Shown one piece after another: positions 1 to 64,000 of a stretch of DNA of 64,000 bases (positions are counted from its first letter, which is position 1; each line of letters starts with the position of its first letter). The position numbers and the translations under genes were made by a program. The DNA lies in NCBI GenBank assembly GCA_029776225.1, contig JAKOTR010000029.1, positions 124,001-188,000 of the forward strand, written 5' to 3'. This DNA is from Acidobacteriota bacterium (lineage in GTDB: Bacteria; Acidobacteriota; Terriglobia; Bryobacterales; Bryobacteraceae). Under the pieces are notes generated by a model. That model had not been told where the DNA came from. It saw nothing but the letters and a program-made list of their open reading frames with translations, and did no database searches.

Positions 1-171
1 GCCGTCGGGCTCTCGGTCGCGCTCCAGGCAGCGGTGATCTACGTGCCTTTCCTGCAGGCCGCGTTTTCGACCGTGAGCCTGAGCCTGAGCGACTGGCTGG
101 TCTGCGCCGCGGTGGCCAGTTCGGTGCTGTGGGTGCGCGAGTTGAGCAAAGTGGTCACGCGGGCGGTATGA
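1..171 (+). CDS. P-type cation-transporting ATPase, C-terminal fragment
   Basis: The window opens inside a reading frame that ends with TGA at 169-171. The 56 visible residues are hydrophobic and contain the pattern VIYVPFLQAAF, then SLSDWL, a further membrane segment and a basic tail ending in ELSKVVTRAV. This matches the last two membrane helices of the C-terminal domain of P-type cation ATPases (calcium or mixed-cation type), in which IYVPxLQxxF and DW are typical. The catalytic and nucleotide-binding domains lie outside the window, so ion specificity cannot be read. An inverted repeat follows at 208-229. Confidence 0.72.
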   Translation, partial: AVGLSVALQAAVIYVPFLQAAFSTVSLSLSDWLVCAAVASSVLWVRELSKVVTRAV

Positions 172-207
172 CCGGCCGCATCGCAAACGAGTTGACGGCC
201 GTTTTCC

Positions 208-229
208 TCCGGGAAAAACTTTTCCCGGA
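208..229 (+). terminator. Inverted repeat downstream of the P-type ATPase, probable terminator
   Basis: TCCGGGAAAA at 208-217 and TTTTCCCGGA at 220-229 are perfect 10-base arms around a 2-base centre. The stem has a GC-rich base and an A/T-rich top. It lies 37 bases after the ATPase stop codon and before the next gene. There is no long T tract after it, so intrinsic termination is plausible but unproven. Confidence 0.4.
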
Positions 230-273
230 ACTCGAGGCTTGATTCTGCGTCCAATCAGGCAGGAGGGATGGCC

Positions 274-480
274 ATGGGAAACACGAAGGCGCACATGGAA
301 CTTTGTGAGGCGATCCTGGACCTGATCGAGCGGAAGCGGGCCGAAACCGGCGACGATTCCCTCGGGGCGGCCATCGAGCGCGTGGTTCTCCAGAGCCAGT
401 TCCAGGAACTCGAGCGGGAGATTCTCGATAATCCGGGCGCCATCGAACCCTGGCTAATCCGCCGCCGCGATCAGCAGTAA
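274..480 (+). CDS. Small hypothetical protein (68 aa)
   Basis: This is a short charged, probably helical protein with no signal peptide or membrane segment and no family I recognise. Two in-frame ATG codons exist, at 268 and 274. The Shine-Dalgarno sequence AGGAGGG occupies 261-267, touching the first ATG but correctly spaced from the second, so 274 is chosen. The middle of the protein is rich in Glu, Arg and Leu, and a Pro-Trp pair lies near the C-terminus. It stands between the ATPase and the glycosidase cluster without clear operon membership. The ribosome binding site makes translation likely. Confidence 0.6.
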   Translation: MGNTKAHMELCEAILDLIERKRAETGDDSLGAAIERVVLQSQFQELEREILDNPGAIEPWLIRRRDQQ

Positions 481-533
481 GCTTCGGGAGCGGTTGCAGG
501 CAGTTCAGTGTTACATTTGCACATGGAGTATCC

Positions 534-1970
534 ATGCGTGCAATGACACGAACTGCCATATTTGTATTAGCAACAGCCGTTGCCGGCTTCACAGCGCAGG
601 CGCAATCGCCGCTGCCCACCCTCAAGGTAAGTCCCAATAAGCGCTTCCTGCTGAAAAGCGATAACACTCCGTTCTTCTATCTCGGAGATACTGCCTGGGA
701 GTTATTCCATCGTTTGAACCGCGAGGAGGCGGCTGCTTATCTGAAGAAGCGGGCCGAGCAGAAGTACACGGTCATCCAGGCCGTCGCGGTGGCGGAGTTG
801 GATGGCGTCGACGATCCCAATCCTTACGGCGACGTGCCGTTTATCGAGCGCGACCCCACCCGGCCCGCCGTGACCCCCGGGGCGGATCCGGCGGACCCCG
901 ACCAGTACGACTACTGGGACCACGTGGAATACATCGTGGACGAAGCCAACCGGCTGGGCCTCTACATCGGCTTTCTGCCCACCTGGGGCCGCTGGGTAGT
1001 GGGAGACCGCGATGGAAAGAACCGGATCATCACGGCGCAAAACGCGCAGGCATACGGGGAGTTCCTCGGCAAGCGCTTCGGGAAGAAAGGCATCATCTGG
1101 ATCCTGGGCGGCGACCGCACCGCGACGGGTTACGAGGAGGTCTGGCGCACGCTCGCGCGCGGCATCGCCATCGGCGTTTCCGGCAGAGAGGACTACGATG
1201 CGGTGATGATGACGTTCCACCCGACGGGCGGACAGACGTCGTCGCCGTGGTTCCACAACGACGAGTGGCTCGACTTCAACATGCATCAGACCGGGCACGG
1301 CCTTGCCGCCGCCACGCGGTCATGGGAGCGCATCGCGAAGGACTACGAGCTCACGCCGGTGAAACCGGTGATGGACGGCGAGCCTCTGTACGAAGACCAT
1401 CCGCTGGCGTTCCGGGCGGCGGAGCACGGGTATTCCTTCGACGCACACGTGCGGCAGCGGGCCTACTGGGCCGTGTTCTCCGGCGCTTTCGGCCACACCT
1501 ACGGCAACCATTCTGTATGGCAGATGTACGCGCCGAACCGCACAGGCAAGAACGGGCCGCTGCTTTACTGGTATGAAGCCATACACCGCCCGGGCGCGGC
1601 GCAGATGCGGTACCTGCGGGAACTGATCGAGTCGCGGCCCATGCTTTCGCGGGTGCCCGACCAGAGCATCGTGGTGAATGAACTGGAGGGCGCCGATCAT
1701 ATCTCGGCCACCCGCGGGGACGGCTACCTGTTCGTCTATACCGCCCAGGGCCGGCGCTTCACCGTGAACATGGGGAAAATCTCCGGCGAGAAAGTGGTTG
1801 GTTACTGGTACAACCCGCGCACTGGAACTTCCACTCCCATCGGCACGTTCGAGAACACGGGGACGCGGGAGTTCGTCCCCCCGGCCGAAGGCTTCGGCGC
1901 GGACTGGGTGCTGGTGCTCGACGATGCCGCGAAGAAGTTCGGGCCGCCTGGAGTATCTCCGGGCCAGTGA
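534..1970 (+). CDS. Secreted DUF4038 glycoside hydrolase (GH140/apiosidase-like)
   Basis: The protein has 478 aa. An N-terminal signal peptide (about residues 1-24, ending AQAQS) is followed by a TIM-barrel domain of the DUF4038 type (about 30-370) with the family landmarks FFYLGDTAWELFHRLNREEA, GLYIGFLPTWG and WILGGDR. A small beta-sandwich (about 385-470) resembles the putative collagen-binding domain that follows DUF4038. Characterised DUF4038 enzymes include GH140 apiosidases acting on pectic rhamnogalacturonan II; the substrate here is not known. A GGAG at 525-528 supports the start at 534, although an in-frame ATG at 543 is also possible. It is followed by a sugar oxidoreductase and a GH97 enzyme, which suggests one carbohydrate-use cluster. 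Confidence 0.82.
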   Translation: MRAMTRTAIFVLATAVAGFTAQAQSPLPTLKVSPNKRFLLKSDNTPFFYLGDTAWELFHRLNREEAAAYLKKRAEQKYTVIQAVAVAELDGVDDPNPYGDVPFIERDPTRPAVTPGADPADPDQYDYWDHVEYIVDEANRLGLYIGFLPTWGRWVVGDRDGKNRIITAQNAQAYGEFLGKRFGKKGIIWILGGDRTATGYEEVWRTLARGIAIGVSGREDYDAVMMTFHPTGGQTSSPWFHNDEWLDFNMHQTGHGLAAATRSWERIAKDYELTPVKPVMDGEPLYEDHPLAFRAAEHGYSFDAHVRQRAYWAVFSGAFGHTYGNHSVWQMYAPNRTGKNGPLLYWYEAIHRPGAAQMRYLRELIESRPMLSRVPDQSIVVNELEGADHISATRGDGYLFVYTAQGRRFTVNMGKISGEKVVGYWYNPRTGTSTPIGTFENTGTREFVPPAEGFGADWVLVLDDAAKKFGPPGVSPGQ

Positions 1971-2057
1971 CCTCCGGTTTTCGTTATACTTCCTTTTCGA
2001 AGCGGAACCAGAACGGGCCGGGCTTGATCGCCCGGTATCAACGAGGAGAGGAAAATT

Positions 2058-3404
2058 ATGAACCGCCGTCAATTCCTGAATACGGCCATTGGGGCGTCAC
2101 TGGTACGCGCATCGGGTTATGCAGCCGAATTCGCCGACCAAAAGCCGCTACGCGTAGGGCTGATCGGCAGCGGCTGGTACGGCAAGAGCGACATCTTCAG
2201 GCTGAATCAGATCGCGCCGATCGAGATTGTTGCGCTCTGCGACGTGGACAAGCGCAATTTGGAGGTGGCAGCGCAATGGTCGGAGCAGAAGCAGCCGTCG
2301 AAAAAGCGCCCGCGCCTCTACACCGATTACCGCCAGATGCTCAAGGAAGAGCAGTTTGACCTTATCGAAGTCGCGACGCCAGACCACTGGCACGCCCTGC
2401 CGATGATCGCGGCATGCCAGGCGGGGGCGGACGTCTACATCCAGAAGCCGATCAGCGTGGACGTAGTCGAGGGACAGGCGATGGTGGCGGCCGCGCGCAA
2501 ATACAACCGCGTGGTGCAGGTGGGTACGCAGCGGCGCAGCACGCCGCACCTCGTCGAAGCGCGGAACGAGTACATACAGTCAGGCAAGCTGGGCAAGATC
2601 GGCTACGTGGAGATCTGTTGTTACCTGGGCGGGCGCGCCACTCCGATGCCGGAGGCTACCCCGGTTCCGCCCGAGCTGGATTACGAGTTCTGGACCGGAC
2701 CGGCGCCCATGTTCCCCTATAACCGCGTCCGGACGTCGAACTGGCGATCATTCATGGAGTACGGCAACGGCACCATCGGCGACATGGGAATCCACATGCT
2801 CGACATGGTGCGGTGGATGATGAACCTCGGCTGGCCGAAGCGAATTTCCGCGAGCGGCGGAATCTTCGTCCACAAAGACGGCTTCCCCAACATTCCGGAC
2901 ACGCAGACGGCGACATTCGAGTACGACGATCTGACCATCGTTTGGAACATGCGCCGCTGGGGCGCTCCGCCCGATCCGAAATACACCTGGGCGGCCATCT
3001 TCTACGGCGATCGGGGCACCCTCAAAGCGAGTGTGTACGGCTACGATTACATCCCGGCGGGAAAGGGCGGGACGCCCGTTCACAAGGACGTCGAGTACGA
3101 GCTGGAGAAGTATCCCGAAGACAAGACCGAGCCGCGGCTGGAAAGGCATGTGGCGCCGGCGATCCGCTACCACTTTAAAAACATGCTGGAGGCGATGAAG
3201 ACGCGGAGCAGGCCGGTTGCCGATATCGAAGAGGGCCACATTTCCACCGCGTGCTGCATTCTCGCCAACATTTCGATGCAGTTGCACCGGTCGCTGACCT
3301 GGGATGCCAAGGCGGGGCGCGTCGTGGGCGACGAGGAGGCCAACCGCTTGTTGCGGCGCCCGTATAGAAAGCCCTGGGTGCATCCGGAAGTCGACCGGGT
3401 TTGA
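2058..3404 (+). CDS. Tat-exported Gfo/Idh/MocA family oxidoreductase
   Basis: The 448-aa protein starts with a twin-arginine signal (NRRQFLNTAIGAS, residues 2-14), so it is probably exported folded with its cofactor. A Rossmann fold follows, with GLIGSGWYG near residue 33. The cofactor/catalytic segment reads YIQKPIS, with QKP replacing the more usual EKP, as is common in exported members. The DMGIHMLDMVRW helix matches the DxxxH catalytic region. Members oxidise or reduce sugars and inositols, or act as NAD-dependent glycosidase partners. A GAGGAGAGG element lies just before the ATG. Its position between two glycoside hydrolases suggests action on the released sugar; the specific substrate is unknown. 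Confidence 0.88.
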   Translation: MNRRQFLNTAIGASLVRASGYAAEFADQKPLRVGLIGSGWYGKSDIFRLNQIAPIEIVALCDVDKRNLEVAAQWSEQKQPSKKRPRLYTDYRQMLKEEQFDLIEVATPDHWHALPMIAACQAGADVYIQKPISVDVVEGQAMVAAARKYNRVVQVGTQRRSTPHLVEARNEYIQSGKLGKIGYVEICCYLGGRATPMPEATPVPPELDYEFWTGPAPMFPYNRVRTSNWRSFMEYGNGTIGDMGIHMLDMVRWMMNLGWPKRISASGGIFVHKDGFPNIPDTQTATFEYDDLTIVWNMRRWGAPPDPKYTWAAIFYGDRGTLKASVYGYDYIPAGKGGTPVHKDVEYELEKYPEDKTEPRLERHVAPAIRYHFKNMLEAMKTRSRPVADIEEGHISTACCILANISMQLHRSLTWDAKAGRVVGDEEANRLLRRPYRKPWVHPEVDRV

Positions 3405-3419
3405 AGATCGGAGGCAATC

Positions 3420-5426
3420 GTGATTCATAAAAAGAAATTCGCGGCGCTTGCCGGCGCCGCGGCACTCATAGTGTGCTCTGCGAACGCCCAAACCGGTCCG
3501 GTGGTGCTCAAGTCGCCGAACGGCGAGGTAGAGATCGCTTTTGCGACCCTGAGCCGCGGATCGCAGCCGGCGGAAACAGGGCAACTCGCCTACCGGGCCA
3601 GCTTCCGCGGAAAGCCGGTAGTGGACTGGTCGAACCTGGGCCTCGATATTCAGGGCTCGCAGGTGCTCGGGGCGCAGGTGCGCATCACGGGTTCCGAGCA
3701 GTCGCAAGGCGACGAGACATGGACGGCGCCTCAGGGCAAAGCCAACCCGATTCGCAACCGCTACAACGCGGTCGTGATCAAGGCCGAGGAAACCGGTTCC
3801 CGCAGGCGGTTCATCGAGATTGAGGCGCGGGCTTACGACGACGGCGCGGCGTTCCGGTATCGCGTTCCCCGGCAGAACGCGCTGCGGGAGATCCGCATCG
3901 CGCGCGAGGCCACGCAGTTCCGCATCGCCAAGGACGCCAGAACGTTTCCGCTCGTTCTGCCCAACTTCCGCTCGAACTACGAAGACGACTATCTCGAGCT
4001 GCCGCTGAGCGGCGTGCATAGCGACTACCTGATCGGGTTGCCGCTGCTGATGGAAGTGCCCGGCGTAGCCTGGCTCGCCATCACCGAAGCCTACATCGAC
4101 AACTACGCGGGCCTCTATCTCAGCACGCGCGACTCGCGGACGCTGGAAGCGCGCCTGTCTCCGCGCCTGGACGAGCCGGGACTGGCTGTCTCCACCGAGA
4201 CGCCGATGAACTCCCCCTGGCGCGTACTGATGATGGGTGCGGAGGCGGGGCGGCTGGTGGAGTCGAATATCGTGCTGAACCTGAACCCGCCCTGCGCGAT
4301 CGCCGACACGTCCTGGATCAAGCCGGGCAAGACCTCGTGGAATTGGTGGTCGGGCACCGTGGCGAGAAATGTTTCCTTCAAGCCGGGCATGAATACGGAG
4401 ACGATGAAGCACTACATCGACTTCTCCGCGCGCAACGGATTTGAGTACATGCTGATCGATGCGGGATGGACGCGGCGGATTCCCGGCCGGGAAGGGCCGA
4501 ATGACAGCGGAACCGACCTGACCCAGACCAATCCCAACATCAACATGCCCGAGCTGCTGGAGTACGCGAAGTCGAAGAACGTGCGGCTGTGGGTATGGGC
4601 GCACTGGACGGATGTCGACCGGCAGATGGATGAGGCCTTCCCGCTGTATCAAAAGTGGGGCATCGCCGGCGTGAAGATCGACTTCATGGACCGCGACGAC
4701 CAATGGATGGTGAACTGGTATCGCCGGGTGGCGAAAAAGGCGGCCGAGCACAAGCTGATGCTCGATTTCCACGGCGCCTACAAGCCAGACGGCCTGCGGC
4801 GAACCTATCCCAACGTGATGACGCGCGAAGGCGTGATGGGGCTGGAGTACGCGAAGTGGAGCGCGCGCATCACGCCCAGGCACAATGTGACCATCGCGTT
4901 CACACGAATGCTTGCCGGGCCGATGGATTACACTCCAGGAGCTTTTGAAAACGTGACCAAAGAGGAGTTTGTGCCGCGCAACCGCTTCCCGATGACGATG
5001 GGCACGCGCGCGCACCAACTGGCGCTTTTCGTGATCTACGAGAGCGCCTTGCAGATGGTGGCGGATTACCCCGGCGCGTATGACGGGCAGAAGGAACTGG
5101 ATTTCCTGAAGGCCGTCCCGGCAGCCTGGGACGAGACCCGAGTGCTGAACGGCGAGCCGGTGAAGTACATCACGGTAGCGCGGCGGCGCGGCCAGGAGTG
5201 GTACGTGGGCGCCATCACGGATTGGGATGCGCGTGAGCTCGACGTGCCGCTGAGCTTTCTCGGCAGCGGTTCCTACACGGCCGATATTTTCTCGGATGCG
5301 CCCGACGCGGCAAAGCAGCCGAAGAACACCGTGCGGGAGCAGCGCCAGGTGAACGCGAAGACGGTTCTGAAACTACGGCTGGCTCCGGGCGGCGGCGCCG
5401 CCATCCGGCTGACGCCGGCACGGTAA
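3420..5426 (+). CDS. Glycoside hydrolase family 97 (alpha-glucosidase/alpha-galactosidase)
   Basis: The start is GTG at 3420, with GGAGG at 3410-3414. The 668-aa protein has a signal peptide (to about residue 24, ANAQ), an N-terminal super-sandwich domain (about 27-290, with the LKSPNGEVEI opening typical of GH97), a TIM barrel (about 295-560) and a C-terminal all-beta domain. In the barrel, GVKIDFMDRDDQ places an Asp where retaining GH97 alpha-galactosidases carry their nucleophile, and TREGVMGLEY supplies a conserved Glu. This favours a retaining enzyme, but only alignment would settle it. Only 15 bases separate it from the preceding gene, so the three sugar genes may be co-transcribed. Confidence 0.9.
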   Translation: MIHKKKFAALAGAAALIVCSANAQTGPVVLKSPNGEVEIAFATLSRGSQPAETGQLAYRASFRGKPVVDWSNLGLDIQGSQVLGAQVRITGSEQSQGDETWTAPQGKANPIRNRYNAVVIKAEETGSRRRFIEIEARAYDDGAAFRYRVPRQNALREIRIAREATQFRIAKDARTFPLVLPNFRSNYEDDYLELPLSGVHSDYLIGLPLLMEVPGVAWLAITEAYIDNYAGLYLSTRDSRTLEARLSPRLDEPGLAVSTETPMNSPWRVLMMGAEAGRLVESNIVLNLNPPCAIADTSWIKPGKTSWNWWSGTVARNVSFKPGMNTETMKHYIDFSARNGFEYMLIDAGWTRRIPGREGPNDSGTDLTQTNPNINMPELLEYAKSKNVRLWVWAHWTDVDRQMDEAFPLYQKWGIAGVKIDFMDRDDQWMVNWYRRVAKKAAEHKLMLDFHGAYKPDGLRRTYPNVMTREGVMGLEYAKWSARITPRHNVTIAFTRMLAGPMDYTPGAFENVTKEEFVPRNRFPMTMGTRAHQLALFVIYESALQMVADYPGAYDGQKELDFLKAVPAAWDETRVLNGEPVKYITVARRRGQEWYVGAITDWDARELDVPLSFLGSGSYTADIFSDAPDAAKQPKNTVREQRQVNAKTVLKLRLAPGGGAAIRLTPAR

Positions 5427-5438
5427 CTCTCAAACCAC

Positions 5439-5497
5439 AGCGCACTGCGGCTGCATTTGGTGGCGCAAAATCCGAATGCAGCCGCCACATGTGCGCT
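5439..5497. repeat. Long imperfect hairpin between GH97 and the cobalamin riboswitch
   Basis: AGCGCAC (5439-5445) and GCGGCTGCATT (5447-5457) pair with AATGCAGCCGC (5475-5485) and GTGCGCT (5491-5497). This gives 18 possible pairs with one small internal loop and a 17-base terminal loop. It starts 13 bases after the GH97 stop codon and ends just before the riboswitch promoter. It probably isolates the two transcription units as a terminator or RNA-stabilising hairpin; no T tract follows it. Confidence 0.45.
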
Positions 5498-5526
5498 CCC
5501 ACCGCGCATTCTGCTATACTCAGCCC

Positions 5527-5705
5527 TGGTTGCCATAACGGCAGCCCTCAACACAGCGAGGAATGTTCGGGAAGGCGGTGAAAATCCGCCACTGCCCCGC
5601 AACTGTAAGCGACACAATACGGCTGCGCGGCCACTGCGAATAGTGGGAAGGCCGGGCAACCCAACCTCTGGGATAAGCCGAGTCGTAAGTCAGGAGACCG
5701 GTTCC
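5527..5705 (+). promoter_or_regulatory. Cobalamin riboswitch controlling btuBFDC
   Basis: The stretch contains the hallmark conserved blocks of the cobalamin (AdoCbl) aptamer in order: GGTGAAAATCCGCC (5577-5590), GCCCCGCAACTGTAAGC ending near 5610, GTGGGAAGGCC near 5643-5653, and the B12 box AGTCAGGAGACC at 5688-5699. It lies directly upstream of a BtuB-type receptor, as expected. A TATACT -10-like box at 5515-5520 fits a transcript starting near 5527. Downstream, TCGTTC (about 5706-5711) can pair with GAACGA (about 5735-5740) next to the GGGAG ribosome binding site of btuB, so translational control is plausible. The aptamer is read from sequence; the mechanism is inference. Confidence 0.93.
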
Positions 5706-5743
5706 TCGTTCGATGAGAATTCCGTTCCGAGGGAGAACGACTC

Positions 5744-7930
5744 ATGCTCCGCGCGAGATCTCTTCTTGTAGCCTGTCTTCTGTTGCCGGGGGGCATTGCT
5801 TGCGGCGCCGATGGCGTCGTAGTGGATCCTTCCGGAAGACCCATTCCCAACGCCCGCGTCGAATGCGGGGGCGATTTAACCGTCACAGCGCGCGACGGGC
5901 GATTTTCGCTGCCTGCGGCGCGCTGCCGGGCCGCGGTGTCGGCCCCTGGCTTTGAAACAGTTCACGTAGAACTTGTTTCAAACAACGCCCGCATCGAGCT
6001 TCCCATTGCCGCGCTCAGCCAGCGCATAGTCGTTTCGGCCACGCGGCGCGAGACGCCGGCCGAGCAAGCCGGGGTGGCTGCCAGCCTCGTGAGCCGCGCC
6101 GAGATCGAACGCCAGCAGTTTCCGATGCTCGGCGATATGCTGCGTGGCGTGCCGGGCCTGCAAGTGGCGCGTTCCGGCCGCCACGGCAGTCTGACCCAGG
6201 TCTTCGCGCGCGGCGGTCAGCGTACCGCCACGCTCGTCATGGTGGACGGCATCGCGATGAACGATCCCGGCGGGGAGATCAACCTGGCGGGATTCACTAC
6301 CGGCGCGCTCGACCGCATCGAAGTTGTGCTCGGACCGCAGAGCGCGCTGTTCGGCGCGGAGGCGTCCTCGGCCGTGGTCCAGCTGTTCACGCGGCGCGGC
6401 GACCCCGAACGCAGACTCCCGCGCGGCTCGGTTTCCTACGAGCGCGGCAGCTTCCAGACCGACCGCTGGATGGCGAACCTCGCCGGCGGCTCCGGGGCGC
6501 GGCTCGATTACGCGCTCGGAGTCGAGCAGCTCCACACCGTGGGTGAGTATCCGAACGACTATTTCCGCAATACCAGCGGCACCGCCAACGCGGGATTTCA
6601 GATTTCGCCCAATACGCGGCTGCGCGGCGTTTTCCGCAGCTACGATTCCATGCTGGGCGTGCCAAACCAGGTCGGCTACGGCATCTACGATTTCGACGCG
6701 AACGAAGCGACGCGCGACACGGCTGCGGGAATCCGTCTGGAAGACATGCGCGGGAGCAACTTCGTGCAGCACGTCGCCTTCAGCTATCACCACCTGCGCG
6801 ACTTGTTCGTGGACAGCGTCATGGACGGGCCGTATGAAATCGCCGCGCTGGTGCGCGACACGACGCATCCCGTGCCGCGCACTCACCTCGTGAGGCTGGT
6901 TGATCCGAACACCACGCCGCCGCCCGGTATGAGGCTGGTAACGCAGTCCGTGACACTCTTCCCGTTCGATCCGTTTCTGAACGTGACCTCGCGCAAGGCC
7001 GTCGAGTACCAGGGGACACTTGCGCATTCCACCGGAGCCACGGTCTTCGGCTACGCGTTCGAGCGGCAGGGCGGAGAAGTTACCGGGCGCGACGTTACCC
7101 GGGACAACCACGGCCTGTTCGTGCACGAGCAGGCGGTCGTGGCGGGGCGGTTGTTCCTCTCCGGCGGCCTGCGGCTGGAGCGCAACAGCGCGTTCGGAAC
7201 CAAGCTGACGCCGCGCGGCGCGGCCAGTTACCGCCTCACGCCATCCACGCATCTGCGCGCGAGCGCCGGAGTGGGCATCACCGAGCCCAGCCTGCTTCAG
7301 AACTTCGCCCGCGATCCGTGGTACGTGGGCAATCCCGATCTGAGGCCGGAAAAAACCACCAGCTTCGAGGCCGGCGTCGTGCAGGAGTTTTTCGGCAGGA
7401 GAGTGCGCGCCGAGGTCTCGGCCTTCGCCAATTCGTATCGCGACCTCATCACGTTCGCTTTCACCGAAATTCCCTCCACGTGGCAGAACATCGAGGCGAG
7501 CCGGGCCCGCGGCCTGGAGTTCGCCGCGCAGGCCAAACCGGCGCCGTGGATCTTGCTGAGCGGGAACTACACTAGAATGTGGACCCGAATCACGCAATCG
7601 AGCTCTCCCAACGCTTTGTTCAACGGTACGGGGCAGGAACTGCCGCGGCGGCCGGGGAACTCGGGAGCGGCATCGATCACGCTGACGCCGCGGAGGTGGA
7701 TGTTGCATGCCGGGGCGTTGCTGGTTGGAGAGAGGCAGGATACGGACCTGTTCGGAGTAACCCGCAATCCCGGATACCAGGCCGTGTACGCGGCCGGGTC
7801 GCTCCGGCTGCACCCCCACGTGACGCCGTTTCTCCGCCTAGACAACCTGTTGAACCAGCGCTACTCCGAAATTCTCGGATACCCCGCGCCCTCGCGCAGC
7901 GTTCATGGAGGATTGCGCCTGGAATGGTGA
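5744..7930 (+). CDS. btuB: TonB-dependent vitamin B12 receptor (BtuB-like)
   Basis: The 728-aa outer-membrane receptor has a signal peptide (about 1-22). A short carboxypeptidase-regulatory-like beta domain (about 25-85) ends in a TonB-box-like IVVSATRRETP segment. A plug domain (about 95-215) contains LGDMLRGVPGLQV and IEVVLGPQSALFGAEASSAV, and a 22-strand-type barrel ends in an aromatic C-terminal strand (LRLEW). It takes corrinoids across the outer membrane using TonB energy. The specificity is inferred from the cobalamin riboswitch directly upstream and the BtuF/D/C genes downstream. The extra N-terminal regulatory-like domain is absent from the E. coli protein but common in large TonB receptors of Bacteroidota and Acidobacteriota. 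The stop overlaps the btuF start. Confidence 0.9.
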   Translation: MLRARSLLVACLLLPGGIACGADGVVVDPSGRPIPNARVECGGDLTVTARDGRFSLPAARCRAAVSAPGFETVHVELVSNNARIELPIAALSQRIVVSATRRETPAEQAGVAASLVSRAEIERQQFPMLGDMLRGVPGLQVARSGRHGSLTQVFARGGQRTATLVMVDGIAMNDPGGEINLAGFTTGALDRIEVVLGPQSALFGAEASSAVVQLFTRRGDPERRLPRGSVSYERGSFQTDRWMANLAGGSGARLDYALGVEQLHTVGEYPNDYFRNTSGTANAGFQISPNTRLRGVFRSYDSMLGVPNQVGYGIYDFDANEATRDTAAGIRLEDMRGSNFVQHVAFSYHHLRDLFVDSVMDGPYEIAALVRDTTHPVPRTHLVRLVDPNTTPPPGMRLVTQSVTLFPFDPFLNVTSRKAVEYQGTLAHSTGATVFGYAFERQGGEVTGRDVTRDNHGLFVHEQAVVAGRLFLSGGLRLERNSAFGTKLTPRGAASYRLTPSTHLRASAGVGITEPSLLQNFARDPWYVGNPDLRPEKTTSFEAGVVQEFFGRRVRAEVSAFANSYRDLITFAFTEIPSTWQNIEASRARGLEFAAQAKPAPWILLSGNYTRMWTRITQSSSPNALFNGTGQELPRRPGNSGAASITLTPRRWMLHAGALLVGERQDTDLFGVTRNPGYQAVYAAGSLRLHPHVTPFLRLDNLLNQRYSEILGYPAPSRSVHGGLRLEW

Positions 7931-8778
7931 GGCGGCTGTTCTGCGTGTTGCTGGCCCCGGTGGTGCTGCTGGCCGCCGGGCCGGCGCGCATCGTGTCCAC
8001 GTCGCCGAGCATCACCGAGATGCTCTACGCGATGGGGCTCGGCGACCGCGTGGCCGGCGTCACCACCTTCTGCCGCTACCCTCCCGAAGCCGCGCGCAAG
8101 CCCAAGATCGGCAACTATCTTCAGCCCAACATGGAAATCATCACCGCGCTGCGGCCGGACCTGGTGATTGCCGAGGTCACCGGCGTGCGGCGGGCCGAAA
8201 GATTTTCCGTGCTCGGGCTGCGAGTGCTGGAAGTGGATGACGGGACCATCGCGGGCATCTACGATTCCATTTCCCGTATCGGCGAGGCCGCAGGGGCGAA
8301 GGCGGCCGCGGATGCGCTGAATGCGCGAATCCGCGCATCGCTCGAAGAGGTGCGGAGGAAGACGGAAAAGCTGCCGCGGCGGCGTGTGGTTTTCGTCGTC
8401 GGGCGCGCGCCGGGGCGGCTCGCGGAGCTGGTGGTGGCGGGCAAGGGATCGTATCTCGACGAAGTGATGACGCTCGCCGGAGGCAAGAACATTTTCGGCG
8501 ACACGCTGGCGCAGTACTCGAAGGTGAGCCTCGAGGAACTGCTGGCGCGGAACCCCGAGGTAATCGTGGACATGGGCGAGATGGCCGACACCGCGGGCGT
8601 CACCGAACAGGAAAAGCGTGCGGTGGTGGCGCTGTGGCGCAGGTATCCTTCGCTGGCGGCGGTTCAGAACGGACGCGTATTTGCGGTAGCCTCGGATGTT
8701 TTCGTAGTTCCCGGCCCGCGCGTGGTAGACGCGGCGCGCGAGTTCGCCCGAATGCTGCACCCGGAGGCCGGTTTTTGA
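7924..8778 (+). CDS. btuF: Cobalamin ABC transporter, periplasmic binding protein (BtuF-like)
   Basis: ATG at 7924 overlaps the btuB stop (7928-7930), giving translational coupling. The 284-aa protein starts with a cleavable signal (about 1-20) and shows the class III periplasmic-binding fold of BtuF/FecB. Landmarks are RIVSTSPSITEMLYAMGLGDRVAGVT, the first lobe with LRPDLVIAEVTG, a long backbone helix, and a second lobe ending PSLAAVQNGRVFAV. It would deliver the corrinoid from BtuB to the BtuC/BtuD permease. A longer open frame reaches back to 7579 inside btuB, but the signal peptide and overlap fix the start at 7924. Iron-siderophore binding is possible for this fold, but the riboswitch argues for B12. 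Confidence 0.88.
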   Translation: MVRRLFCVLLAPVVLLAAGPARIVSTSPSITEMLYAMGLGDRVAGVTTFCRYPPEAARKPKIGNYLQPNMEIITALRPDLVIAEVTGVRRAERFSVLGLRVLEVDDGTIAGIYDSISRIGEAAGAKAAADALNARIRASLEEVRRKTEKLPRRRVVFVVGRAPGRLAELVVAGKGSYLDEVMTLAGGKNIFGDTLAQYSKVSLEELLARNPEVIVDMGEMADTAGVTEQEKRAVVALWRRYPSLAAVQNGRVFAVASDVFVVPGPRVVDAAREFARMLHPEAGF

Positions 8779-9542
8779 GTCTGTTCTCACTGCGCGAAGT
8801 CGGGATGCGCTACAACGGCGTCCAGGTGCTCGAAGGCGCCACGCTGGCATTTCCCCAAGCGCAATTTGTGGCTATCGCGGGGCCGAACGGCGCGGGCAAG
8901 TCTACGCTGCTCGGCATCATGGCGGGTCTGCGGCCCAACTACACGGGCGCCTGCCTGTACGCCGGGAAGGAAGTTACAGAATGGCCGCGCCGCGCTTTCG
9001 CCCGGGAGGTCTGCTTCCTGCCGCAAAGCGTGAAAATGGAATTCCCGTTCACCGCCGAACAGGTTGTGCTGATGGGCCGGACGCCGCACTGCGACGGCCT
9101 GTTCGAATCGCCGGAGGATTGGGAAGCCGTCGAGCGCGCCATGGCGAGAACGGACACGCTGCCGTTCCGCGGGCGCGACTTCCGGTCGCTGAGCGGCGGC
9201 GAGCGTCAACGCGTGCTGCTGGCCTCCGCCGTGGCGCAGCGCCCCAAAACGCTGCTGCTGGACGAACCCACCACCTACCTCGACATCAAGTACCAGGTGG
9301 CCATCTACCGCCTGCTTCGAAACCTCAGCCGCGAGGGGCTGCTGGTGGTGGCGGTCACTCATGATTTGAACCTGGCCGCGAGTTTCGCCGACCGGATCGT
9401 GCTGCTCAACGCCGGACGCATCGTTGCCGATGCCCCGCCGGCCGAGGTCCTGGCGCCGGAAGTGATTCTGCGCGTCTTCGGCGTGCGCTCCCGGGTCGAG
9501 CGCGGGCCGGACGGCAAGACCTGGATCGTGTATGGAGAATAG
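8775..9542 (+). CDS. btuD: Cobalamin ABC transporter, ATP-binding protein (BtuD-like)
   Basis: The best start is TTG at 8775, which overlaps the btuF stop (TTGA) and is preceded by GGAGG at 8763-8767. The open frame continues upstream to 8634 only inside btuF. The 255-aa product has Walker A GPNGAGKST (36-44), a Q-loop LPQSV, the signature LSGGERQRV, Walker B LLLDEPTTYLD and the H-loop VTHDL, so it is an intact FecE/BtuD-family ATPase. It powers import by the FecCD-type permease encoded next. Substrate assignment rests on operon context. Confidence 0.9.
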   Translation: MSLFSLREVGMRYNGVQVLEGATLAFPQAQFVAIAGPNGAGKSTLLGIMAGLRPNYTGACLYAGKEVTEWPRRAFAREVCFLPQSVKMEFPFTAEQVVLMGRTPHCDGLFESPEDWEAVERAMARTDTLPFRGRDFRSLSGGERQRVLLASAVAQRPKTLLLDEPTTYLDIKYQVAIYRLLRNLSREGLLVVAVTHDLNLAASFADRIVLLNAGRIVADAPPAEVLAPEVILRVFGVRSRVERGPDGKTWIVYGE

Positions 9543-10539
9543 GGCGCTCACGCGAAGGGGTTTTTGGCTGGCGATCGCCGTATCCGCCGGCATCGCGGCC
9601 GCCACCCTGTGCATCGCGCCGCTGGTGGGTTCGGCTTCGATCAGTTTCGAGCGGGCTTTCGCCGGCGCCTCGCCCGATAAAGAAATTCTGTTCTACACGC
9701 GGCTGCCGCGGGTACTGCTGGCTTTACTCGCGGGCGGAGCGCTCGGCGTCGCCGGCGTGCTGTTTCAGGCGATGCTGCGCGACGCGCTCGCGACGCCATA
9801 CACGCTGGGTGTATCAAGCGGAGCGGCGCTGGGCGCGGTGATCGCCATCTGCATGGGATGGAGCGAAGTGGCGCGCCTGCCCGCGGTGTGGGTCTGCGCG
9901 TTCCTGGGCGCGGCTTTGGTGTTGACGCTGGTACTCGGCATCGCAACCGAGGGAAAGCGGATGTCGTCCTTTACCCTGCTGCTGGCCGGCGTTTCGATCA
10001 ACACCATCTGCCTGGCTTGCATCCTGTTCCTCCAGTACATCGCGACTTTCGGCCAGACGTTCGCCATCGTGCGCTGGATGATGGGCGGCATCGACGCGGT
10101 GGATTACTCGACTCTGGCATGGCTGGGCGCGGCCGTGCTGCCCGCCCTCGGTTTGATCTTCGCCAAGGCGCGTGAGTGGAACCTGATGGCGGTGGGGGAA
10201 GAGTGGGCGGCGGCGCGGGGCGTTAACACGTCGCGGCTGATCCTGACCGGCTACCTGCTCGGCTCGTTTATCGCGGGCTCGATAACGGCGATCACCGGAC
10301 CGATCGCCTTCGTCGGGCTGATCGTGCCGCACGCGCTGCGGCTGCGGCTCGGCGCGGACCACCGCATTCTGATCCCCTGCTCCTTCCTGCTGGGCTCGTC
10401 GTTTTTGGCAATCTGCGATACGATGGCGCGAACCGTGCTGGCGCCGACGGAGATTCCCGTGGGTGTTGTCACGGCGCTGCTGGGAGGTCCGTTCTTTATC
10501 TGGCTGCTGCGCTCCAAGCGGCGAAGCCTGTGGCTGTAG
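9532..10539 (+). CDS. btuC: Cobalamin ABC transporter, permease (BtuC/FecCD family)
   Basis: The 335-aa inner-membrane protein has about ten predicted membrane helices and classic FecCD-family segments: RLPRVLLALLAGGALGVAG near the N-terminus, LGVSSGAALGAV, and GPIAFVGLIVPHALRL near residue 260. A single homodimerising permease of this type is usual for BtuC. The gene overlaps btuD by 11 bases. It closes the riboswitch-controlled btuBFDC unit, and the next gene begins after a 70-base gap. Confidence 0.9.
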   Translation: MENRALTRRGFWLAIAVSAGIAAATLCIAPLVGSASISFERAFAGASPDKEILFYTRLPRVLLALLAGGALGVAGVLFQAMLRDALATPYTLGVSSGAALGAVIAICMGWSEVARLPAVWVCAFLGAALVLTLVLGIATEGKRMSSFTLLLAGVSINTICLACILFLQYIATFGQTFAIVRWMMGGIDAVDYSTLAWLGAAVLPALGLIFAKAREWNLMAVGEEWAAARGVNTSRLILTGYLLGSFIAGSITAITGPIAFVGLIVPHALRLRLGADHRILIPCSFLLGSSFLAICDTMARTVLAPTEIPVGVVTALLGGPFFIWLLRSKRRSLWL

Positions 10540-10609
10540 CGCGCCTTAGCGCGGCGCGGTCACAAGTGCAAACGGGAGCCCGCCCGCACGCACTACACTG
10601 GTAAATAGA

Positions 10610-13549
10610 GTGCTACGGAGGGGAGCCGCAGCCTTTCTCGCCGTTCTGGGAGTCCCTGGGTGTTGCGCCGCTCAGCAGGTACACTCGCGCGATTTCGAGG
10701 GCAGCACAATCGTTTCCGTCCGTTTTCAACCTCCCGAACAGCCGCTGGAAGCCAAGGAGCTTGCCGAGATGCTTCCCCTGAAGCCGGGAACCGCGTTCAC
10801 CACCAGAGACCTGCGCGCCGCAATCCGGCGGCTGTTCCGTACCGGCAGATACAGCGACATCTCCGTGGAGGGGCGCTCTGTAAACGGCGGCGTCGAGGTG
10901 ATTTTCCACACCGCCGTGCAGTGGTTTGTGGGCCGGGTGGAGGTCAGCGGAGAGCTGAAGTCGCCGCCCACGCGCGGCCAGCTCTACGCTGCAGCGGACC
11001 TCGAACTGGGCCGCCCTCTCACGCAGGACGACGTCAGCAATGCCGCGGAACAGGTTGCCGCCCTGCTGCGCAGGAACGGCTTTTGCAGCGCGAAGGTCAC
11101 GCCGGCGATCGCGCGCGACTCCCCTCACCAGCAGGCGAACATCGATTTCTACGTTGAGCCGGGACCGCGCGCCGACCTCCGCCCTCCCGTGATTGCCGGC
11201 GACCCGGTGATCGATCCCCGGGAAGTCGCGGAAGCAGCCGACTGGCGCGGGCTGTTCGGCTGGAGGGCGGCTACCGAAAGCAACGTGAACCGCGGGCTGC
11301 GGCGCGTGCGCCAGTTTTATCAGAAATCGGGCCGCCTGCTGGCCCGGGTGTCGCTCGAGGACCTGGATTGCGACGCGGCGTCCAACCGGGTAACACCCAC
11401 GCTCAACGTGTTCGGCGGGCCCAAGGTCGGCATTGAGACCGTGGGCGCCGATATTTCCCAGAGCAGGCTTAAGAGATACGTTCCCATCTTCGCGGTGGGC
11501 GCGGTGGACCGCGACCTGCTGGCCGAGGGCGCATCGAACCTCCGCGACTATTTGCAGAGCCAGGGCTATTTCGACGCGCAGGTCGGCTACGAGTTCCGGC
11601 GCACCGGCCCGGACCGGGAAGACATCGTCTACAAGATCAACCTCGGCGAGCGGCAGAAACTGGTCCGAGTGATGGTCGAGGGCAACCGCTATTTCAGCAC
11701 CGAAACGATTCGCGAGCGCATGTTCATCGAGCCCGCGGGCCGGATACGCCTCCGGCATGGCCGCTTCAGCTCGACCTTCGCGCGCCGCGATCAGGAGGCC
11801 ATCGAGGCGCTGTACCGGGCCAACGGCTTTCGCGAGGCCGCGGTATCCATCGACACCGTACCCAACTACGGCGGCAAGCGCGGCCACCTCGCGGTAGTTG
11901 TACGGATCACCGAGGGCCCGCAGTACTTAGTCTCCGGCGTCACAATCAACGGAGTCCGGCAGCTCGATCTCGCGGAAATTACCGCCTCGCTATCCTCGGT
12001 TCCCGGCCAGCCGTTCAGCGAAACCAACGTCGGCATCGACCGTGATTCCATCATCGGGCTGTACAACGCATCGGGATTCCCTAACGCAACCTTCAACTGG
12101 TCAATGCGTCCCGGCCCGGATCCACACACGGTCAGCATCGAATACACGATCACCGAGGGACCCCGCCTGTTCGTGCGCGACGTCCTGGTGACGGGCAGCC
12201 GCAGGACCCGCGATAGCCTGATCGAACGCAACCTGGAAGTTTACAAGGGCGACCCGCTGTCGCTCAGCGCGATGTCCGCCACGCAAGAAAACCTCTACAA
12301 TCTCGGCGTCTTCGAGCGCGTCAGCATGGCCATACAGAATCCCGAAGGCGAAACCGAGCGGAAGTACATGCTCTACGATCTGGAAGAGGCCGACCGCTAC
12401 CGCGTGTCGATCGGAGGCGGAGCGGAGATCGCGCGCATCGGCGGCGGCTCCACAACCACGCTGAGCGATCCCGAAGGCGTAGCCGGATTCAGCCCGCGCG
12501 TTACCTTCGACGTCACCCGGCTGAACCTGTGGGGGCTCGCTCATCGGGGCGTTTTCGTTGGACGGGCCTCGACCCTCGAACAACTGGGATCGCTCAGTTA
12601 CTTCTGGCCCCGGTTCCTCGGCGTCCGCGACCGCGAGGTCAACTTCACCGCGCTCGCCGATCGCGCAATCAACGTCAACACCTTCACTTCGCGGCGCCTG
12701 GAAGGCTTCGTCCAGATGTCGCAAAAGCTCACCCGGTCCAGCACCGTGCTCGGCACGCTGAGCCTTCGCCGGGTAAGCGTTTCGAACGTGAAAATCGATC
12801 CGGCGCTCATCCCTCTGCTGGCGTCGCCCACGCGCGTGGGCATGCTTTCGGGCGCTTACATTTTCGACCGACGCGACAATCCGATCAACGCAACCCGGGG
12901 CATGTTCAACACGCTCGACGTGGGCATTGCTCCCACATTCCTCGGGTCTCAGGTCACGTTCTCGCGCCTGTTCGCCTCCAATTCCACTTTTCATCCATTC
13001 AAGAAAAACCTGGTGTTCGCGCGGCGCATCCAGTTCGGCTGGCTGGCGCCCTTCCGCGTGGAACCCGGCGTTCCCAGCGACCAGGCCATTCCCCTGCCCG
13101 AAAGGTTCTACGCCGGAGGCGCGGCCTCCCACCGCGGCTTTCCCGAAAACCAGGCCGGCCCGCGCGACCTCGTCACCGGGTTCCCCATCGGAGGCAATGC
13201 CGTCCTGATTCACAACACGGAGCTGCGCTTTCCGCTGCTGAAAAACAACATCCGCGGCGTGCTCTTCCATGACATGGGCAACGTCTACTCCACCATCCGG
13301 GACATCTCCTTCCGCTTTCACCAGAGGAACGACCAGGACTTCAACTACATGGTGCACGCGGTCGGCTTCGGCCTGCGGTACAGCACGCCCGTAGGGCCTT
13401 TCCGCGCGGATTTCGCTTACAGCATCAACCCGCCAGCATTCATTGGGTTGGAAGGCACCACCCAGCAGTTGCTGGAGGGCACGGCGGAAACAGTGAGGAA
13501 ACGGATCAGCCGCTTCCAGTTCTTCATTTCCATCGGGCAGGCGTTCTGA
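10610..13549 (+). CDS. BamA/TamA-family outer-membrane assembly protein
   Basis: The 979-aa protein starts with GTG at 10610 and a signal peptide of about 22 residues. Several POTRA-like repeats follow (about 30-590), recognisable from repeated blocks such as VKVEGNRYFSTETIRERM-type sequence, GPQYLVSGVTINGVRQLD and GPRLFVRDVLVTGS. A 16-strand surface-antigen barrel makes up the rest, with RGFPEN matching the lid-lock RGF motif, and the protein ends in a Phe, as Omp85 proteins do. It inserts beta-barrel proteins or works with TamB. No ribosome binding site precedes the GTG, and a TACACT box at 10594-10599 leaves almost no leader, so a near-leaderless transcript is possible. It overlaps the next gene by one base (TGATG). 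Confidence 0.88.
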   Translation: MLRRGAAAFLAVLGVPGCCAAQQVHSRDFEGSTIVSVRFQPPEQPLEAKELAEMLPLKPGTAFTTRDLRAAIRRLFRTGRYSDISVEGRSVNGGVEVIFHTAVQWFVGRVEVSGELKSPPTRGQLYAAADLELGRPLTQDDVSNAAEQVAALLRRNGFCSAKVTPAIARDSPHQQANIDFYVEPGPRADLRPPVIAGDPVIDPREVAEAADWRGLFGWRAATESNVNRGLRRVRQFYQKSGRLLARVSLEDLDCDAASNRVTPTLNVFGGPKVGIETVGADISQSRLKRYVPIFAVGAVDRDLLAEGASNLRDYLQSQGYFDAQVGYEFRRTGPDREDIVYKINLGERQKLVRVMVEGNRYFSTETIRERMFIEPAGRIRLRHGRFSSTFARRDQEAIEALYRANGFREAAVSIDTVPNYGGKRGHLAVVVRITEGPQYLVSGVTINGVRQLDLAEITASLSSVPGQPFSETNVGIDRDSIIGLYNASGFPNATFNWSMRPGPDPHTVSIEYTITEGPRLFVRDVLVTGSRRTRDSLIERNLEVYKGDPLSLSAMSATQENLYNLGVFERVSMAIQNPEGETERKYMLYDLEEADRYRVSIGGGAEIARIGGGSTTTLSDPEGVAGFSPRVTFDVTRLNLWGLAHRGVFVGRASTLEQLGSLSYFWPRFLGVRDREVNFTALADRAINVNTFTSRRLEGFVQMSQKLTRSSTVLGTLSLRRVSVSNVKIDPALIPLLASPTRVGMLSGAYIFDRRDNPINATRGMFNTLDVGIAPTFLGSQVTFSRLFASNSTFHPFKKNLVFARRIQFGWLAPFRVEPGVPSDQAIPLPERFYAGGAASHRGFPENQAGPRDLVTGFPIGGNAVLIHNTELRFPLLKNNIRGVLFHDMGNVYSTIRDISFRFHQRNDQDFNYMVHAVGFGLRYSTPVGPFRADFAYSINPPAFIGLEGTTQQLLEGTAETVRKRISRFQFFISIGQAF

Positions 13550-14088
13550 TGGGTGGGGCTGCCGCAGTTCTGTTCGGTGTGCTCGCGTCGCAAGCGGTGC
13601 TGCTTGACCGCCTCGCGGCCACCGCCGGGAGCGAAGTGATCACCCTGGGTCAGGTGCTCGATGAGATCCGTGTGGCCGCCTTTCTGAATCGCGAAGCGCC
13701 GGACTTCAGTCCTGCTTCCAAGCGGCGGACTGCCGAACGGCTTGTCGACCAAGCGCTCATCAGCCGTGAAATGCGCATCAGCCGGTTTCCCGAGCCCGCA
13801 CCCAGTGAAGCCGAAAAGATGCTGGCCGAAATCAAGCGCGAACGCTTCCCCACAGAAGAGGCATTTCGGAAAGCGCTTGAGGAGTATGGGATCACCGAAT
13901 CGTACTTGCTTGCGCACCTGAACCGGCAGCTCGCAACGCTTCGCTTCACAGACTACCGTTTTCAACCTCTGGCCAACGGCGGGCAGGCGAACTCACAGGC
14001 GGCCGTGATCGACGAGCAGATGGAAGCGTGGCTGAAACAGGCCCGCGCGAGCACGCAAATCCGCTTTTTCGAGGAGGCTTTTCGATGA
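13549..14088 (+). CDS. SurA-N-like periplasmic protein without PPIase domain
   Basis: The 179-aa protein has a weak N-terminal signal-like segment, then ATAGSEVITLGQVLDEIRVAAFL, which resembles the chain-capture opening of SurA/PpiD proteins (a short strand plus helix). A helical region contains LVDQALISREM, which also fits SurA-N. No parvulin domain follows. It sits between a BamA-like protein and a TamB-like protein, overlapping both (TGATG and ATGA), so it is almost certainly produced with them. A chaperone or adaptor role in outer-membrane protein delivery is an inference from context. Confidence 0.65.
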   Translation: MGGAAAVLFGVLASQAVLLDRLAATAGSEVITLGQVLDEIRVAAFLNREAPDFSPASKRRTAERLVDQALISREMRISRFPEPAPSEAEKMLAEIKRERFPTEEAFRKALEEYGITESYLLAHLNRQLATLRFTDYRFQPLANGGQANSQAAVIDEQMEAWLKQARASTQIRFFEEAFR

Positions 14089-17000
14089 GCCGTGCCCGGA
14101 AGATTGCCGTCATCGCCGCTGCGGGAGTCCTCGCCGCGATCTTGTTTCTTTTTGTTGCGGTGATCGTCGTGGTGAGCACGCCGTGGTTCCGCAATTTCGT
14201 TCGCGACCGCATCGTTGCCGAAATCGGGGAAGCCACCGGCGGGCGCGCCGAACTTGGCGAATTTGCGTTGTTCCCGGCACGCCTTGGCGCCCAGCTCGTC
14301 AACTTCGTCCTGCGTGGAACCGAGCCGCCCGGCGCTCCACCGCTGTTTCGGGCCAGGCGGATTGACATCGAGCTGAAAGCCGGGGCGGCGCTCCTCCGGA
14401 AGCTCGCGATTCAATCGCTGCTCGTCGAGCAGCCCGAGATCCACCTACGCATCGAGCCGGATGGCTCGACCAACCTGCCGGAATCCGGCGCTCCAACCGG
14501 ACCTCGCCCGCTCGAAACCTTGATGGACTTGGCGCTCGGCCGCTTCGAGGCGTTCGGCGGCCTGCTGTCCGTTGCCGACCGGCGGACACCACTCGATGTG
14601 CGCGGCGAAAACCTCAACGCCCGGCTCACCTATCACTCCGCGGGGCCGCGCTACACCGGCGGAATTACGGCTGCGCCCGTCCATTTCACCACAGGAGGCA
14701 ATCCGTCCCTGCCGGTACACGTGGACATTCCACTCGAAGTCACACGCGAGGCGCTCACCATCACGAACGCCCGCTTCGATGCGCCGGATTCGCACCTCGA
14801 AGCCTCGGCCCGGCTCACCGACTTGCGCGCGCCGCACGGCGACGTCCGGCTCAACGGGCGGCTCGCGCTGCCGGAACTCGCGCGTTCCTTCATGCCCCGG
14901 ATGACGGCGAGAACGCAGGGCACGCCGCCGCTGGACGTGAACGCAACGGCGTCGCTCGACGGCAACCAGGCCCGCTTTGAAATGCTCCGCCTCGTGATGG
15001 GCCGTTCGTCTCTCAACGCAGCCGGCGCGCTGACCAACTTGCAGGCATTCACCGGCACGTTCCACTTCAGCGGCGATTTCACGATGGAAGAGCTGAAAAA
15101 CTTGTTGAACCTTCCGCAGCTCGGCACGGGTACGGTGCACGTGACTGGCACCGCCACTACCGGCCCGCGCGGGCTGGAGGTGAAAGCGAAGTTCAGCGCG
15201 GGCAACGTCGCGCTGAACGTCGGCGGGGCGCGTCTCACCGGCGCCAGTGTATCGAGTGACGTGCACGTCTTCGGGGGCGACGTGTCGCTCACCAACATCC
15301 GCATCTCGGCCCTTGGCGGCAGCTTTACGGGCAGCGCGCAGATCATCAACCGAAAGCGGTTCGTGGTGGAAGGCGAGCTGGCCAGCATCAGCCTGCGCGA
15401 AGCGGCCGCGGCCTACGGGCTCGCGCAGCCCGCCTGGAGCGGCGCGGTGTCCGGGCCTATGCGAATCGAGGGTACCTTGTTCGGTCCCATCGCAGACCAG
15501 TTGATTGCACAGGCTAAGCTGAGCATCGCTCCGGGGGGAGGCGGCATCGCGGTCTCCGGCAACATCGACGTGGCCTACAACGGTCCTGCGGGCAGAGTTT
15601 CCTTCGGCAATTCATTTCTGGCCTTGCCTGCAACGCGCGTCGATTTTTCCGGCGATATGGGGAATCGGCTGAGCGTCCGCGCGGTCTCGCGCGACCTAAA
15701 CGACCTTTTGCCCGTCCTGGCCCTTTTTTCCTCGGCCGCTCCGAGAACACTTCCGGTTGAACTCGCCGCCGGAGGCGAGGCGGTTTTCGACGGCACAGTC
15801 GCTGGAAGCCTGGCGGATCCGCGTATCGAAGGCCGCCTCTCGCTCACTGGCTTCGCCGTCAACGGGCGGAAATTCGACCGGCTCACGGCGGGCATTGAGG
15901 CGTCTTCCATAGGAGCGGCTATTCGCGGCGCGGTTCTCAGTCAAGACCGGCTTGAGGCGAAGCTGGACGCCTCGATCGGCCTGGTGAACTGGAAGCCGCA
16001 GCCGTCGAGCCCCGTTTCGGCCTCCGCATCGCTGAGCAACGCCCCGGTGGAATCGCTGCTCGCGATCGCGGGCCGCTCCGCGCTGCCGGTGACGGGCACA
16101 CTCGCGGCGAACGCGGAAGTCTCGGGCATGTACGGCAGCCCGCTGGCCGGCGTCGCTCTCACCATTCGAAACGGCGCCGTTTGGGGCGAACCGTTTGAAG
16201 CCGTTCAGGCAAGACTCTCTTACACCAACGGCGTGCTCCAACTGACTTCGGCGCAACTGACCGGTCCCTATGGGCGCCTCGCAGCGAGCGCCGCTTACCG
16301 CCATCGCCCCGGCGACTTCAGAAGCGGACGGCTCGCATTCCGTATCAATGCCAGCGCGCTTCAACTGGCCTCCATCTCCGCCGTCAGCGCGCGCCAACCG
16401 GGACTCTCAGGCGTGGTGGAGATCACGGCCGCCGGGGCAGGCGCCGTGCAGATGGGCGCGCCGCTGCCGTTCCTGCTATCGAGCCTGGACGCGAAGCTCA
16501 CGGCCCGCTCCCTCGTGCTCGATAACCGCCCCGCCGGAAGCCTGCTCGTTACCGCGCAGACGCGCGGCTCCGACCTCACCTTCGATCTGCAATCCGACAT
16601 CGCCGGCGCAACCGTCCGCGGAAGGGGCGCGTGGCGTCTGGCCGGCGACTACCCCATTCAGGCGAACTTCACGTTTTCTCCAGTAGAGCTCGGAGCGATT
16701 GCGCGTCTGGCGTCCGGCCACTTGGACCGCATTTCGCGAAACGTCTCGGGACTGATCGCGGGAAGCCTGAGCGTCTCAGGCCCGATGATGCGGCCTCGCG
16801 ATCTGTCTGGAAAGCTTGTGTTAAGCCGGCTCGAACTCACATCGCTCGTACAGCCCGCGGCCGGCGCGCAGCCTTGGACTTTGCGCAACGACGGCCCGAT
16901 CACGGCCACGCTCTCCCAATCCGAGTTCCGTCTGCTGCCCGCGCGCCTCGCCGGCCCTTCAACCGCGCTCTCTGTCTCCGGCGGGATGTTCTTGAACAAG

Positions 17001-18305
17001 GGGAACGCCCTCGATTTTCAGGCCACCGGCCGCATCGGGCTGGAACTCCTGAATATGTTCGACCCGGACATCTCTTCCTCTGGCGTGGCGCTCCTGAATG
17101 CCGCGGTGCGGGGCACGCTCTCCAAACCGGACGTAAATGGAAAGCTGCAACTCCAGAACGCCTCGCTCAGTGTCGCCGATTTTCCGAACAGCATTTCCAA
17201 CGCCAACGGCACGATCCTGTTCAGCGGCACGCAAGCCGTGATTGAGAACATCACGGGAGAGACCGGCGGCGGCGCGGTCTCGCTCACCGGCCGGGTGCAT
17301 TACGGAGGCCCGGTCACCGACTTCCGTCTTCAGGCAACCGCGCGGGAGGTGCGCATCGATTATCCCGCGCAGGTTTCCACGAAAGTGAACGCGAAGCTGG
17401 CGCTCGCCGGAACCACCGAAAGCAGCGTGCTCTCCGGCAACGTAAGCGTCCTTGAAGTCATGCTGCGCCTGGAAACAGACCTCGCCGCGTTGCTTGCGCC
17501 CGGCACTCCGCGCCCCGCCCCGGTAGTGCAGACCGGCCTGCTCGGCGGCATGCGCCTGGACGTGCGCATCGAGACCGTGCCCGGCGTCCAGTTCTTCTCC
17601 GCGCTCACCCAGGACCTCCAGGCCGAGGGCGACTTGCACGTGCGCGGCACACCCAGCCAACCCGGCATGCTCGGCCGCATCACCCTGACTCAGGGTGAAA
17701 TCCTGTTCTTCGGCAACAGGTACACGGTGAGCCGCGGCACGATCTCGTTCTTCAATCCGCAGCGAATCGAACCCATTGTGGACGTGGCCCTGGAAACGAG
17801 GGCGCGCGGCGTCAATGTCACGGTGCTGGTTTCCGGACCGGTGGACCGCCTCAAGCTCTCCTACTCATCGGACCCTCCGCTTGCGTTTTCCGACGTCGTC
17901 GGGCTGCTCTCGACGGGCCAGACGCTCAGCGGCGATCCGCTGCTGGCAGCCAGACAGCAGTCCGCTCTGCCCCAACAGGGCATCCAGCAACTCGGCGCTT
18001 CGACGGTGCTGAGCCAGGCGATCGCGACACCCGTCGCCGGGCGCCTCCAGCGCCTGTTCGGAATCTCTCAACTGACGATCAACCCGCAGGTGATCGGGAC
18101 GGCCATCACACCGGAGACTCAAATCACCCTGGAGCAGCAGATCTCGACGAACCTTATCTTCACTTACGTACAGACTCTGACGGAGGCGAACCCGCAGACC
18201 ATCCGCGTCGAATGGGCGATCAACCCCCGCTGGTCCGCCGTCGGCATCCGCCAGCAGGACGGCCGCTTCGGCATCGATTTGTTCTACAAGAAAAGCTTCC
18301 GGTGA
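14085..18305 (+). CDS. tamB: TamB-like translocation/assembly module (DUF490)
   Basis: ATG at 14085 has GAGGAGG at 14071-14077 and overlaps the previous stop (ATGA). The product has 1406 aa. A single N-terminal membrane anchor (about 8-30) precedes a very long AsmA/TamB-type beta-taco region of repetitive short strands. The last 350 residues form the DUF490 domain, with landmarks GEILFFGNRYTVSRGTISFF, LETRARGVNVTVLVSGP and SDPPLAFSDVVGLLSTG. TamB-like proteins bridge the periplasm and take part in outer-membrane protein assembly or phospholipid transport. Pairing with a BamA/TamA-like gene upstream supports a two-membrane TamA-TamB-like complex. Confidence 0.9.
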   Translation: MSRARKIAVIAAAGVLAAILFLFVAVIVVVSTPWFRNFVRDRIVAEIGEATGGRAELGEFALFPARLGAQLVNFVLRGTEPPGAPPLFRARRIDIELKAGAALLRKLAIQSLLVEQPEIHLRIEPDGSTNLPESGAPTGPRPLETLMDLALGRFEAFGGLLSVADRRTPLDVRGENLNARLTYHSAGPRYTGGITAAPVHFTTGGNPSLPVHVDIPLEVTREALTITNARFDAPDSHLEASARLTDLRAPHGDVRLNGRLALPELARSFMPRMTARTQGTPPLDVNATASLDGNQARFEMLRLVMGRSSLNAAGALTNLQAFTGTFHFSGDFTMEELKNLLNLPQLGTGTVHVTGTATTGPRGLEVKAKFSAGNVALNVGGARLTGASVSSDVHVFGGDVSLTNIRISALGGSFTGSAQIINRKRFVVEGELASISLREAAAAYGLAQPAWSGAVSGPMRIEGTLFGPIADQLIAQAKLSIAPGGGGIAVSGNIDVAYNGPAGRVSFGNSFLALPATRVDFSGDMGNRLSVRAVSRDLNDLLPVLALFSSAAPRTLPVELAAGGEAVFDGTVAGSLADPRIEGRLSLTGFAVNGRKFDRLTAGIEASSIGAAIRGAVLSQDRLEAKLDASIGLVNWKPQPSSPVSASASLSNAPVESLLAIAGRSALPVTGTLAANAEVSGMYGSPLAGVALTIRNGAVWGEPFEAVQARLSYTNGVLQLTSAQLTGPYGRLAASAAYRHRPGDFRSGRLAFRINASALQLASISAVSARQPGLSGVVEITAAGAGAVQMGAPLPFLLSSLDAKLTARSLVLDNRPAGSLLVTAQTRGSDLTFDLQSDIAGATVRGRGAWRLAGDYPIQANFTFSPVELGAIARLASGHLDRISRNVSGLIAGSLSVSGPMMRPRDLSGKLVLSRLELTSLVQPAAGAQPWTLRNDGPITATLSQSEFRLLPARLAGPSTALSVSGGMFLNKGNALDFQATGRIGLELLNMFDPDISSSGVALLNAAVRGTLSKPDVNGKLQLQNASLSVADFPNSISNANGTILFSGTQAVIENITGETGGGAVSLTGRVHYGGPVTDFRLQATAREVRIDYPAQVSTKVNAKLALAGTTESSVLSGNVSVLEVMLRLETDLAALLAPGTPRPAPVVQTGLLGGMRLDVRIETVPGVQFFSALTQDLQAEGDLHVRGTPSQPGMLGRITLTQGEILFFGNRYTVSRGTISFFNPQRIEPIVDVALETRARGVNVTVLVSGPVDRLKLSYSSDPPLAFSDVVGLLSTGQTLSGDPLLAARQQSALPQQGIQQLGASTVLSQAIATPVAGRLQRLFGISQLTINPQVIGTAITPETQITLEQQISTNLIFTYVQTLTEANPQTIRVEWAINPRWSAVGIRQQDGRFGIDLFYKKSFR

Positions 18306-18332
18306 ACACTGGGCGGGCACGGAAGCCCGGGG

Positions 18333-19079
18333 TTACATGCGGTTGATCAAACTGGCCACGTAGCCCGCGCCGAAGCCGTTGTCGATGTTGACCACGGCGA
18401 CGTTGCTCGCGCAACTGTTCAGCATGGCGAGTAGTGCGGCGAGCCCCTGGAAGCTCGCGCCGTAGCCGACCGAAGTGGGCACGGCGATCACCGGGCAGGA
18501 AACCAGGCCTCCGACCACACTGGGCAGCGCCCCCTCCATGCCGGCGCAGACCACCACGACGCGCGCCTGCATCAGCCGCTCGCGGTTGTTCATCAGCCGG
18601 TGAATGCCGGCCACGCCGATGTCGTAGATGACCTCGACCTCGTTGCCCATCACCTCAGCCGTCACCTGGGCTTCCTCGGCGACGGGAATGTCGCTCGTGC
18701 CGGCGGAGATGATGGCGATTTTGCCCTTCCCGTGGACAGTCTTGTCGCACCAAACGCGCAGGGCGCCGGAGAGCGGGAAATACTCGACGTCGGGGGCAAC
18801 CTCGCGCACGCGCGCGGCGGTGGCCTCATCGGCCCGCGTGATCAGGATGTTCGGCGTTTTTTCGAGCAGCCGGGCGGCGATCTTCGCCACCTGGTCCGGC
18901 GTCTTTCCCTTGGCGAAGATGACTTCCGGCATGCCGTGGCGCAGCGCGCGGTGATGGTCGACCTTGGCGAAACCGAGGTCCTCGAACGGCAGGTGCCTGA
19001 GTCTCTCCATCGCCGTATCGATATCCATCGCGCCGGAGCGGACCGCTTCGAGCAGCGCCTTGATTTGTTGCTGATTCAT
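18333..19079 (-). CDS. larB: LarB: pyridinium-3,5-biscarboxylic acid mononucleotide synthase
   Basis: The 248-aa protein has an N-terminal helical part (about 1-80) and a PurE-like carboxylase domain (about 115-248) with [27 protein letters not shown] and [15 protein letters not shown]. LarB carboxylates and hydrolyses nicotinate adenine dinucleotide, the first step to the nickel-pincer cofactor of lactate racemase. ATG at 19079 is chosen; the frame stays open to 19310, but that part overlaps the DUF192 gene. No larC or larE is visible in the window. TamB converges on it with 27 bases between the stop codons, including a CGGGC/GCCCG stem at 18314-18329. Confidence 0.9.
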
Positions 19080-19093
19080 AAAAAGACCTTCGG

Positions 19094-19555
19094 CTAAAAC
19101 CTCAGAGTATCTCCCACTCGCAAACCGTACTTGGCCGCCATTCCCCCGGCGAGTTCGAGCACGTACTGCGCTTCGAAATTGCCTCCGTAGAGCGGGCACT
19201 CGCTGGCTTTGGAGCTGGTGCATGGCGGCGTATTGGCCGAAATCTCGACGATGCGGCGCGTGCGGTCCATCCAGACAATGTCGAGCGGGATGCGGACCTG
19301 GTACATCCAATACTGGTACTTGCCGGGACGCGCGTGAAAGAACAGCATGCCGCGGTCGGGCGGGAGCGAGTCGCGAAACATCATCCCGCGCATGAGATCC
19401 ACGTCCCTCAACATCATCTCCGCGCGCACGCTCTTTCCGTTCGGGAAGGTGACGATCGTCGTCTGGTACTCGTCGAGAGTAACGGCTTTAGGGCCACAGC
19501 CCGCGAGCGCAAGCGCGAGCGCGAAACAGGCCGCGGATAGTCTCCAACGCACCAT
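19094..19555 (-). CDS. DUF192 family lipoprotein
   Basis: The 153-aa product begins with a lipoprotein signal, LALALAGC, with the lipidated Cys at residue 20. The DUF192 fold follows: a start like [17 protein letters not shown], then [32 protein letters not shown] and a C-terminal [18 protein letters not shown]. Proteins of this family are small exported or lipid-anchored proteins of unknown biochemical role. The frame is open to 19582, but ATG at 19555 gives a proper lipoprotein signal. The start is divergent from mqnP with only 8 bases between the start codons, so the promoters must overlap coding sequence. Confidence 0.85.
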
Positions 19556-19563
19556 GAAATAGA

Positions 19564-20466
19564 ATGATAACAGGCATGGCATCGATATTTAGGCGGCTCC
19601 GGTTGACGCTCGAAATGATCAAGTTCGAACACTCCGTCTTCGCGCTGCCGTTTGCCGCGACCGCCGCGCTGCTCGCCATTCGCGAATCCAACTATGCGCC
19701 GCCGCAACTGGCCTGGAAGCTGTGCTGGATCCTGGTGGCGATGGTCGCGGCGCGCTCGGCGGCGATGGCGTTCAACCGCGTCATTGACGCTGGCATCGAC
19801 GCCAAAAACCCGCGCACGCGCTCGCGCCACATCCCTGCGGGCCTGGTATCGACGACTTTCGCCTGGAGTTTCGTGGCTCTCACCTCGCTGGTTTTCCTGC
19901 TCGCCGCCCGTGCGCTGAATCCGCTGTGCTTCCGGCTGGCGCCTCTGGCGCTGGCGATTGTTTTCTTCTACTCGTTCACCAAGCGGTTCACGACGGCGTC
20001 GCACCTCGTGCTCGGGCTGTGTCTTGGCATCGCCCCCGCCGCGGCGTGGATTGCCGTGCGCGGCTCGCTCGATCCGCGCATCCTGTGGCTCACCGCCGCG
20101 GTGATGCTGTGGACGGCGGGCTTCGACATCATTTACTCCTGCCAGGACTACGAGTTCGACGTCCAGGAGGGGCTGTTCAGCTATCCCAGCCGCTTCGGAA
20201 TCGCGGCATCGCTCTGGATTTCTCGGGGATTCCATGCGGCGATGCTGGTGTGTTTGATTGCGCTCGAACGCGCCTTCGACCTCGGCGCTCTGAGCGTTGC
20301 GGGAATTGCCGCCGTCGCCGCCCTGCTCGTCTACGAACACCGCCTCGTGAAACCAAACGATCTATCGCGCGTGAACGCCGCGTTTTTTAACGTGAACGGC
20401 TACGTCAGCGTGCTATTCTTTCTGTTTTGGGCGGCCGATATCCTTCTGCTCCGCGCTGGGACGTGA
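19564..20466 (+). CDS. mqnP: UbiA-family prenyltransferase of menaquinone synthesis (MqnP-like)
   Basis: This integral membrane protein (about 300 aa, eight or nine helices) has both UbiA Asp-rich motifs: NRVIDAGIDAKNPRTRSR (about 78-95) and DYEFDVQEG (about 200). It attaches a polyprenyl chain to an aromatic acid. Directly downstream, with no gap, is the aminofutalosine synthase mqnE, so the acceptor is most likely the 1,4-dihydroxy-6-naphthoate of the futalosine menaquinone route rather than 4-hydroxybenzoate. Two starts are possible, ATG at 19564 or 19576, and neither has a strong ribosome binding site. Confidence 0.85.
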   Translation: MITGMASIFRRLRLTLEMIKFEHSVFALPFAATAALLAIRESNYAPPQLAWKLCWILVAMVAARSAAMAFNRVIDAGIDAKNPRTRSRHIPAGLVSTTFAWSFVALTSLVFLLAARALNPLCFRLAPLALAIVFFYSFTKRFTTASHLVLGLCLGIAPAAAWIAVRGSLDPRILWLTAAVMLWTAGFDIIYSCQDYEFDVQEGLFSYPSRFGIAASLWISRGFHAAMLVCLIALERAFDLGALSVAGIAAVAALLVYEHRLVKPNDLSRVNAAFFNVNGYVSVLFFLFWAADILLLRAGT

Positions 20467-21585
20467 ATGAAGATTACGTTTGAAGACCCGAAGCTGGAAC
20501 TAATTCGCGAAAAGGTGATGGCGGGCGTGCGGCTCAGCGCCGAGGACGGAATCACGCTCTACCGCTCGCACGATATCCTCGCCGTGGGCTGGATGGCGAA
20601 CCTCGTCCGCGAGCGCATGCACGGCAATCTCACCTACTTCAACGTGAACCAGCACATCAACCCCACCGATGTGTGCGTGGCAAGCTGCCGGCTTTGTGCG
20701 TTCGGGAAAAAGGCCAAAGACCCGCGCGCCTACACGATGTCCCTGGAGCAGGTTTGGGAGACCGCCGGGCGCGGCTGGACGGAAGACGTCACCGAATTCC
20801 ACATTGTCGGGGGACTGCACCCGGAGCTCACACTCGACTGGTATTGCGAAATGCTCCGCGGGCTGAAGAAGCGCTTCCCCAAGGTCCACCTGAAGGCGCT
20901 CACGATGGTCGAAATCGCCTATCTCGCGCGCCGGACGAAAATCTCCTACGCCGAAACGATCCAGCGGCTGATCGATGCCGGCGTGGAATCGCTGCCGGGC
21001 GGCGGCGCGGAGATCTTTGCGGAGCGCGTGCGCCGCGTGATCTGCGATCACAAGATCGACGGCGAGGAGTGGCTCGAAGTAGCGCGCACGGCGCACCGGC
21101 TCGGCCTGCGCTCGAACTGCACGATGCTCTACGGCCACATCGAAAACGAAGAAGACCGGGTGGACCACCTGCTGAAGCTGCGCGCGCTACAGGACGAAAC
21201 CGGCGGATTCGTGGCTTTCATCCCGCTGGCGTTCCATCCCGCCAACACGGCTTTGAAGCACATCCCGCCCACCACAGGATTCGACGACATACGCAACATC
21301 GCCGTGGCGCGCCTCATGCTGGACAACGTGCCGCACATCAAGGCGTACTGGGTGATGATGACGCCGCGCATCGCGCAGATCGCCCAGCGTTTCGGCGCCG
21401 ACGACATCGACGGCACGGTGGTGGAGGAAAAAATCTACCACGATGCGGGCGCGACTACGAGCCAATCGCTGCGGCGCAGCGAACTGCTGCGGCTGATCCG
21501 CGAGGCGGGCCGCGAGCCCGTCGAGCGCGACACGCTCTACCGTCCAGTCACCCGGTCCGGCGCGGCGTTCACCATTCTGGTGTAG
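20467..21585 (+). CDS. mqnE: Aminofutalosine synthase, radical SAM enzyme MqnE
   Basis: The 372-aa radical SAM enzyme carries the cluster motif as Cys70-Cys74-Cys77 (CVASCRLC, the CxxxCxxC spacing). It shows the MqnE/CofH-like TIM barrel with HIVGGLHPELTLDWYCEML, LPGGGAEIF and GLRSNCTMLYGHIE. MqnE adds 3-[(1-carboxyvinyl)oxy]benzoate to SAM to form 6-amino-6-deoxyfutalosine, an early step in futalosine menaquinone synthesis. It directly abuts mqnP (TGA then ATG). Cyclic dehypoxanthinyl futalosine synthase (MqnC) is the main alternative, but FHIVGGLHP and the paired prenyltransferase fit MqnE better. Confidence 0.9.
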   Translation: MKITFEDPKLELIREKVMAGVRLSAEDGITLYRSHDILAVGWMANLVRERMHGNLTYFNVNQHINPTDVCVASCRLCAFGKKAKDPRAYTMSLEQVWETAGRGWTEDVTEFHIVGGLHPELTLDWYCEMLRGLKKRFPKVHLKALTMVEIAYLARRTKISYAETIQRLIDAGVESLPGGGAEIFAERVRRVICDHKIDGEEWLEVARTAHRLGLRSNCTMLYGHIENEEDRVDHLLKLRALQDETGGFVAFIPLAFHPANTALKHIPPTTGFDDIRNIAVARLMLDNVPHIKAYWVMMTPRIAQIAQRFGADDIDGTVVEEKIYHDAGATTSQSLRRSELLRLIREAGREPVERDTLYRPVTRSGAAFTILV

Positions 21586-21592
21586 CCCACGC

Positions 21593-22777
21593 TCAGCGCG
21601 GGGTGATCAGGCCGCCGAGCTTATCCTCCTCGGAAATGGCGCGGTGGGGGAACCGCGTCGAGTACGCCTCAAAATACTTCAAACCCGAACCGGTGTTGCA
21701 GATCACGATGCGCTCGCCGGCGGCAAGAACGCCGTTTGCCAGAAGTTTCTGCAGCGCCGCGACGCAGGCCGCGCCTTCGGGCGACGGAAAAATGCCTTCA
21801 AGTGAGGCAAGCTCCACGCCGGCATCGAGCATCTCGGCGTCGCTCACCGCCACCGCCGTCCCGCCGCTTTCCCGCAACGCCCGCAGGATCAGGAAATCGC
21901 CCGCCGGTTTGGGCACGCGGATCCCGCCGGCCAGCGTCGCGGGGTTCTCGAAAGGTTCGCAGCGCTCCGCACCCACTTCGAACGCGCGCACCACCGGGCA
22001 GCAGCCTTCCGCCTGCACCGCGACCAGTTTCGGCCGCAGGCCGGAGATCCAGCCGAGCGCTTCCATTTCCTCAAAGGCCTTCCATATGCCGATGACGCCG
22101 GCGCCGCTGCCGGTGGGGCAAAGGATGGCATCCGGCAGGCGCCAGTCCATCTGCTCGGCGATCTCATAGCCGATCGTCTTGCTGCCTTCGACGCGGTACG
22201 CATAGAGCGCGCTCATGTCGAACCAGCCGTCGGGCGTTCCGCCGTTCTTCTCAACCTGCGCTCCGGCGGCCCTGCACACAACGAAATCCGGTTGCCGCGC
22301 CTCTCCGGTCAAAACGACGTGCGCCTTAATACCCGCCGCCGCTGCGTATGCCGCCAGCGTGCTCGCCGCGTTCCCACCACCCGTCACAGCCGCCTTGCGA
22401 ATACCCAGCTCGACGGCCATCGAGACCGCGCAGGAAAACCCGCGCGCCTTAATCGAGCCCGTCGGGTTCTGCCCCTCGTCCTTGATCCAAAGCTGCCGCA
22501 CGCCCAGGCGCTGATTAAGGCGGCGCGTGCTCACCAGCGGCGTCATACCCTCGCCAAGCGACGCGATCGCGTGCAGCGTCCGCACGGGCAGCACCGGAGC
22601 GTAGCGCCACATGCTCGGTGGGCCGTTCTTGATCCACTCGCGGCTCCAGCTTCGACGGGCGAGATCCAGGTCATAGCGCGCCAGCAGAGGGCCGCCGCAA
22701 TCGCACAAACTGCGCGGCTGCCGCGGATCCCATCGCCGTTCGCATACACTGCACCTCAACTCCGTCAAAGTCGTCAT
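21593..22777 (-). CDS. thrC: Threonine synthase
   Basis: The 394-aa fold type II PLP enzyme has an N-terminal zinc-ribbon-like segment (Cys9, Cys12, Cys25, Cys27). The PLP Lys is residue 110 in NPTGSIKARG. GGGNAASTLAAYAA forms the phosphate cup, and CPTGSGAGVIG and NTGSGLKYFEA are other cofactor loops. It converts O-phosphohomoserine to threonine. The N-terminal Cys motif is typical of archaeal-type class II threonine synthases. ATG at 22777 is preferred, with an in-frame GTG at 22780 just before it. The frame stays open to 22924 without a plausible start. It converges with mqnE, only 7 bases apart. Confidence 0.88.
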   Translation of the reverse strand: MTTLTELRCSVCERRWDPRQPRSLCDCGGPLLARYDLDLARRSWSREWIKNGPPSMWRYAPVLPVRTLHAIASLGEGMTPLVSTRRLNQRLGVRQLWIKDEGQNPTGSIKARGFSCAVSMAVELGIRKAAVTGGGNAASTLAAYAAAAGIKAHVVLTGEARQPDFVVCRAAGAQVEKNGGTPDGWFDMSALYAYRVEGSKTIGYEIAEQMDWRLPDAILCPTGSGAGVIGIWKAFEEMEALGWISGLRPKLVAVQAEGCCPVVRAFEVGAERCEPFENPATLAGGIRVPKPAGDFLILRALRESGGTAVAVSDAEMLDAGVELASLEGIFPSPEGAACVAALQKLLANGVLAAGERIVICNTGSGLKYFEAYSTRFPHRAISEEDKLGGLITPR

Positions 22778-22884
22778 CACGTGATGATCATAGCAGCGCG
22801 CCGGGTCTGGAGTTGCGTGCGCGCACTCCGACCCTGTGTGGGCGCGGCGCTGGTTCACAAAAAGCGTTCGTGTGAGGGGATGCC

Positions 22885-23349
22885 TTACTGCTTTTCCAGA
22901 ACAAGCTTCTGGTTGTCTTCCCACATGCCGGTCTCAAAGTGCCGCATGATGGTCAGGACTTTGCCGTCCTCGGACACCGTCCACTTGTCCGTCATGGTGA
23001 ATGCCGTATCGCCGAACTGTCCCTTGGATACAATGACAAGCGTTTCGCCTTCGTACTTGAGGGTGCTCCTTACCTCGGCGGAACCGACCTGATTGACGCA
23101 CTCCTTGCCGTCGGTGGTGTACTTGCTCTCGACCTCGATTTCCCCGCCCTCACTGGACTGCTTGATCGCGACAGTAAGATTGGGATCCGCGTGCGTGACT
23201 GTCTGCGTCATGCTGTCCGGCGCCGGCATCTGGCCGAAATCGCTCTTGGATACGTTCAGCTTCCAATGGCCGGTAAAGTTGGGCCTGGCAAGCGTGGACA
23301 GCGCCCCGAAACTGACCATGGCAGTAAGTACGAGCAAACGTCGCGTCAT
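22885..23349 (-). CDS. Small secreted protein, tandem copy A
   Basis: The 154-aa protein has a signal peptide (about 1-21, ending TLARP), then NFTGHWKLNVSKSDFGQMPAPDSM and a lipocalin-like series of beta strands ending in LVLEKQ. It is very similar along its whole length to the next gene (23450-23914), differing mainly in the signal peptide and in loops. A GGAGG ribosome binding site lies 7 bases before the ATG. The opening FTGxWKLNxxKSDFG is a recurrent motif in short acidobacterial exported proteins; its function is unknown. A 15-base upstream element (23384-23398) is shared with the paralogue. Confidence 0.8.
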   Translation of the reverse strand: MTRRLLVLTAMVSFGALSTLARPNFTGHWKLNVSKSDFGQMPAPDSMTQTVTHADPNLTVAIKQSSEGGEIEVESKYTTDGKECVNQVGSAEVRSTLKYEGETLVIVSKGQFGDTAFTMTDKWTVSEDGKVLTIMRHFETGMWEDNQKLVLEKQ

Positions 23350-23383
23350 TTTGTATCCTCCACTAATGCCCAACTTAGCGGGC

Positions 23384-23398
23384 CGCTGTCCAGCATAC
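23384..23398 (-). repeat. Upstream element shared by the two tandem secreted-protein genes, copy A
   Basis: The 15-base sequence GTATGCTGGACAGCG (read on the minus strand) recurs exactly at 23962-23976, each time upstream of one of the two paralogues. TATGCT could serve as a -10 box. It lies 35 bases before the copy A start codon, so it is a good candidate for the core promoter duplicated with the gene. Confidence 0.5.
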
Positions 23399-23449
23399 GC
23401 CGCCCGGCCCCGATACCCGATTGGGACCGCGCCGGGCGTCCACAGCCGG

Positions 23450-23914
23450 TTACTGCTTCTCCAGGACAAGCTTCTGGTCGCCCTCACCCATCTGGCTTTC
23501 AAAGTGCCGCATGATGGTCAGGACCTTGCCGTCCTCGGAAACCGTCCACTTGTCCGTCATTGTGAATTCCGAGTCGCCGAACTGGCCCTTGCTGACAATG
23601 ACGAGCGTTTCACCCTCATACTTGAGAGTGCTCTTGATTTCGCCAGGCCCCCACTGGTTGACACACTCCTTGCCGTCGGTCGTGTACTTGTTTTCCATCT
23701 CGAACTCGCCGCGCTCGCTGGACATCTTGACTGCAACGGTGAGATTGGGATCCGAGTGCGTGATCGTCTGGGTCATGCTGTCTGGCGCCGGCATCTGGCC
23801 GAAATCGCTCTTGGATGCGTTCAGCTTCCAGGTGCCGGTAAAGTTAGGTTTTGCGAGCAGGGACAGTGTCCCGAAAATCAGCATCGTGCAAACTACGAGG
23901 AGACGCTGCCTCAT
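23450..23914 (-). CDS. Small secreted protein, tandem copy B
   Basis: This is a 154-aa paralogue of the downstream gene, with signal peptide, NFTGTWKLNASKSDFGQMP, a central EGETLVIVSKGQFGD block and the same LVLEKQ end. AAGGAGG precedes the ATG. The equal length and block-by-block identity point to recent tandem duplication. A beta-barrel/lipocalin-like fold is suspected from alternating hydrophobic residues, but no catalytic motif is visible. The gene has its own promoter-like element at 23962-23976. Confidence 0.8.
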   Translation of the reverse strand: MRQRLLVVCTMLIFGTLSLLAKPNFTGTWKLNASKSDFGQMPAPDSMTQTITHSDPNLTVAVKMSSERGEFEMENKYTTDGKECVNQWGPGEIKSTLKYEGETLVIVSKGQFGDSEFTMTDKWTVSEDGKVLTIMRHFESQMGEGDQKLVLEKQ

Positions 23915-23961
23915 TTGTTTACGTCCTCCTTAATAGGCCTTTTACGCCTTCCTAAACAGGT

Positions 23962-23976
23962 CGCTGTCCAGCATAC
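23962..23976 (-). repeat. Upstream element shared by the two tandem secreted-protein genes, copy B
   Basis: This is an exact copy of the 15-base element at 23384-23398. It lies 48 bases before the start of copy B, whereas copy A has 35. The sequence between the element and the start codon has diverged, so the match is not simply part of an unbroken duplication and suggests selection, for example as a promoter. Confidence 0.5.
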
Positions 23977-23984
23977 ACCAACTG

Positions 23985-25202
23985 CTACCAGTTTGTGAGC
24001 GAGCCGTCCGGCCGCCATAACATCGGTATCGGCGCGGCATGCTCCGTAATCTCGGCGATCATCTGAAGCCTCGAAGGATCGAACACCACCCCCAGTCCCG
24101 GCCTCCGGTTGGGCCAGAGCTTCCCATGGCGGAAATCGAGACACTGCGGCAAGTGCGGCGTTTCCGCGGGCCCGGCGCCGACCATTTCCATCGCCACCGG
24201 ACCTGAAAACACGCTGCACGCATGTACGAGCGCGGCCGTAGCGATCGGCCCGGTGAAGTGCGGCACCAGCCCCACGTAGTGGGTCTCGCAGATCGCGGCA
24301 ATCTTCATGAACTCGGTGATGCCGCCGCAGTTCGGAATGGTGACGCGCGAGTAATCGATCAAGTGCTGCTCCACCAGCTCGTTAATGTCCCAGCGGTCGC
24401 CGAACTGCTCGCCCACCGCAATCGGAACTTTCACCATCGGACGCAGCGTGCGGTACACGCCCGGGTTCTCCGACCGCACGAGGTCTTCACAGAAGAAGGG
24501 CTCCAGATCCTCAATCAGCGAGCTGAGACGGACTGCGTCCGACAGATCCAGGCGCGTGTGGTAATCGATGCACCAGTCGCCGTCCTTGCCGATGGCGTCC
24601 CGTATGGCCCTGCAGGTTTCGGCGGTTCTGCGCACGATCTGGCGGGAGTCGAATCCCTGGCGTCCGGAATCGAGGACCGAGATGCGGTAAGCCCGGAAGC
24701 CCGCCTCGATGCAGGCGCGCGCCGTCTCAGCCGCGCTTCCCTTGCGCGGGAAGGAGGTGGAGTAGCACTCGACGTAGTCTCGCGCGAGGCCGCCGAGCAG
24801 CTCGTACACGGGCGCGTTCAGCGCTTTGCCCTTGATGTCCCAGAGCGCCATGTCGAGCGCGCCCAAAGCGTGCAGCTTTTCGCGTCCGGCCGGGTAAAAG
24901 AAGCCGCGGTACATGAGCTGCCACAGGCGGTCAATGCGCCACGGGTCCTCTCCGATCAGCATCGCGGCGCACTGCTCGATGGTGTCCTTCGTGCCGCCTT
25001 CACCGATACCCGTGATGCCGGCATCGGTCTCTACAGTGACCACGTTACTAGACTGATTGAAAATGGGGCGCGAGTTCGGGTCGCGGTAGTACCGGATTCT
25101 GGTGATTTTCATCTTCGCGGGCGCTGCGGGCGCGGCCGAAAGCGCTGCGGAGCCAAAGGCGGGAGCAGCAGCTAGAGAGCGGAAGAAAGACCGGCGATCC
25201 AT
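23985..25202 (-). CDS. Tat-exported mandelate racemase/muconate lactonizing family dehydratase
   Basis: The 405-aa enolase-superfamily protein has a twin-arginine-like leader (MDRRSFFRSLAAAPAFGSAA). The N-terminal capping domain is about 30-150 and the barrel 155-380. Barrel motifs are WCIDYHTRLDLSDA, FFCEDLVRSENP, PIAVGEQFGDRWDI and LVPHFTGPIATAA. The Asp/Glu/Glu metal ligands and the D-x-H pair resemble the galactonate dehydratase group, so dehydration of an acid sugar is the best guess. Export of such an enzyme is unusual, but fits the Tat-exported Gfo/Idh/MocA enzyme at 2058. ATG at 25202 gives the Tat signal; the frame is open to 25382. Confidence 0.85.
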   Translation of the reverse strand: MDRRSFFRSLAAAPAFGSAALSAAPAAPAKMKITRIRYYRDPNSRPIFNQSSNVVTVETDAGITGIGEGGTKDTIEQCAAMLIGEDPWRIDRLWQLMYRGFFYPAGREKLHALGALDMALWDIKGKALNAPVYELLGGLARDYVECYSTSFPRKGSAAETARACIEAGFRAYRISVLDSGRQGFDSRQIVRRTAETCRAIRDAIGKDGDWCIDYHTRLDLSDAVRLSSLIEDLEPFFCEDLVRSENPGVYRTLRPMVKVPIAVGEQFGDRWDINELVEQHLIDYSRVTIPNCGGITEFMKIAAICETHYVGLVPHFTGPIATAALVHACSVFSGPVAMEMVGAGPAETPHLPQCLDFRHGKLWPNRRPGLGVVFDPSRLQMIAEITEHAAPIPMLWRPDGSLTNW

Positions 25203-25283
25203 ACGGGGCAAAATACCACGACCGGGGCTAATTTGGAATGCCGTGAGTCTCCTCGCCATTACCGGCATGCTAACCTTTGGATC

Positions 25284-26579
25284 ATGAACGACGCGGACGT
25301 CGTTGCGCGCATGCGCCGCGATTGGGATGCGCGGGCGGCGGAAAATGCCAAGTATTACGTGGCGTGCCAGAAATGCGAGCAATCCGACGCGGAATTCTAC
25401 AGCGGAGCGCCGGAAATTATCGCAAGGGTCCGCCGCGATTACGTCTTCCTGCCACAGCCGGCGCCGGAATGCCGCTTCCTGGAAATCGGGTGCGGGCTGG
25501 GCAGACTCATGTTCTCACTGGCCGCCGACTGCCGCGAGATACACGGCGTCGATATCTCGCCCGAAATGATTGCTATCGCCAGGGACAAGCTGCGCGACAT
25601 TCCCAACGCCCGCTTTACCGTAGCAGAAAACAGCGACCTGAGCGCTTACCCGGACTCGTACTTTGATCTCGCGTACTCTTATGCCGTGTTCCAGCACATT
25701 CCGGACCGGGCCGTGATCTTCCGCTACCTTGATGAGACTCTGCGCGTGCTCAGGCCGGGAGGCGTTTTCATCGGCCATTTCAACGGCGCCCCGCCGGCCG
25801 AAAGCCGCTGTGATACATGGGTCGGCTGCTGGGTCAGCAGTGATGAACTGTTCAAATACGCAAGGGACAGAGGCTGGCAGGTTCTCTGCCGCGAGGGCGC
25901 CGATTCCCCCTACCTCTGGCTCACCATGAAGAAGCCCGCTGCGAGCACACCACTGCGCGGCCCGGTTTCAGCCCGCATCATTACCGTTGCCGCCGCCGAT
26001 GGCGGGCGCACTCTCGTCGCGGGCGGTCCTATGGGCTTCGCCACGCTGTATGCTACGGGAATCCCTGCCGAGTGCTGCTGCCTGACCCGGCTCTCCGCGT
26101 CGATCGGATCCACGCCCGTGCCGCCCTGCTATCTCGGGCCCGCAAGCGCAGATCAGCCCAGGCAGATCAACATCCAGGTGCTCGAAGAGACGCCAGCGGG
26201 CGAACACGATCTCGTCCTGCTTTTCGACGGCCGGCCTGTCTCGGAACCCGTCCGAGTCAGCGTGAAGCCGCGCCCTCCCGTGGCCCCGCGCCTGGTAGCG
26301 GTCACGGACGGCAAGAATATCCTGACTCGCAACGTCATCACCTCCGGCATCATGCAGCTAAACCTGGAGGAGTGCCGCGACATCGGCAGCCTCGAAATTG
26401 CGATCGCCGGCCGGCCTGTCGCGCACTCGCCCGCGTTCTGCGTTAACCCGCTGTCGCGCTATTACCACGTCAATGTGCCGGCGCCGGAGGGAATTTTCGG
26501 GAAACAGACACTCCAGGTCTCGGTTGACGGCCAACAGCTAGCGCCCGTCGAAATCGAAATCGTGCCCCCAGGCTCATGA
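25284..26579 (+). CDS. Class I SAM methyltransferase fused to C-terminal Ig-like domains
   Basis: The 431-aa protein has two parts. Residues about 60-215 are a class I methyltransferase: FLEIGCGLGRLMFSLA (SAM loop), GVDISPEMIAIA, the acidic DLAYSYAVFQHI post-II motif and LRVLRPGGVFIGHFNG. Residues about 235-430 are beta-rich: LSASIGSTPVPPCYLGPA, then QINIQVLEETPAGEHDLVLLFDGRPVSEPVRVSV. The latter resembles the C-terminal domain family (TIGR03437) common in exported Solibacter proteins. No signal peptide is seen, and the zinc-like pair CQKC is near residue 30. Its stop overlaps the start of a secreted protein (ATGA), so the two are coupled. The substrate is unknown. Confidence 0.75.
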   Translation: MNDADVVARMRRDWDARAAENAKYYVACQKCEQSDAEFYSGAPEIIARVRRDYVFLPQPAPECRFLEIGCGLGRLMFSLAADCREIHGVDISPEMIAIARDKLRDIPNARFTVAENSDLSAYPDSYFDLAYSYAVFQHIPDRAVIFRYLDETLRVLRPGGVFIGHFNGAPPAESRCDTWVGCWVSSDELFKYARDRGWQVLCREGADSPYLWLTMKKPAASTPLRGPVSARIITVAAADGGRTLVAGGPMGFATLYATGIPAECCCLTRLSASIGSTPVPPCYLGPASADQPRQINIQVLEETPAGEHDLVLLFDGRPVSEPVRVSVKPRPPVAPRLVAVTDGKNILTRNVITSGIMQLNLEECRDIGSLEIAIAGRPVAHSPAFCVNPLSRYYHVNVPAPEGIFGKQTLQVSVDGQQLAPVEIEIVPPGS

Positions 26580-27550
26580 GAACGCGCGCCCTGCCCGCCG
26601 TCTTCCTGCTTGCCAGCGCACCACTGGCGTTGTGTCAGAGCGAGCCCGAGTGGAAACGGGTGGCGACGCCGCTCCATTTCAACTACCGTGGCGACGCGAA
26701 GCAGGTGTTCGGACAGCACTCGAATCTTTTTTACCTTCCGGGCAGGTTCGCTCCCGGCGAAAGCATGGACGACCAGTTGGGCTGCCGCAACAACGAACCG
26801 CCGCAACCGCACGGCGGAACTCCACCGCCGTTCTGGTACGCGGGCGGCGTCAGGTTGGCGGGACCGCGCCAGATAACCACCCCTGCCGTCGGCGCCGTTT
26901 ATAAGACCACCGGCAGCGAACGAATGCGCGGCCTGGCGTTTCGCGGCTCCTGGTATCCGGAGCTTTCCGCCCCCGGCGCTGTGGGCGCGGTCTTCTACAG
27001 CAACAACCACTGCTACATGGGCACGCTGGAGTACGGATTCCAGCGGGATTACTCCTGGTCCTCCCCCGCCTATGTCGGCTTCTACTACCAGAAATATGCG
27101 AACTGCCGGAAAGACGGCGCCGCTGTCTGCCACGCGACGGACGACAACTCGCGCGCTTCCATCGTCGAAGAGTGCGCCGCGGGCATCAATCTGCCGGACG
27201 ATATCGACCTGAACAACCCGGATAAGTGGTATCAGGCCTATGTCTTTTGGGACGCCGCCGCGAGGAAGCACAAATTCAAAGTCGAGGTGGTGGATGCCAA
27301 GACCGGCCATCGCGACTGGGAGTGCATCGTCGATCCCTCGGCCGCGGATCCGTTTGCCGGCGACAGCCGCTGTCACCGCACGGTAAACGGCCGCACCAAC
27401 TTTTCGCAGAACTCCTGCGATGCCTCTTTCCCAATCTCGTCGCTCTATTCCGCCGCCGGTTCCGTCACGCTCACGGTGACCACGAACAACGCGCGGTATC
27501 CCGAGCACACCCCAGCTCTGAGAGTGGACGAGATCCGGATCGGTCAGTGA
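26576..27550 (+). CDS. Secreted Cys-rich hypothetical protein
   Basis: The 324-aa product has a clear signal peptide (about 1-20, ending ALCQS) and a Tyr/Trp/Asn-rich mature part with several Cys residues (for example GCRNNEPP, NHCYMG, YANCRKDGAAVC and NSCDASF), suggesting disulfides outside the cytoplasm. I do not recognise the family. The ATG overlaps the stop of the preceding methyltransferase fusion by 4 bases, so expression is coupled. The aromatic, glycine-rich composition is consistent with a beta-sandwich or carbohydrate-binding type of fold, but this is speculation. Confidence 0.7.
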   Translation: MRTRALPAVFLLASAPLALCQSEPEWKRVATPLHFNYRGDAKQVFGQHSNLFYLPGRFAPGESMDDQLGCRNNEPPQPHGGTPPPFWYAGGVRLAGPRQITTPAVGAVYKTTGSERMRGLAFRGSWYPELSAPGAVGAVFYSNNHCYMGTLEYGFQRDYSWSSPAYVGFYYQKYANCRKDGAAVCHATDDNSRASIVEECAAGINLPDDIDLNNPDKWYQAYVFWDAAARKHKFKVEVVDAKTGHRDWECIVDPSAADPFAGDSRCHRTVNGRTNFSQNSCDASFPISSLYSAAGSVTLTVTTNNARYPEHTPALRVDEIRIGQ

Positions 27551-27569
27551 CCGCAGCAGGCCTGTCCGC

Positions 27570-28229
27570 TTAGGAGGCTCGCCTCTTGCTGGCCCTTCCG
27601 CTTCGTCTTGCGGAATCTGAGGGTAGCGCCGCTCCCACCAGCCCCGCCGCATACAGGCGCTCATCTACGCGGGAGAGCCTCACCGAGCGCGGCAGCAACC
27701 GCGTATGCGGGACCGTGCAGAGATAGTCGGAAATCACCCACAGGTCTTCTTCTGTTGTCATCCAGTGGATTCCATCGAACCGCGTCAGGTTCACCGGCCG
27801 CGAGTAGCGCCGCAGCGTCTTCTCCGCCGCGAGGTTGTAATAATGCTCGAAATAGGACATAACCAGCTCGCGCAGCGTGCGGTAAACCGGCTCGCGGAAG
27901 CGCAGCCCCGCGTAGTTCGACTTCGCAATCCCGCCCCAGTGGCCGCGCTGCTTGAAAATGGCGATCACGTGATCGTCGTCGCGAACCGCCTCCAGGTCGA
28001 GCAGCAGCGGCGGGAAGCCTTGCGCGCGCAGCGCCGCGGCGGCGAACAGGGCGCCCTCCAGGCAGTGGGCCACCCGGTCGCGCAGAACGCGCCGCGGCGA
28101 CCGGCAGGTGGGCCCGTCTGGCTCATGGTTGTAAGCGATCTCGACGTCCAGAAAACGCTGGATCTTTTCCGGGGTCTTCAGGCTGCGCAGGACGTTCCAT
28201 TCCTGGGCGAGAAATCCGTTCTGGCTCAT
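27570..28229 (-). CDS. Transglutaminase-like cysteine protein
   Basis: The 219-aa protein has the arrangement of the transglutaminase-like superfamily: Cys56 in AHCLEGALFAAAALRAQG at the start of a helix, His87 in DDDHVIAIFK on a strand, and a following WGGIAKSNYAGLRFREP segment. These resemble the Cys-His-(Asp/Asn) arrangement. There is no signal peptide, so it is cytoplasmic. The C-terminus is basic and low-complexity (SGRASKRR). It converges with the secreted protein at 26576, with 19 bases between the stop codons. A protease-like or peptidase-regulating activity is possible; nothing in the context specifies it. Confidence 0.6.
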   Translation of the reverse strand: MSQNGFLAQEWNVLRSLKTPEKIQRFLDVEIAYNHEPDGPTCRSPRRVLRDRVAHCLEGALFAAAALRAQGFPPLLLDLEAVRDDDHVIAIFKQRGHWGGIAKSNYAGLRFREPVYRTLRELVMSYFEHYYNLAAEKTLRRYSRPVNLTRFDGIHWMTTEEDLWVISDYLCTVPHTRLLPRSVRLSRVDERLYAAGLVGAALPSDSARRSGRASKRRAS

Positions 28230-28337
28230 GCTTTTGGATCAGAATACCTTATCTGGGAAGGGCGGGCCGGGACGCCGCCGGCCTCCGGAGCTCTTCCCCG
28301 CCCTGAGGCCCAAGGCCGGCAACGATTCCGCCTCCGC

Positions 28338-28409
28338 GCAGTTGCGAGATCGCGATTGACTCTCAGCCTTCTAAGCTGAGGGTCGCCGGTTCGAATCCAG
28401 CCAACCGAT
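28338..28409 (+). tRNA. Degenerate tRNA-Arg(TCT)-like sequence, 3' half well preserved
   Basis: CTCAGC (28362-28367) and GCTGAG (28375-28380) form a stem around the 7-base loop CTTCTAA with anticodon TCT (28370-28372). A 5-base variable segment and a T-arm follow, with the canonical loop TTCGAAT (28390-28396) and a stem with one C-A mismatch. A 3' acceptor candidate CAACCGA (28402-28408) pairs only partly with GCAGTTG (28338-28344). No normal D-arm can be drawn between them and no CCA follows. It may therefore be a tRNA pseudogene or a displaced 3' half left by an element that once integrated at a tRNA-Arg gene. Confidence 0.4.
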
Positions 28410-28454
28410 ATCGAGGATTACGGAAAATGGCGCCTCTCGAACCGGGGCTTCCCG

Positions 28455-30431
28455 CTAAAACTCCAACTTCTCAATCTGCGCTTTCAACTCCTCTTCGAGC
28501 GCCGCCTTTTTCTTCCGCAGCTCGCTCAGCCGGTCGCGCAGCGCGGCAAGCTGCGTTTCCTGCGCCTCGAGCTGGCGCGCGTACTTCTGGACCAGGTCCT
28601 GCTGGCCGCTAACCCGGTTCAGGCTCGCGATGTTCTGCCGTAACCGCTCCTGGTCCTTAACGACCTCATTGAACTGCTGCTCGGTGCGGGCGATCTCGGC
28701 GTCGTTGGCCGCGATGGCGCGCTTCTGGTCCGCGATGCGGGCGAGCGCTTTCCGCGCCGCCTCGCTGAGCGCGGTGTTCTCGACATAGGTCACCAGAACG
28801 TCGGGCGTGGCGCCTGCAATCCCCATCGATGTTTCGTAGACGCGCTCTTCGGTGACCGGAAACTTCTCCGTGGCTCCGGGCGCCAGCTTCACCTCGAACC
28901 GCCATGCCGAAGCGGTGGTTTCGGCCGGCTGCATGTTTACCAGGTTGTACTGCGGCCGCATGGGATGCTCGATCACCAGCGTCTTGGCCTTCTGGTCCAC
29001 GTTGCGGATCGTGTACGTGGTGGTTTCGCGGGCCGCCCACCGGGTCGTCAGCACGCCGCGGCGGAGATGGACTTCGCGGACCCTCTGGCTTCCTGAGTCC
29101 GGCAGCGTGGTGATGCGCGTCCCCAGGTCCACCGCGTAGCTGATCAGGCGCTTGTCCCCGCTCTTGAGGGTTTCCATCAGCGCCTCGCCGGCATAGGCGT
29201 TGCCGTCGTAGACCGTGATGGGGCCGCCGTCCAGCGTCTTACCGGTGGAGTTGGTGATCTCAGCCGCGTTCCGCGGGTTGACGCCGTCTCCTGAATAGAT
29301 GAGCAGCTTGCGAGCGGAAAGCTTCTGCTGGAGAAACGGCACCATGGCGGATTCGTCCTTGCGGACGGTCACCGGCGTTGGAAAACTGTACTCGAACAGC
29401 TCGCCGACTTCGCGAGCCTGCGCGCCCTCGATGGAACTCGTGACGGGCCGCGGCGCGGCTTCGGGCTGCGCTGCGAAAAGGCTCGCCACGGGCGCGCCCG
29501 GCACGGCCTTCCTGGGCGGGGACGGAGGCGCGGCCGCATCCGCTCTCAGAGCGATAGCGCCCTCGTGGACCTTCGGCGCCGCGGCCTGGTCTTCCGGCAA
29601 TTCGGCCTCCTGCCGCTGGACATAGCGCGGCTCGTACAGCCGGCTGATGAACGACACAGGGCGGCCGGAAACCAGTGACAGGCGCACCTTCGTCCAGTCC
29701 TCGCCGGTCGTGTTGTCCACGATGGCCCAGCCTTCGAGCATCGGCTCTCCACTCTCGGGAAACACCAGCCGGTAACTCGATTTCCAGACCGGCACCGGGA
29801 TCACGTAGGCAACCGACACGCGCCGCGCCCTGGCGTCCGTCGAATCGATGTACACGCTGCGCTGCTCGTGTGAGCGGCCGGCCACGAGACTGCTCAGATA
29901 CTCCTTGAGTTGCAGTTGAAGCGCGGCGTCGGTGAAGCGCACCCCGCTGACGGCGGCGAGGTCATAGGTGCGGATCTCGCCCGAGTCGAGCAGCAGCGTG
30001 ATCTGCTCGCGCGGCGGTTCTTTCTCCGCCCCCTGGACCTCCCGCGCGCTCAGGATGGTTCCCTCCGTCTTGCCGGCGCCCATCGTCAGTTCGATGCGCG
30101 CGCCCTTGAGTTGATCGAGCAGCGCGCTGAGCGGGCGCCCCGGTCCGAGCTGGAACGGAAAGCCGGAAAGCTTGCGCGCCAGCGGCTCGCTGGAATCGTA
30201 GCGCAGAGCCGTGATCCTGCCGCCGCCCGCCTCCGTCACGGTGAGCGACTTCAAGACATCGTTCATATCGCCGGCCTTGAAATCCAGCCGCGCCGATTCG
30301 CCCGGAGCGAGGTCGCCCTCGCGCACAAAATAGCCAAGCCCGTTCTTGTAGAGAACCACTTCCCTCACGGGCAGATCGGCCGCGGCGGCGCTCCCGGCCA
30401 CGAGAGCGCCCAGCAGAATGATTCGAATCAT
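28455..30431 (-). CDS. DUF4139 domain secreted protein
   Basis: The 658-aa protein has a signal peptide (about 1-19), then the pattern REVVLYKNGLGYFVREGDL typical of the N-terminus of DUF4139 proteins. A central DUF4139 region (about 195-560) contains YVIPVPVWKSSYRLVF and a Pro/Ala-rich spacer near 300-340. A C-terminal coiled coil (about 570-655) is rich in Glu, Lys and Gln. GGGAGGAT precedes ATG at 30431; the frame is open to 30695 but overlaps yjbQ. Family members include mucoidy inhibitor MuiA-like proteins; the molecular role is not known. It is probably periplasmic or surface-associated. Confidence 0.82.
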   Translation of the reverse strand: MIRIILLGALVAGSAAAADLPVREVVLYKNGLGYFVREGDLAPGESARLDFKAGDMNDVLKSLTVTEAGGGRITALRYDSSEPLARKLSGFPFQLGPGRPLSALLDQLKGARIELTMGAGKTEGTILSAREVQGAEKEPPREQITLLLDSGEIRTYDLAAVSGVRFTDAALQLQLKEYLSSLVAGRSHEQRSVYIDSTDARARRVSVAYVIPVPVWKSSYRLVFPESGEPMLEGWAIVDNTTGEDWTKVRLSLVSGRPVSFISRLYEPRYVQRQEAELPEDQAAAPKVHEGAIALRADAAAPPSPPRKAVPGAPVASLFAAQPEAAPRPVTSSIEGAQAREVGELFEYSFPTPVTVRKDESAMVPFLQQKLSARKLLIYSGDGVNPRNAAEITNSTGKTLDGGPITVYDGNAYAGEALMETLKSGDKRLISYAVDLGTRITTLPDSGSQRVREVHLRRGVLTTRWAARETTTYTIRNVDQKAKTLVIEHPMRPQYNLVNMQPAETTASAWRFEVKLAPGATEKFPVTEERVYETSMGIAGATPDVLVTYVENTALSEAARKALARIADQKRAIAANDAEIARTEQQFNEVVKDQERLRQNIASLNRVSGQQDLVQKYARQLEAQETQLAALRDRLSELRKKKAALEEELKAQIEKLEF

Positions 30432-30475
30432 GGCTATCCTCCCGTTTGCTGAATGCCGCGGCCGGCGGTTCCCTT

Positions 30476-30889
30476 TCACTCGCCCATCACTTTGATGATC
30501 AGGCGCTTGGAGCGCTGGCCGTCGAACTCGGCGTAATAGATCTGCTGCCACGGACCGAGGTCCAGTCTCCCGCCGGTCACCGGGACGACCACCTGGTGGT
30601 GCACCAGCAGGCTTTTCAAGTGCGAATCGCCGTTCGTCTCGCCGGTGCGGTGGTGGCGGTAATCGCGGCGGAATGGCGCCAGCTTTTCGAGCCACTCGTC
30701 GATATCGGCGATGAGGCCGTCTTCGGCGTCGTTCACCCAGACGCCCGCGGTGATGTGCATGGCCGACACCAGGATCATCCCCTCCTTGATCCCGCTCTTG
30801 CGGAGGGCCGCTTCGACCTCGGGCGTAATATTGATGTATTCGCGGTGTTTTTCCGTTTTAAATGTCAGATATTCGGTGTGAAATCGCAT
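30476..30889 (-). CDS. yjbQ: YjbQ/UPF0047 family protein
   Basis: The 137-aa protein matches the whole UPF0047 (YjbQ) family: [21 protein letters not shown], then [20 protein letters not shown] and [25 protein letters not shown]. The conserved His and Asp/Glu residues surround a metal/anion site. E. coli YjbQ has weak thiamine-phosphate synthase activity, but the physiological role is uncertain. ATG at 30889 is preferred to the TTG directly before it at 30892. It is upstream of the DUF4139 gene on the same strand, with a 44-base gap. Confidence 0.9.
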
Positions 30890-30965
30890 CAATCGCGATG
30901 ATATAGCATCCGGCGGAAGGTTGGGCGGCGCCGTAGCGGGGGTTTCAGGTACACTTGTGGTCGGC

Positions 30966-31018
30966 TTGACACCGCGTTGGGGGAGAGTCAGACTTTTAGT
31001 TTACGAGACGTTGTAAAC
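30966..31018 (+). promoter_or_regulatory. Promoter with perfect -35 and a downstream dyad
   Basis: TTGACA at 30966-30971 is a perfect -35 hexamer. Seventeen bases later CAGACT (30989-30994) is a weak -10. A dyad GTTTAC (30999-31004) / GTAAAC (31013-31018) with an 8-base spacer lies just downstream, where a repressor could bind. The site precedes the beta-barrel/response-regulator pair beginning at 31075. Confidence 0.45.
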
Positions 31019-31074
31019 GCAAATCGTGTGTGTAGCCGGTGGACGGAGGTATACATCCCCGGAACGGAGTCCTT

Positions 31075-32490
31075 TTGAGACACCTCCTCACTTCCACGTT
31101 GTTGCTCTTCTCAGCAGCGGGGTATTCCCAAACGCAGCCGTCCGTCCCGCCGCAGCAGCCGCCCTCCGCAGCCGTATCGGTGCCAACGCTGAACCCGCAG
31201 GACATGCCTCCGCCCGTGGAACGCGAGCGGTCTTCGGATTACCAGGGCCCCGCGATCCTGAGCCGCGGAGGAGCCGCCTCCGTCAGCCGGGAAGACCTGA
31301 CCACGCTGCGCCCCTACATCAGCATCAACGGCATCTACGACACCGATCTGACAACGTTTTCCCTGGACTCAAGCGGGCAAATTCCTTCCGATGACGGGTA
31401 TGGGACCGAAGCGCTGGTCGGCCTTACCGGCAGCCACAGTTGGAGCAAAACATGGCTCGATCTGGACTACCGCGGCTCGTTTCGCCACTACACCCAGAGG
31501 ACCTATTACGACGGCATCGATAACAGCCTGGACGTGACGGTGCGCCATCAGAAAAGCCGGAAGCTCATATTCGAACTCGGGCAATCCGCGGCCAGGTATT
31601 CGCGCTCCTTCTTCCTGCCGGCCGGGTTCGGAATGACATACAACCCGCTGAGCGCCAGCCTCACGCAGAACGACCTGTTCGACACGCCGACAACCGTGCT
31701 GATGAGCGTCGGGCGCGCCATCTACCAGAAGTCCGTCCGGCTCGCTTTCGGCGGACAGGGGACAGGATTTCTGGTGCGGCGGCGTTCCGAAGCGCTGGCG
31801 GGCGCAACCGGGTTCGGCGCCGCGGGCGACATCACCTACCGGCTGAGCCGCTTCCAAACCATCGGTGTGGACTACAGCTTCAACCGGTTCGACTACACCG
31901 GGATGTTTGGCTCTTCGGACATCCACGGCATTGCCTTCAACTATGCCGCGCGGCTTTCCAAGCGGTGGGAGATGGCGCTCCGGCTCGGCGGTTACCGCAT
32001 CGAGACGTCGCGGCTTACGCGCGTTACCCTCGATCCCGTGCTGGCTGCGATTTTCGGACGGCAGACCGGAATCGACATTTTTCACGGTGTGGGCTACTCG
32101 CCGCTGGCCGAAATCCGGTTCACGCGCGGGTTCCGGCGCGGTTCGTGGACGGTGGCATACGGCCGGTCGGTGGCGCCGGGCAATGGCGTTTACCTCACGT
32201 CGAATTACGATAACGCTCGCACCGGCTTCACTTATAATGGTTGGCGAAGGGTGAGCATTCACGGAGAAGCCGCATACTCTAGCTACTCCAGCCTTTCCCA
32301 ATCCCTCGGCAAGTACGAGAATTACACCGCGGGTGGAGGCGCAAGCGTTAAACTGAGCAAGTCTTTTTCTTTGGTTACTCGCGTGGCGGGACGGCGATAC
32401 AACATTTCGGAAAGCTACCGGAGAGAGGCATTCCGCGCGACAGTGGGCCTTGCCTGGAGCCCCGGAGACTATCCGCTTTCCATCTGGTGA
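31075..32490 (+). CDS. Outer-membrane beta-barrel protein
   Basis: The best start is TTG at 31075, preceded by GGAG at 31066-31069, which gives a clean signal peptide MRHLLTSTLLLFSAAGYSQ. A GTG at 31039 would add 12 residues. The mature protein opens with a Pro/Gln-rich stretch and then shows alternating hydrophobic/aromatic strands (for example SRFQTIGVDYSFNRFDYTGMF and GSWTVAYGRSV) ending in IW, as in barrels of about 16-18 strands. No POTRA or plug domain is present. Barrels of this appearance occur in exopolysaccharide loci of Acidobacteriota, but no such genes adjoin it. A receiver-domain protein follows 3 bases later. Confidence 0.7.
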   Translation: MRHLLTSTLLLFSAAGYSQTQPSVPPQQPPSAAVSVPTLNPQDMPPPVERERSSDYQGPAILSRGGAASVSREDLTTLRPYISINGIYDTDLTTFSLDSSGQIPSDDGYGTEALVGLTGSHSWSKTWLDLDYRGSFRHYTQRTYYDGIDNSLDVTVRHQKSRKLIFELGQSAARYSRSFFLPAGFGMTYNPLSASLTQNDLFDTPTTVLMSVGRAIYQKSVRLAFGGQGTGFLVRRRSEALAGATGFGAAGDITYRLSRFQTIGVDYSFNRFDYTGMFGSSDIHGIAFNYAARLSKRWEMALRLGGYRIETSRLTRVTLDPVLAAIFGRQTGIDIFHGVGYSPLAEIRFTRGFRRGSWTVAYGRSVAPGNGVYLTSNYDNARTGFTYNGWRRVSIHGEAAYSSYSSLSQSLGKYENYTAGGGASVKLSKSFSLVTRVAGRRYNISESYRREAFRATVGLAWSPGDYPLSIW

Positions 32491-32493
32491 AAA

Positions 32494-32898
32494 ATGGCGA
32501 TGCAGGGGGAGCCGGGCAAAATCCTTCTCGTGGACGATGAGCTGTCATTGCTCGTCGTGCTGGAGCAGTACCTGAGCCGCTTGGGCTACAAGGTTGCCGC
32601 CTGCCGCAGCGGGCACGAGGCTTGGGAATTGTTCGAGCGCCAGCCGTCAGCCTACTCGCTGGTGATGGCCGATATCGTCATGCCCGAGATGTCCGGACAG
32701 GAAATGCTTGTCCGGATGCTTGAGTTGAACCCGGACATCTGCATCCTGATTTGCAGCGGGTATCCCTTCGACGTCTCAAGCCTGCCGGCGGCAGCCCACC
32801 AGCAAGTCGGCTTCCTGCAAAAACCTTTCACGCCCAAGATGCTGGCCGGAGCGATCGAACAGCTCCTCAAAGCCCGGAGTGAATCCAAACGGCCGTAA
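32494..32898 (+). CDS. Single-domain response regulator (CheY-like)
   Basis: The 134-aa protein is a receiver domain only. The acidic pair is Asp14-Asp15 (LLVDDE), the phosphoacceptor is Asp60 (VMADIVMPEMSG), a Ser is at the switch position (ICSGY) and Lys110 is in FLQKPF. There is no output domain. It starts 3 bases after the stop of the beta-barrel gene, so both are probably co-transcribed; no histidine kinase is nearby. ATG at 32500 is an alternative start. Confidence 0.87.
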   Translation: MAMQGEPGKILLVDDELSLLVVLEQYLSRLGYKVAACRSGHEAWELFERQPSAYSLVMADIVMPEMSGQEMLVRMLELNPDICILICSGYPFDVSSLPAAAHQQVGFLQKPFTPKMLAGAIEQLLKARSESKRP

Positions 32899-32941
32899 AG
32901 CCTGTTCTTGAAACAGGACCGCGTTGAGCCCGCGCTAAAAC

Positions 32942-33511
32942 CTACTCCCCCTCCAAAAGGGCCGATTCCACGCGCGCGGCAAAGTTCTCTTCCGATTCCG
33001 ACCAGAGCTTCCTGCCCTCTAACGGCAGAGCTTCCTTGAGTTCGCCGATGAGACGCAGTATCCCGCGGATGTTCGAGTGAATGGCGCGGGCGCTGTCCGG
33101 CAGGTGCGGCTGCGGGATATAGTGCGATTCCGGACCGAAATCGATGCGCAGGTGATCGCCTTCGTCATTCTCGAACTCCGGCCCGTAACAGATTAGCGAC
33201 ACGGGCGAAGGCCCCAGTTGCCAGGAGTCGCGGTACTTCCACAGCTCCCACCAGCCTTCGGCGATGTAGGCGCAGTCGGGATTCTCGAACTCGCGGCACA
33301 TCGCGACGACCGAGTCGACGTCGGCTCCCTCCACGAAGGCGTGCTCCAGCGCCGGCGGCTCCTTAAGCTCCATCGCGTACACTCTTAACGCGCCGATGCC
33401 GGGGCGCAACTTCGAAAACGGAAACGCCCCGAGCATCTGCTGGAAATGGCGCAGCATCGTGTCCGGCGTGAAGCCGTGCAGCCAAAGAGAAAGATAGAGG
33501 TGGTCGGGCAC
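32942..33511 (-). CDS. Hypothetical cytoplasmic protein (189 aa)
   Basis: This soluble protein is rich in Trp, Glu and aromatic residues (AEGWWELWKYRDSW near the middle; SHYIPQPHL later). No signal peptide or membrane helix is seen. The N-terminus MPDHLYLSLWLHGFT and the C-terminal helix with Glu-Arg pairs are distinctive, but I do not recognise a family. It is transcribed towards the response regulator and shares a strand with the next gene, with 24 bases between them. Confidence 0.7.
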   Translation of the reverse strand: MPDHLYLSLWLHGFTPDTMLRHFQQMLGAFPFSKLRPGIGALRVYAMELKEPPALEHAFVEGADVDSVVAMCREFENPDCAYIAEGWWELWKYRDSWQLGPSPVSLICYGPEFENDEGDHLRIDFGPESHYIPQPHLPDSARAIHSNIRGILRLIGELKEALPLEGRKLWSESEENFAARVESALLEGE

Positions 33512-33535
33512 TCCACCTCATTGTAACCCGCGCGG

Positions 33536-34477
33536 TCAGCGTATTCGCTCGGTCAACGTGATCGGCTCTTCCAGGCGGAAAGTCAAACGGGTTTCCACGG
33601 GGAGTTCGCTCGGCTTGCCGCGCGTTGCAGCGACGGTTCCGGCGCCCGCGGCGCCGCCCACGCCAGCTCCGATGGCCGCACCTTTGCCGCCGCCCGCGAT
33701 GGCGCCAATCGCCGCACCGATCGCCGCGCCCAAGCCCACCTTCTTGACGTCGTCACCCCGCGAAGTGGGACCTTCCTTTACGAAGCGTTCGGTGACAAGC
33801 GTAACGTCCTGTCCGTCGGAGGTGTGCAGACTCGTGAGGGCCACCGCCAGTACGGCAACGCCTTTGACCCGCCCCGCACGCTCCACTTCCACCACTTTGC
33901 CCCTGACGCGGGCGCCCCGCTCGGCGATGGCCAGGCCATCCACCACGAGCGGCTGGTCAAGCGTGGCGGCGAAGCTATCCCCTGCCTGGTTCTTCTCGGT
34001 GGACAGGGTCTCGGCGAGCCTTACCGTAATCAGCGTGCCTGCGGGAATGGTCACCGTCCGCGGCACGCGGGCAGGCGGCGGCGCTGTCTCTGTTCCCGGA
34101 GGGGGATTCAAGGCGACCCGCTCCGGAGCTGGTTCGGGGTTGGATGGCGGCGGGGGCGGAGCCGGTTCGGCAACCTGGGGAGCGGGCGCCGGCGGCGGCG
34201 TCACCGGCGGCCGGCTCTCAGCCAGGGTCTCCGGCGCTTTGCTCTGTACCCGAGGACCCGGCGACGGCTTGCGCGCGCGCACCGCAGCGGGCGCAACGGG
34301 CTCGGGCTGGGGTAAAGCAGCGGCCGGTTCAGCGGCGGCCGGCGCCTGCGGTTCCACCGCGCTCTGCGCCTCCGCGGCAGCGGGCGCGGGCGCCGCCTCC
34401 TGACCACGGTAGATCTTGTACAGCAACCCGGCGCAGATAATCAGCGCCGCCAGAATTCCTACCTGCAAGGCTCTCAT
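33536..34477 (-). CDS. Membrane-anchored Pro/Ala-rich protein with glycine-zipper domain
   Basis: The start at 34477 has GGAAGGAG upstream. The 313-aa product has one N-terminal membrane segment (about 6-22), a long Pro/Ala/Glu-rich linker (about 28-150), a beta-rich domain (about 160-245, VTIPAGTLITVRLAETLSTEKNQAG and RGARVRGKVVEV) and a glycine-zipper segment (GLGAAIGAAIGAIAGGGKGAA, with further Gly/Ala to about 295). The layout suggests an envelope protein spanning from the inner membrane towards the outer one, with the glycine zipper inserting in a membrane. It is divergent from dus. Confidence 0.7.
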   Translation of the reverse strand: MRALQVGILAALIICAGLLYKIYRGQEAAPAPAAAEAQSAVEPQAPAAAEPAAALPQPEPVAPAAVRARKPSPGPRVQSKAPETLAESRPPVTPPPAPAPQVAEPAPPPPPSNPEPAPERVALNPPPGTETAPPPARVPRTVTIPAGTLITVRLAETLSTEKNQAGDSFAATLDQPLVVDGLAIAERGARVRGKVVEVERAGRVKGVAVLAVALTSLHTSDGQDVTLVTERFVKEGPTSRGDDVKKVGLGAAIGAAIGAIAGGGKGAAIGAGVGGAAGAGTVAATRGKPSELPVETRLTFRLEEPITLTERIR

Positions 34478-34571
34478 TATCGATCTCCTTCCTTTGAAAC
34501 GCATGCCGGAGGGAACGCGTTTCCAGCACGTTTTTCGCCTCCCAGCCGGCGCCCGTTACAATGATAAAGAA

Positions 34572-35573
34572 ATGCCGAACTTCCCGGAAACGCTAAAGAT
34601 CGGCGCAGTACGGATTGTTCCCGCCACGGTTCTGGCGCCGATGGCGGGCGTAACCGATACCGTATTCCGGCGCTTCATCCGCGAGCTGGGAGGCTGCGGC
34701 CTGCTGATGACCGAGTTCGCCAGTTCCCACGGCGTACTCGCGCGGAATCCGAAGCGCACCCTGCGATACCTCGTTTTCGAACCCGACGAGCATCCGATCA
34801 GCGCCCAACTGTTCGGATCGGACCCCGAGGTGATGGCCGGGGCCGCACAAGTCTGCGAGGAACTGGGTTTCGACACCGTGGACATCAATCTGGGCTGCCC
34901 GGTGAACAAAGTGGTGCGGTGCAATGGCGGCTCGGGACTGCTCCGCGATCTTCCCCTCGTCGAGCGCCTGTTCCGCGCCGTGCGCCGCGCGATTTCCATA
35001 CCGCTCACCGTGAAATGCCGCGCAGGCTGGAGCGACCGCGAACTCGTGCACGTGCAACTCGCCCGCATTGCCGAGGATTGCGGCGTGAACGCGCTGGCTC
35101 TGCACCCGCGCACCCGGGAACAGGGCTACGCCGGCAAAGCCGACTGGAGCCGCATCGCCGAGGTCAAGGCCGCGGTGAAAATCCCGGTGATCGGCAACGG
35201 CGACATCGTGACGCCGGAAGACGCCGTCCGCATGGTTGCCGAAACGGGATGCGACGGAATCATGGTGGGCCGCGCCGCCGCCTACAATCCCTGGATCTTC
35301 CGGCAGATCTCGCAGTACGTCGCTACGGGGCGCTACGAAGTGCCGTCGGAAGAGGATCGCTACCAGATGATCCGGCGGTATTACTCGATGCTGCTGGAGA
35401 GCGGCGACGTGGAGGTGACCGGCAAGATGAAGCAGTTCGCCAGCCACTTCACCCACGGAGTCCGCAACGGAGCGCGGCTGCGCGCGCAGATTTACCGGGA
35501 GCAGGACCCGCGCCGCATTATGGACCTGGTAGACGAGTTTTTCGGATGCGAACTGGCAGACACGGCTGCGTAG
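34572..35573 (+). CDS. dus: tRNA-dihydrouridine synthase
   Basis: The 333-aa flavoprotein has the Dus TIM barrel: VLAPMAGVTDTVFRRFI (FMN binding), DINLGCPVNKVVRCNGGSGLL (catalytic Cys in the GCP loop), VKCRAGWSD, ALHPRTREQGYAGKADW, IGNGDIVTPEDA and MVGRAAAYNPWIF. It reduces uridines in tRNA D-loops to dihydrouridine; the architecture is DusB-like. ATG at 34572 matches the family start. A TACAAT -10-like box at 34557-34562 lies only about 10 bases before the ATG, so the transcript would be almost leaderless. Confidence 0.92.
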   Translation: MPNFPETLKIGAVRIVPATVLAPMAGVTDTVFRRFIRELGGCGLLMTEFASSHGVLARNPKRTLRYLVFEPDEHPISAQLFGSDPEVMAGAAQVCEELGFDTVDINLGCPVNKVVRCNGGSGLLRDLPLVERLFRAVRRAISIPLTVKCRAGWSDRELVHVQLARIAEDCGVNALALHPRTREQGYAGKADWSRIAEVKAAVKIPVIGNGDIVTPEDAVRMVAETGCDGIMVGRAAAYNPWIFRQISQYVATGRYEVPSEEDRYQMIRRYYSMLLESGDVEVTGKMKQFASHFTHGVRNGARLRAQIYREQDPRRIMDLVDEFFGCELADTAA

Positions 35574-35637
35574 AGGCGGGGCTGCCCGCAGGGCCGTCTG
35601 AACTGCGTTTCCGCTTTCAGCGCTGCCCGCGAATCGT

Positions 35638-36159
35638 ATGAAAAAGGTGCAACTCATCACGGACGGAGCGTGCCTTGGCAATCCCGGTCCCGGCGGCTGG
35701 GCAGCCATCCTCCGGTACAACCAGCATCGCAAGGAACTGTTCGGCTCCTCGCCCCACACCACTAACAACCGCATGGAAATCGCCGCCGCCATCGAGGGTC
35801 TGCGCGCGCTCAAGGAAAGCTGCGAGGTCGAGATCGTCACCGATTCCGAATATCTGAAGAAAGGAATCACCGAGTGGATCCACGGCTGGAAGCGGCGCGG
35901 CTGGGTCACTTCCGGAAAAAAACCGGTGCTGAACCGCGAGCTGTGGCAGAAGCTCGACGCTCTCGCCGCGCGGCACAAGACCACCTGGGTCTGGACGAAA
36001 GGCCACGCCTCGCACGAGGACAACAACCGCGCCGACGAACTCGCCACGACCGCCGCCCGGCAACAGATCTTCAGCGAGGGATATAAGCCCGACCCGGAGA
36101 TGCCGGACTACAGGATAGACAACGGCGGCGCAGGGACGGCTGCGGCAGGCAGCCACTAA
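35638..36159 (+). CDS. rnhA: Ribonuclease HI
   Basis: The 173-aa enzyme contains the complete RNase HI active site: Asp9 (LITDGAC), Glu47 (NNRMEIAA), Asp69 (IVTDSEY), His123 (TKGHASH) and Asp133 (NNRADELA). The basic handle ([15 protein letters not shown]) is present. It degrades the RNA strand of RNA-DNA hybrids. The C-terminus extends about 20 residues beyond the usual end with a Gly/Ala-rich tail. It lies between dus and a small outer-membrane protein, with 64 and 1 bases of spacing. Confidence 0.95.
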
Positions 36160-36160
36160 G

Positions 36161-36748
36161 ATGGTAAATATGTTTCGTGTCGTCCTTTTGAGCCTGGTGG
36201 CGGCGTCGGCCGCGTTTCCCCAGGGTCTGTCCGTCGGTTTGAAGGCGGGCTATCCGTTCAAGGATGTGTTCAATAATCGTTCAACGCTCGCGGCGCTGAT
36301 TAGCCCGGCCAGCGGCCGGTACACGATCGGGCCGGTCGTAGAACTGCACCTGCCCTTGCGCACCAGCATCGAGTTCGACGTGCTGTACCGGCCGGGGGAG
36401 TTCCGGCGCCAGCCGCTCCCCACAGGACCGCTTTCGAAAGTCACGGCGGGCGAGTGGCGTTTTCCGCTCCTGCTGAAATACCGGTTTTCCGAGAGCTTCG
36501 TGACTCCCTTCCTGGGAGGCGGCGTGGCATGGCAGCACCTCTCCGGCGTGGACGAACCTGAGCTCACCACCGAGACCAAGAGCGGCGCCGTCGTTGCCGC
36601 TGGCCTGGAGGGGCGTCTCCCCATCATCCGTGTCTCCGCCGAGCTGCGTTACACGCGATGGGGCGCGGCCACCCTCAGCAACGTCATCACCGGGTTGAAA
36701 CAGACGAATCTCAATCAAGTCGACGCGCTCGTGGGCATTACATTTTGA
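36161..36748 (+). CDS. Small outer-membrane beta-barrel protein
   Basis: The 195-aa protein has a signal peptide (about 1-20, ending AAFPQ) and an eight-stranded-barrel pattern of the OmpA/OmpW type: GLSVGLKAGYPF, IEFDVLYRPGEF, FPLLLKYRFS, VTPFLGGGVAWQHL, AGLEGRLPIIRVSAELRYTRWG and VDALVGITF, ending in Phe. The function is unknown (porin or membrane-stability protein). Its stop codon overlaps the TTG start of nadD. ATG at 36170 is an alternative start. Confidence 0.8.
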   Translation: MVNMFRVVLLSLVAASAAFPQGLSVGLKAGYPFKDVFNNRSTLAALISPASGRYTIGPVVELHLPLRTSIEFDVLYRPGEFRRQPLPTGPLSKVTAGEWRFPLLLKYRFSESFVTPFLGGGVAWQHLSGVDEPELTTETKSGAVVAAGLEGRLPIIRVSAELRYTRWGAATLSNVITGLKQTNLNQVDALVGITF

Positions 36749-37332
36749 GACTGGCACTATTCGGCGGTACTTTCGATCCCATACACAACGCGCACCTCGA
36801 GGTAGCACGCGAGGCGGCCCGCCGGTTCGGGCTGTCTCGCGTGCTGGTCGTGCCTGCCGCGCAGCCTCCGCACAAGAGCGGCGCGACTGCGGCAGGCTAC
36901 GAGGACCGCTATGCCATGGCGTCGCTTGCCTGCCAGGATGAGCCGCTCTTCGAGGTGTCGCGCCTGGAAGCAGGCAACCAAAGAAGCTATTCCATCCGCA
37001 CCATCGAGAAGCTGAAGGCGATGCTGGAGCCCGGAGATGAGCTGTATTACCTCATCGGCGCCGACGCCTTTGCCGAGATCCGGTCGTGGCACCGGTGGCA
37101 GGACGTGATCCGGGAAGTGGAGTTTATCGTGGCGGCGCGTCCGGGACACGACTATTCGGTGCCGCCGGGAGCGCGCGTTCACCGCCTGGACACCCTGTCG
37201 CTGCCGGTTTCCTCGTCCGGCATCCGGGCGAGACTGGCGGCAGGCGAGTCACCGCCTGAGGTCCCGCCGCGGGTGCTGGAATACATCCGCGAAAGGGGCC
37301 TTTATCAGGCTGCCGGCAAAAGGTCGGCCTGA
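36745..37332 (+). CDS. nadD: Nicotinate-nucleotide adenylyltransferase
   Basis: The 195-aa nucleotidyltransferase begins LALFGGTFDPIHNAHL, which is the GxFDPxHxxH motif. It contains LVVPAAQPPHK, YLIGADAFAEIRSWHRW and the C-terminal SSSGIRARL (ISSTxxR-like) motif. It makes nicotinic acid adenine dinucleotide from NaMN in NAD synthesis. The only workable start is TTG at 36745, overlapping the previous stop (TTGA), because the family motif begins just after it. The same TTGA arrangement occurs at btuD. The larB product upstream in the window uses NaAD, the product of this enzyme. Confidence 0.92.
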   Translation: MRLALFGGTFDPIHNAHLEVAREAARRFGLSRVLVVPAAQPPHKSGATAAGYEDRYAMASLACQDEPLFEVSRLEAGNQRSYSIRTIEKLKAMLEPGDELYYLIGADAFAEIRSWHRWQDVIREVEFIVAARPGHDYSVPPGARVHRLDTLSLPVSSSGIRARLAAGESPPEVPPRVLEYIRERGLYQAAGKRSA

Positions 37333-37519
37333 AATCGCCTTAGCTCCTGGCTGGCTCTGCCCGAAACCACCCACCGCATTTGCGGGTATTCATATACTTT
37401 TTTTCGCGTCCACCCGAACGCCTTTCGTATCTAAACTAGTGGGTTTAACTGAGGCTCAGCGTTGCCATATTTAACAAAATCTGGTACAAAACAGCAGGTT
37501 TCGCGTAAAGAGGGCCTGG

Positions 37520-37538
37520 GTAGTACTAGTCGTACTAC
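37520..37538. repeat. Inverted repeat containing the TAGTACTA palindrome
   Basis: GTAGTAC (37520-37526) and GTACTAC (37532-37538) are perfect arms around TAGTC. The left arm overlaps the 8-base palindrome TAGTACTA (37521-37528), which recurs at 38951-38958 upstream of the second CpaE-like gene. It is a candidate regulator-binding site. Confidence 0.5.
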
Positions 37539-37564
37539 TAAGAGGGTTGATCCCACAAAAGTAC

Positions 37565-37594
37565 TTGAGAAAACCCAACATATGTGGGTATAAC
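37565..37594 (+). promoter_or_regulatory. Promoter candidate of the first CpaE-like gene
   Basis: TTGAGA (37565-37570) and TATAAC (37589-37594) are separated by 18 bases and match sigma-70 hexamers at four and five of six positions. A short dyad ACCCA (37573-37577) / TGGGT (37585-37589) lies in the spacer. The leader would be about 120 bases. Confidence 0.45.
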
Positions 37595-37719
37595 AAAAGA
37601 GTACTGTCCAGACCTGATAGGACTTCCAAGAGCTCGTGCGGACAACGCGGGGAACGGAGCGGCGATTGCAGAACGTCAGGGGGGGCTGCCGACCTGGGCG
37701 GCGGGAATAGGGCAAAAGA

Positions 37720-38895
37720 ATGCATCCACTAACGGTAGGGTTAGTAATCGCGAATGAAGATATAAGGAACGAGGTTCGCGGATATCTCCGCGCAGCCGGA
37801 ATGCGGATCCTTTTGGATCAGGAGTTCCCGATTGAGACACTCCAGCTTAAACGGCTGAACCTCGACCTCGTTCTCATGGACATCTGTCCTGGCCCTGAGT
37901 CGCTCGAAGAGACGATCCGGCGGGTCAAGACGGTGTCCCCGGCGTCGCTGGTTGCCATCGTCCACTCTTCGCCCGATCCCGAGGTAATCCTCAACGCGAT
38001 GCGGGCCGGCGCCGACGAGTTCGTGCTCCCACCGTTCGAAGAGAAGCTCACCGCGGCGCTCCAACGCCTTGCCGCGCGGATTGCGAAGCGGGAAGCGGCC
38101 AGCCGCCCTGCTGGCAAGGTGGTCGGCTTCGTCTCCGCGAAGGGCGGCTGCGGAGCCAGCACCGTGGCGTGCCACGTGGCTTCGGAATTCCAGCGCTCCA
38201 CGCAGCACGACATTCTTCTGGCGGACCTCGACCTCGAGTCCGGGCTCGTCGGTTTTCTGATGAAAACGACGACTCAGTACTCGATGCTCGACGCGGTGAA
38301 GAACGCCCACCGCCTCGACTACAGCTTTTGGAAGGGGCTCGTCTCGAACACGCGTCCCCGCCTGGACGTCATGCCCGGCCCGACCGGGATGACGATTTCC
38401 GATCCCTGGGACCCGACCCACCTCAGAACCGTCTTTCGCCTGATTCGCTCCATGTACGGCTGGGTGATCGCGGACCTCGGGCGGACGCTGAACCCGATCC
38501 TGCTGACCGTGCTGGATGACCTGGACGAGGTGTACCTGGTGGCCACACCGAGCGTCACGGCTCTGTATCAGGCCAAGATTTTCATCAACCGCATCACCGA
38601 CGTCGGTTTCCCGCGCAACCAGTTGCGGCTGATCATAAACCGCGTGCCCAAACGGTTCGAGCTCAGCTCGGACGACTTGCAGCGCTCCCTGGGCCTTCCA
38701 GTCCACGCGGTGCTTCCCGAGCGCCCCGAGCTCGACGACGCCTACGCCGCGGGCAAATTGCTCGGCGGGAGTTCGGATCTCGGCCGGGCCTTCACCGATC
38801 TGGCCCTGAAAATGGCCGGAATGCGCGAAGAAAAGACCCGAAGCTGGCCATCATTCTTCGGTACGAAGAAAGAGCCGGGCTTTTTGGGCGCCTGA
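37720..38895 (+). CDS. CpaE/TadZ-like protein: receiver-like domain plus MinD/ParA ATPase, copy 1
   Basis: The 391-aa protein has an N-terminal receiver-like domain (about 1-118, with LDLVLMDICPG around the would-be phosphoacceptor but without the usual Asp-Asp pair). A MinD/ParA-type ATPase (about 130-370) follows: deviant Walker A SAKGGCGASTVA, LLADLDLESGLVGFLM (switch I), YGWVIADLG (Walker B) and LIINRVPKRF. CpaE/TadZ proteins localise tad/type IVc pilus machinery at the pole. No other tad gene is in the window, so this is an orphan. It is paralogous along its full length to the next gene. Confidence 0.83.
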   Translation: MHPLTVGLVIANEDIRNEVRGYLRAAGMRILLDQEFPIETLQLKRLNLDLVLMDICPGPESLEETIRRVKTVSPASLVAIVHSSPDPEVILNAMRAGADEFVLPPFEEKLTAALQRLAARIAKREAASRPAGKVVGFVSAKGGCGASTVACHVASEFQRSTQHDILLADLDLESGLVGFLMKTTTQYSMLDAVKNAHRLDYSFWKGLVSNTRPRLDVMPGPTGMTISDPWDPTHLRTVFRLIRSMYGWVIADLGRTLNPILLTVLDDLDEVYLVATPSVTALYQAKIFINRITDVGFPRNQLRLIINRVPKRFELSSDDLQRSLGLPVHAVLPERPELDDAYAAGKLLGGSSDLGRAFTDLALKMAGMREEKTRSWPSFFGTKKEPGFLGA

Positions 38896-38948
38896 AGCAG
38901 CCGCGGGTCCTGCGGACCCCCATCTTTGCGGGTAGATTAAACGAAAGT

Positions 38949-39030
38949 TTTAGTACTAAATACCACCTCTGTTACTACTCTCGGGTGAATTCCCTAGAAA
39001 ATTTGGTCGAATACCCGTGCCGCGTATAAG
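38949..39030 (+). promoter_or_regulatory. Promoter and TAGTACTA palindrome of the second CpaE-like gene
   Basis: TTTAGTACTAAA (38949-38960) is a perfect 12-base palindrome whose core TAGTACTA also occurs at 37521. TACTACT (38973-38979) also recurs in the first leader (37533-37539). A promoter candidate follows: TTGGTC (39003-39008), 16-base spacer, TATAAG (39025-39030), 24 bases before the start codon. The palindrome is 44 bases upstream of the -35, against 36 for copy 1. Confidence 0.5.
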
Positions 39031-39053
39031 ATAGATAGGTAAGTACACCTCTC

Positions 39054-40238
39054 ATGTCACGCAGGCACCCAGTCACGGTAGGACTCGCTATCGCCGAGGG
39101 CGATCTGCGGGACGAAGTGCGGGCGGCGTTGCAGCTCCCGGACGTGAGGATCGTTCTGGAGCAGAACACGCCCATCGACTCGGTGGCGCTCAAGCGGCTA
39201 AGCCTTGACCTGGTTCTGATCGACGCGATTCCCGCCGGCACATCGCTGGAAAGCGAGCTGAAGCGCATCAAAACCGCGTCGCCGGAAACGCTTGTCGCCG
39301 TCGTCCATCGCTTCCCGGACGCTGAGCTGATGCTCGAGGCGATGAGGGCGGGCACGGACGACTTCGTAACCACGCCAATCGAAAAAGGCGTCCGCTCGGC
39401 GCTCGACCGGGTGGCGGCCCAGTGCGCACAGCGCGGGGAGTCGAGCCGGGCGCCGGGCAAAGTGGTCGGCGTCGTAGCCGCAAAAGGGGGGTGCGGCGCT
39501 ACAACCGTTGCCTGCCATCTGGCCTCCGAATTCCAGCGCGTGACGCAGCACGACATTCTGCTGGCGGACCTGGACCTGGAGTCCGGCCTGGTCGCCTTCG
39601 TGATGCAGGCCAAGACGCCGTACGGGCTGATGGACGCGCTCAGGAACGTTTACCGCCTCGACTCCAGCCTGTGGCAGAAAATGGTATGGAATGCCCGGCC
39701 GCGCCTGGACGTGATGCCCTGCCAGCCTGGCCTGCTGCCTTCGGAGTCGGAAATCCCGCAGTTCCGCGAGGTGTTCCGGCTGATCCGGTCGATGTATGGC
39801 TGGGTAATCGCGGACCTCGGCCGGCCGCTGTCTCCCATCACCCTCGCGCTGCTGGAGGACCTGGACGAACTGCTTCTGGTCGCCACCCCTTCGATCATGG
39901 CGCTGTACCAGGCGAAACAGTTCCTCAAGGAGACGATGGCGCTCGGCTATCCCCGCCAGAGAATGCACCTGATCCTCAACCGCGTTCCCAAGCGGTCCGA
40001 GATCTCCACTTCCGACGTGGAGAGTTCTCTGGGCCTTCCGGTCTACGCCGAACTCTCCGAGCACGTCGCAGTGGAAGCCGCCTACACGGAGGGCAAACTG
40101 CTCAGTCCGGAATCGGAGTTGGGCAAGCAGTTTACGGACCTCGCCTTGCGCACGGCCGGCGTGCGCGTCGAAAAGGCCAAGGGGTGGGGCTCGCTGTTTG
40201 GCGCGAAGGTCCCCGCTCCGGGCTTCCTGCGGAGCTGA
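39054..40238 (+). CDS. CpaE/TadZ-like protein: receiver-like domain plus MinD/ParA ATPase, copy 2
   Basis: The 394-aa protein has the same architecture as its neighbour: a receiver-like domain (LDLVLIDAIPAG), deviant Walker A AAKGGCGATTVA near residue 145, LLADLDLESGLVAFVM, YGWVIADLGRPLSP, LILNRVPKRSE and a C-terminal tail ending in GFLRS. By eye, more than half of the residues are identical to copy 1, highest around the ATP site and lowest in the receiver part. Both copies have kept the nucleotide-binding residues, so both may be active, perhaps as a heterodimer. It has its own promoter. Confidence 0.83.
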   Translation: MSRRHPVTVGLAIAEGDLRDEVRAALQLPDVRIVLEQNTPIDSVALKRLSLDLVLIDAIPAGTSLESELKRIKTASPETLVAVVHRFPDAELMLEAMRAGTDDFVTTPIEKGVRSALDRVAAQCAQRGESSRAPGKVVGVVAAKGGCGATTVACHLASEFQRVTQHDILLADLDLESGLVAFVMQAKTPYGLMDALRNVYRLDSSLWQKMVWNARPRLDVMPCQPGLLPSESEIPQFREVFRLIRSMYGWVIADLGRPLSPITLALLEDLDELLLVATPSIMALYQAKQFLKETMALGYPRQRMHLILNRVPKRSEISTSDVESSLGLPVYAELSEHVAVEAAYTEGKLLSPESELGKQFTDLALRTAGVRVEKAKGWGSLFGAKVPAPGFLRS

Positions 40239-40280
40239 TTCCCCTACAGTCCGGCGGCAGGCAAGCCGATTCCGGTGTGT

Positions 40281-41861
40281 ATGCGGCTTGCGCTCGCGGC
40301 TTCCCTGCTCTGCGCGGCAATCTTTCCTTCCGCGTACCTGGCCTGGCAAGCGCGCGACGTGCCGCACCTGGGCTATTTTCATGACGACGCGCTTTACTAC
40401 GTGAGCGCGAAGTCGCTGGCCGGTGGCGCGGGCTACCGCATCGCGAGCCTGCCCGGCGAGCCGCCTCAGACGAAGTACCCGCCGCTCTATCCGGCGCTGC
40501 TGGCCGGCGTGTGGCGCCTGAGCCCGAACTCCCCGGAGAATCTCAAATGGGCGCTGGCGGCGTCCTGGCTGATGCTGGTCCTGTGGCTCGTGGCGGCGCT
40601 GCGGGCATTCCGGGACCTGCTGGGGCCGGGCCTGGAAGCTTGGGCGCTCACCGCTGCACTCGCTTTGAATCCGTTTGCCGTGCTGTGCGGCATCAGCCTG
40701 CTTTCCGAGTTGCCCTTCGCATTCCTCTTGCTGGTTTCGATGACCATGGCGGAGCGGGCCGGCGGGCAGGGACGGGGCGTTTGGTTAGCAGCCGCCGCGG
40801 GCGTGATTGCTTCGGCGGCGTTTCTCACACGAACGGCGGGATGGCCGCTGCTTGCGGCCGGACCAGCGGCGTTTCTCTTGCGTCGGCAGCCCCGGCGTGC
40901 GGCCGCTTTCGCGCTCGCGATGCTGCCCGGCGTGGCCGGCTGGATGCTGTGGGTCCAGTGGCGCCGCGTTCCGTCAGCGGACCCCATCCTGCTCTACTAC
41001 ACCGACTATCTCGGCTATTGGGTGCAGGACCTCGCGTCCGCCGGCGTGCCGCGGATGATCTGGAAGAACCTGGACAGCCTGCTTTCCGCCATTGGCAGCC
41101 TGTTCGTTTTCGGTCTGGGCGATTCCTTTGCGGCAAAGAGCGCCGCGCGCGTGCTGGCAGTCGCGGCTCTGGCGGGGACCGTGCGCCTCGCCCGGCGCGG
41201 GCGCGGGTTGGTTTTCTTCCTCTTCACGGGAGCTTATCTGGCGATGCTGCCGGCCTGGAATTATTCGCCCGATCACCGGTTCCTGGTGCCAATATTCCCG
41301 ATACTGCTGGCGGGATTTTGGATGGAGTTCCGCCGCGTTGCCGGGAAAGTGCGCGCCGCCTTCGTCGCGGGCCGGACTGCGGAGCGCGCGGCGGCGGGTG
41401 CGATCGGCGCGGCGCTGGCCGCAATCGTTCTGGCCGCTGCGTCGGGAGCGTGTTTGGGCCTTTTCCGCGCCCTTCCACGATTTCTGGAGGAGCACCGCGC
41501 GGCGCGCGAGGCTCACCTGCCGGCATACCGCTGGGCAGCGGCGAACCTCCCGCGCGACGCCGCCGCGCTCGCCTACGACGACCCGGGCTTCTATCTCCAC
41601 ACGGGGCGGAAAGCATGCCGTCTCATGATTCCGCCCTCGCTTGTGTACAACGGAGACCGTGGCGCGCTGGAACGTTTTCTGGCCGGAGCGCCCGATTGGG
41701 CGCGCGCTCGCGGATTGTCTTTCCTCCTGCTCCGGCGCGGCGATTTCCATGCGGAGCTGCCGGAGGCGGACCGCCGCGTGGCATACCGCGTTTTGTCTTC
41801 ACACCCGCGCCTCCGCAAAGTTTACGCACGCGATGGAATGCTCATCAGCCGCATAGAATGA
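40281..41861 (+). CDS. Membrane glycosyltransferase of the GT39/ArnT-like type
   Basis: The protein has about 526 aa. A first membrane helix is followed by a periplasmic loop with GYFHDDALYYVSAKSLAGG, containing the Asp-Asp pair typical of GT-C (PMT/ArnT-like) enzymes, and KYPPLYPALLAG. About ten membrane segments follow, then a C-terminal soluble domain (about 410-526, YRWAAANLPRDAAALAYDDPGFYLHTGRK). Such enzymes transfer sugars from polyprenyl-phosphate donors in the periplasm; donor and acceptor are unknown. ATG at 40281 is chosen, with a GTG at 40275 just upstream. Confidence 0.72.
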   Translation: MRLALAASLLCAAIFPSAYLAWQARDVPHLGYFHDDALYYVSAKSLAGGAGYRIASLPGEPPQTKYPPLYPALLAGVWRLSPNSPENLKWALAASWLMLVLWLVAALRAFRDLLGPGLEAWALTAALALNPFAVLCGISLLSELPFAFLLLVSMTMAERAGGQGRGVWLAAAAGVIASAAFLTRTAGWPLLAAGPAAFLLRRQPRRAAAFALAMLPGVAGWMLWVQWRRVPSADPILLYYTDYLGYWVQDLASAGVPRMIWKNLDSLLSAIGSLFVFGLGDSFAAKSAARVLAVAALAGTVRLARRGRGLVFFLFTGAYLAMLPAWNYSPDHRFLVPIFPILLAGFWMEFRRVAGKVRAAFVAGRTAERAAAGAIGAALAAIVLAAASGACLGLFRALPRFLEEHRAAREAHLPAYRWAAANLPRDAAALAYDDPGFYLHTGRKACRLMIPPSLVYNGDRGALERFLAGAPDWARARGLSFLLLRRGDFHAELPEADRRVAYRVLSSHPRLRKVYARDGMLISRIE

Positions 41862-41892
41862 GCGCGGAAAGCGAGCGGTACAATCACAGATC

Positions 41893-44043
41893 ATGGTCCG
41901 GCGTTTCGGTCTGATCCTGTTTCTCTCGCTTTCCCTTGTATTTGCTGCCGGCAAGAAGCCGGTTACGCTCGAGGCCCTCTCCTCGCAGCCCGCGCCGTCC
42001 ACACCGGGCGCGCCCATCTGGGCCCCCGATGGCATGAGTTTCGTCTACACCGAAGGAGGCAAGCTCTGGCTGTACGACGTGCCGTCGCGCAGCAAGACCG
42101 AACTGGTCTCGACCAGCGTCTTCGAAGCGGCTGCGACCAAGGGCACGCCGCCCGAGCGTTTCGAGTTTCAGAACCGGCGCGTGCGGGAGCAGTTTGTGCA
42201 GTGGTCGCCGGACGGCCGTGAACTGCTCATTGCCTCCGGCGATCTTTTCCTTTACCGCATCGCCGCGCGCGGGTGGACGAAGCTGACGGCCACGCCTGAG
42301 CCCGAGCGTGACGCAAAGCTTTCGCCCGACGGCAAGCTGGTGTCGTTCCGGCGCGGGCACGATCTTTACGTGCTCGATCTCGCCACGCGCAAAGAGACGC
42401 GCCTCACGACCGACGGTTCCGACACCATTCTCAACGGCGAGCTGGACTGGGTGTATCCCGAGGAACTGGAGCTGGGAACGGCGCACTGGTGGTCGCCCGA
42501 CTCCAAGTCGATCGCCTACCTTCAGTTCGACGTCAGCCGTGAGCCGCTCTACCCGCACGCCGACCTGGCGCGCCCGCGCGCGTTGCTGGAGCCGCAGCGG
42601 TACCCCCGCGCGGGCGATCCGAACGCGGACGTGCGGCTCGGAGTGGTGCCGGCGGCGGGAGGCCGCACGCGGTGGATGGACCTCGGCGAAACGCGGGATA
42701 AGCTCCGCGCCCGCGTTTACTGGCTTCCGGACGCGCAGGGCATCATGGTTATTCAACTCAACCGTGTTCAGACCGAACTGGAGGTGGTGATCGCGGACCC
42801 GAAGACCGGCAAGTCGCGGGTGATTCTCCGGGAGTCCGACAAGGACTGGGTGAACCTGCGGGGCGATCCCGTATTCTTGAAAGCCGGCCACGAATTCCTA
42901 TGGCAGAGCGAGCGCGACGGGTTTAATCACCTCTACCGGTACTCGATCGAAGGCAAGCTGCTCGGCCGGCTCACGCAAGGCAACTGGGAAGTCGTTCAGG
43001 TGGCGGGCGTCGATGAGGCGGCAGGACAGGTGTATTACGTCTCCTCGGAAGCGGGGCCGCTCGAAATGCAGTTTTACCGCGTGGGTCTGTCCGGCGGGAC
43101 GCGCACCAGGCTGAGCAAGGAAGCGGGCACGCACGTCATCAACATGTCGCCCGCCTGCCAGTATTACGTGGACATCTTTTCGAACCTGACCACTCCGCCG
43201 CGCCACACGCTGCACACGAAGGACGGAGCCGAATGGGCGGTGCTCCGCGAGCCGGACCGCAGGCAACTCGAGGAGTACGACATCCTGCCCAGCGAAATCG
43301 TCGAAGTGAAAGCGGCTGACGGCACGCTGCTCTACGCGCGGATGATCAAACCCGCGGGCTTCGATCCCGCGAAAAAGTACCCGGTGATCGTGAACGTCTA
43401 CGGCGGTCCAGGCGTCCAGTCGGTGCGCAATAGCTGGCCGGGTGGCGTGTCACTGAACCAGGTGTTCGCGCATCGCGGCTACGTTGTCTGGGAACTGGAT
43501 AACCGCGGCACGTTCGGGCGCGGGCACAAGTTTGAAGCAGCGGTCTCGCGCAATCTCGGGTCGCTCGAAGTGGAGGACCAGAAGGAGGGCATCCGTCACC
43601 TGCTCTCGCTCGGGTTCGCCGACCCGAAGCGCATCGGCATACGCGGCTGGAGTTACGGCGGATACATGACCATCCGCGCCCTGCTGCTGGCGCCCGACGT
43701 GTTCGCCTGCGGCGTGGCCGGCGCCCCGGTAACGGACTGGCACAATTACGACACCATCTACACGGAACGCTACATGGGACTGCCGTCGGAAAACCCCGAA
43801 GGCTACAGGCGCAGTTCCAACGTGCTGGCGGCGGGCAAGCTCAAAGGCAGGCTTCTCATCGCGCATAATCTCGAGGACGATAACGTCCTCTTCCAGAACG
43901 CCGTTCAGATGGTGGATGCGCTGCAGCGCGCCGGCAAGCAATTTGAGCTGATGATCTACCCCAACAAAAGCCACGGGCTGGTGAGCGGGCGGAGCCATTT
44001 TGACGAGCTGACGCTTTCGTTCTTCGAACGCTGTCTGAAGTAG
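41893..44043 (+). CDS. Dipeptidyl peptidase IV family serine peptidase (S9B)
   Basis: The 716-aa exported peptidase has a signal peptide (about 1-19) and a beta-propeller (about 30-480, including WVYPEELELGTAHWWSPDSKSIAYLQFD with the Glu pair that binds the substrate N-terminus in DPP-IV). An alpha/beta-hydrolase domain (about 490-716) carries Ser587 (GWSYGGYMT), Asp662 (LEDDNV) and His694 (NKSHGL). It removes Xaa-Pro or Xaa-Ala dipeptides from peptides, probably in the periplasm. A hairpin follows its stop. Confidence 0.9.
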   Translation: MVRRFGLILFLSLSLVFAAGKKPVTLEALSSQPAPSTPGAPIWAPDGMSFVYTEGGKLWLYDVPSRSKTELVSTSVFEAAATKGTPPERFEFQNRRVREQFVQWSPDGRELLIASGDLFLYRIAARGWTKLTATPEPERDAKLSPDGKLVSFRRGHDLYVLDLATRKETRLTTDGSDTILNGELDWVYPEELELGTAHWWSPDSKSIAYLQFDVSREPLYPHADLARPRALLEPQRYPRAGDPNADVRLGVVPAAGGRTRWMDLGETRDKLRARVYWLPDAQGIMVIQLNRVQTELEVVIADPKTGKSRVILRESDKDWVNLRGDPVFLKAGHEFLWQSERDGFNHLYRYSIEGKLLGRLTQGNWEVVQVAGVDEAAGQVYYVSSEAGPLEMQFYRVGLSGGTRTRLSKEAGTHVINMSPACQYYVDIFSNLTTPPRHTLHTKDGAEWAVLREPDRRQLEEYDILPSEIVEVKAADGTLLYARMIKPAGFDPAKKYPVIVNVYGGPGVQSVRNSWPGGVSLNQVFAHRGYVVWELDNRGTFGRGHKFEAAVSRNLGSLEVEDQKEGIRHLLSLGFADPKRIGIRGWSYGGYMTIRALLLAPDVFACGVAGAPVTDWHNYDTIYTERYMGLPSENPEGYRRSSNVLAAGKLKGRLLIAHNLEDDNVLFQNAVQMVDALQRAGKQFELMIYPNKSHGLVSGRSHFDELTLSFFERCLK

Positions 44044-44070
44044 GCCCGCGGCTCCGGGGAAAGCGGGCCT
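44042..44070. terminator. Hairpin between convergent DPP-IV and ABC-F genes
   Basis: AGGCCCGC (44042-44049) and GCGGGCCT (44063-44070) are perfect 8-base arms with a 13-base loop, located between the convergent stop codons of the peptidase (44043) and the ABC-F gene (44075). A bidirectional terminator role is likely, although no T tract is present. Confidence 0.45.
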
Positions 44071-44074
44071 CGCT

Positions 44075-46003
<1,929 letters not shown>

Positions 46004-46063
46004 AGTTCAAACAGGGGTCAGCCCGATATGTTTTATTTTCGCTGAAACGCGCCGGCCCTGGCC

Positions 46064-46914
<851 letters not shown>

Positions 46915-46915
<1 letters not shown>

Positions 46916-47448
46916 TAGTAATCGATCCCTCGCTGGGCCAAGATTCCTTTGTGAAACGGGTGCTTGATTTCCTTGATCTCGCTGACCAGGTCCGCCGCCT
47001 CGATCAGCCGCGGATGCGCGTTGCGCCCGGTGCAGATCACGTGCAGCCGTTCGGGCCTGGCCGCCAGATCGGTAAGCACGCGGTCGATGGAGAGCATTCC
47101 GTAATGAATGGCGTAATTCACCTCGTCCAGGATCAGCATGTCGTACGTATCCGCGAGCATCGCCTCGACAGCCGCGTTCCAGGCTTCCGCCACCAGCCGC
47201 ACGTCCTCCGGATCGGGCTTTTCCGTACCCACTTTCACAAAGCCGCGCCCCATCGGCCGGATCTCGAACGCCCCGCCCAGCATGGGCGCGCTGTCGAGTT
47301 CCCCATAGTGCCACGAGCCTTTGATGAACTGGATCATTAGGGTCTTCAATCCCTGGCCGGCGGCGCGTAACGCGACTCCCATGGCCGCGGTGGTTTTGCC
47401 TTTTCCGTTGCCGGTAAAGACCATTAACATGCCGCGTTGAGAGCTCAT
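46915..47448 (-). CDS. cobO: Corrinoid adenosyltransferase (CobA/CobO/BtuR type)
   Basis: The 177-aa ATP:corrinoid adenosyltransferase has the P-loop GNGKGKTT (13-20), RAAGQGLKTLMIQFIKG, DMLILDEVNYAIHYG and CTGRNAHPRLIEAADLV, all typical of the CobA/BtuR family. It adenosylates reduced cobalamin after uptake, which links it functionally to the btuBFDC operon at 5744-10539. It is translationally adjacent to accD (one base shared) and follows the OmpH-like gene; no second riboswitch is visible in the 27-base gap. Confidence 0.95.
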
Positions 47449-47475
47449 CGTCTTAAATTAGCATAGCGGGTTCCG

Positions 47476-48108
47476 CTACTTAGCTTTGGCCGCGGGCCGC
47501 GGCTGGGGTCTGGCCGAGGGCGGCTGGGGCTTGGGCGCAGGCGGCGCATCGGCCTTGGGCCCGGCGGTTTCCGCTTTCGGCGGATATGCGAAATCGTACT
47601 GCTGCACGATCCGGCCGGTAATGTTGACCACGCCGGACGCCCACACCACCGGAGTGACGGCGTCTCTGACGTCCATCACGAGCACGAAGTTGTTCTTTTC
47701 GGCGAAGTCGGCGATGATCTTGTGCATCCGCCCGCCGATGCTTTCATAGATCGCCCGCTCGCGCTGCTGCGCCTCCCATTGCAGGTCTTCCAAACGGCGC
47801 TGGAAGCGCCTCGATTTCACCTCGATGTCGCGGCGGATGTCCTCTGCCGCGCCGCCGTTCAGCGCCGATCCCCCGTTGATCAGGCGCTTCTGCAAAGCCT
47901 CGATTTCCGCCTGTTCCTTCCTGAGTTCGGCCTGCCGTGCGGCCACCATCGAGCTCAACTCCGCGATTGCCTTCTTTCCCTCCTGTGTGCTCTCGATGGC
48001 GTCGCGCAGCCGGATCACCGCGACCCGCTGCGGGGCCGTTCCGGTCTGGGCGGAAAGTGCAGGCAGCATCTGAAACGCGCACACCAGAGCCGCGGAAACA
48101 AGTCGCAT
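47476..48108 (-). CDS. OmpH/Skp-family periplasmic chaperone
   Basis: The 210-aa product has a signal peptide (about 1-20, ALSAQ), then [24 protein letters not shown], typical of the Skp head strand. A long charged coiled coil (about 50-125, with [16 protein letters not shown]) and a return strand, [11 protein letters not shown], follow. A Pro/Ala/Lys-rich tail (about 175-210) is an addition. Skp-like chaperones hold unfolded outer-membrane proteins in the periplasm. ATG at 48108 follows a GGGGGGA element. Confidence 0.82.
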
Positions 48109-48198
48109 CCGGATCCCCCCTGTGTTCGCTGATACTCCCATCGTACTCCCAGCCGGGATGGGAGGGGGTTGCCGCCGTCCGCGGCAGGCAAATCCGGC

Positions 48199-49227
48199 TT
48201 ACTTTTCGGCTGCTCGGGCCTGCTTCCAGATGTTCAGATACGGCGCGAGGTCCTGCATCATCGTTGCGAACTGTTCGAGGGTCAGCGATTGCGCCCCGTC
48301 GCTGACGGCCTTATCCGGGCAGGGGTGGACCTCCACCAGAAGGCCATCGGCGCCCACGGCCACCGCCGCGCGCGAGAGCGGCGGAACCAGGCTGCGCTTG
48401 CCGGTGGCGTGGCTCGGGTCCACGACCACCGGCAGGTGCGTCATTTCGTGCAACACCGCCACCGCCGTCAGGTCGCAGGTGTTCCGCGTCGCGGTTTCGA
48501 AGGTGCGGATGCCGCGCTCGCAGAGAATCACGTTCGGGTTTCCGGCCGCCACGATATATTCGGCCGACATCAGCAACTCCCTGAGCGTGGAACTCATGCC
48601 GCGCTTCAGCAGAACCGGGCGCTTCACCCGGCCCAGGGCCTTGAGCAGCGCGAAATTCTGCATATTGCGCGCGCCGATCTGAAGGATGTCGGCGTATTCG
48701 GCCACGAGGTCCACGTCGCGGTCGCTCATCACCTCGGTGATGATTGCCAGGCCCGTGGCTTCCTTCGCCTTGCGAAGCAGCTTGAGGCCCTCGACTTCCA
48801 ATCCCTGAAAGTCGTAGGGCGAGGTGCGCGGCTTGAACGCGCCGCCGCGCAGGATGCGGCCCCCAAGGCGCGCCACCGCTTCGGCCGTCTGCATGATCTG
48901 CTGCTCGGATTCCACCGAGCAGGGCCCGGCCATCACGACGAAATCCGCCCCTCCGATTTCCAGCCCGTTCACCTTGATCCGGCTGCGCTCGCTCTTGAAC
49001 TCGCGGCTTACAAACTTGTATGGCGCCGAAATCCGCATGGCGTTTTCCACGCCGGGCATGCCCTGGAGCGACTCCAGGCATGGCGTCACGTCGCCAACTC
49101 CAACCGCCCCGATCACTACCCGTTCCTCTCCCTGAATGGTGTGGACTTTGTAACCGAACTCTCGGATCCGCTCGCAAACCGCCTCGATCTCTTCGCGGGT
49201 CGCGTGCAGCTTCATCGAGATGATCAT
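48199..49227 (-). CDS. aroF: 3-deoxy-7-phosphoheptulonate (DAHP) synthase with N-terminal ferredoxin-like domain
   Basis: The 342-aa enzyme has an N-terminal ferredoxin/ACT-like regulatory domain (about 1-70) and the DAHP/KDO8P barrel: [67 protein letters not shown] and [10 protein letters not shown]. It condenses PEP and erythrose 4-phosphate, the first step of aromatic amino-acid synthesis. This layout matches the Thermotoga/Bacillus type, where the N-terminal domain binds Tyr/Phe. ATG at 49227 has AAGGAG upstream. The frame remains open to 49344, but that part crosses the attenuator. Transcription is probably controlled by the aromatic leader peptide upstream. Confidence 0.95.
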
Positions 49228-49247
49228 CTGTGCTTCTCCTTGGAGCC

Positions 49248-49275
49248 AAAAAAAAACCCACTCTGTCGAGTGGGT
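49248..49275 (-). terminator. Attenuator terminator upstream of DAHP synthase
   Basis: Read on the minus strand, ACCCACTC (49268-49275) pairs with GAGTGGGT (49256-49263) around the tetraloop GACA, followed by a run of nine T (49248-49256). This is a textbook intrinsic terminator located 20 bases before the aroF start codon, so it can only act as an attenuator of aroF. Confidence 0.9.
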
Positions 49276-49331
49276 TGGTTTTTTCTGAAAAACTAGACGC
49301 CGTTCACCAACACCACTCACCCGGAGTGGGT
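49268..49331 (-). promoter_or_regulatory. Alternative pairing segments 1, 2 and 3 (antiterminator) of the aroF attenuator
   Basis: On the minus strand, segment 1 (ACCCACTC, 49324-49331) lies in the last codons of the leader peptide and can pair with segment 2 (GAGTGG, 49313-49318). Segment 2 extended (49307-49318) can instead pair with segment 3 (CCAACCCACTC, 49268-49278): GAGTGG with CCACTC and GTTGG with CCAAC, 11 pairs with one bulged base. That pairing excludes the terminator formed by segments 3 and 4. The stop codon of the leader peptide falls at the start of segment 2, as in trp/phe attenuators. Confidence 0.85.
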
Positions 49332-49382
49332 AAAGTAGTACCAAAATCGAAAGCTATACGATTTTGCGCTGGTGAACAGCAT
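49317..49382 (-). CDS. Aromatic amino-acid leader peptide of DAHP synthase (21 aa)
   Basis: The 21-codon frame opens with ATG at 49382 and ends with TGA at 49319-49317. Eight of 21 residues are aromatic; codons 13-17 read Phe-Trp-Tyr-Tyr-Phe, and Phe also occurs at 3 and 11, Tyr at 9. The run lies just before RNA segment 1 of the attenuator, and the stop codon abuts segment 2. A ribosome stalled at these codons for lack of charged tRNA-Phe, -Trp or -Tyr would leave segment 2 free to form the antiterminator; completed translation would favour termination. No strong ribosome binding site is seen, because the promoter places the start only about 8 bases from the 5' end. Confidence 0.85.
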
Positions 49383-49396
49383 GGACGAAACACGCC

Positions 49397-49425
49397 AGTA
49401 TAGCACTTTACTGGCGCTTTGTGAA
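49397..49425 (-). promoter_or_regulatory. Sigma-70 promoter of the aroF leader
   Basis: On the minus strand, TTCACA (49420-49425) and TATACT (49397-49402) are each one base from consensus and separated by exactly 17 bases. Transcription would start near 49390, 8 bases before the leader-peptide ATG. The promoter lies between the bifunctional nuclease gene and the leader, making aroF an independent unit. Confidence 0.75.
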
Positions 49426-49455
49426 TCCCTTTGAATGCCGGGGCTCTGTAAACTT

Positions 49456-49938
49456 TTACATCTTGTAGCGCCCGAGGTCCTCGTCATTGAGGCCCTCAAG
49501 CCAGCGGCGCAGCTCCTCGTTGTTGACCTTCTCGGAAACCGAGGCCATCTTCGACGACTTCAACACCGATTCTTCGACGTAGATCGGGCAGTCGAGACGA
49601 AGCGCGAGCGCGAGGGCGTCGCTCGGGCGCGAATCGACGCTGATGACCTCTCCGTCCCGCTCCAGCCAGATCACGGCGTAGAAGGTGTCGTCCTTGAGCT
49701 CGCTCACCACCACCTTCTTCATTCCGGCGTTCAGGCCGAGCAGCAGCGTCTTGATCAGATCGTGCGTCATCGGCCGCGGCGTCGAGACTTTTTCGATTTC
49801 CAACGCGATCGCATTGGCCTCATAGACTCCCACCCAGATGGGCAGGATCGAGTTGCCGTTCACGTCCTTCAGAATGACGATCGGCATGTTTGTAACCGGA
49901 TCCATCATGAGGCCGCGGATTTTCATCTCGACTTCCAT
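49456..49938 (-). CDS. Bifunctional nuclease family (BFN, DUF151) protein
   Basis: The 160-aa protein matches the BFN domain (about 5-130): MKIRGLMMDPVTNMPIVILKD, ILPIWVGVYEANAIALEIE, PRPMTHDLIKTLL, FYAVIWLERDG and VDSRPSDALALALRLDCPIYVEESVL. Members in plants and Thermotoga show RNase and DNase activity; the bacterial role is uncertain. It lies 19 bases downstream of miaB on the same strand and is probably co-transcribed with it. Confidence 0.9.
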   Translation of the reverse strand: MEVEMKIRGLMMDPVTNMPIVILKDVNGNSILPIWVGVYEANAIALEIEKVSTPRPMTHDLIKTLLLGLNAGMKKVVVSELKDDTFYAVIWLERDGEVISVDSRPSDALALALRLDCPIYVEESVLKSSKMASVSEKVNNEELRRWLEGLNDEDLGRYKM

Positions 49939-49957
49939 AGATTCCCCCTAACCTCCA

Positions 49958-51271
49958 CTATACGCCGTATCCAGCCAGCGAATTGGGACCGGCCCGGGTC
50001 ACGTGCACGTGCATGTACTGTCCAATGACTGAGTGGCCGTTGGATCCCTCCAGCGTGAAGTTCACCACGCGGTTCTCCGCCGTGCGGCCGATCCACTGCC
50101 CCGTCGCGCGATTGTACCCCTCCACCAGCACTTCCTGCGTGGTGCCGACGAGTTGCTCGTGCAGCCGGAGCTGGATCCCCCGCTGCTTTTCCTGCAAAAC
50201 CATCAGCCGGCGGCCCTTTTCCTCCTCGGGCACTTGCCCGTCCAGCGCCAGCGCCGGCGTGTTTGGACGCGGCGAGTACTTGAAACTGAAAATAGCGTCG
50301 TACTGCACTTCGTCGAGCAGAGAAAGCGTCTGCTCGAAATCCTCTTCGGTCTCCCCGGGAAAGCCCACGATGATGTCCGTGGTGATCGCCACGTTCCGGG
50401 GCGACGCCTTCAGCCACGCGATCCGTTCGAGATATTCCTCCCGCGTATACTGCCGCTGCATACGCTCCAGCACGCGGGTGGAGCCGGACTGCACCGGAAG
50501 GTGGACGTGGTTCGCGAGCACGGGGTTGGCGTCGATTGCGTCGACAATTTCCTTCACGAAGTCCCGTGGATGCGAGGTTGTGAACCGCACGCGCCGGATG
50601 CCCTCGACTTCGGCAACCCGCGCGAGCAGCGTCGCGAAATCCCAGCCGCGGGATGACGGATCTCGGTAGCTGTTTACATTCTGCCCGAGCAACTGAATCT
50701 CGGTATAGCCCTCATCGGCCAGCCGCCGCGCTTCCTCCATGATGCTGTCGCTAGCTCGGCTACGCTCCCGTCCCCGCGTGAACGGAACCACGCAGTAGGC
50801 GCACGACTTATCGCAACCCTCGATGATGGTGATGTACGCGCGGTGCGGGTTGTCCCGGCGGGTGAACGGCGTCTCAAAGGTTTCCTGCGTATCGCGATCG
50901 AGCCCGGTGACGCGCCGCGCCCCCGCTTCGAGCTGCACCAGCATCTCCGGCAGCCGCGTGTAGCTGGCCGACCCGCAGACCAGACTCACGTGCGGCGCCC
51001 TCTCGAAAATTCTTTCGCCTTCCTGCTGCGCCACGCACCCGAGCACGGCGAAGGTCTTGCCCTTTCCCGCCTCCCGCTTGAACTGCTGGAGCCGGCTAAA
51101 AACCTTCTGCTCAGCCTTGTCGCGGATGCTGCACGTGTTGTACAGCACCAGATCGGCCTCCTCGGGCTTCGGGACTTGCCTGTATCCCTGCGCGATCAGC
51201 GTGCCCACCACCTTCTCTGAGTCGTGGACGTTCATCTGGCAGCCGAAGGTCTCTATGTAGAACGTCTTCAT
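49958..51271 (-). CDS. miaB: tRNA-2-methylthio-N6-dimethylallyladenosine synthase
   Basis: The 437-aa methylthiotransferase has three N-terminal cluster Cys (Cys11, Cys47, Cys79), the radical SAM cluster Cys152-Cys156-Cys159 (GCDKSCAYC) and a C-terminal TRAM domain (about 375-437). It methylthiolates i6A37 of tRNAs that read codons beginning with U. Those include tRNA-Phe, -Tyr and -Trp, whose charging the neighbouring aroF leader would sense, although a functional link is only a suggestion. Full length matches the family. Confidence 0.95.
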   Translation of the reverse strand: MKTFYIETFGCQMNVHDSEKVVGTLIAQGYRQVPKPEEADLVLYNTCSIRDKAEQKVFSRLQQFKREAGKGKTFAVLGCVAQQEGERIFERAPHVSLVCGSASYTRLPEMLVQLEAGARRVTGLDRDTQETFETPFTRRDNPHRAYITIIEGCDKSCAYCVVPFTRGRERSRASDSIMEEARRLADEGYTEIQLLGQNVNSYRDPSSRGWDFATLLARVAEVEGIRRVRFTTSHPRDFVKEIVDAIDANPVLANHVHLPVQSGSTRVLERMQRQYTREEYLERIAWLKASPRNVAITTDIIVGFPGETEEDFEQTLSLLDEVQYDAIFSFKYSPRPNTPALALDGQVPEEEKGRRLMVLQEKQRGIQLRLHEQLVGTTQEVLVEGYNRATGQWIGRTAENRVVNFTLEGSNGHSVIGQYMHVHVTRAGPNSLAGYGV

Positions 51272-51339
51272 GGAGGCTAATTAAACCCATTATAAACTGC
51301 GGCCCCAGGCCGTTACGGACAGGCGTGGCGCGAGCCCCT

Positions 51340-52596
51340 TCAGGCGCTATCCGAAGCGGCTTTCGTAGCGCTCTCCGATTTGGCCGCCGCGGGCGCCTCG
51401 AGCGCCACATACCCGCACGCGACAATGGCGAGGAACATCGCGAGCACCTCGCTGTCCCCGAGGTTCACTTCCGCCAAACCTTCCACCAGCAGCGCGAGCA
51501 CCACGGCGCTGCCCCCGTGCAGCAGGGCGCGGCGGTCATCCCGGCCGGGCGGCAGCTTCAACAGGCCCCGCCGGAAGTCGTACAGAATTTTGCCCATCAG
51601 CCATAGAAAGCAAAGCAGCACCGGAATGCCGCGCTCGGCGGCGTAGTGCAAATACACGTTGTGCAGATGAATGTAGGAGCCTTCCGGGAGCGGCCTCGGG
51701 ATGTCCGCCGGAACGTAGTCGTCGAACTTCAGCCGGGGCACCTCGGGGCCCAGCCCAAGCAGCGGGTGTTGCCGGATCATCTCCAGCCCCGTGCGCGCGG
51801 TAACAACGCGGAACTGGTTCGAATCCAGTTTGCCCGGGCGCACAATCGATATGGCGCGCATCCGGAGCGATTCCGGAGCGGCGAAAAACCCCGCAACCAT
51901 CAACACCGGCACGAGGAGCAGAAACCGGCGCCGCCAGAACCAGATCAGATACAGCCCGCCCACCACGGTGGCGATCCACACCGCCCGTGTCTGCGCCAGC
52001 ACGACCCCGGCTGCGATGAGCACTGAGCAAACCAGCAGGAACACCCAGGTCCGGCGCCGCATATCCCTGGCAAAAAACAGATAGGAAAGCGCCATGAGCA
52101 GCGCAAGCATCCCCAGCGCGGAAAACGTGAACCAGTGGCTCATGAAACCGGTGATTCGTTCTCCGACATAAAAGCTGTAGAAATCGCTGCCCGCCGCCCG
52201 CGCCTGCCTGACTTTGTCCGCGAATTGAACGATGCCAAGCCCGGCGCTGCCGGCCGCAAACCCCGCCCACGCCAGCACCAGAAAACGTATGTTCGCCAGC
52301 GTCCGCAGCAGAGTAAACACTACGAGCAACTGGCAGAAAACGTACATCTTGCGCACCTGCGGCAAACCGGCCGCGGGATCCTCGGAAAACGCCACGGCGA
52401 CGAGCGTCCCCAGCAGGAACAATCCCAGCGGAAGCCAGATCGGCGGCAGCCTGAGTTTTTCGCGGGAAAGCAGAAGCGCCAGCAGCGCCATCCCAAGCAG
52501 AGTCTGCGAGGGCGCGATGCCAAGAATGACGACCGCGGACGAGCCCAGGGTCAACCCGATCGCCGCCCGCAACATGAGGCTATCCGAGGGTTTCAT
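51340..52596 (-). CDS. O-antigen ligase-like membrane protein
   Basis: The 418-aa protein has about ten membrane helices and a long periplasmic loop with the Wzy/WaaL-type segment GLEMIRQHPLLGLGPEVP, followed by SYIHLHNVYLHYAAERGIPVLL. The loop supplies the His and Arg residues of O-antigen ligases/polymerases. It probably transfers or polymerises an undecaprenyl-linked glycan. The C-terminus is Ala/Ser/Lys-rich. No other polysaccharide gene adjoins it. Confidence 0.82.
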   Translation of the reverse strand: MKPSDSLMLRAAIGLTLGSSAVVILGIAPSQTLLGMALLALLLSREKLRLPPIWLPLGLFLLGTLVAVAFSEDPAAGLPQVRKMYVFCQLLVVFTLLRTLANIRFLVLAWAGFAAGSAGLGIVQFADKVRQARAAGSDFYSFYVGERITGFMSHWFTFSALGMLALLMALSYLFFARDMRRRTWVFLLVCSVLIAAGVVLAQTRAVWIATVVGGLYLIWFWRRRFLLLVPVLMVAGFFAAPESLRMRAISIVRPGKLDSNQFRVVTARTGLEMIRQHPLLGLGPEVPRLKFDDYVPADIPRPLPEGSYIHLHNVYLHYAAERGIPVLLCFLWLMGKILYDFRRGLLKLPPGRDDRRALLHGGSAVVLALLVEGLAEVNLGDSEVLAMFLAIVACGYVALEAPAAAKSESATKAASDSA

Positions 52597-52685
52597 CGCG
52601 CTTAGAGTCTACACGAAAGAAACGCGGTGTGGATGCACCCGTGGAGTATACCCAGGCTGGAGTCCGATTTGGCTTGCAAGGCGGC

Positions 52686-52871
52686 CTATCTGTGGCCGAA
52701 ATACATCAGCCAGCCGAGGCCGAAGAGCACCGCGACGAAACAGGCGAAGCAGTACAGGCCGTAGATCAGGCGCTCGCGATCCGTCCTCTTGGTGACCACC
52801 CCGAGCACGATCGAAGTGAACAGTGAAAATAGCAGCGCGGCCTCGAAATGCGAGAGATTTACCTTCGGCAT
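52686..52871 (-). CDS. Small membrane protein (61 aa)
   Basis: Two hydrophobic helices (about 9-26 and 36-58) are separated by a basic turn (TKRTDRERL). The start ATG at 52871 shares one base with the stop of the preceding 137-aa membrane protein (TGATG), so the pair is translationally coupled. I do not recognise the family. The helix order and positive loop suggest an inner-membrane hairpin. Confidence 0.7.
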   Translation of the reverse strand: MPKVNLSHFEAALLFSLFTSIVLGVVTKRTDRERLIYGLYCFACFVAVLFGLGWLMYFGHR

Positions 52872-53284
52872 CAGTCCTTCTTCCCGACCGCGATTTCGTA
52901 CGCGTCCACCATGGCCAGCACGTTCAGCAGGCCCGCGGTGACGAGAAACTTGGTGCCGTAGTCATGCACCGCGCCCGCCATGTCCGGCTGCGAGTAACCA
53001 AGCCAAGTCGCCAGCAGGTACGGAATGCCGGACAGCAGATTGCACAGGAACCCGCCGTAGTAAATCACAATCGTGAGCAGGTCCCCGCTCTGCGGTTTCA
53101 AGAAGTGGCCGCGCATCATCAATCCGAGCAGGAACATCAAGACGACCGAGGCGAACAGCAGTCCGGCTCGCCCGTAGCGCTTCAGCAGGAAATGGCCCCC
53201 GCCTGGTATGAACCACGCCAGAGCCACCGCCGGACCCCATTGACGGAGGGGTTGCATCGGCTCCTTCTTCTGCTTGGAACTCAT
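52871..53284 (-). CDS. Small multi-helix membrane protein, TM2/DUF6677-like
   Basis: The 137-aa protein has three or four membrane segments. Its first one, VALAWFIPGGGHFLLKRYGRAGLL, resembles the GxGHxxxGR turn of TM2-like and DUF6677-like proteins. A Lys-rich N-terminus faces the cytoplasm. Family assignment is tentative. It is coupled to the 61-aa membrane protein downstream; 149 bases separate it from rseP upstream, with no obvious terminator. Confidence 0.65.
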   Translation of the reverse strand: MSSKQKKEPMQPLRQWGPAVALAWFIPGGGHFLLKRYGRAGLLFASVVLMFLLGLMMRGHFLKPQSGDLLTIVIYYGGFLCNLLSGIPYLLATWLGYSQPDMAGAVHDYGTKFLVTAGLLNVLAMVDAYEIAVGKKD

Positions 53285-53433
53285 GGTGAGAATTCTTATT
53301 CTAACATCGAGGCTTAAGCCGTCCGCTTGGCCGAGTGCCGGAGCCGGAGCCAGTCCTCGCCACCAATGGCAGGCACCGAGGATTTAGCGCCCGCCGCCTA
53401 CCCAGCCATGAACGTTTGGCACCGGCGATGCCG

Positions 53434-54756
53434 CTACCCGGGCAGCATCTTCGTGATGTCGTTGTACAGGACGAAAGCCATTACCGCCATCAGGAAGGCA
53501 AACCCGAGCTTGAACACGGCTTCCTTGACCCGCAGGCTGAGGTCGCGGCGCATCAGCATCTCAACCAGCAGCATCAGGATCACGCCGCCGTCGAGAATGG
53601 GAATGGGCAGAAGGTTGAAAACCGCCAGGTTGAGGCTCACCACTGCCATCAACCCAATGAAGGCAGTCGCGCCCTCACGTGCCGCGTCGCCCGAAAGCTT
53701 CGCGATTCCGATCGGCCCTTCCAGCGACTTCGGCGACAGCCGCTGCTCCAACATCCCCCGCAGGAATTGGTAGATCAGCGTGGCGCTCTTCAGGTTCTGC
53801 GAAATGGACTCGCGCAGTGCGTCGGGAAACGCAAGCTGCGTCATCACCATGTGCGGCTGCGGCAGCACGCCGATCATCCACCGCGGAGCGGTGCCCGGAG
53901 GGTCCTGCCCTTTGACCGGCTGGATCGTTACCGTGTGCTCCTGGCCCTGCCGCAGATACTCGATCACCACCGGCCGTCCGCCCGCGCTGTTGATCATCTC
54001 GTGCAGGCGCTGGATCGACCGCAGCGGCTTTCCATCCACTTTCAGAAGGATGTCGCCCACCTTCAGGCCCGCTTTTTCCGCCGGCATGTTGCGGGAAACG
54101 TCGGCTACCTCCACCTGCCCCTGCGCGTGCCAGCCTGCGGAACCGACGCCCGTCCGTTCATCCAGGACCGGCTTCACCACCGTCCAGAACTCGTTTCCCT
54201 GGCGCGAGATTCTGACGTTGAGTTCCCTCCCGGCGCTGGCGACTTCCCGGATCACAATGTCTTCCCACGTGGGGTTGTGTTTGCCGTCGAGGGTGACGAT
54301 GCGGTCGCCTTCCCGAATGCCCGCCTTAGCCGCCGGCGAATTCGGCGTCACGTAGCCGATCATGCCTTCCTGCGACGGGTCCGGCGGCTTCGGATACTTC
54401 ACCATGAACAGCCCGGTGAGCAGCCCGACCGCCAGCACAATGTTCATCGCGGGCCCGGCGAATGCGATGATCAGCCGCTGCCATCGCGGCTTGGCCAGAA
54501 ACGCGCGCGGATCGTCGACGCTCTCATCGCCCGGCTGTTCGCCGGCCATCTTGACGTAGCCGCCGAACAGAATGGCCGAAAACCGGAAATCAGTCTCGCC
54601 TTTCCTGAAACCGAAGAGCCGGGGGCCGAATCCGAAGCTGAAAACCTCGATTCTTACGTTGAAAAAACGCGCGGCCCAGTAATGCCCCAGTTCGTGGACC
54701 AGGATCATCACCCCGATCAGAACCAGCAGCCAGATTATGTTTTGAGCTGCTTCCAT
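53434..54756 (-). CDS. rseP: RIP zinc metalloprotease RseP
   Basis: The 440-aa site-2 protease has HELGH at residues 21-25 in the first membrane helix. Two PDZ domains (about 125-200 and 205-290, with PAEKAGLKVGDILLKVDGKPL) follow. The second active-site motif NLLPIPILDGG lies near residue 395, and a last membrane helix is present. It cleaves membrane-bound anti-sigma factors or signal peptides. It is 10 bases downstream of dxr, an arrangement common in many bacteria (dxr-rseP). Confidence 0.95.
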   Translation of the reverse strand: MEAAQNIIWLLVLIGVMILVHELGHYWAARFFNVRIEVFSFGFGPRLFGFRKGETDFRFSAILFGGYVKMAGEQPGDESVDDPRAFLAKPRWQRLIIAFAGPAMNIVLAVGLLTGLFMVKYPKPPDPSQEGMIGYVTPNSPAAKAGIREGDRIVTLDGKHNPTWEDIVIREVASAGRELNVRISRQGNEFWTVVKPVLDERTGVGSAGWHAQGQVEVADVSRNMPAEKAGLKVGDILLKVDGKPLRSIQRLHEMINSAGGRPVVIEYLRQGQEHTVTIQPVKGQDPPGTAPRWMIGVLPQPHMVMTQLAFPDALRESISQNLKSATLIYQFLRGMLEQRLSPKSLEGPIGIAKLSGDAAREGATAFIGLMAVVSLNLAVFNLLPIPILDGGVILMLLVEMLMRRDLSLRVKEAVFKLGFAFLMAVMAFVLYNDITKMLPG

Positions 54757-54766
54757 AAAAAATCTC

Positions 54767-55975
54767 TCAAACCGCCCCGACCGGCCGGACCGTTGTCGCT
54801 GTTTTACATCTGTTCACGATTTCCCTCGCCACCGCGCGCGATTCCTCGTCGATCTGGAGAACTTCTTCCACCGAACGCGCCTGCCTGACCGGCACGCGCG
54901 CCAACGTCTCCTCCACGACGCCGGCAATGCCCGTAAACCCCACGTTCCCGCGCAGAAAAGCTTCTACAGCAACCTCATCGGCCGCGTTCAGCGTGCAAGT
55001 AGCGGATCCCCCTGTTTCCTGTGCCTGGTAGGCCAATGCCAGCAGCCGGAACTTGTCCATGTCCGGCGGCTCGAATTCCCATACCCGCGCCTCACGCCAG
55101 TCCAGGCGCGGAACCACGGAGGCTTCCCTGTCCGGATAGGTGAGCGCGTACTGGATGGGCATGCGCATGTCGGTTGCCGAGATCTGCGCGATCACGCTCC
55201 CGTCGGTGTACTCCACCATCGCATGCAGCGAGGATTGGGGATGAACCACGATTTCGACCACTGACGGCGGCACGCCGAAAAGCCAGCAGGCTTCAATCAC
55301 CTCGAAGCCCTTATTCATCATCGTAGCGGAGTCGATCGTGATCCGCTTGCCCATCTTCCAGGTTGGATGCTGGAGCGCCTGTTCCGGAGTCACTTTGTCC
55401 AGCAATTCTTTCGGCGTCTTCCGGAAGGGTCCGCCGGAAGCTGTCAGAATGATGCGCGCCACCTCCGAGCGCCGCCCTCCGCGCAGGCACTGGTGGACCC
55501 CGTTGTGCTCGCTGTCTACGGGGATCAGCTCGGTACCGGCCTCGCGCGCCGCTTCCGTCACCAGCTTCCCGCCCGCTACCAGAACCTCTTTGTTCGCCAG
55601 CCCCACGGTCTTGCCCAGCCGGACGGCTTCGTACGTCGCCTCCAGCCCCGCCACTCCGACAATCGCCGACATCACGAAATCGACTTCCGGGGCGGCAGCG
55701 GCAGCCACCCTCGCCCGGGGGCCGAACTCCAGTTGCGGCCAGGCCGATTTCGCCATCCCGGTTTCCGCAAGCTCCTCGATTAGACGCTCACGATCCGCCT
55801 CCGTTGCCACGACTGCAACCTGGGGCCGGAACTCCGCCACCTGCCGGGCCAGCAGTTCGGCGTTCCTTCCGGCTACCAGCGCAAACACGCTAAAGTCGTC
55901 GCGCCGGCTCCGGACTACGTCGAGGGTGCTGCATCCGATGGAACCCGTGGAACCGAGAACGGTGAGTTTCTTCAT
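54767..55975 (-). CDS. dxr: 1-deoxy-D-xylulose 5-phosphate reductoisomerase
   Basis: The 402-aa enzyme opens with the NADPH motif VLGSTGSIGCSTLDVV and contains the metal/substrate motif PVDSEHNGVHQCL, LTASGGPFR and MGKRITIDSATMMNKGFEVIEA. It catalyses the committed step of the MEP isoprenoid pathway, which supplies the prenyl chains used by MqnP elsewhere in the window. A TATACT box at 56001-56006 (minus strand) would start transcription about 20 bases before the ATG. Confidence 0.96.
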   Translation of the reverse strand: MKKLTVLGSTGSIGCSTLDVVRSRRDDFSVFALVAGRNAELLARQVAEFRPQVAVVATEADRERLIEELAETGMAKSAWPQLEFGPRARVAAAAAPEVDFVMSAIVGVAGLEATYEAVRLGKTVGLANKEVLVAGGKLVTEAAREAGTELIPVDSEHNGVHQCLRGGRRSEVARIILTASGGPFRKTPKELLDKVTPEQALQHPTWKMGKRITIDSATMMNKGFEVIEACWLFGVPPSVVEIVVHPQSSLHAMVEYTDGSVIAQISATDMRMPIQYALTYPDREASVVPRLDWREARVWEFEPPDMDKFRLLALAYQAQETGGSATCTLNAADEVAVEAFLRGNVGFTGIAGVVEETLARVPVRQARSVEEVLQIDEESRAVAREIVNRCKTATTVRPVGAV

Positions 55976-56232
55976 TGAGCGACCGTAAGCAACATTTATC
56001 AGTATAAATCCGAACCGGAGTCCATCTCAGATTCGGTTTTCAGAATCTTCACTGTTGCAAGTTTCATCAGTGGGAGGGTTTCGGGCGGCTTTTTCTTTGT
56101 GGGGCGCCGGGGAGGATTGCTTCAGGGGTCTTTTATTTAGAGGTTAGTCTCGCTTTGGTGGGAGTTGCCTCCCCGGCTTGTTTCCAATAATAGAAGATCT
56201 CAGACCAGAATGCAACTAATTTTTGTAGATTT
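55976..56232 (-). other. Structured intergenic region between the dehydrogenase gene and dxr
   Basis: These 257 bases are non-coding. GCCGGGGAGG (56106-56115) and CCTCCCCGGC (56168-56177) are perfect 10-base arms spaced by 52 bases, long enough to enclose further structure. The region is more AT-rich than its neighbours. The dxr promoter candidate lies at its dxr end. It could hold a small RNA or a terminator for the dehydrogenase gene. Confidence 0.4.
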
Positions 56233-57126
56233 TTAGCGCCGCCTCACTTCAACTCCCGCCCAGGCCTCCAAAACCTTGATAGAAGAGCAGAAATCCTCAT
56301 CTCCATAGCCGGCTGCGATCGCCGCCTGATACATTTGCTGGGTGATCGCGGTCAGCGGAAGCGGCACTCCCTGCTGTTTTCCGGATTCCAGCGCCAGCCC
56401 AACGTCCTTGTGCATCCACCGCACCGAAAAATTCGTCTCGAAGTTGCGGTCGAGCACGTAGGGCGCTTTGAAGGCGATCAAACCGGAGCGGGCGGCGCTG
56501 TTGTTCAGGATTTCCAGCATCAGCTCGGGGTCGACTCCCGCCTTCGTGCTCAGCACCATGCCTTCGTTAAATGCCTGCAAGAGGTTGGAAAGAATGAGGT
56601 TCTGGGTAAGCTTGGCGTTCAGCCCCATGCCCTGCTCCCCGCAATAGTAGAACTGCCTCCCCATTACCTCGAAGTATGGCCGCACGCGCTCGAAGACTTC
56701 CTTGTCCCCGCCGATCATGAAGGTGAGCGTGCCGTTTTCGGCCCCTGGTTTGGAACCCGTGCAGGGCGCGTCGAGAAAATGTATGCCTTTGGCCGCCAGT
56801 TCCCGGCCGATTTTCCGGCTGCCGGCGACCGAGATGGTGCTCGTGTCCACGATCACCGAGCCCTTCCGCGCCCCTTCGATCATCCCGTCCGGCCCCAGAA
56901 TCACCTGTTCGGACATGGCCGTGTCGCCGACGCACAGAAAAGAACACTCAGCGAACTCGGCCACCTCGCGCGGCGTCCGGCAGAACACGCCCTTTTCCGC
57001 TTCGGCCAGTTCCTGCGCCTTGCGGGCCGTGTGCGACCAGACCGCGACGCAGTGCCCGGCGCGCATCAGGTTGCGCGCCATCGGATACCCCATGATTCCC
57101 AGTCCAAGAAAACCTAGCTGTGCCAA
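56233..57126 (-). CDS. NAD(P)-dependent beta-hydroxyacid dehydrogenase
   Basis: The 297-aa protein has the 3-hydroxyisobutyrate dehydrogenase family layout: GFLGLGIMGYPMARNL (dinucleotide fold), VDTSTISVAGSRKI, FLDAPCTGSKPGAENGTLTFMIGG (substrate site) and the catalytic Lys in GLNAKLTQNLILSN. A helical C-terminal domain follows. Substrates could be 3-hydroxyisobutyrate, tartronate semialdehyde or glyoxylate/succinic semialdehyde; the sequence alone does not decide. It is a single-gene unit between two non-coding stretches. Confidence 0.88.
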   Translation of the reverse strand: MAQLGFLGLGIMGYPMARNLMRAGHCVAVWSHTARKAQELAEAEKGVFCRTPREVAEFAECSFLCVGDTAMSEQVILGPDGMIEGARKGSVIVDTSTISVAGSRKIGRELAAKGIHFLDAPCTGSKPGAENGTLTFMIGGDKEVFERVRPYFEVMGRQFYYCGEQGMGLNAKLTQNLILSNLLQAFNEGMVLSTKAGVDPELMLEILNNSAARSGLIAFKAPYVLDRNFETNFSVRWMHKDVGLALESGKQQGVPLPLTAITQQMYQAAIAAGYGDEDFCSSIKVLEAWAGVEVRRR

Positions 57127-57188
57127 GCAGTTCCTCCGAAAGACAGTATAATAGCGCCCCCTGCTTACAGTCCCTTAAACAACAAAAT

Positions 57189-57213
57189 GCCGGAGAAGGC
57201 ATCCTTCTCCGGC
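57189..57213 (-). terminator. Strong intrinsic terminator after the receiver-like gene
   Basis: GCCGGAGAAGG (57189-57199) and CCTTCTCCGGC (57203-57213) are perfect 11-base arms around a 3-base loop. On the minus strand the stem is followed by the T-rich ATTTTGTTGTTT. It ends the transcript of the gene at 57282-57713. Confidence 0.85.
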
Positions 57214-57281
57214 CTTCGGAGAACCCATCCCCTGTCAATAGCGGACTCACCCGCCCTTTCACGGGCCCCAATGACTCTGGC

Positions 57282-57713
57282 CTAATAGTCTAGGCGCGTT
57301 CGGGTCTCTTCACCATCCCCCTTTTTCTGTATTTTTTCTTCGCGCGGTTTACGGCCGCCGCTCCCCGCTTTCGATTTCAGAAGGGATCGAACCGCTTCCA
57401 CGAGCGCCTCAGGGGCAAAGGGCTTGCACAGGACCGGCATTCCGGCCGGGAATTCCGAGCCTCCGACTCCGGACAGCCCGAGCATTTTCATCCCGGGATA
57501 CCTTTTCGAGAGTTCCTTGAGTTCCGGCGGCTGCCCGTCAATCACCAAAAGGTCAATCTCGCCCCTACGCTGTTCGTAAAGCCGTACAGCGCTCTCTCCA
57601 TTTCGGGCCTGAATAACTGAAAAACCCGCCCTCTGAAGAATCTCTTTCACCAACTGCCGCACCGCGGGCTCGCGTTCGATGACCATCACGGTCGCCGTCT
57701 TATCCAGAGGCAT
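57282..57713 (-). CDS. Receiver-domain protein with altered acidic pocket
   Basis: The 143-aa protein folds like a response-regulator receiver, but the usual Asp-Asp pair is replaced by Glu13-Arg14-Glu15 (VIEREP). The phosphoacceptor position Asp59 (LLVIDGQPP), Ser81 and Lys97 (LCKPF) are kept. A basic/charged tail (about 113-143) follows. Changed acidic residues suggest weak or absent phosphorylation, or a pseudo-receiver used in protein binding. No kinase is adjacent. A strong terminator follows the gene. Confidence 0.78.
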   Translation of the reverse strand: MPLDKTATVMVIEREPAVRQLVKEILQRAGFSVIQARNGESAVRLYEQRRGEIDLLVIDGQPPELKELSKRYPGMKMLGLSGVGGSEFPAGMPVLCKPFAPEALVEAVRSLLKSKAGSGGRKPREEKIQKKGDGEETRTRLDY

Positions 57714-58087
57714 TCTCGCTAGGAAACCCGCCGCGCAGGCGTGCGCTTACGAACTGCCACGTGCGCTTCACTTCCCGCCCGGCGAACAAAAGCCCAGGTT
57801 ACGGCTGCCGGGTGGACCAGGCCCAGCATCTTCAACCGGCGCCGCCTCCCCCGCAAGAAGCCGGCGCGGAGGGCCGCAACCTGGGACTGCAAAGGAGATT
57901 CCCAATGGTTAGTGACTTCGGGCCGCGATTCGTTACAGAAAATCCGGAAAAATTTCTCCGCTTTAAAAGACCGGGTGCGACGAGCACCTGAAAGGGTGAG
58001 CGAGGCCCATCCCGGCTCCACGCCTGGGCCAGCAGGACCTCGCCTTTGAGGATCCGGAAGCGCCAATACGTCAGGGAATCGGTTTTC
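57714..58087. other. Intergenic region without an established gene
   Basis: About 374 bases lie between the receiver-like gene and the anti-sigma gene, both on the minus strand. Overlapping open frames on both strands look like by-products of GC-rich sequence. The only signal that stands out is a 28-codon frame with a good ribosome binding site on the plus strand, listed separately. No riboswitch or tRNA motif was recognised. Confidence 0.5.
57905..57991 (+). CDS. Possible 28-residue peptide
   Basis: AAGGAGA lies 6-7 bases before ATG at 57905, an almost ideal arrangement, and the frame ends with TGA at 57989-57991. The peptide is basic (several Lys and Arg) with Phe residues and no membrane segment. 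No homologue is known to me and there is no partner gene on the same strand. It is kept only because of the start context and its proximity to the candidate peptide locus at 59486. Confidence 0.22.
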   Translation: MVSDFGPRFVTENPEKFLRFKRPGATST

Positions 58088-58741
58088 TTAATCGAGTTGT
58101 ATCTTGAAGCCGAAACGGGCTGTTTCCGAAAGGTCCCCGCTGCAACGTAAAACAAGTGTGTAGGCTCCTGACTGCAGGCGGGAAACCGGAATGAGGATGC
58201 TGATGTGGGCGGCGGGAGAAGCGGGCGCCGGCGCGGCGACCGAGAAACCGCCGCTCTCCGGAGCTTCCGCCCGGATATCGCACACGTAGGCAGAGCATTC
58301 GGCGCCTGGCGGGATATCGAGCAAGAGGCCCACGAACAGCGCCTCCTTCGGCACGGCAAGCACCTGATCGCCGCCCTGCCCTACCGGCCGGAGGAAGTGC
58401 GCCACGTAGGCGCGGGGTTCGCCGAGCCGCTGCAACTCCTTCCGCAGCCGCGGAATTCGCACGAGTTCCTGGTAGCCGGCGATCGCCGCCAGAGCGGCTG
58501 CCGCCGTGATCAGGTAGGCTGGGCGCAGCCAGCCGGTCGCCGTCCGCCGGCCCGCGTAATCGCCGCCCTCCGCCAGGACAGCGCGGGCGTTGGCCGCAAA
58601 CGCGGCCCCTGCTTCCACTTCCGCCGCGCATTCGGGGCATTCGAAGTAATGCTCTTCGAAGGCGCTCCGTTCGGCGGGCGATAGCTCGTTGAGCAGATAC
58701 TTGTCGGCGGCCTGACGTTCAACAGCCTCCCGGTGGTTCAT
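58088..58741 (-). CDS. Membrane-anchored zinc-finger anti-sigma factor
   Basis: The 217-aa product has an N-terminal anti-sigma domain with the zinc motif His31-x3-Cys35-x2-Cys38 (HYFECPEC), preceded by LLNELSPAERSAFEEH. One membrane helix (about 72-92) and a periplasmic beta-rich sensor domain (about 100-217) complete it. It would hold the ECF sigma factor encoded 45 bases upstream. The C-terminal part resembles the carbohydrate/peptide-sensing tails seen in such proteins, without a named domain. Confidence 0.85.
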   Translation of the reverse strand: MNHREAVERQAADKYLLNELSPAERSAFEEHYFECPECAAEVEAGAAFAANARAVLAEGGDYAGRRTATGWLRPAYLITAAAALAAIAGYQELVRIPRLRKELQRLGEPRAYVAHFLRPVGQGGDQVLAVPKEALFVGLLLDIPPGAECSAYVCDIRAEAPESGGFSVAAPAPASPAAHISILIPVSRLQSGAYTLVLRCSGDLSETARFGFKIQLD

Positions 58742-58786
58742 GTCACATCATTCAAACGTTACAGTGAAACTCCGGCCGCTTGCGTT

Positions 58787-59371
58787 TCATGTCTTGGCCA
58801 GCCTTTCACAATATAAAGTCATTTTCTGCCGAAAGCTAGCCTTGGCCCGGTGCACCAAAACTCTTAAGTACTCGGGGCTGACTTGCATTTCCTGGCAGAC
58901 CTCCGCCTTTGACTTCTCCTCAAGAAATAACTTCCGCAGCGCCGTCCGTTCCTTGGGAGACAGTTCCGCAAGCACGCTTTCCACGAGTTTCTTGCGTTCC
59001 TCAGTGATCAGACCTCTTTCCAGTTCCATGCGCTCGTCCGCAGGCTCGGGCACTTCATCGGCTGTTATACCGCCATATCTTTCTTCCATGCGGCGGTACT
59101 CCCACAGCACATGATTCGAAGTCGCACATACAAAAGCGCCTAAACTGGCGGGCTGAGTAATTCCCTCCGACCGGACAGCCAGCAAGACCCGCAGGAGCGT
59201 TTCCTGCATCACATCCTGCAACATCTGCCACGAGCGCACGCCGTTAAGTAGCTTGAGCCGGAGTATTTTCCCGAAGTATCTGCTGAAATGGCTCTCCGTT
59301 TCGGCATCTCCTTCTCTTAATCGCTTCAGATACTCCGCGTCGAACTGAACTTCTTCGGCGGTATCTCCCAT
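58787..59371 (-). CDS. ECF-type RNA polymerase sigma factor
   Basis: The 194-aa protein has sigma region 2 (about 25-95, with LKLLNGVRSWQMLQDVMQETLLRVLLAV) and region 4 (about 130-185, ELSPKERTALRKLF, then the helix-turn-helix CQEMQVSPEYLRVLVHRAKASFRQ), without region 3. It is followed by its anti-sigma factor gene and is divergent from the peptide/radical SAM pair at 59486, so that pair is a candidate target. Related proteins in Acidobacteriota often regulate neighbouring genes. Confidence 0.9.
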   Translation of the reverse strand: MGDTAEEVQFDAEYLKRLREGDAETESHFSRYFGKILRLKLLNGVRSWQMLQDVMQETLLRVLLAVRSEGITQPASLGAFVCATSNHVLWEYRRMEERYGGITADEVPEPADERMELERGLITEERKKLVESVLAELSPKERTALRKLFLEEKSKAEVCQEMQVSPEYLRVLVHRAKASFRQKMTLYCERLAKT

Positions 59372-59385
59372 TTCGGAAATGCCGT

Positions 59386-59414
59386 ACTATATCGGCTTCA
59401 ATCTTCACGCGCAA
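59386..59414 (-). promoter_or_regulatory. Promoter candidate of the ECF sigma gene
   Basis: On the minus strand, TTGCGC (59409-59414) and TATAGT (59386-59391) are separated by 17 bases and lie 15 bases from the sigma start codon. The leader would be about 8 bases, much like that of the aroF leader. The same 114-base divergent gap must hold the promoter of the peptide gene at 59486. Confidence 0.45.
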
Positions 59415-59485
59415 GGGAGTAATAACCGGAACATTGATTCCAGAACTCTCTTACCAATTACTCCTGGCAATTAAGGGAGGGTTAA

Positions 59486-59593
59486 ATGAAAATCCTTGAC
59501 GCGGCACTCCCCTGTTCTGTTAAAAAAGATTCAGGTTCCTCCAGCAGCTCTGGGTCTGGATGGGGCATAACCACTTTCCAGGAGGGTCCATGA
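59486..59593 (+). CDS. Ser/Gly-rich 35-residue peptide, candidate RiPP precursor
   Basis: ATG at 59486 has GGAGG 5 bases upstream (59476-59480), an ideal ribosome binding site. The frame ends with TGA at 59591-59593, overlapping the ATG of the radical SAM gene (ATGA). The peptide has a leader-like N-terminal part (MKILDAALPCSVKKD) and a C-terminal part beginning SGSSSSSGSGWGITTF with one Trp, one Phe and many Ser/Gly. Small size, low complexity, a leader/core look and coupling to a radical SAM/SPASM-like enzyme fit a ribosomally made, post-translationally modified peptide. No such precursor family is known to me. The last codons coincide with the ribosome binding site of the next gene, which could make the C-terminus incidental. 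Confidence 0.6.
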   Translation: MKILDAALPCSVKKDSGSSSSSGSGWGITTFQEGP

Positions 59594-60888
59594 TCGCCAG
59601 GGAAACTCGTGAAAACAGAGGTGCGCCGGCTGCATTCCGCCTGGATGTCCGGTTGCACGAACTACTTACAAAGACACCTCAGAGGCCGGCCCCGCTGCCC
59701 GGAGACGATCAATTAACGCTCCCCGAGCCTGTCTTCCCGCAATTTCCGGAAAAACTGGCCGAAACGCATCCGGACGACGTGGAAAAACCCGATCCGCACC
59801 GGCGCCGCTGGACCGCCCCGCTCGTTATACGCTGTCTCCGGGGCTGGCTGACTCCCTACATCCGTTCGCGAGTGCTTCCCGGCGACTTTCACCCGATCAT
59901 CGCTTACCTGTTCACGGAGTGGAAGTGCAATCTGGATTGCCATTACTGCTGGGCATTCGACAACTCCGTGAAGGGGATGACCGAGGCCACGGCGCGGCGC
60001 TCGATCGACTGGCTGCGCGATACGGGATGCGGCGTTCTGGCGCTCATGGGCGGCGAACCGCTGCTCAGGCCGCAATTCGTGCACAAAGTCGTGTATTACG
60101 CGGCAAAAAAGGGCTTTTGGGTGTACGTTCCCACCAACGGGCGGCTGCTGCGCCCCGGCGTGGTCGACCGCCTGGGCGACGCCGGAGTCGCCACCGTGAA
60201 CTTCGCCGTCGACGCCGTGGATGAAAAGCCCGGGCTACCCAAGGCCCTGAACCCGGTCCGGCGAAACTTCGAATACCTCGTAAACCGGCAATACCGCTAC
60301 GGTTATTCGGTTTTCTTCAACATGAATATCTGCCGGACCAATCTGGAGGATATCAAGCAGCTCACCGAGATCGCCCACAAGCACGGGATCGCCACCGACT
60401 ATCACATCAATGAATCGCCGATGCTCGAGCAGAGTCACTTTAAGCACCTGAACGGGAACAGCACCTTCATCACCCCCGAGGACTGGCCCCGAGTAGACGA
60501 GTTGATCGACTGGATCATAGAGAAGAACCGGCAGGGCTACAAGATGGTGAACTCCATTGCCCGCCTCAATGAAATGAAGGAGTTCATGCGCGGCAAGGTG
60601 CAGTCATGGAACTGCCGGGCGGGACAGAACTCGCTGATTATACGCGTCGACGGAACGCTGGCGCCGTGCTTCCCGATGTACTCGGCCAACTATGACTGGG
60701 GCGTGGCGGGAAATCATAAGTTCGACACCGCACAATTGAACGAGATGAAGCAATCCTGCCAGCCGCATTGTTTCTCGACGCTGAACCACAACCTTGCCTA
60801 CTGTTACAACGCCTCGCGCGCGATCAAGTGGGTACTGCGGCAGGCGCTCAGAGGTTTTCAGGGAGTAACCGGCAGCTTCGAGGACTAA
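59590..60888 (+). CDS. Radical SAM enzyme with C-terminal auxiliary-cluster-like Cys region
   Basis: ATG at 59590 has AGGAGGG upstream and overlaps the peptide stop. The 432-aa enzyme has a 90-residue Pro-rich N-terminal extension and the radical SAM motif Cys113-Cys117-Cys120 (CNLDCHYCW). GGEPLLRPQ and YVPTNGRLL follow. A C-terminal region with at least six Cys (WNCRAGQ, LAPCFPMY, SCQPHCFS, LAYCYN) resembles SPASM/twitch domains that hold further 4Fe-4S clusters. Such enzymes usually modify peptides, which suits the coupled 35-residue peptide. HpnH-like or other small-molecule roles cannot be excluded. An SDR gene follows after 47 bases. Confidence 0.85.
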   Translation: MIARETRENRGAPAAFRLDVRLHELLTKTPQRPAPLPGDDQLTLPEPVFPQFPEKLAETHPDDVEKPDPHRRRWTAPLVIRCLRGWLTPYIRSRVLPGDFHPIIAYLFTEWKCNLDCHYCWAFDNSVKGMTEATARRSIDWLRDTGCGVLALMGGEPLLRPQFVHKVVYYAAKKGFWVYVPTNGRLLRPGVVDRLGDAGVATVNFAVDAVDEKPGLPKALNPVRRNFEYLVNRQYRYGYSVFFNMNICRTNLEDIKQLTEIAHKHGIATDYHINESPMLEQSHFKHLNGNSTFITPEDWPRVDELIDWIIEKNRQGYKMVNSIARLNEMKEFMRGKVQSWNCRAGQNSLIIRVDGTLAPCFPMYSANYDWGVAGNHKFDTAQLNEMKQSCQPHCFSTLNHNLAYCYNASRAIKWVLRQALRGFQGVTGSFED

Positions 60889-60935
60889 GGGGTTTCCGAG
60901 CCGCTATACTCCGAAATTGGAGAATATTGCGGCTC

Positions 60936-61706
60936 ATGTCCGTACTGGATCTGTTCAGACTTGATGGAAAGACCGCGCTGGTGACAGGCTGCAAGCGCGG
61001 CATCGGAAGGGCGTTGGCCGTCGCGCTGGCCGAAGCGGGCGCCGATATCGTCGGCGTCAGCCGGACTCTGGAATGCCCCGGCAGCGAAGTCGAGAAGGAG
61101 GTGCGCGCGCTGGGCCGGATGTTCACGGGCTACGCGTGCGACTTCGCGGACCGGAAAGCGGTCTACGCGCTCGTGGACCGCGTGCTGAAGGAACTCCCCC
61201 CGATCGACATTCTGGTGAATAACGCCGGCACGACTCTGCGCAAGCCCGCGGCGGAGCACCCCGACGAATATTGGGATCTTGTGATCGAGACGAACCTCAA
61301 TTCGCAGTTCGTGCTGACCCGCGAATTGGGCAAGCGGATGCTTGAGCGGGGCGCGGGCAAAATTATCTTCACGGCGTCGCTGCTTTCCTTTCAGGGCGGC
61401 ATTTACGTTCCGGGCTATGCGGCGGCAAAGGGCGGCATCGCGCAGCTCACCAAAGCGCTCTCAAACGAATGGGCGCCGAAGGGTGTGCAGGTGAACGCCA
61501 TCGCGCCCGGCTACATAGCGACCGATCTCACGGAGCCGCTGCGCGTCGATCCGGTGCGAAACCCGGACATCCTGGCGCGCATACCGGCCGGCCGGTGGGG
61601 CGAGCCGGCGGATCTGGCCGGAGCGGTCGTTTTTCTGGCTTCTCGCGCCTCGGATTACGTGACGGGAACGGTGCTCACGGTCGACGGCGGCTGGATGGCG
61701 CGCTAG
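60936..61706 (+). CDS. Short-chain dehydrogenase (2-deoxygluconate 3-dehydrogenase-like)
   Basis: The 256-aa classical SDR has the NAD motif TGCKRGIGRA, LVNNAGTTLRKPAAE, active-site Ser in TASLLSFQGG, Tyr-x3-Lys in PGYAAAKGG, and VNAIAPGYIATDLT. The sequence resembles KduD/gluconate 5-dehydrogenase enzymes. ATG at 60936 is chosen from the family start. A TATACT box at 60905-60910 may give it its own promoter, so it may not belong to the radical SAM unit. Confidence 0.85.
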   Translation: MSVLDLFRLDGKTALVTGCKRGIGRALAVALAEAGADIVGVSRTLECPGSEVEKEVRALGRMFTGYACDFADRKAVYALVDRVLKELPPIDILVNNAGTTLRKPAAEHPDEYWDLVIETNLNSQFVLTRELGKRMLERGAGKIIFTASLLSFQGGIYVPGYAAAKGGIAQLTKALSNEWAPKGVQVNAIAPGYIATDLTEPLRVDPVRNPDILARIPAGRWGEPADLAGAVVFLASRASDYVTGTVLTVDGGWMAR

Positions 61707-61778
61707 AAAGGCCGCGCGTACCCGCAAAGGTTTTTTGGGGACGGAGCGTCAAATTTGCGTGTCCACTCTGAGTAAGTG

Positions 61779-62555
61779 CTATCCGTAGCGGCCTTCGATG
61801 TAGTCGGCCGTGCGGGGGTCTTTTGGCGTGAGGAAGAGGTCTTCGGTCCGCGTGTGCTCGATCAGCTCGCCCATCAGCATGAATGCGCACTCGTGGCTGA
61901 CGCGGCGCGCCTGCGCCATGTTGTGGGTGACGATCACCACGGTGTAGCGCCCGGCCAGCGTCAGCATCAGCTCCTCGACGGCGAGCGTCGCCTCACTGTC
62001 CAGGGCGGAGCACGGCTCGTCCATCAGAATGATTTCCGGCTTGAGCGGCAGCAGCCGCGCGATGCAGAGTTTCTGCTGTTGATCGAGTTGCAGCGTGGTG
62101 GCGCGGACGTGCAGGCGGTCTTTCAGCTCGTCCCAGAGAAACACGTCGCGGAGCGCCTTTTCCACGATGTCGTCGAGCACGGATTTTCGCCACTTGAACA
62201 GCGGGCTGTGGATGCGCAGGCCGAAAACAATGTTCTCATACACGGAGATCGGCAGCGGGTTAGGCCGCTGGAACACCATTCCCACGGTCTTGCGCAGCTC
62301 GATCAGGGAAACGTCGGGCGCGTAGATATTCTGCCCCAGGATCTTGATTTCGCCGGACGTTCTTACATACCCGTAGCGCTCGTTGATGCGGTTGAAGCAG
62401 CGCAGCAGCGTGGTCTTCCCGCAGCCCGAGGGGCCGATCAGCGCGGTGATCTCGCCGCGCCGCACGCGAAAGTTCACGTTCCTCAGGGCCTGGAAATCCC
62501 CGTACCAGAGATTGAGATTCTTTGTCTCGATGCTGTGTACGGCGCCCGCGCTCAT
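61779..62555 (-). CDS. pstB: PstB-like phosphate transporter ATPase with degenerate signature motif
   Basis: The 258-aa protein has intact Walker A GPSGCGKT (41-48), Q-loop Gln96 (VFQRPNPLP), Walker B with catalytic Glu180 (LMDEPCSALD) and H-loop His211 (VTHNM). The ABC signature, however, reads LQLDQQQK (155-162) instead of LSGGQQQR, losing Ser and both Gly. The FNRINERY and RPNPLP segments are diagnostic of PstB. It overlaps the second PstB-like gene by 4 bases. The two proteins probably form a heterodimer under PstC/PstA. Confidence 0.9.
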   Translation of the reverse strand: MSAGAVHSIETKNLNLWYGDFQALRNVNFRVRRGEITALIGPSGCGKTTLLRCFNRINERYGYVRTSGEIKILGQNIYAPDVSLIELRKTVGMVFQRPNPLPISVYENIVFGLRIHSPLFKWRKSVLDDIVEKALRDVFLWDELKDRLHVRATTLQLDQQQKLCIARLLPLKPEIILMDEPCSALDSEATLAVEELMLTLAGRYTVVIVTHNMAQARRVSHECAFMLMGELIEHTRTEDLFLTPKDPRTADYIEGRYG

Positions 62556-63316
62556 CCAAAGACCCCGTTCACATACTCGTAGGTCTTGCGGCTGCGGGGG
62601 GAGTCGGAGAAGATCACCTCGGTGCTGCCAATTTCCTCAAGCTGCCCGTTGAAAAGGAACGCGATGCGGTCCGCAAGCCGGCGCGCCTGTTGCACCAGGT
62701 TTGTGACCAAAATGATCGTCATACGCGACCGCAGTTCCTTCAACACGTCTTCAATGCGCATTGTGGTGACCGGGTCGATGGCGATGGAGAACTCGTCGAG
62801 GCAGAGGATTTCGGGATCGTGCGAGAGCGCCCGCGCGATGGTGAGCCGCTGCTGCTGCCCGCCCGAAAGCTTGGTGCCAAGCGTATCCAGGCGGTCCTTC
62901 ACTTCGTCCCAGAGCGCCGCCTGGCGGAGGCAGCTCTCGACGCGCTTTTCGAGCTGGCGGCGGTCCCGGATGCCGGCCATGCGCGGGGCGAACGCAACAT
63001 TGTCGAAGATCGTCATCGGCAGCCCGACCGGCAGCGGCGCCACCATGCCTATCTTCCGCCGCAGCGCGTAAACGTCCTTGATCTGCCGGATGTCTTCGCC
63101 GTCCACCTTCACCGTGCCGCTGACAACCGCGCCCGGAACGCTGTCGATCGTGCGGTTGATCACCTTGAGCAAAGTGGTCTTGCCGGATTGCGAAGGCCCG
63201 ATGATGCCGAGCACCTCGTTGCGGTACACGTCCAGGGTGACGCCGCGAAGGACCTCACGCCGCCCGTAACGGACGTGCAGATCTTTGATTTCGATCATTA
63301 CATCCGTCTTCACCAT
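62552..63316 (-). CDS. pstB: Second PstB-like ATPase lacking Q-loop Gln and H-loop His
   Basis: The 254-aa protein keeps Walker A GPSQSGKT (40-47), a perfect signature LSGGQQQR (150-157) and catalytic Glu175 (CLDEFSIAID). The Q-loop Gln is replaced (MVAPLPVGLP) and the H-loop His is Asn206 (LVTNLVQQA). ATG at 63316 overlaps the pstA stop by 7 bases; ATG at 63298 is an alternative. It lies between pstA and the other pstB-like gene, indicating a phosphate import operon read right to left. Confidence 0.85.
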   Translation of the reverse strand: MVKTDVMIEIKDLHVRYGRREVLRGVTLDVYRNEVLGIIGPSQSGKTTLLKVINRTIDSVPGAVVSGTVKVDGEDIRQIKDVYALRRKIGMVAPLPVGLPMTIFDNVAFAPRMAGIRDRRQLEKRVESCLRQAALWDEVKDRLDTLGTKLSGGQQQRLTIARALSHDPEILCLDEFSIAIDPVTTMRIEDVLKELRSRMTIILVTNLVQQARRLADRIAFLFNGQLEEIGSTEVIFSDSPRSRKTYEYVNGVFG

Positions 63317-64000
63317 TTCTTTCGGGCGCGAAGGCGTGTGCGTACGATGATCGAGAGGGCGTTCACCATCAGGACGGTGCCGAGCAGCACGATCGCCGTG
63401 CCAAAGGGCAGCGCGTGCGGCACGCCCGGCACTTGCGTGGAGATGGTGAACAGGTGCATGGAAAGCGCCATGCACTGGTCGAAGGGTCCGTAGGCGAACA
63501 GATCCCCTTCCTGAATCGCCTTGTAGAACACGGCTCCGGTAAACATGATGGGCGCGGTCTCGCCGGCCGCGTGCGCCACCTCCAAAATCAAACCGGTGAG
63601 AATGCCGTTGATCGAGTTCGGCAGCACGACGTGGCGGATGGTCTGCCACCGCGTGGCGCCCACGTTCCAGCAGGCCTCGCGGAAGGCCATCGGCACGGCC
63701 GCAAGCGCCTGCTTGGTGCTGGCGATGATGACCGGAAGCGTCATGATCGCCAGGGTCAGCGAAGCCGCCAGGATCGACTTTCCCAGCCCGGCGAACAGCA
63801 CGAAGGCGCCCAGACCGAACAGCGCGTGCACGATGCTCGGCACGCCGGCCAGGTTCACCACGGCCAGGTTCACCATCCGCGTGAACCAGTTATCCTTCGC
63901 ATATTCGTTCAGGAACACCGCCGCCAGCACACCGATGGGAGTGGAAATCGCCAGCGACAGCAGCACCAGGTAGCAGGTCCCTAGCAACGGCGACCAGATC
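63310..64000 (-). CDS. pstA: Phosphate ABC transporter permease PstA, partial
   Basis: The reading frame runs off the right edge of the window; about 230 residues are visible. It shows the MetI-type permease fold with SLAISTPIGVLAAVFLNEYA, GVPSIVHALFGLGAFVLFAG, LTLAIMTLPVIIASTKQALAAVP and the EAA-like FREACWNVGATRWQTIRHVVLPNSINGILTGLIL. AGETAPIMFTGAVF is a PstA hallmark. It would form the membrane channel with PstC (outside the window). The start codon lies beyond position 64000. Confidence 0.93.
   Translation of the reverse strand, partial: IWSPLLGTCYLVLLSLAISTPIGVLAAVFLNEYAKDNWFTRMVNLAVVNLAGVPSIVHALFGLGAFVLFAGLGKSILAASLTLAIMTLPVIIASTKQALAAVPMAFREACWNVGATRWQTIRHVVLPNSINGILTGLILEVAHAAGETAPIMFTGAVFYKAIQEGDLFAYGPFDQCMALSMHLFTISTQVPGVPHALPFGTAIVLLGTVLMVNALSIIVRTRLRARKKW

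Follow-up and report, generated by a model that had tools for sequence, protein, structure and literature searches.

A likely ribosome-mediated attenuator with a mixed aromatic leader peptide precedes DAHP synthase in several families of one acidobacterial class

What controls a DAHP synthase gene, the entry enzyme of the aromatic pathway, when a short open reading frame crowded with phenylalanine, tyrosine and tryptophan codons lies directly in front of it? The question is raised by the minus strand of a 64,000-nucleotide stretch of an Acidobacteriota genome (contig JAKOTR010000029.1, family Bryobacteraceae; hereafter the window, meaning the whole stretch analysed), and it bears on how a single regulator could read all the end products of a branched pathway. 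Escherichia coli has three DAHP synthase isozymes. An earlier note, made from the letters of the window, had described a ribosome-mediated attenuator with a mixed aromatic leader here, consisting of a near-consensus promoter, a leader peptide, four mutually pairing RNA segments and a terminator in the geometry of the enterobacterial trp and pheA attenuators. The elements of the locus are as follows:

49397..49425, minus strand: sigma-70-like promoter, with the -35 box TTCACA at 49425-49420, a spacer of 17 and the -10 box TATACT at 49402-49397
49317..49382, minus strand: leader peptide of 21 codons, ATG at 49382 and TGA at 49317, without an obvious Shine-Dalgarno sequence
49368..49382, minus strand: 5' arm of the 1:2 structure, start codon included; its minimum-energy partner is 49311-49297
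49332..49346, minus strand: codons 13-17 of the leader, Phe-Trp-Tyr-Tyr-Phe, taken as the control codons; they precede segment 2 by 5-9 codons
49307..49318, minus strand: segment 2, GAGTGGTGTTGG, its start overlapped by the leader TGA; conserved and covarying with segment 3
49268..49278, minus strand: segment 3, CCAACCCACTC, partner of either segment 2 or segment 4
49257..49263, minus strand: segment 4, GAGTGGG, pairing with segment 3 in the terminator
49248..49256, minus strand: nine consecutive T, the last part of the intrinsic terminator
48199..49227, minus strand: DAHP synthase, type I-beta, with an N-terminal ferredoxin-like domain (PF18152 and PF00793; PRK08673)

All these parts were found at the positions that the earlier note had given. 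The promoter matches 10 of 12 consensus positions and is the sole promoter-like site in 1.9 kb, where shuffles average 0.4. Eight of the 21 leader residues are aromatic, with the run Phe-Trp-Tyr-Tyr-Phe in its place, the leader stop codon falls on segment 2, and segments 2 and 3 form the expected 11 pairs, with one bulged U. The terminator stem (49276..49255) comprises 9 pairs; the T run follows it and the DAHP synthase start comes next, its ATG (49227) lying 20 bases downstream of the T run. Among solved structures, the best-scoring chains for the synthase are 4grs and 1rzm/3pg9. The leader RNA folds to -63.6 kcal/mol against a shuffle mean of -36.6 kcal/mol (z -6.7), and 0 of 200 shuffles did as well. 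One element did not stand as drawn. The proposed segment 1 (49331-49324) folds locally in the window, as a hairpin of -8.2 kcal/mol, and seems to be specific to it, having by eye no counterpart in most relatives. In the minimum-energy fold, the segment 2 region pairs on its 5' side mainly with 49382-49368, which includes the start codon.

The comparison with orthologues carries the argument. A strict detector was applied, which called an ATG-initiated reading frame of 10-36 codons if its aromatic residues numbered at least 4 and made up at least 20%, and if a terminator hairpin lay -3 to 90 bases beyond its end. The 142 DAHP synthase regions searched were those of the window, 12 named contigs and the 129 best-matching of the other 199 same-family genomes (29 loci and 100 regions fetched by place); they represent the closer orthologues, 70 of the 200 same-family genomes lying outside the sample, and count a few genomes twice (L004/L123, L005/L150, L006/L113 and L010/L104 share leaders). 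An aromatic leader with a terminator was called in 110 of the 142, one call being false (L199). The same detector returned 0 of 142 on the reverse strands and 0, 0 and 0 of 142 in three rounds of dinucleotide-shuffled regions, and the arrangement is therefore not due to chance. Removal of sequences more than 90% alike (110 to 99) and of the false call at L199 left 98 non-redundant leaders, on which the leader counts below are based. Among the 32 regions in which the detector failed, a covariance model matches eight at full length (two of them weakly, with E about 0.004) and seven in part, three of the latter being cut by contig ends. Neither the script nor the model finds a match in 17 of the 142 regions, one of which (L155) keeps an aromatic reading frame with no recognised terminator. 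Relatives retain the aromatic peptide together with the hairpins, so that the core of the earlier reading withstands the orthologue comparison which the earlier note had named as a possible refutation. On this comparative evidence a ribosome-mediated transcription attenuator very likely precedes DAHP synthase.

The two hairpins of the proposed switch can be followed through alignment A1, which holds 77 of the 98 sequences (21 were omitted as divergent, long or near-identical, or because the leader runs through segment 2). The terminator (3:4) is paired in 99.3% of cells, with 29 cells changed on both sides, and the antiterminator (2:3) in 94.0%, with 16 such cells; the covariation score of each was equalled by 0 of 500 shuffles. 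When the partners were slid against each other, pairing dropped to 17-56% for the terminator and to 31-47% for the antiterminator. The two are mutually exclusive, the 5' arm of the terminator (segment 3) being common to both. Segments 2, 3 and 4 have changed jointly in five sequences, to GAGCGG/CCGCTC/GAGCGG in two and to GGGTGG/CCACCC/GGGTGG in three. Both the terminator and the antiterminator would appear to matter, since these joint changes are otherwise hard to explain.

For the 1:2 region the picture is a different one. A column-based helix between a shared ACGCCA and segment 2 was considered and rejected, being paired in 80.4% of cells with covariation not beyond that of shuffles. The leader together with segment 2 is more stable than its synonymous recodings (mean z -1.91, 74% below -1 and none above +1 in 87 sequences), a result to which no probability is attached because related sequences are not independent. 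This excess shrinks to z -0.5 when the tail is removed and to -0.7 when it is shuffled. The predicted 1:2 signal at the RNA level lies in base pairs between the leader and the segment 2 region, not in the segment 1 proposed at first. By eye, segment 2 or the bases just ahead of it hold complements to the arginine codons (CGG, CGA) of a leader motif, FRFW, and to the proline codons of the leaders of family f6.

The position of the aromatic codons can be measured against segment 2 in 86 of the 98 leaders, segment 2 having been located in all but 12. Aromatic residues make up 53-80% at codons 5-8 before segment 2, 34% at codon 9, 41-66% at codons 10-12 and 10-39% at codons 13-18, and fall to 21% at codon 4 and to 4% or less at codons 1-3; the relatives are likewise aromatic-rich 5-9 codons ahead of segment 2, where the window has its control codons. 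In 81 of the 86 the leader stop codon is no more than 12 nt away from segment 2, and tryptophan peaks at codon 7 before it (37 of 86). A ribosome covers about 12 bases beyond its A-site codon, so that most aromatic stalls would leave segment 2 free and a terminating ribosome would cover it. Aromatic codons become sparse at the positions from which a stalled ribosome would start to cover segment 2.

Folding of the RNA around a placed ribosome fits this geometry, with a switch at about the same point, when pairing across the ribosome is excluded, and for the window fits it only in part when such pairing is permitted. When only the RNA ahead of the ribosome is folded, 2:3 forms on average in 0.85 of aromatic stalls, in 19 of 85 sequences with the ribosome at the stop codon and in 26 of 85 without a ribosome; in the window, the switch falls between codons 18 and 19. 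Allowing RNA to pair across the ribosome changes these figures to 0.71 of aromatic stalls and 8 of 85 sequences at the stop codon, and leaves the ribosome-free figure at 26 of 85. The window itself then forms 2:3 at stalls on codons 3 and 9 (P 0.94-0.98); at the remaining six of its eight aromatic codons (11 and 13-17) it does not do so clearly (P 0-0.32). It is speculation that another ribosome, sitting on the 5' end, could keep RNA from pairing across the first.

Promoter spacing bears on how a ribosome would enter the leader. By a criterion of TANNNT with at least 4 of 6 matches, a -10 box lies 2-20 bases before the leader ATG in 93 of 98 sequences and 8-10 bases before it in 73, against 8 of 259 for other ATGs of the same regions. 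The box had helped to choose among in-frame ATGs, moving the start in 3 of the 98; when it is left unused for that choice, the counts are 90 and 71 of 98. The -35 boxes are poorly conserved, with three of six matches in 59 of the 93. Given this spacing and the usual distance from a -10 box to the transcription start, most leader mRNAs should start at the ATG or 1-3 bases before it. The gap in the window is 14 bases, and its untranslated stretch would be about eight bases. Shine-Dalgarno-like words are found at 7 of 98 leader starts versus 96 of 98 synthase starts, counted over -20..-4 because the transcribed part before the leader ATG would be only a few bases long. The -10 spacing and the rarity of such words suggest that the leader is probably leaderless.

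The regions in which no attenuator was detected add to this picture. Of the 142 regions, 21 contain an inverted repeat of the pattern (A/T)ACAC(C/T)-N7..9-GTGGTG; an attenuator was detected in 9 of these and not in the other 12. Eight of the 12 (L101, L110, L111, L125, L129, L132, L142 and L143) have the repeat 87-88 bases ahead of the synthase ATG, and six of the 9 (L097, L105, L112, L118, L119 and L124) have it 88-91 bases ahead of the leader ATG; the remaining seven have it at other distances, of 48-162 bases. Five of the 32 regions in which the detector failed, all of them among the eight, show a good -10 box 6-7 bases ahead of the synthase ATG; none of the 110 others does. On this evidence the synthase ATG occupies, in the eight genomes, the place of the leader ATG behind a putative promoter of the same layout, and the leaderless reading gains support because one start codon replaces the other behind a like promoter. 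The arrangement suggests that the attenuator can vanish as one cassette. Few independent loss events are needed, since the eight genomes fall in three genera and six of them in one (g59). Such cassette-less genomes with the same promoter layout amount to a natural experiment. The repeat itself, TACACC-N8-GTGGTG, looks like a putative protein binding site, perhaps the operator of an aroF regulator; a search for its pattern gave no match in the upstream region of the window. At another locus (L114), a promoter-like stretch is directly followed by the terminator and the leader is missing, through either a partly lost cassette or an assembly fault.

The arrangement extends beyond the family of the window. 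A covariance model, R1, was built from the 77 sequences, mostly of the window's family (f1) and with at least two of family f5 (L007 and L012, apparently G323 and G342); its training set held no known sequence of families f2, f6 or f7. It matches the window's genome once at full length, at the DAHP synthase attenuator locus, a second match being the reverse strand of the same terminator and discarded. In the class, 114 of 250 genomes gave matches at E 0.01 or better, and full-length matches at 1e-4 or better were obtained in 36 genomes of f1, 24 of f5, 20 of f6, one of f2 and two of f10; within f1, 38 genomes have an R1 match and 16 are listed without one. DAHP synthase is found at the match in 29 of 31 model-fetched loci (two of which are the window's own place), one of the other two being cut by a contig end just past the synthase start and the other placed before a broken synthase copy. 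A further 20 loci include 16 that precede DAHP synthase, in f1, f2, f5, f6 and f7. The full-length f10 matches that were fetched (L255, L256 and L257, both strong ones included) do not precede DAHP synthase and were set aside, as was one f6 match (L259), and one f5 locus before DAHP synthase (L254) has an aromatic-poor leader. On these matches, the predicted attenuator is common to several families of the class, with DAHP synthase downstream. In a sample of the phylum, 8 of 247 genomes match R1 at 1e-4, two of them of the window's own family; three more of the eight, of family f29, carry a Trp- and Phe-rich leader before a 56% identical DAHP synthase. Two others (L269 and L271, of families f16 and f23) have the aromatic leaders MDVQPAGANNYFWCWYRQGGWSAF and MNYWWYGGLGVRERMAAA with terminators; the best NCBIfam match of the genes that follow is anthranilate synthase component I, below its cut-off.

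From this anatomy, its conservation, the covariation of 2:3 and 3:4, the codon geometry and the promoter-to-ATG spacing, we infer how transcription start, translation, stalling and read-through might be connected. Transcription would start a few bases ahead of the leader ATG (at it or adjoining it in most relatives), and a ribosome would load on the leader without a Shine-Dalgarno sequence. With aromatic aminoacyl-tRNAs plentiful, the ribosome would reach the stop codon and cover segment 2, 3:4 would form and transcription would end at the T run. Were any of the phenylalanine, tyrosine or tryptophan tRNAs short, the ribosome would stall on the aromatic run and block pairing of the leader with segment 2; 2:3 would then pair, the terminator would be excluded and DAHP synthase would be transcribed. 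If there were no translation, the leader, start codon included, would pair with the segment 2 region and termination would be favoured. The supply of charged tRNAs for the three amino acids would in this way set the expression of the entry enzyme of the aromatic pathway.

The composition of the leaders bears on which of the three amino acids might be read. They have a median of 18 residues (range 13 to 34). Phenylalanine is present in 98 of 98, tyrosine in 92 and tryptophan in 87, all three in 82; by share of residues the order is the same (17.9, 9.3 and 6.4%). Between 45 pairs of related leaders, aromatic codons kept the same residue in 207 of 286 cases and an aromatic one in 231, and other codons kept their residue in 265 of 505. 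The leader-frame pN/pS is 0.84, against 1.06 in frame +1 and 0.84 in frame +2; as it is no lower than in frame +2, there is no clear protein-level selection on the peptide as a whole, and the idea that the entire leader is so selected was dropped for these 45 pairs. Sensing of all three amino acids would follow from the codon content, and the dominant one is probably phenylalanine, the commonest leader residue. A bolder reading, taken with rather less than even confidence, is a three-input OR gate, conserved in several families, in which a leaderless peptide would read phenylalanine, tyrosine and tryptophan, the start codon would lie inside the anti-antiterminator and the whole cassette could be lost cleanly. 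With the start codon inside the anti-antiterminator, as seen in the window, initiation at a bare 5' end would become part of the switch.

A possible alternative, held at clearly under even chances, keeps the same attenuator and makes it a phenylalanine sensor, with the tyrosine and tryptophan codons as passengers or as a reserve for extreme starvation. The universal presence and high share of phenylalanine agree with it, as does the absence of tryptophan from 11 of 98 leaders and of tyrosine from 6. The nearest parallel is AroR of Corynebacterium glutamicum. According to a review (PMC11802643) and two RNA-seq papers (PMC4046766, PMC3890552), the C. glutamicum DAHP synthase gene aroF is attenuated through the AroR leader, which carries Phe-Tyr-Phe; the review states that it responds to phenylalanine limitation and not to tyrosine availability (PMC11802643). 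Against the phenylalanine sensor, passengers would be expected to drift, yet 82 of 98 leaders hold all three aromatics, and tryptophan has a single peak, at codon 7 ahead of segment 2, a position at which stalling would be effective.

A different kind of sensor, in which the peptide itself binds a free aromatic amino acid and arrests the ribosome, would resemble TnaC, whose nascent peptide and free amino acid together stall the ribosome. The recurrence of FRFW in 40 of 98 leaders, with its non-aromatic arginine, and the Pro-Pro-x-stop endings of several f6 leaders point that way. We consider it highly improbable: phenylalanine, tyrosine and tryptophan interchange at the same positions, leader length varies from 13 to 34, the arginine and f6 proline codons may be explained by their apparent complementarity near or in segment 2, and a free amino acid should turn a biosynthetic gene off, which the order of the hairpins would not give. 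A third rival makes the terminator either the 3' end of a small RNA or a fixed brake, with the short reading frame as a decoy or acting in trans. It accords with the terminator being the best-paired part and with the S. meliloti trp leader RNA and peptide, which are described as acting in trans (PMC7298713), but is very unlikely, as segment 2 covaries with segment 3, needlessly for such a brake, and the codon geometry matches a ribosome footprint.

The mechanism favoured here, a mixed aromatic leader that would act through ribosome stalling, is that of the classical leader-peptide attenuators. Those of the enterobacterial trp and pheA operons combine a leader peptide, alternative hairpins, a stop codon at segment 2 and an intrinsic terminator, all of which recur in the window, and their leaders carry a Shine-Dalgarno sequence. 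The locus described here differs from them in having the entry enzyme as its target, three amino acids in its leader and a Shine-Dalgarno-like word only rarely. No Rfam family reaches its gathering score at the locus, Trp_leader (RF00513) and Phe_leader (RF01859) included, the weak matches being Phe_leader with 23.8 bits of 55, Leu_leader with 22.0 of 50 and Trp_leader with 20.5 of 41. A T-box or metabolite riboswitch was found neither at the gathering score nor among the 12 weak matches.

The acidobacterial locus would share with AroR the control of a DAHP synthase gene through ribosome-mediated attenuation at an aromatic leader, a likeness of architecture. It differs in phylum and in the presence of phenylalanine, tyrosine and tryptophan in most leaders, AroR answering to phenylalanine and not to tyrosine. 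Leader peptides without a 5' untranslated region are likewise on record for leuL, trpL and ilvL of Streptomyces lividans (PMC8079986) and for trpL of Sinorhizobium meliloti, whose reading frame begins at the 5' end of the transcript (PMC7298713). They resemble the acidobacterial leader in this placement, and differ in their genes and amino acids and in that their 5' ends come from RNA ends, the acidobacterial one from the -10 spacing. The locus also bears on how ribosomes start on attenuator mRNAs that have no Shine-Dalgarno sequence.

The earlier note knew of no description, for this type of bacterium, of DAHP synthase attenuation by phenylalanine, tryptophan and tyrosine together. The target is known from Corynebacterium; as far as the literature was searched, what appears to be new is the phylum, the conservation across families of the class, an entry enzyme behind codons for three aromatic amino acids together, and the loss events. 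Among the papers listed by the literature searches, which covered subscription papers little, none reports an aromatic leader attenuator in Acidobacteria. A 2010 survey states that almost no attenuators predicted in Acidobacteria have an associated function (PMC2965389). Here the gene, the signal and the mechanism can be named for an attenuator conserved across several families of one class.

Several further observations concern aromatic genes elsewhere in these genomes. Another DAHP synthase of the window's genome (L002, C23) has as its neighbours trpA on one side and, on the other, a gene like prephenate dehydrogenase (below curated cut-offs); R1 has no match there. No attenuator was seen in the 661 bases read before the prephenate dehydratase of this genome. 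The TrpE N-terminal domain PF04715 has no match in the window's genome, against 14 of 14 control genomes, which may reflect an assembly gap, divergence or loss. In genome G292, one locus (L242) has a broken DAHP synthase start behind an extra copy of the attenuator, and another attenuator with its synthase lies on a separate contig. The window also contains a cobalamin riboswitch on the plus strand, at 5530-5716.
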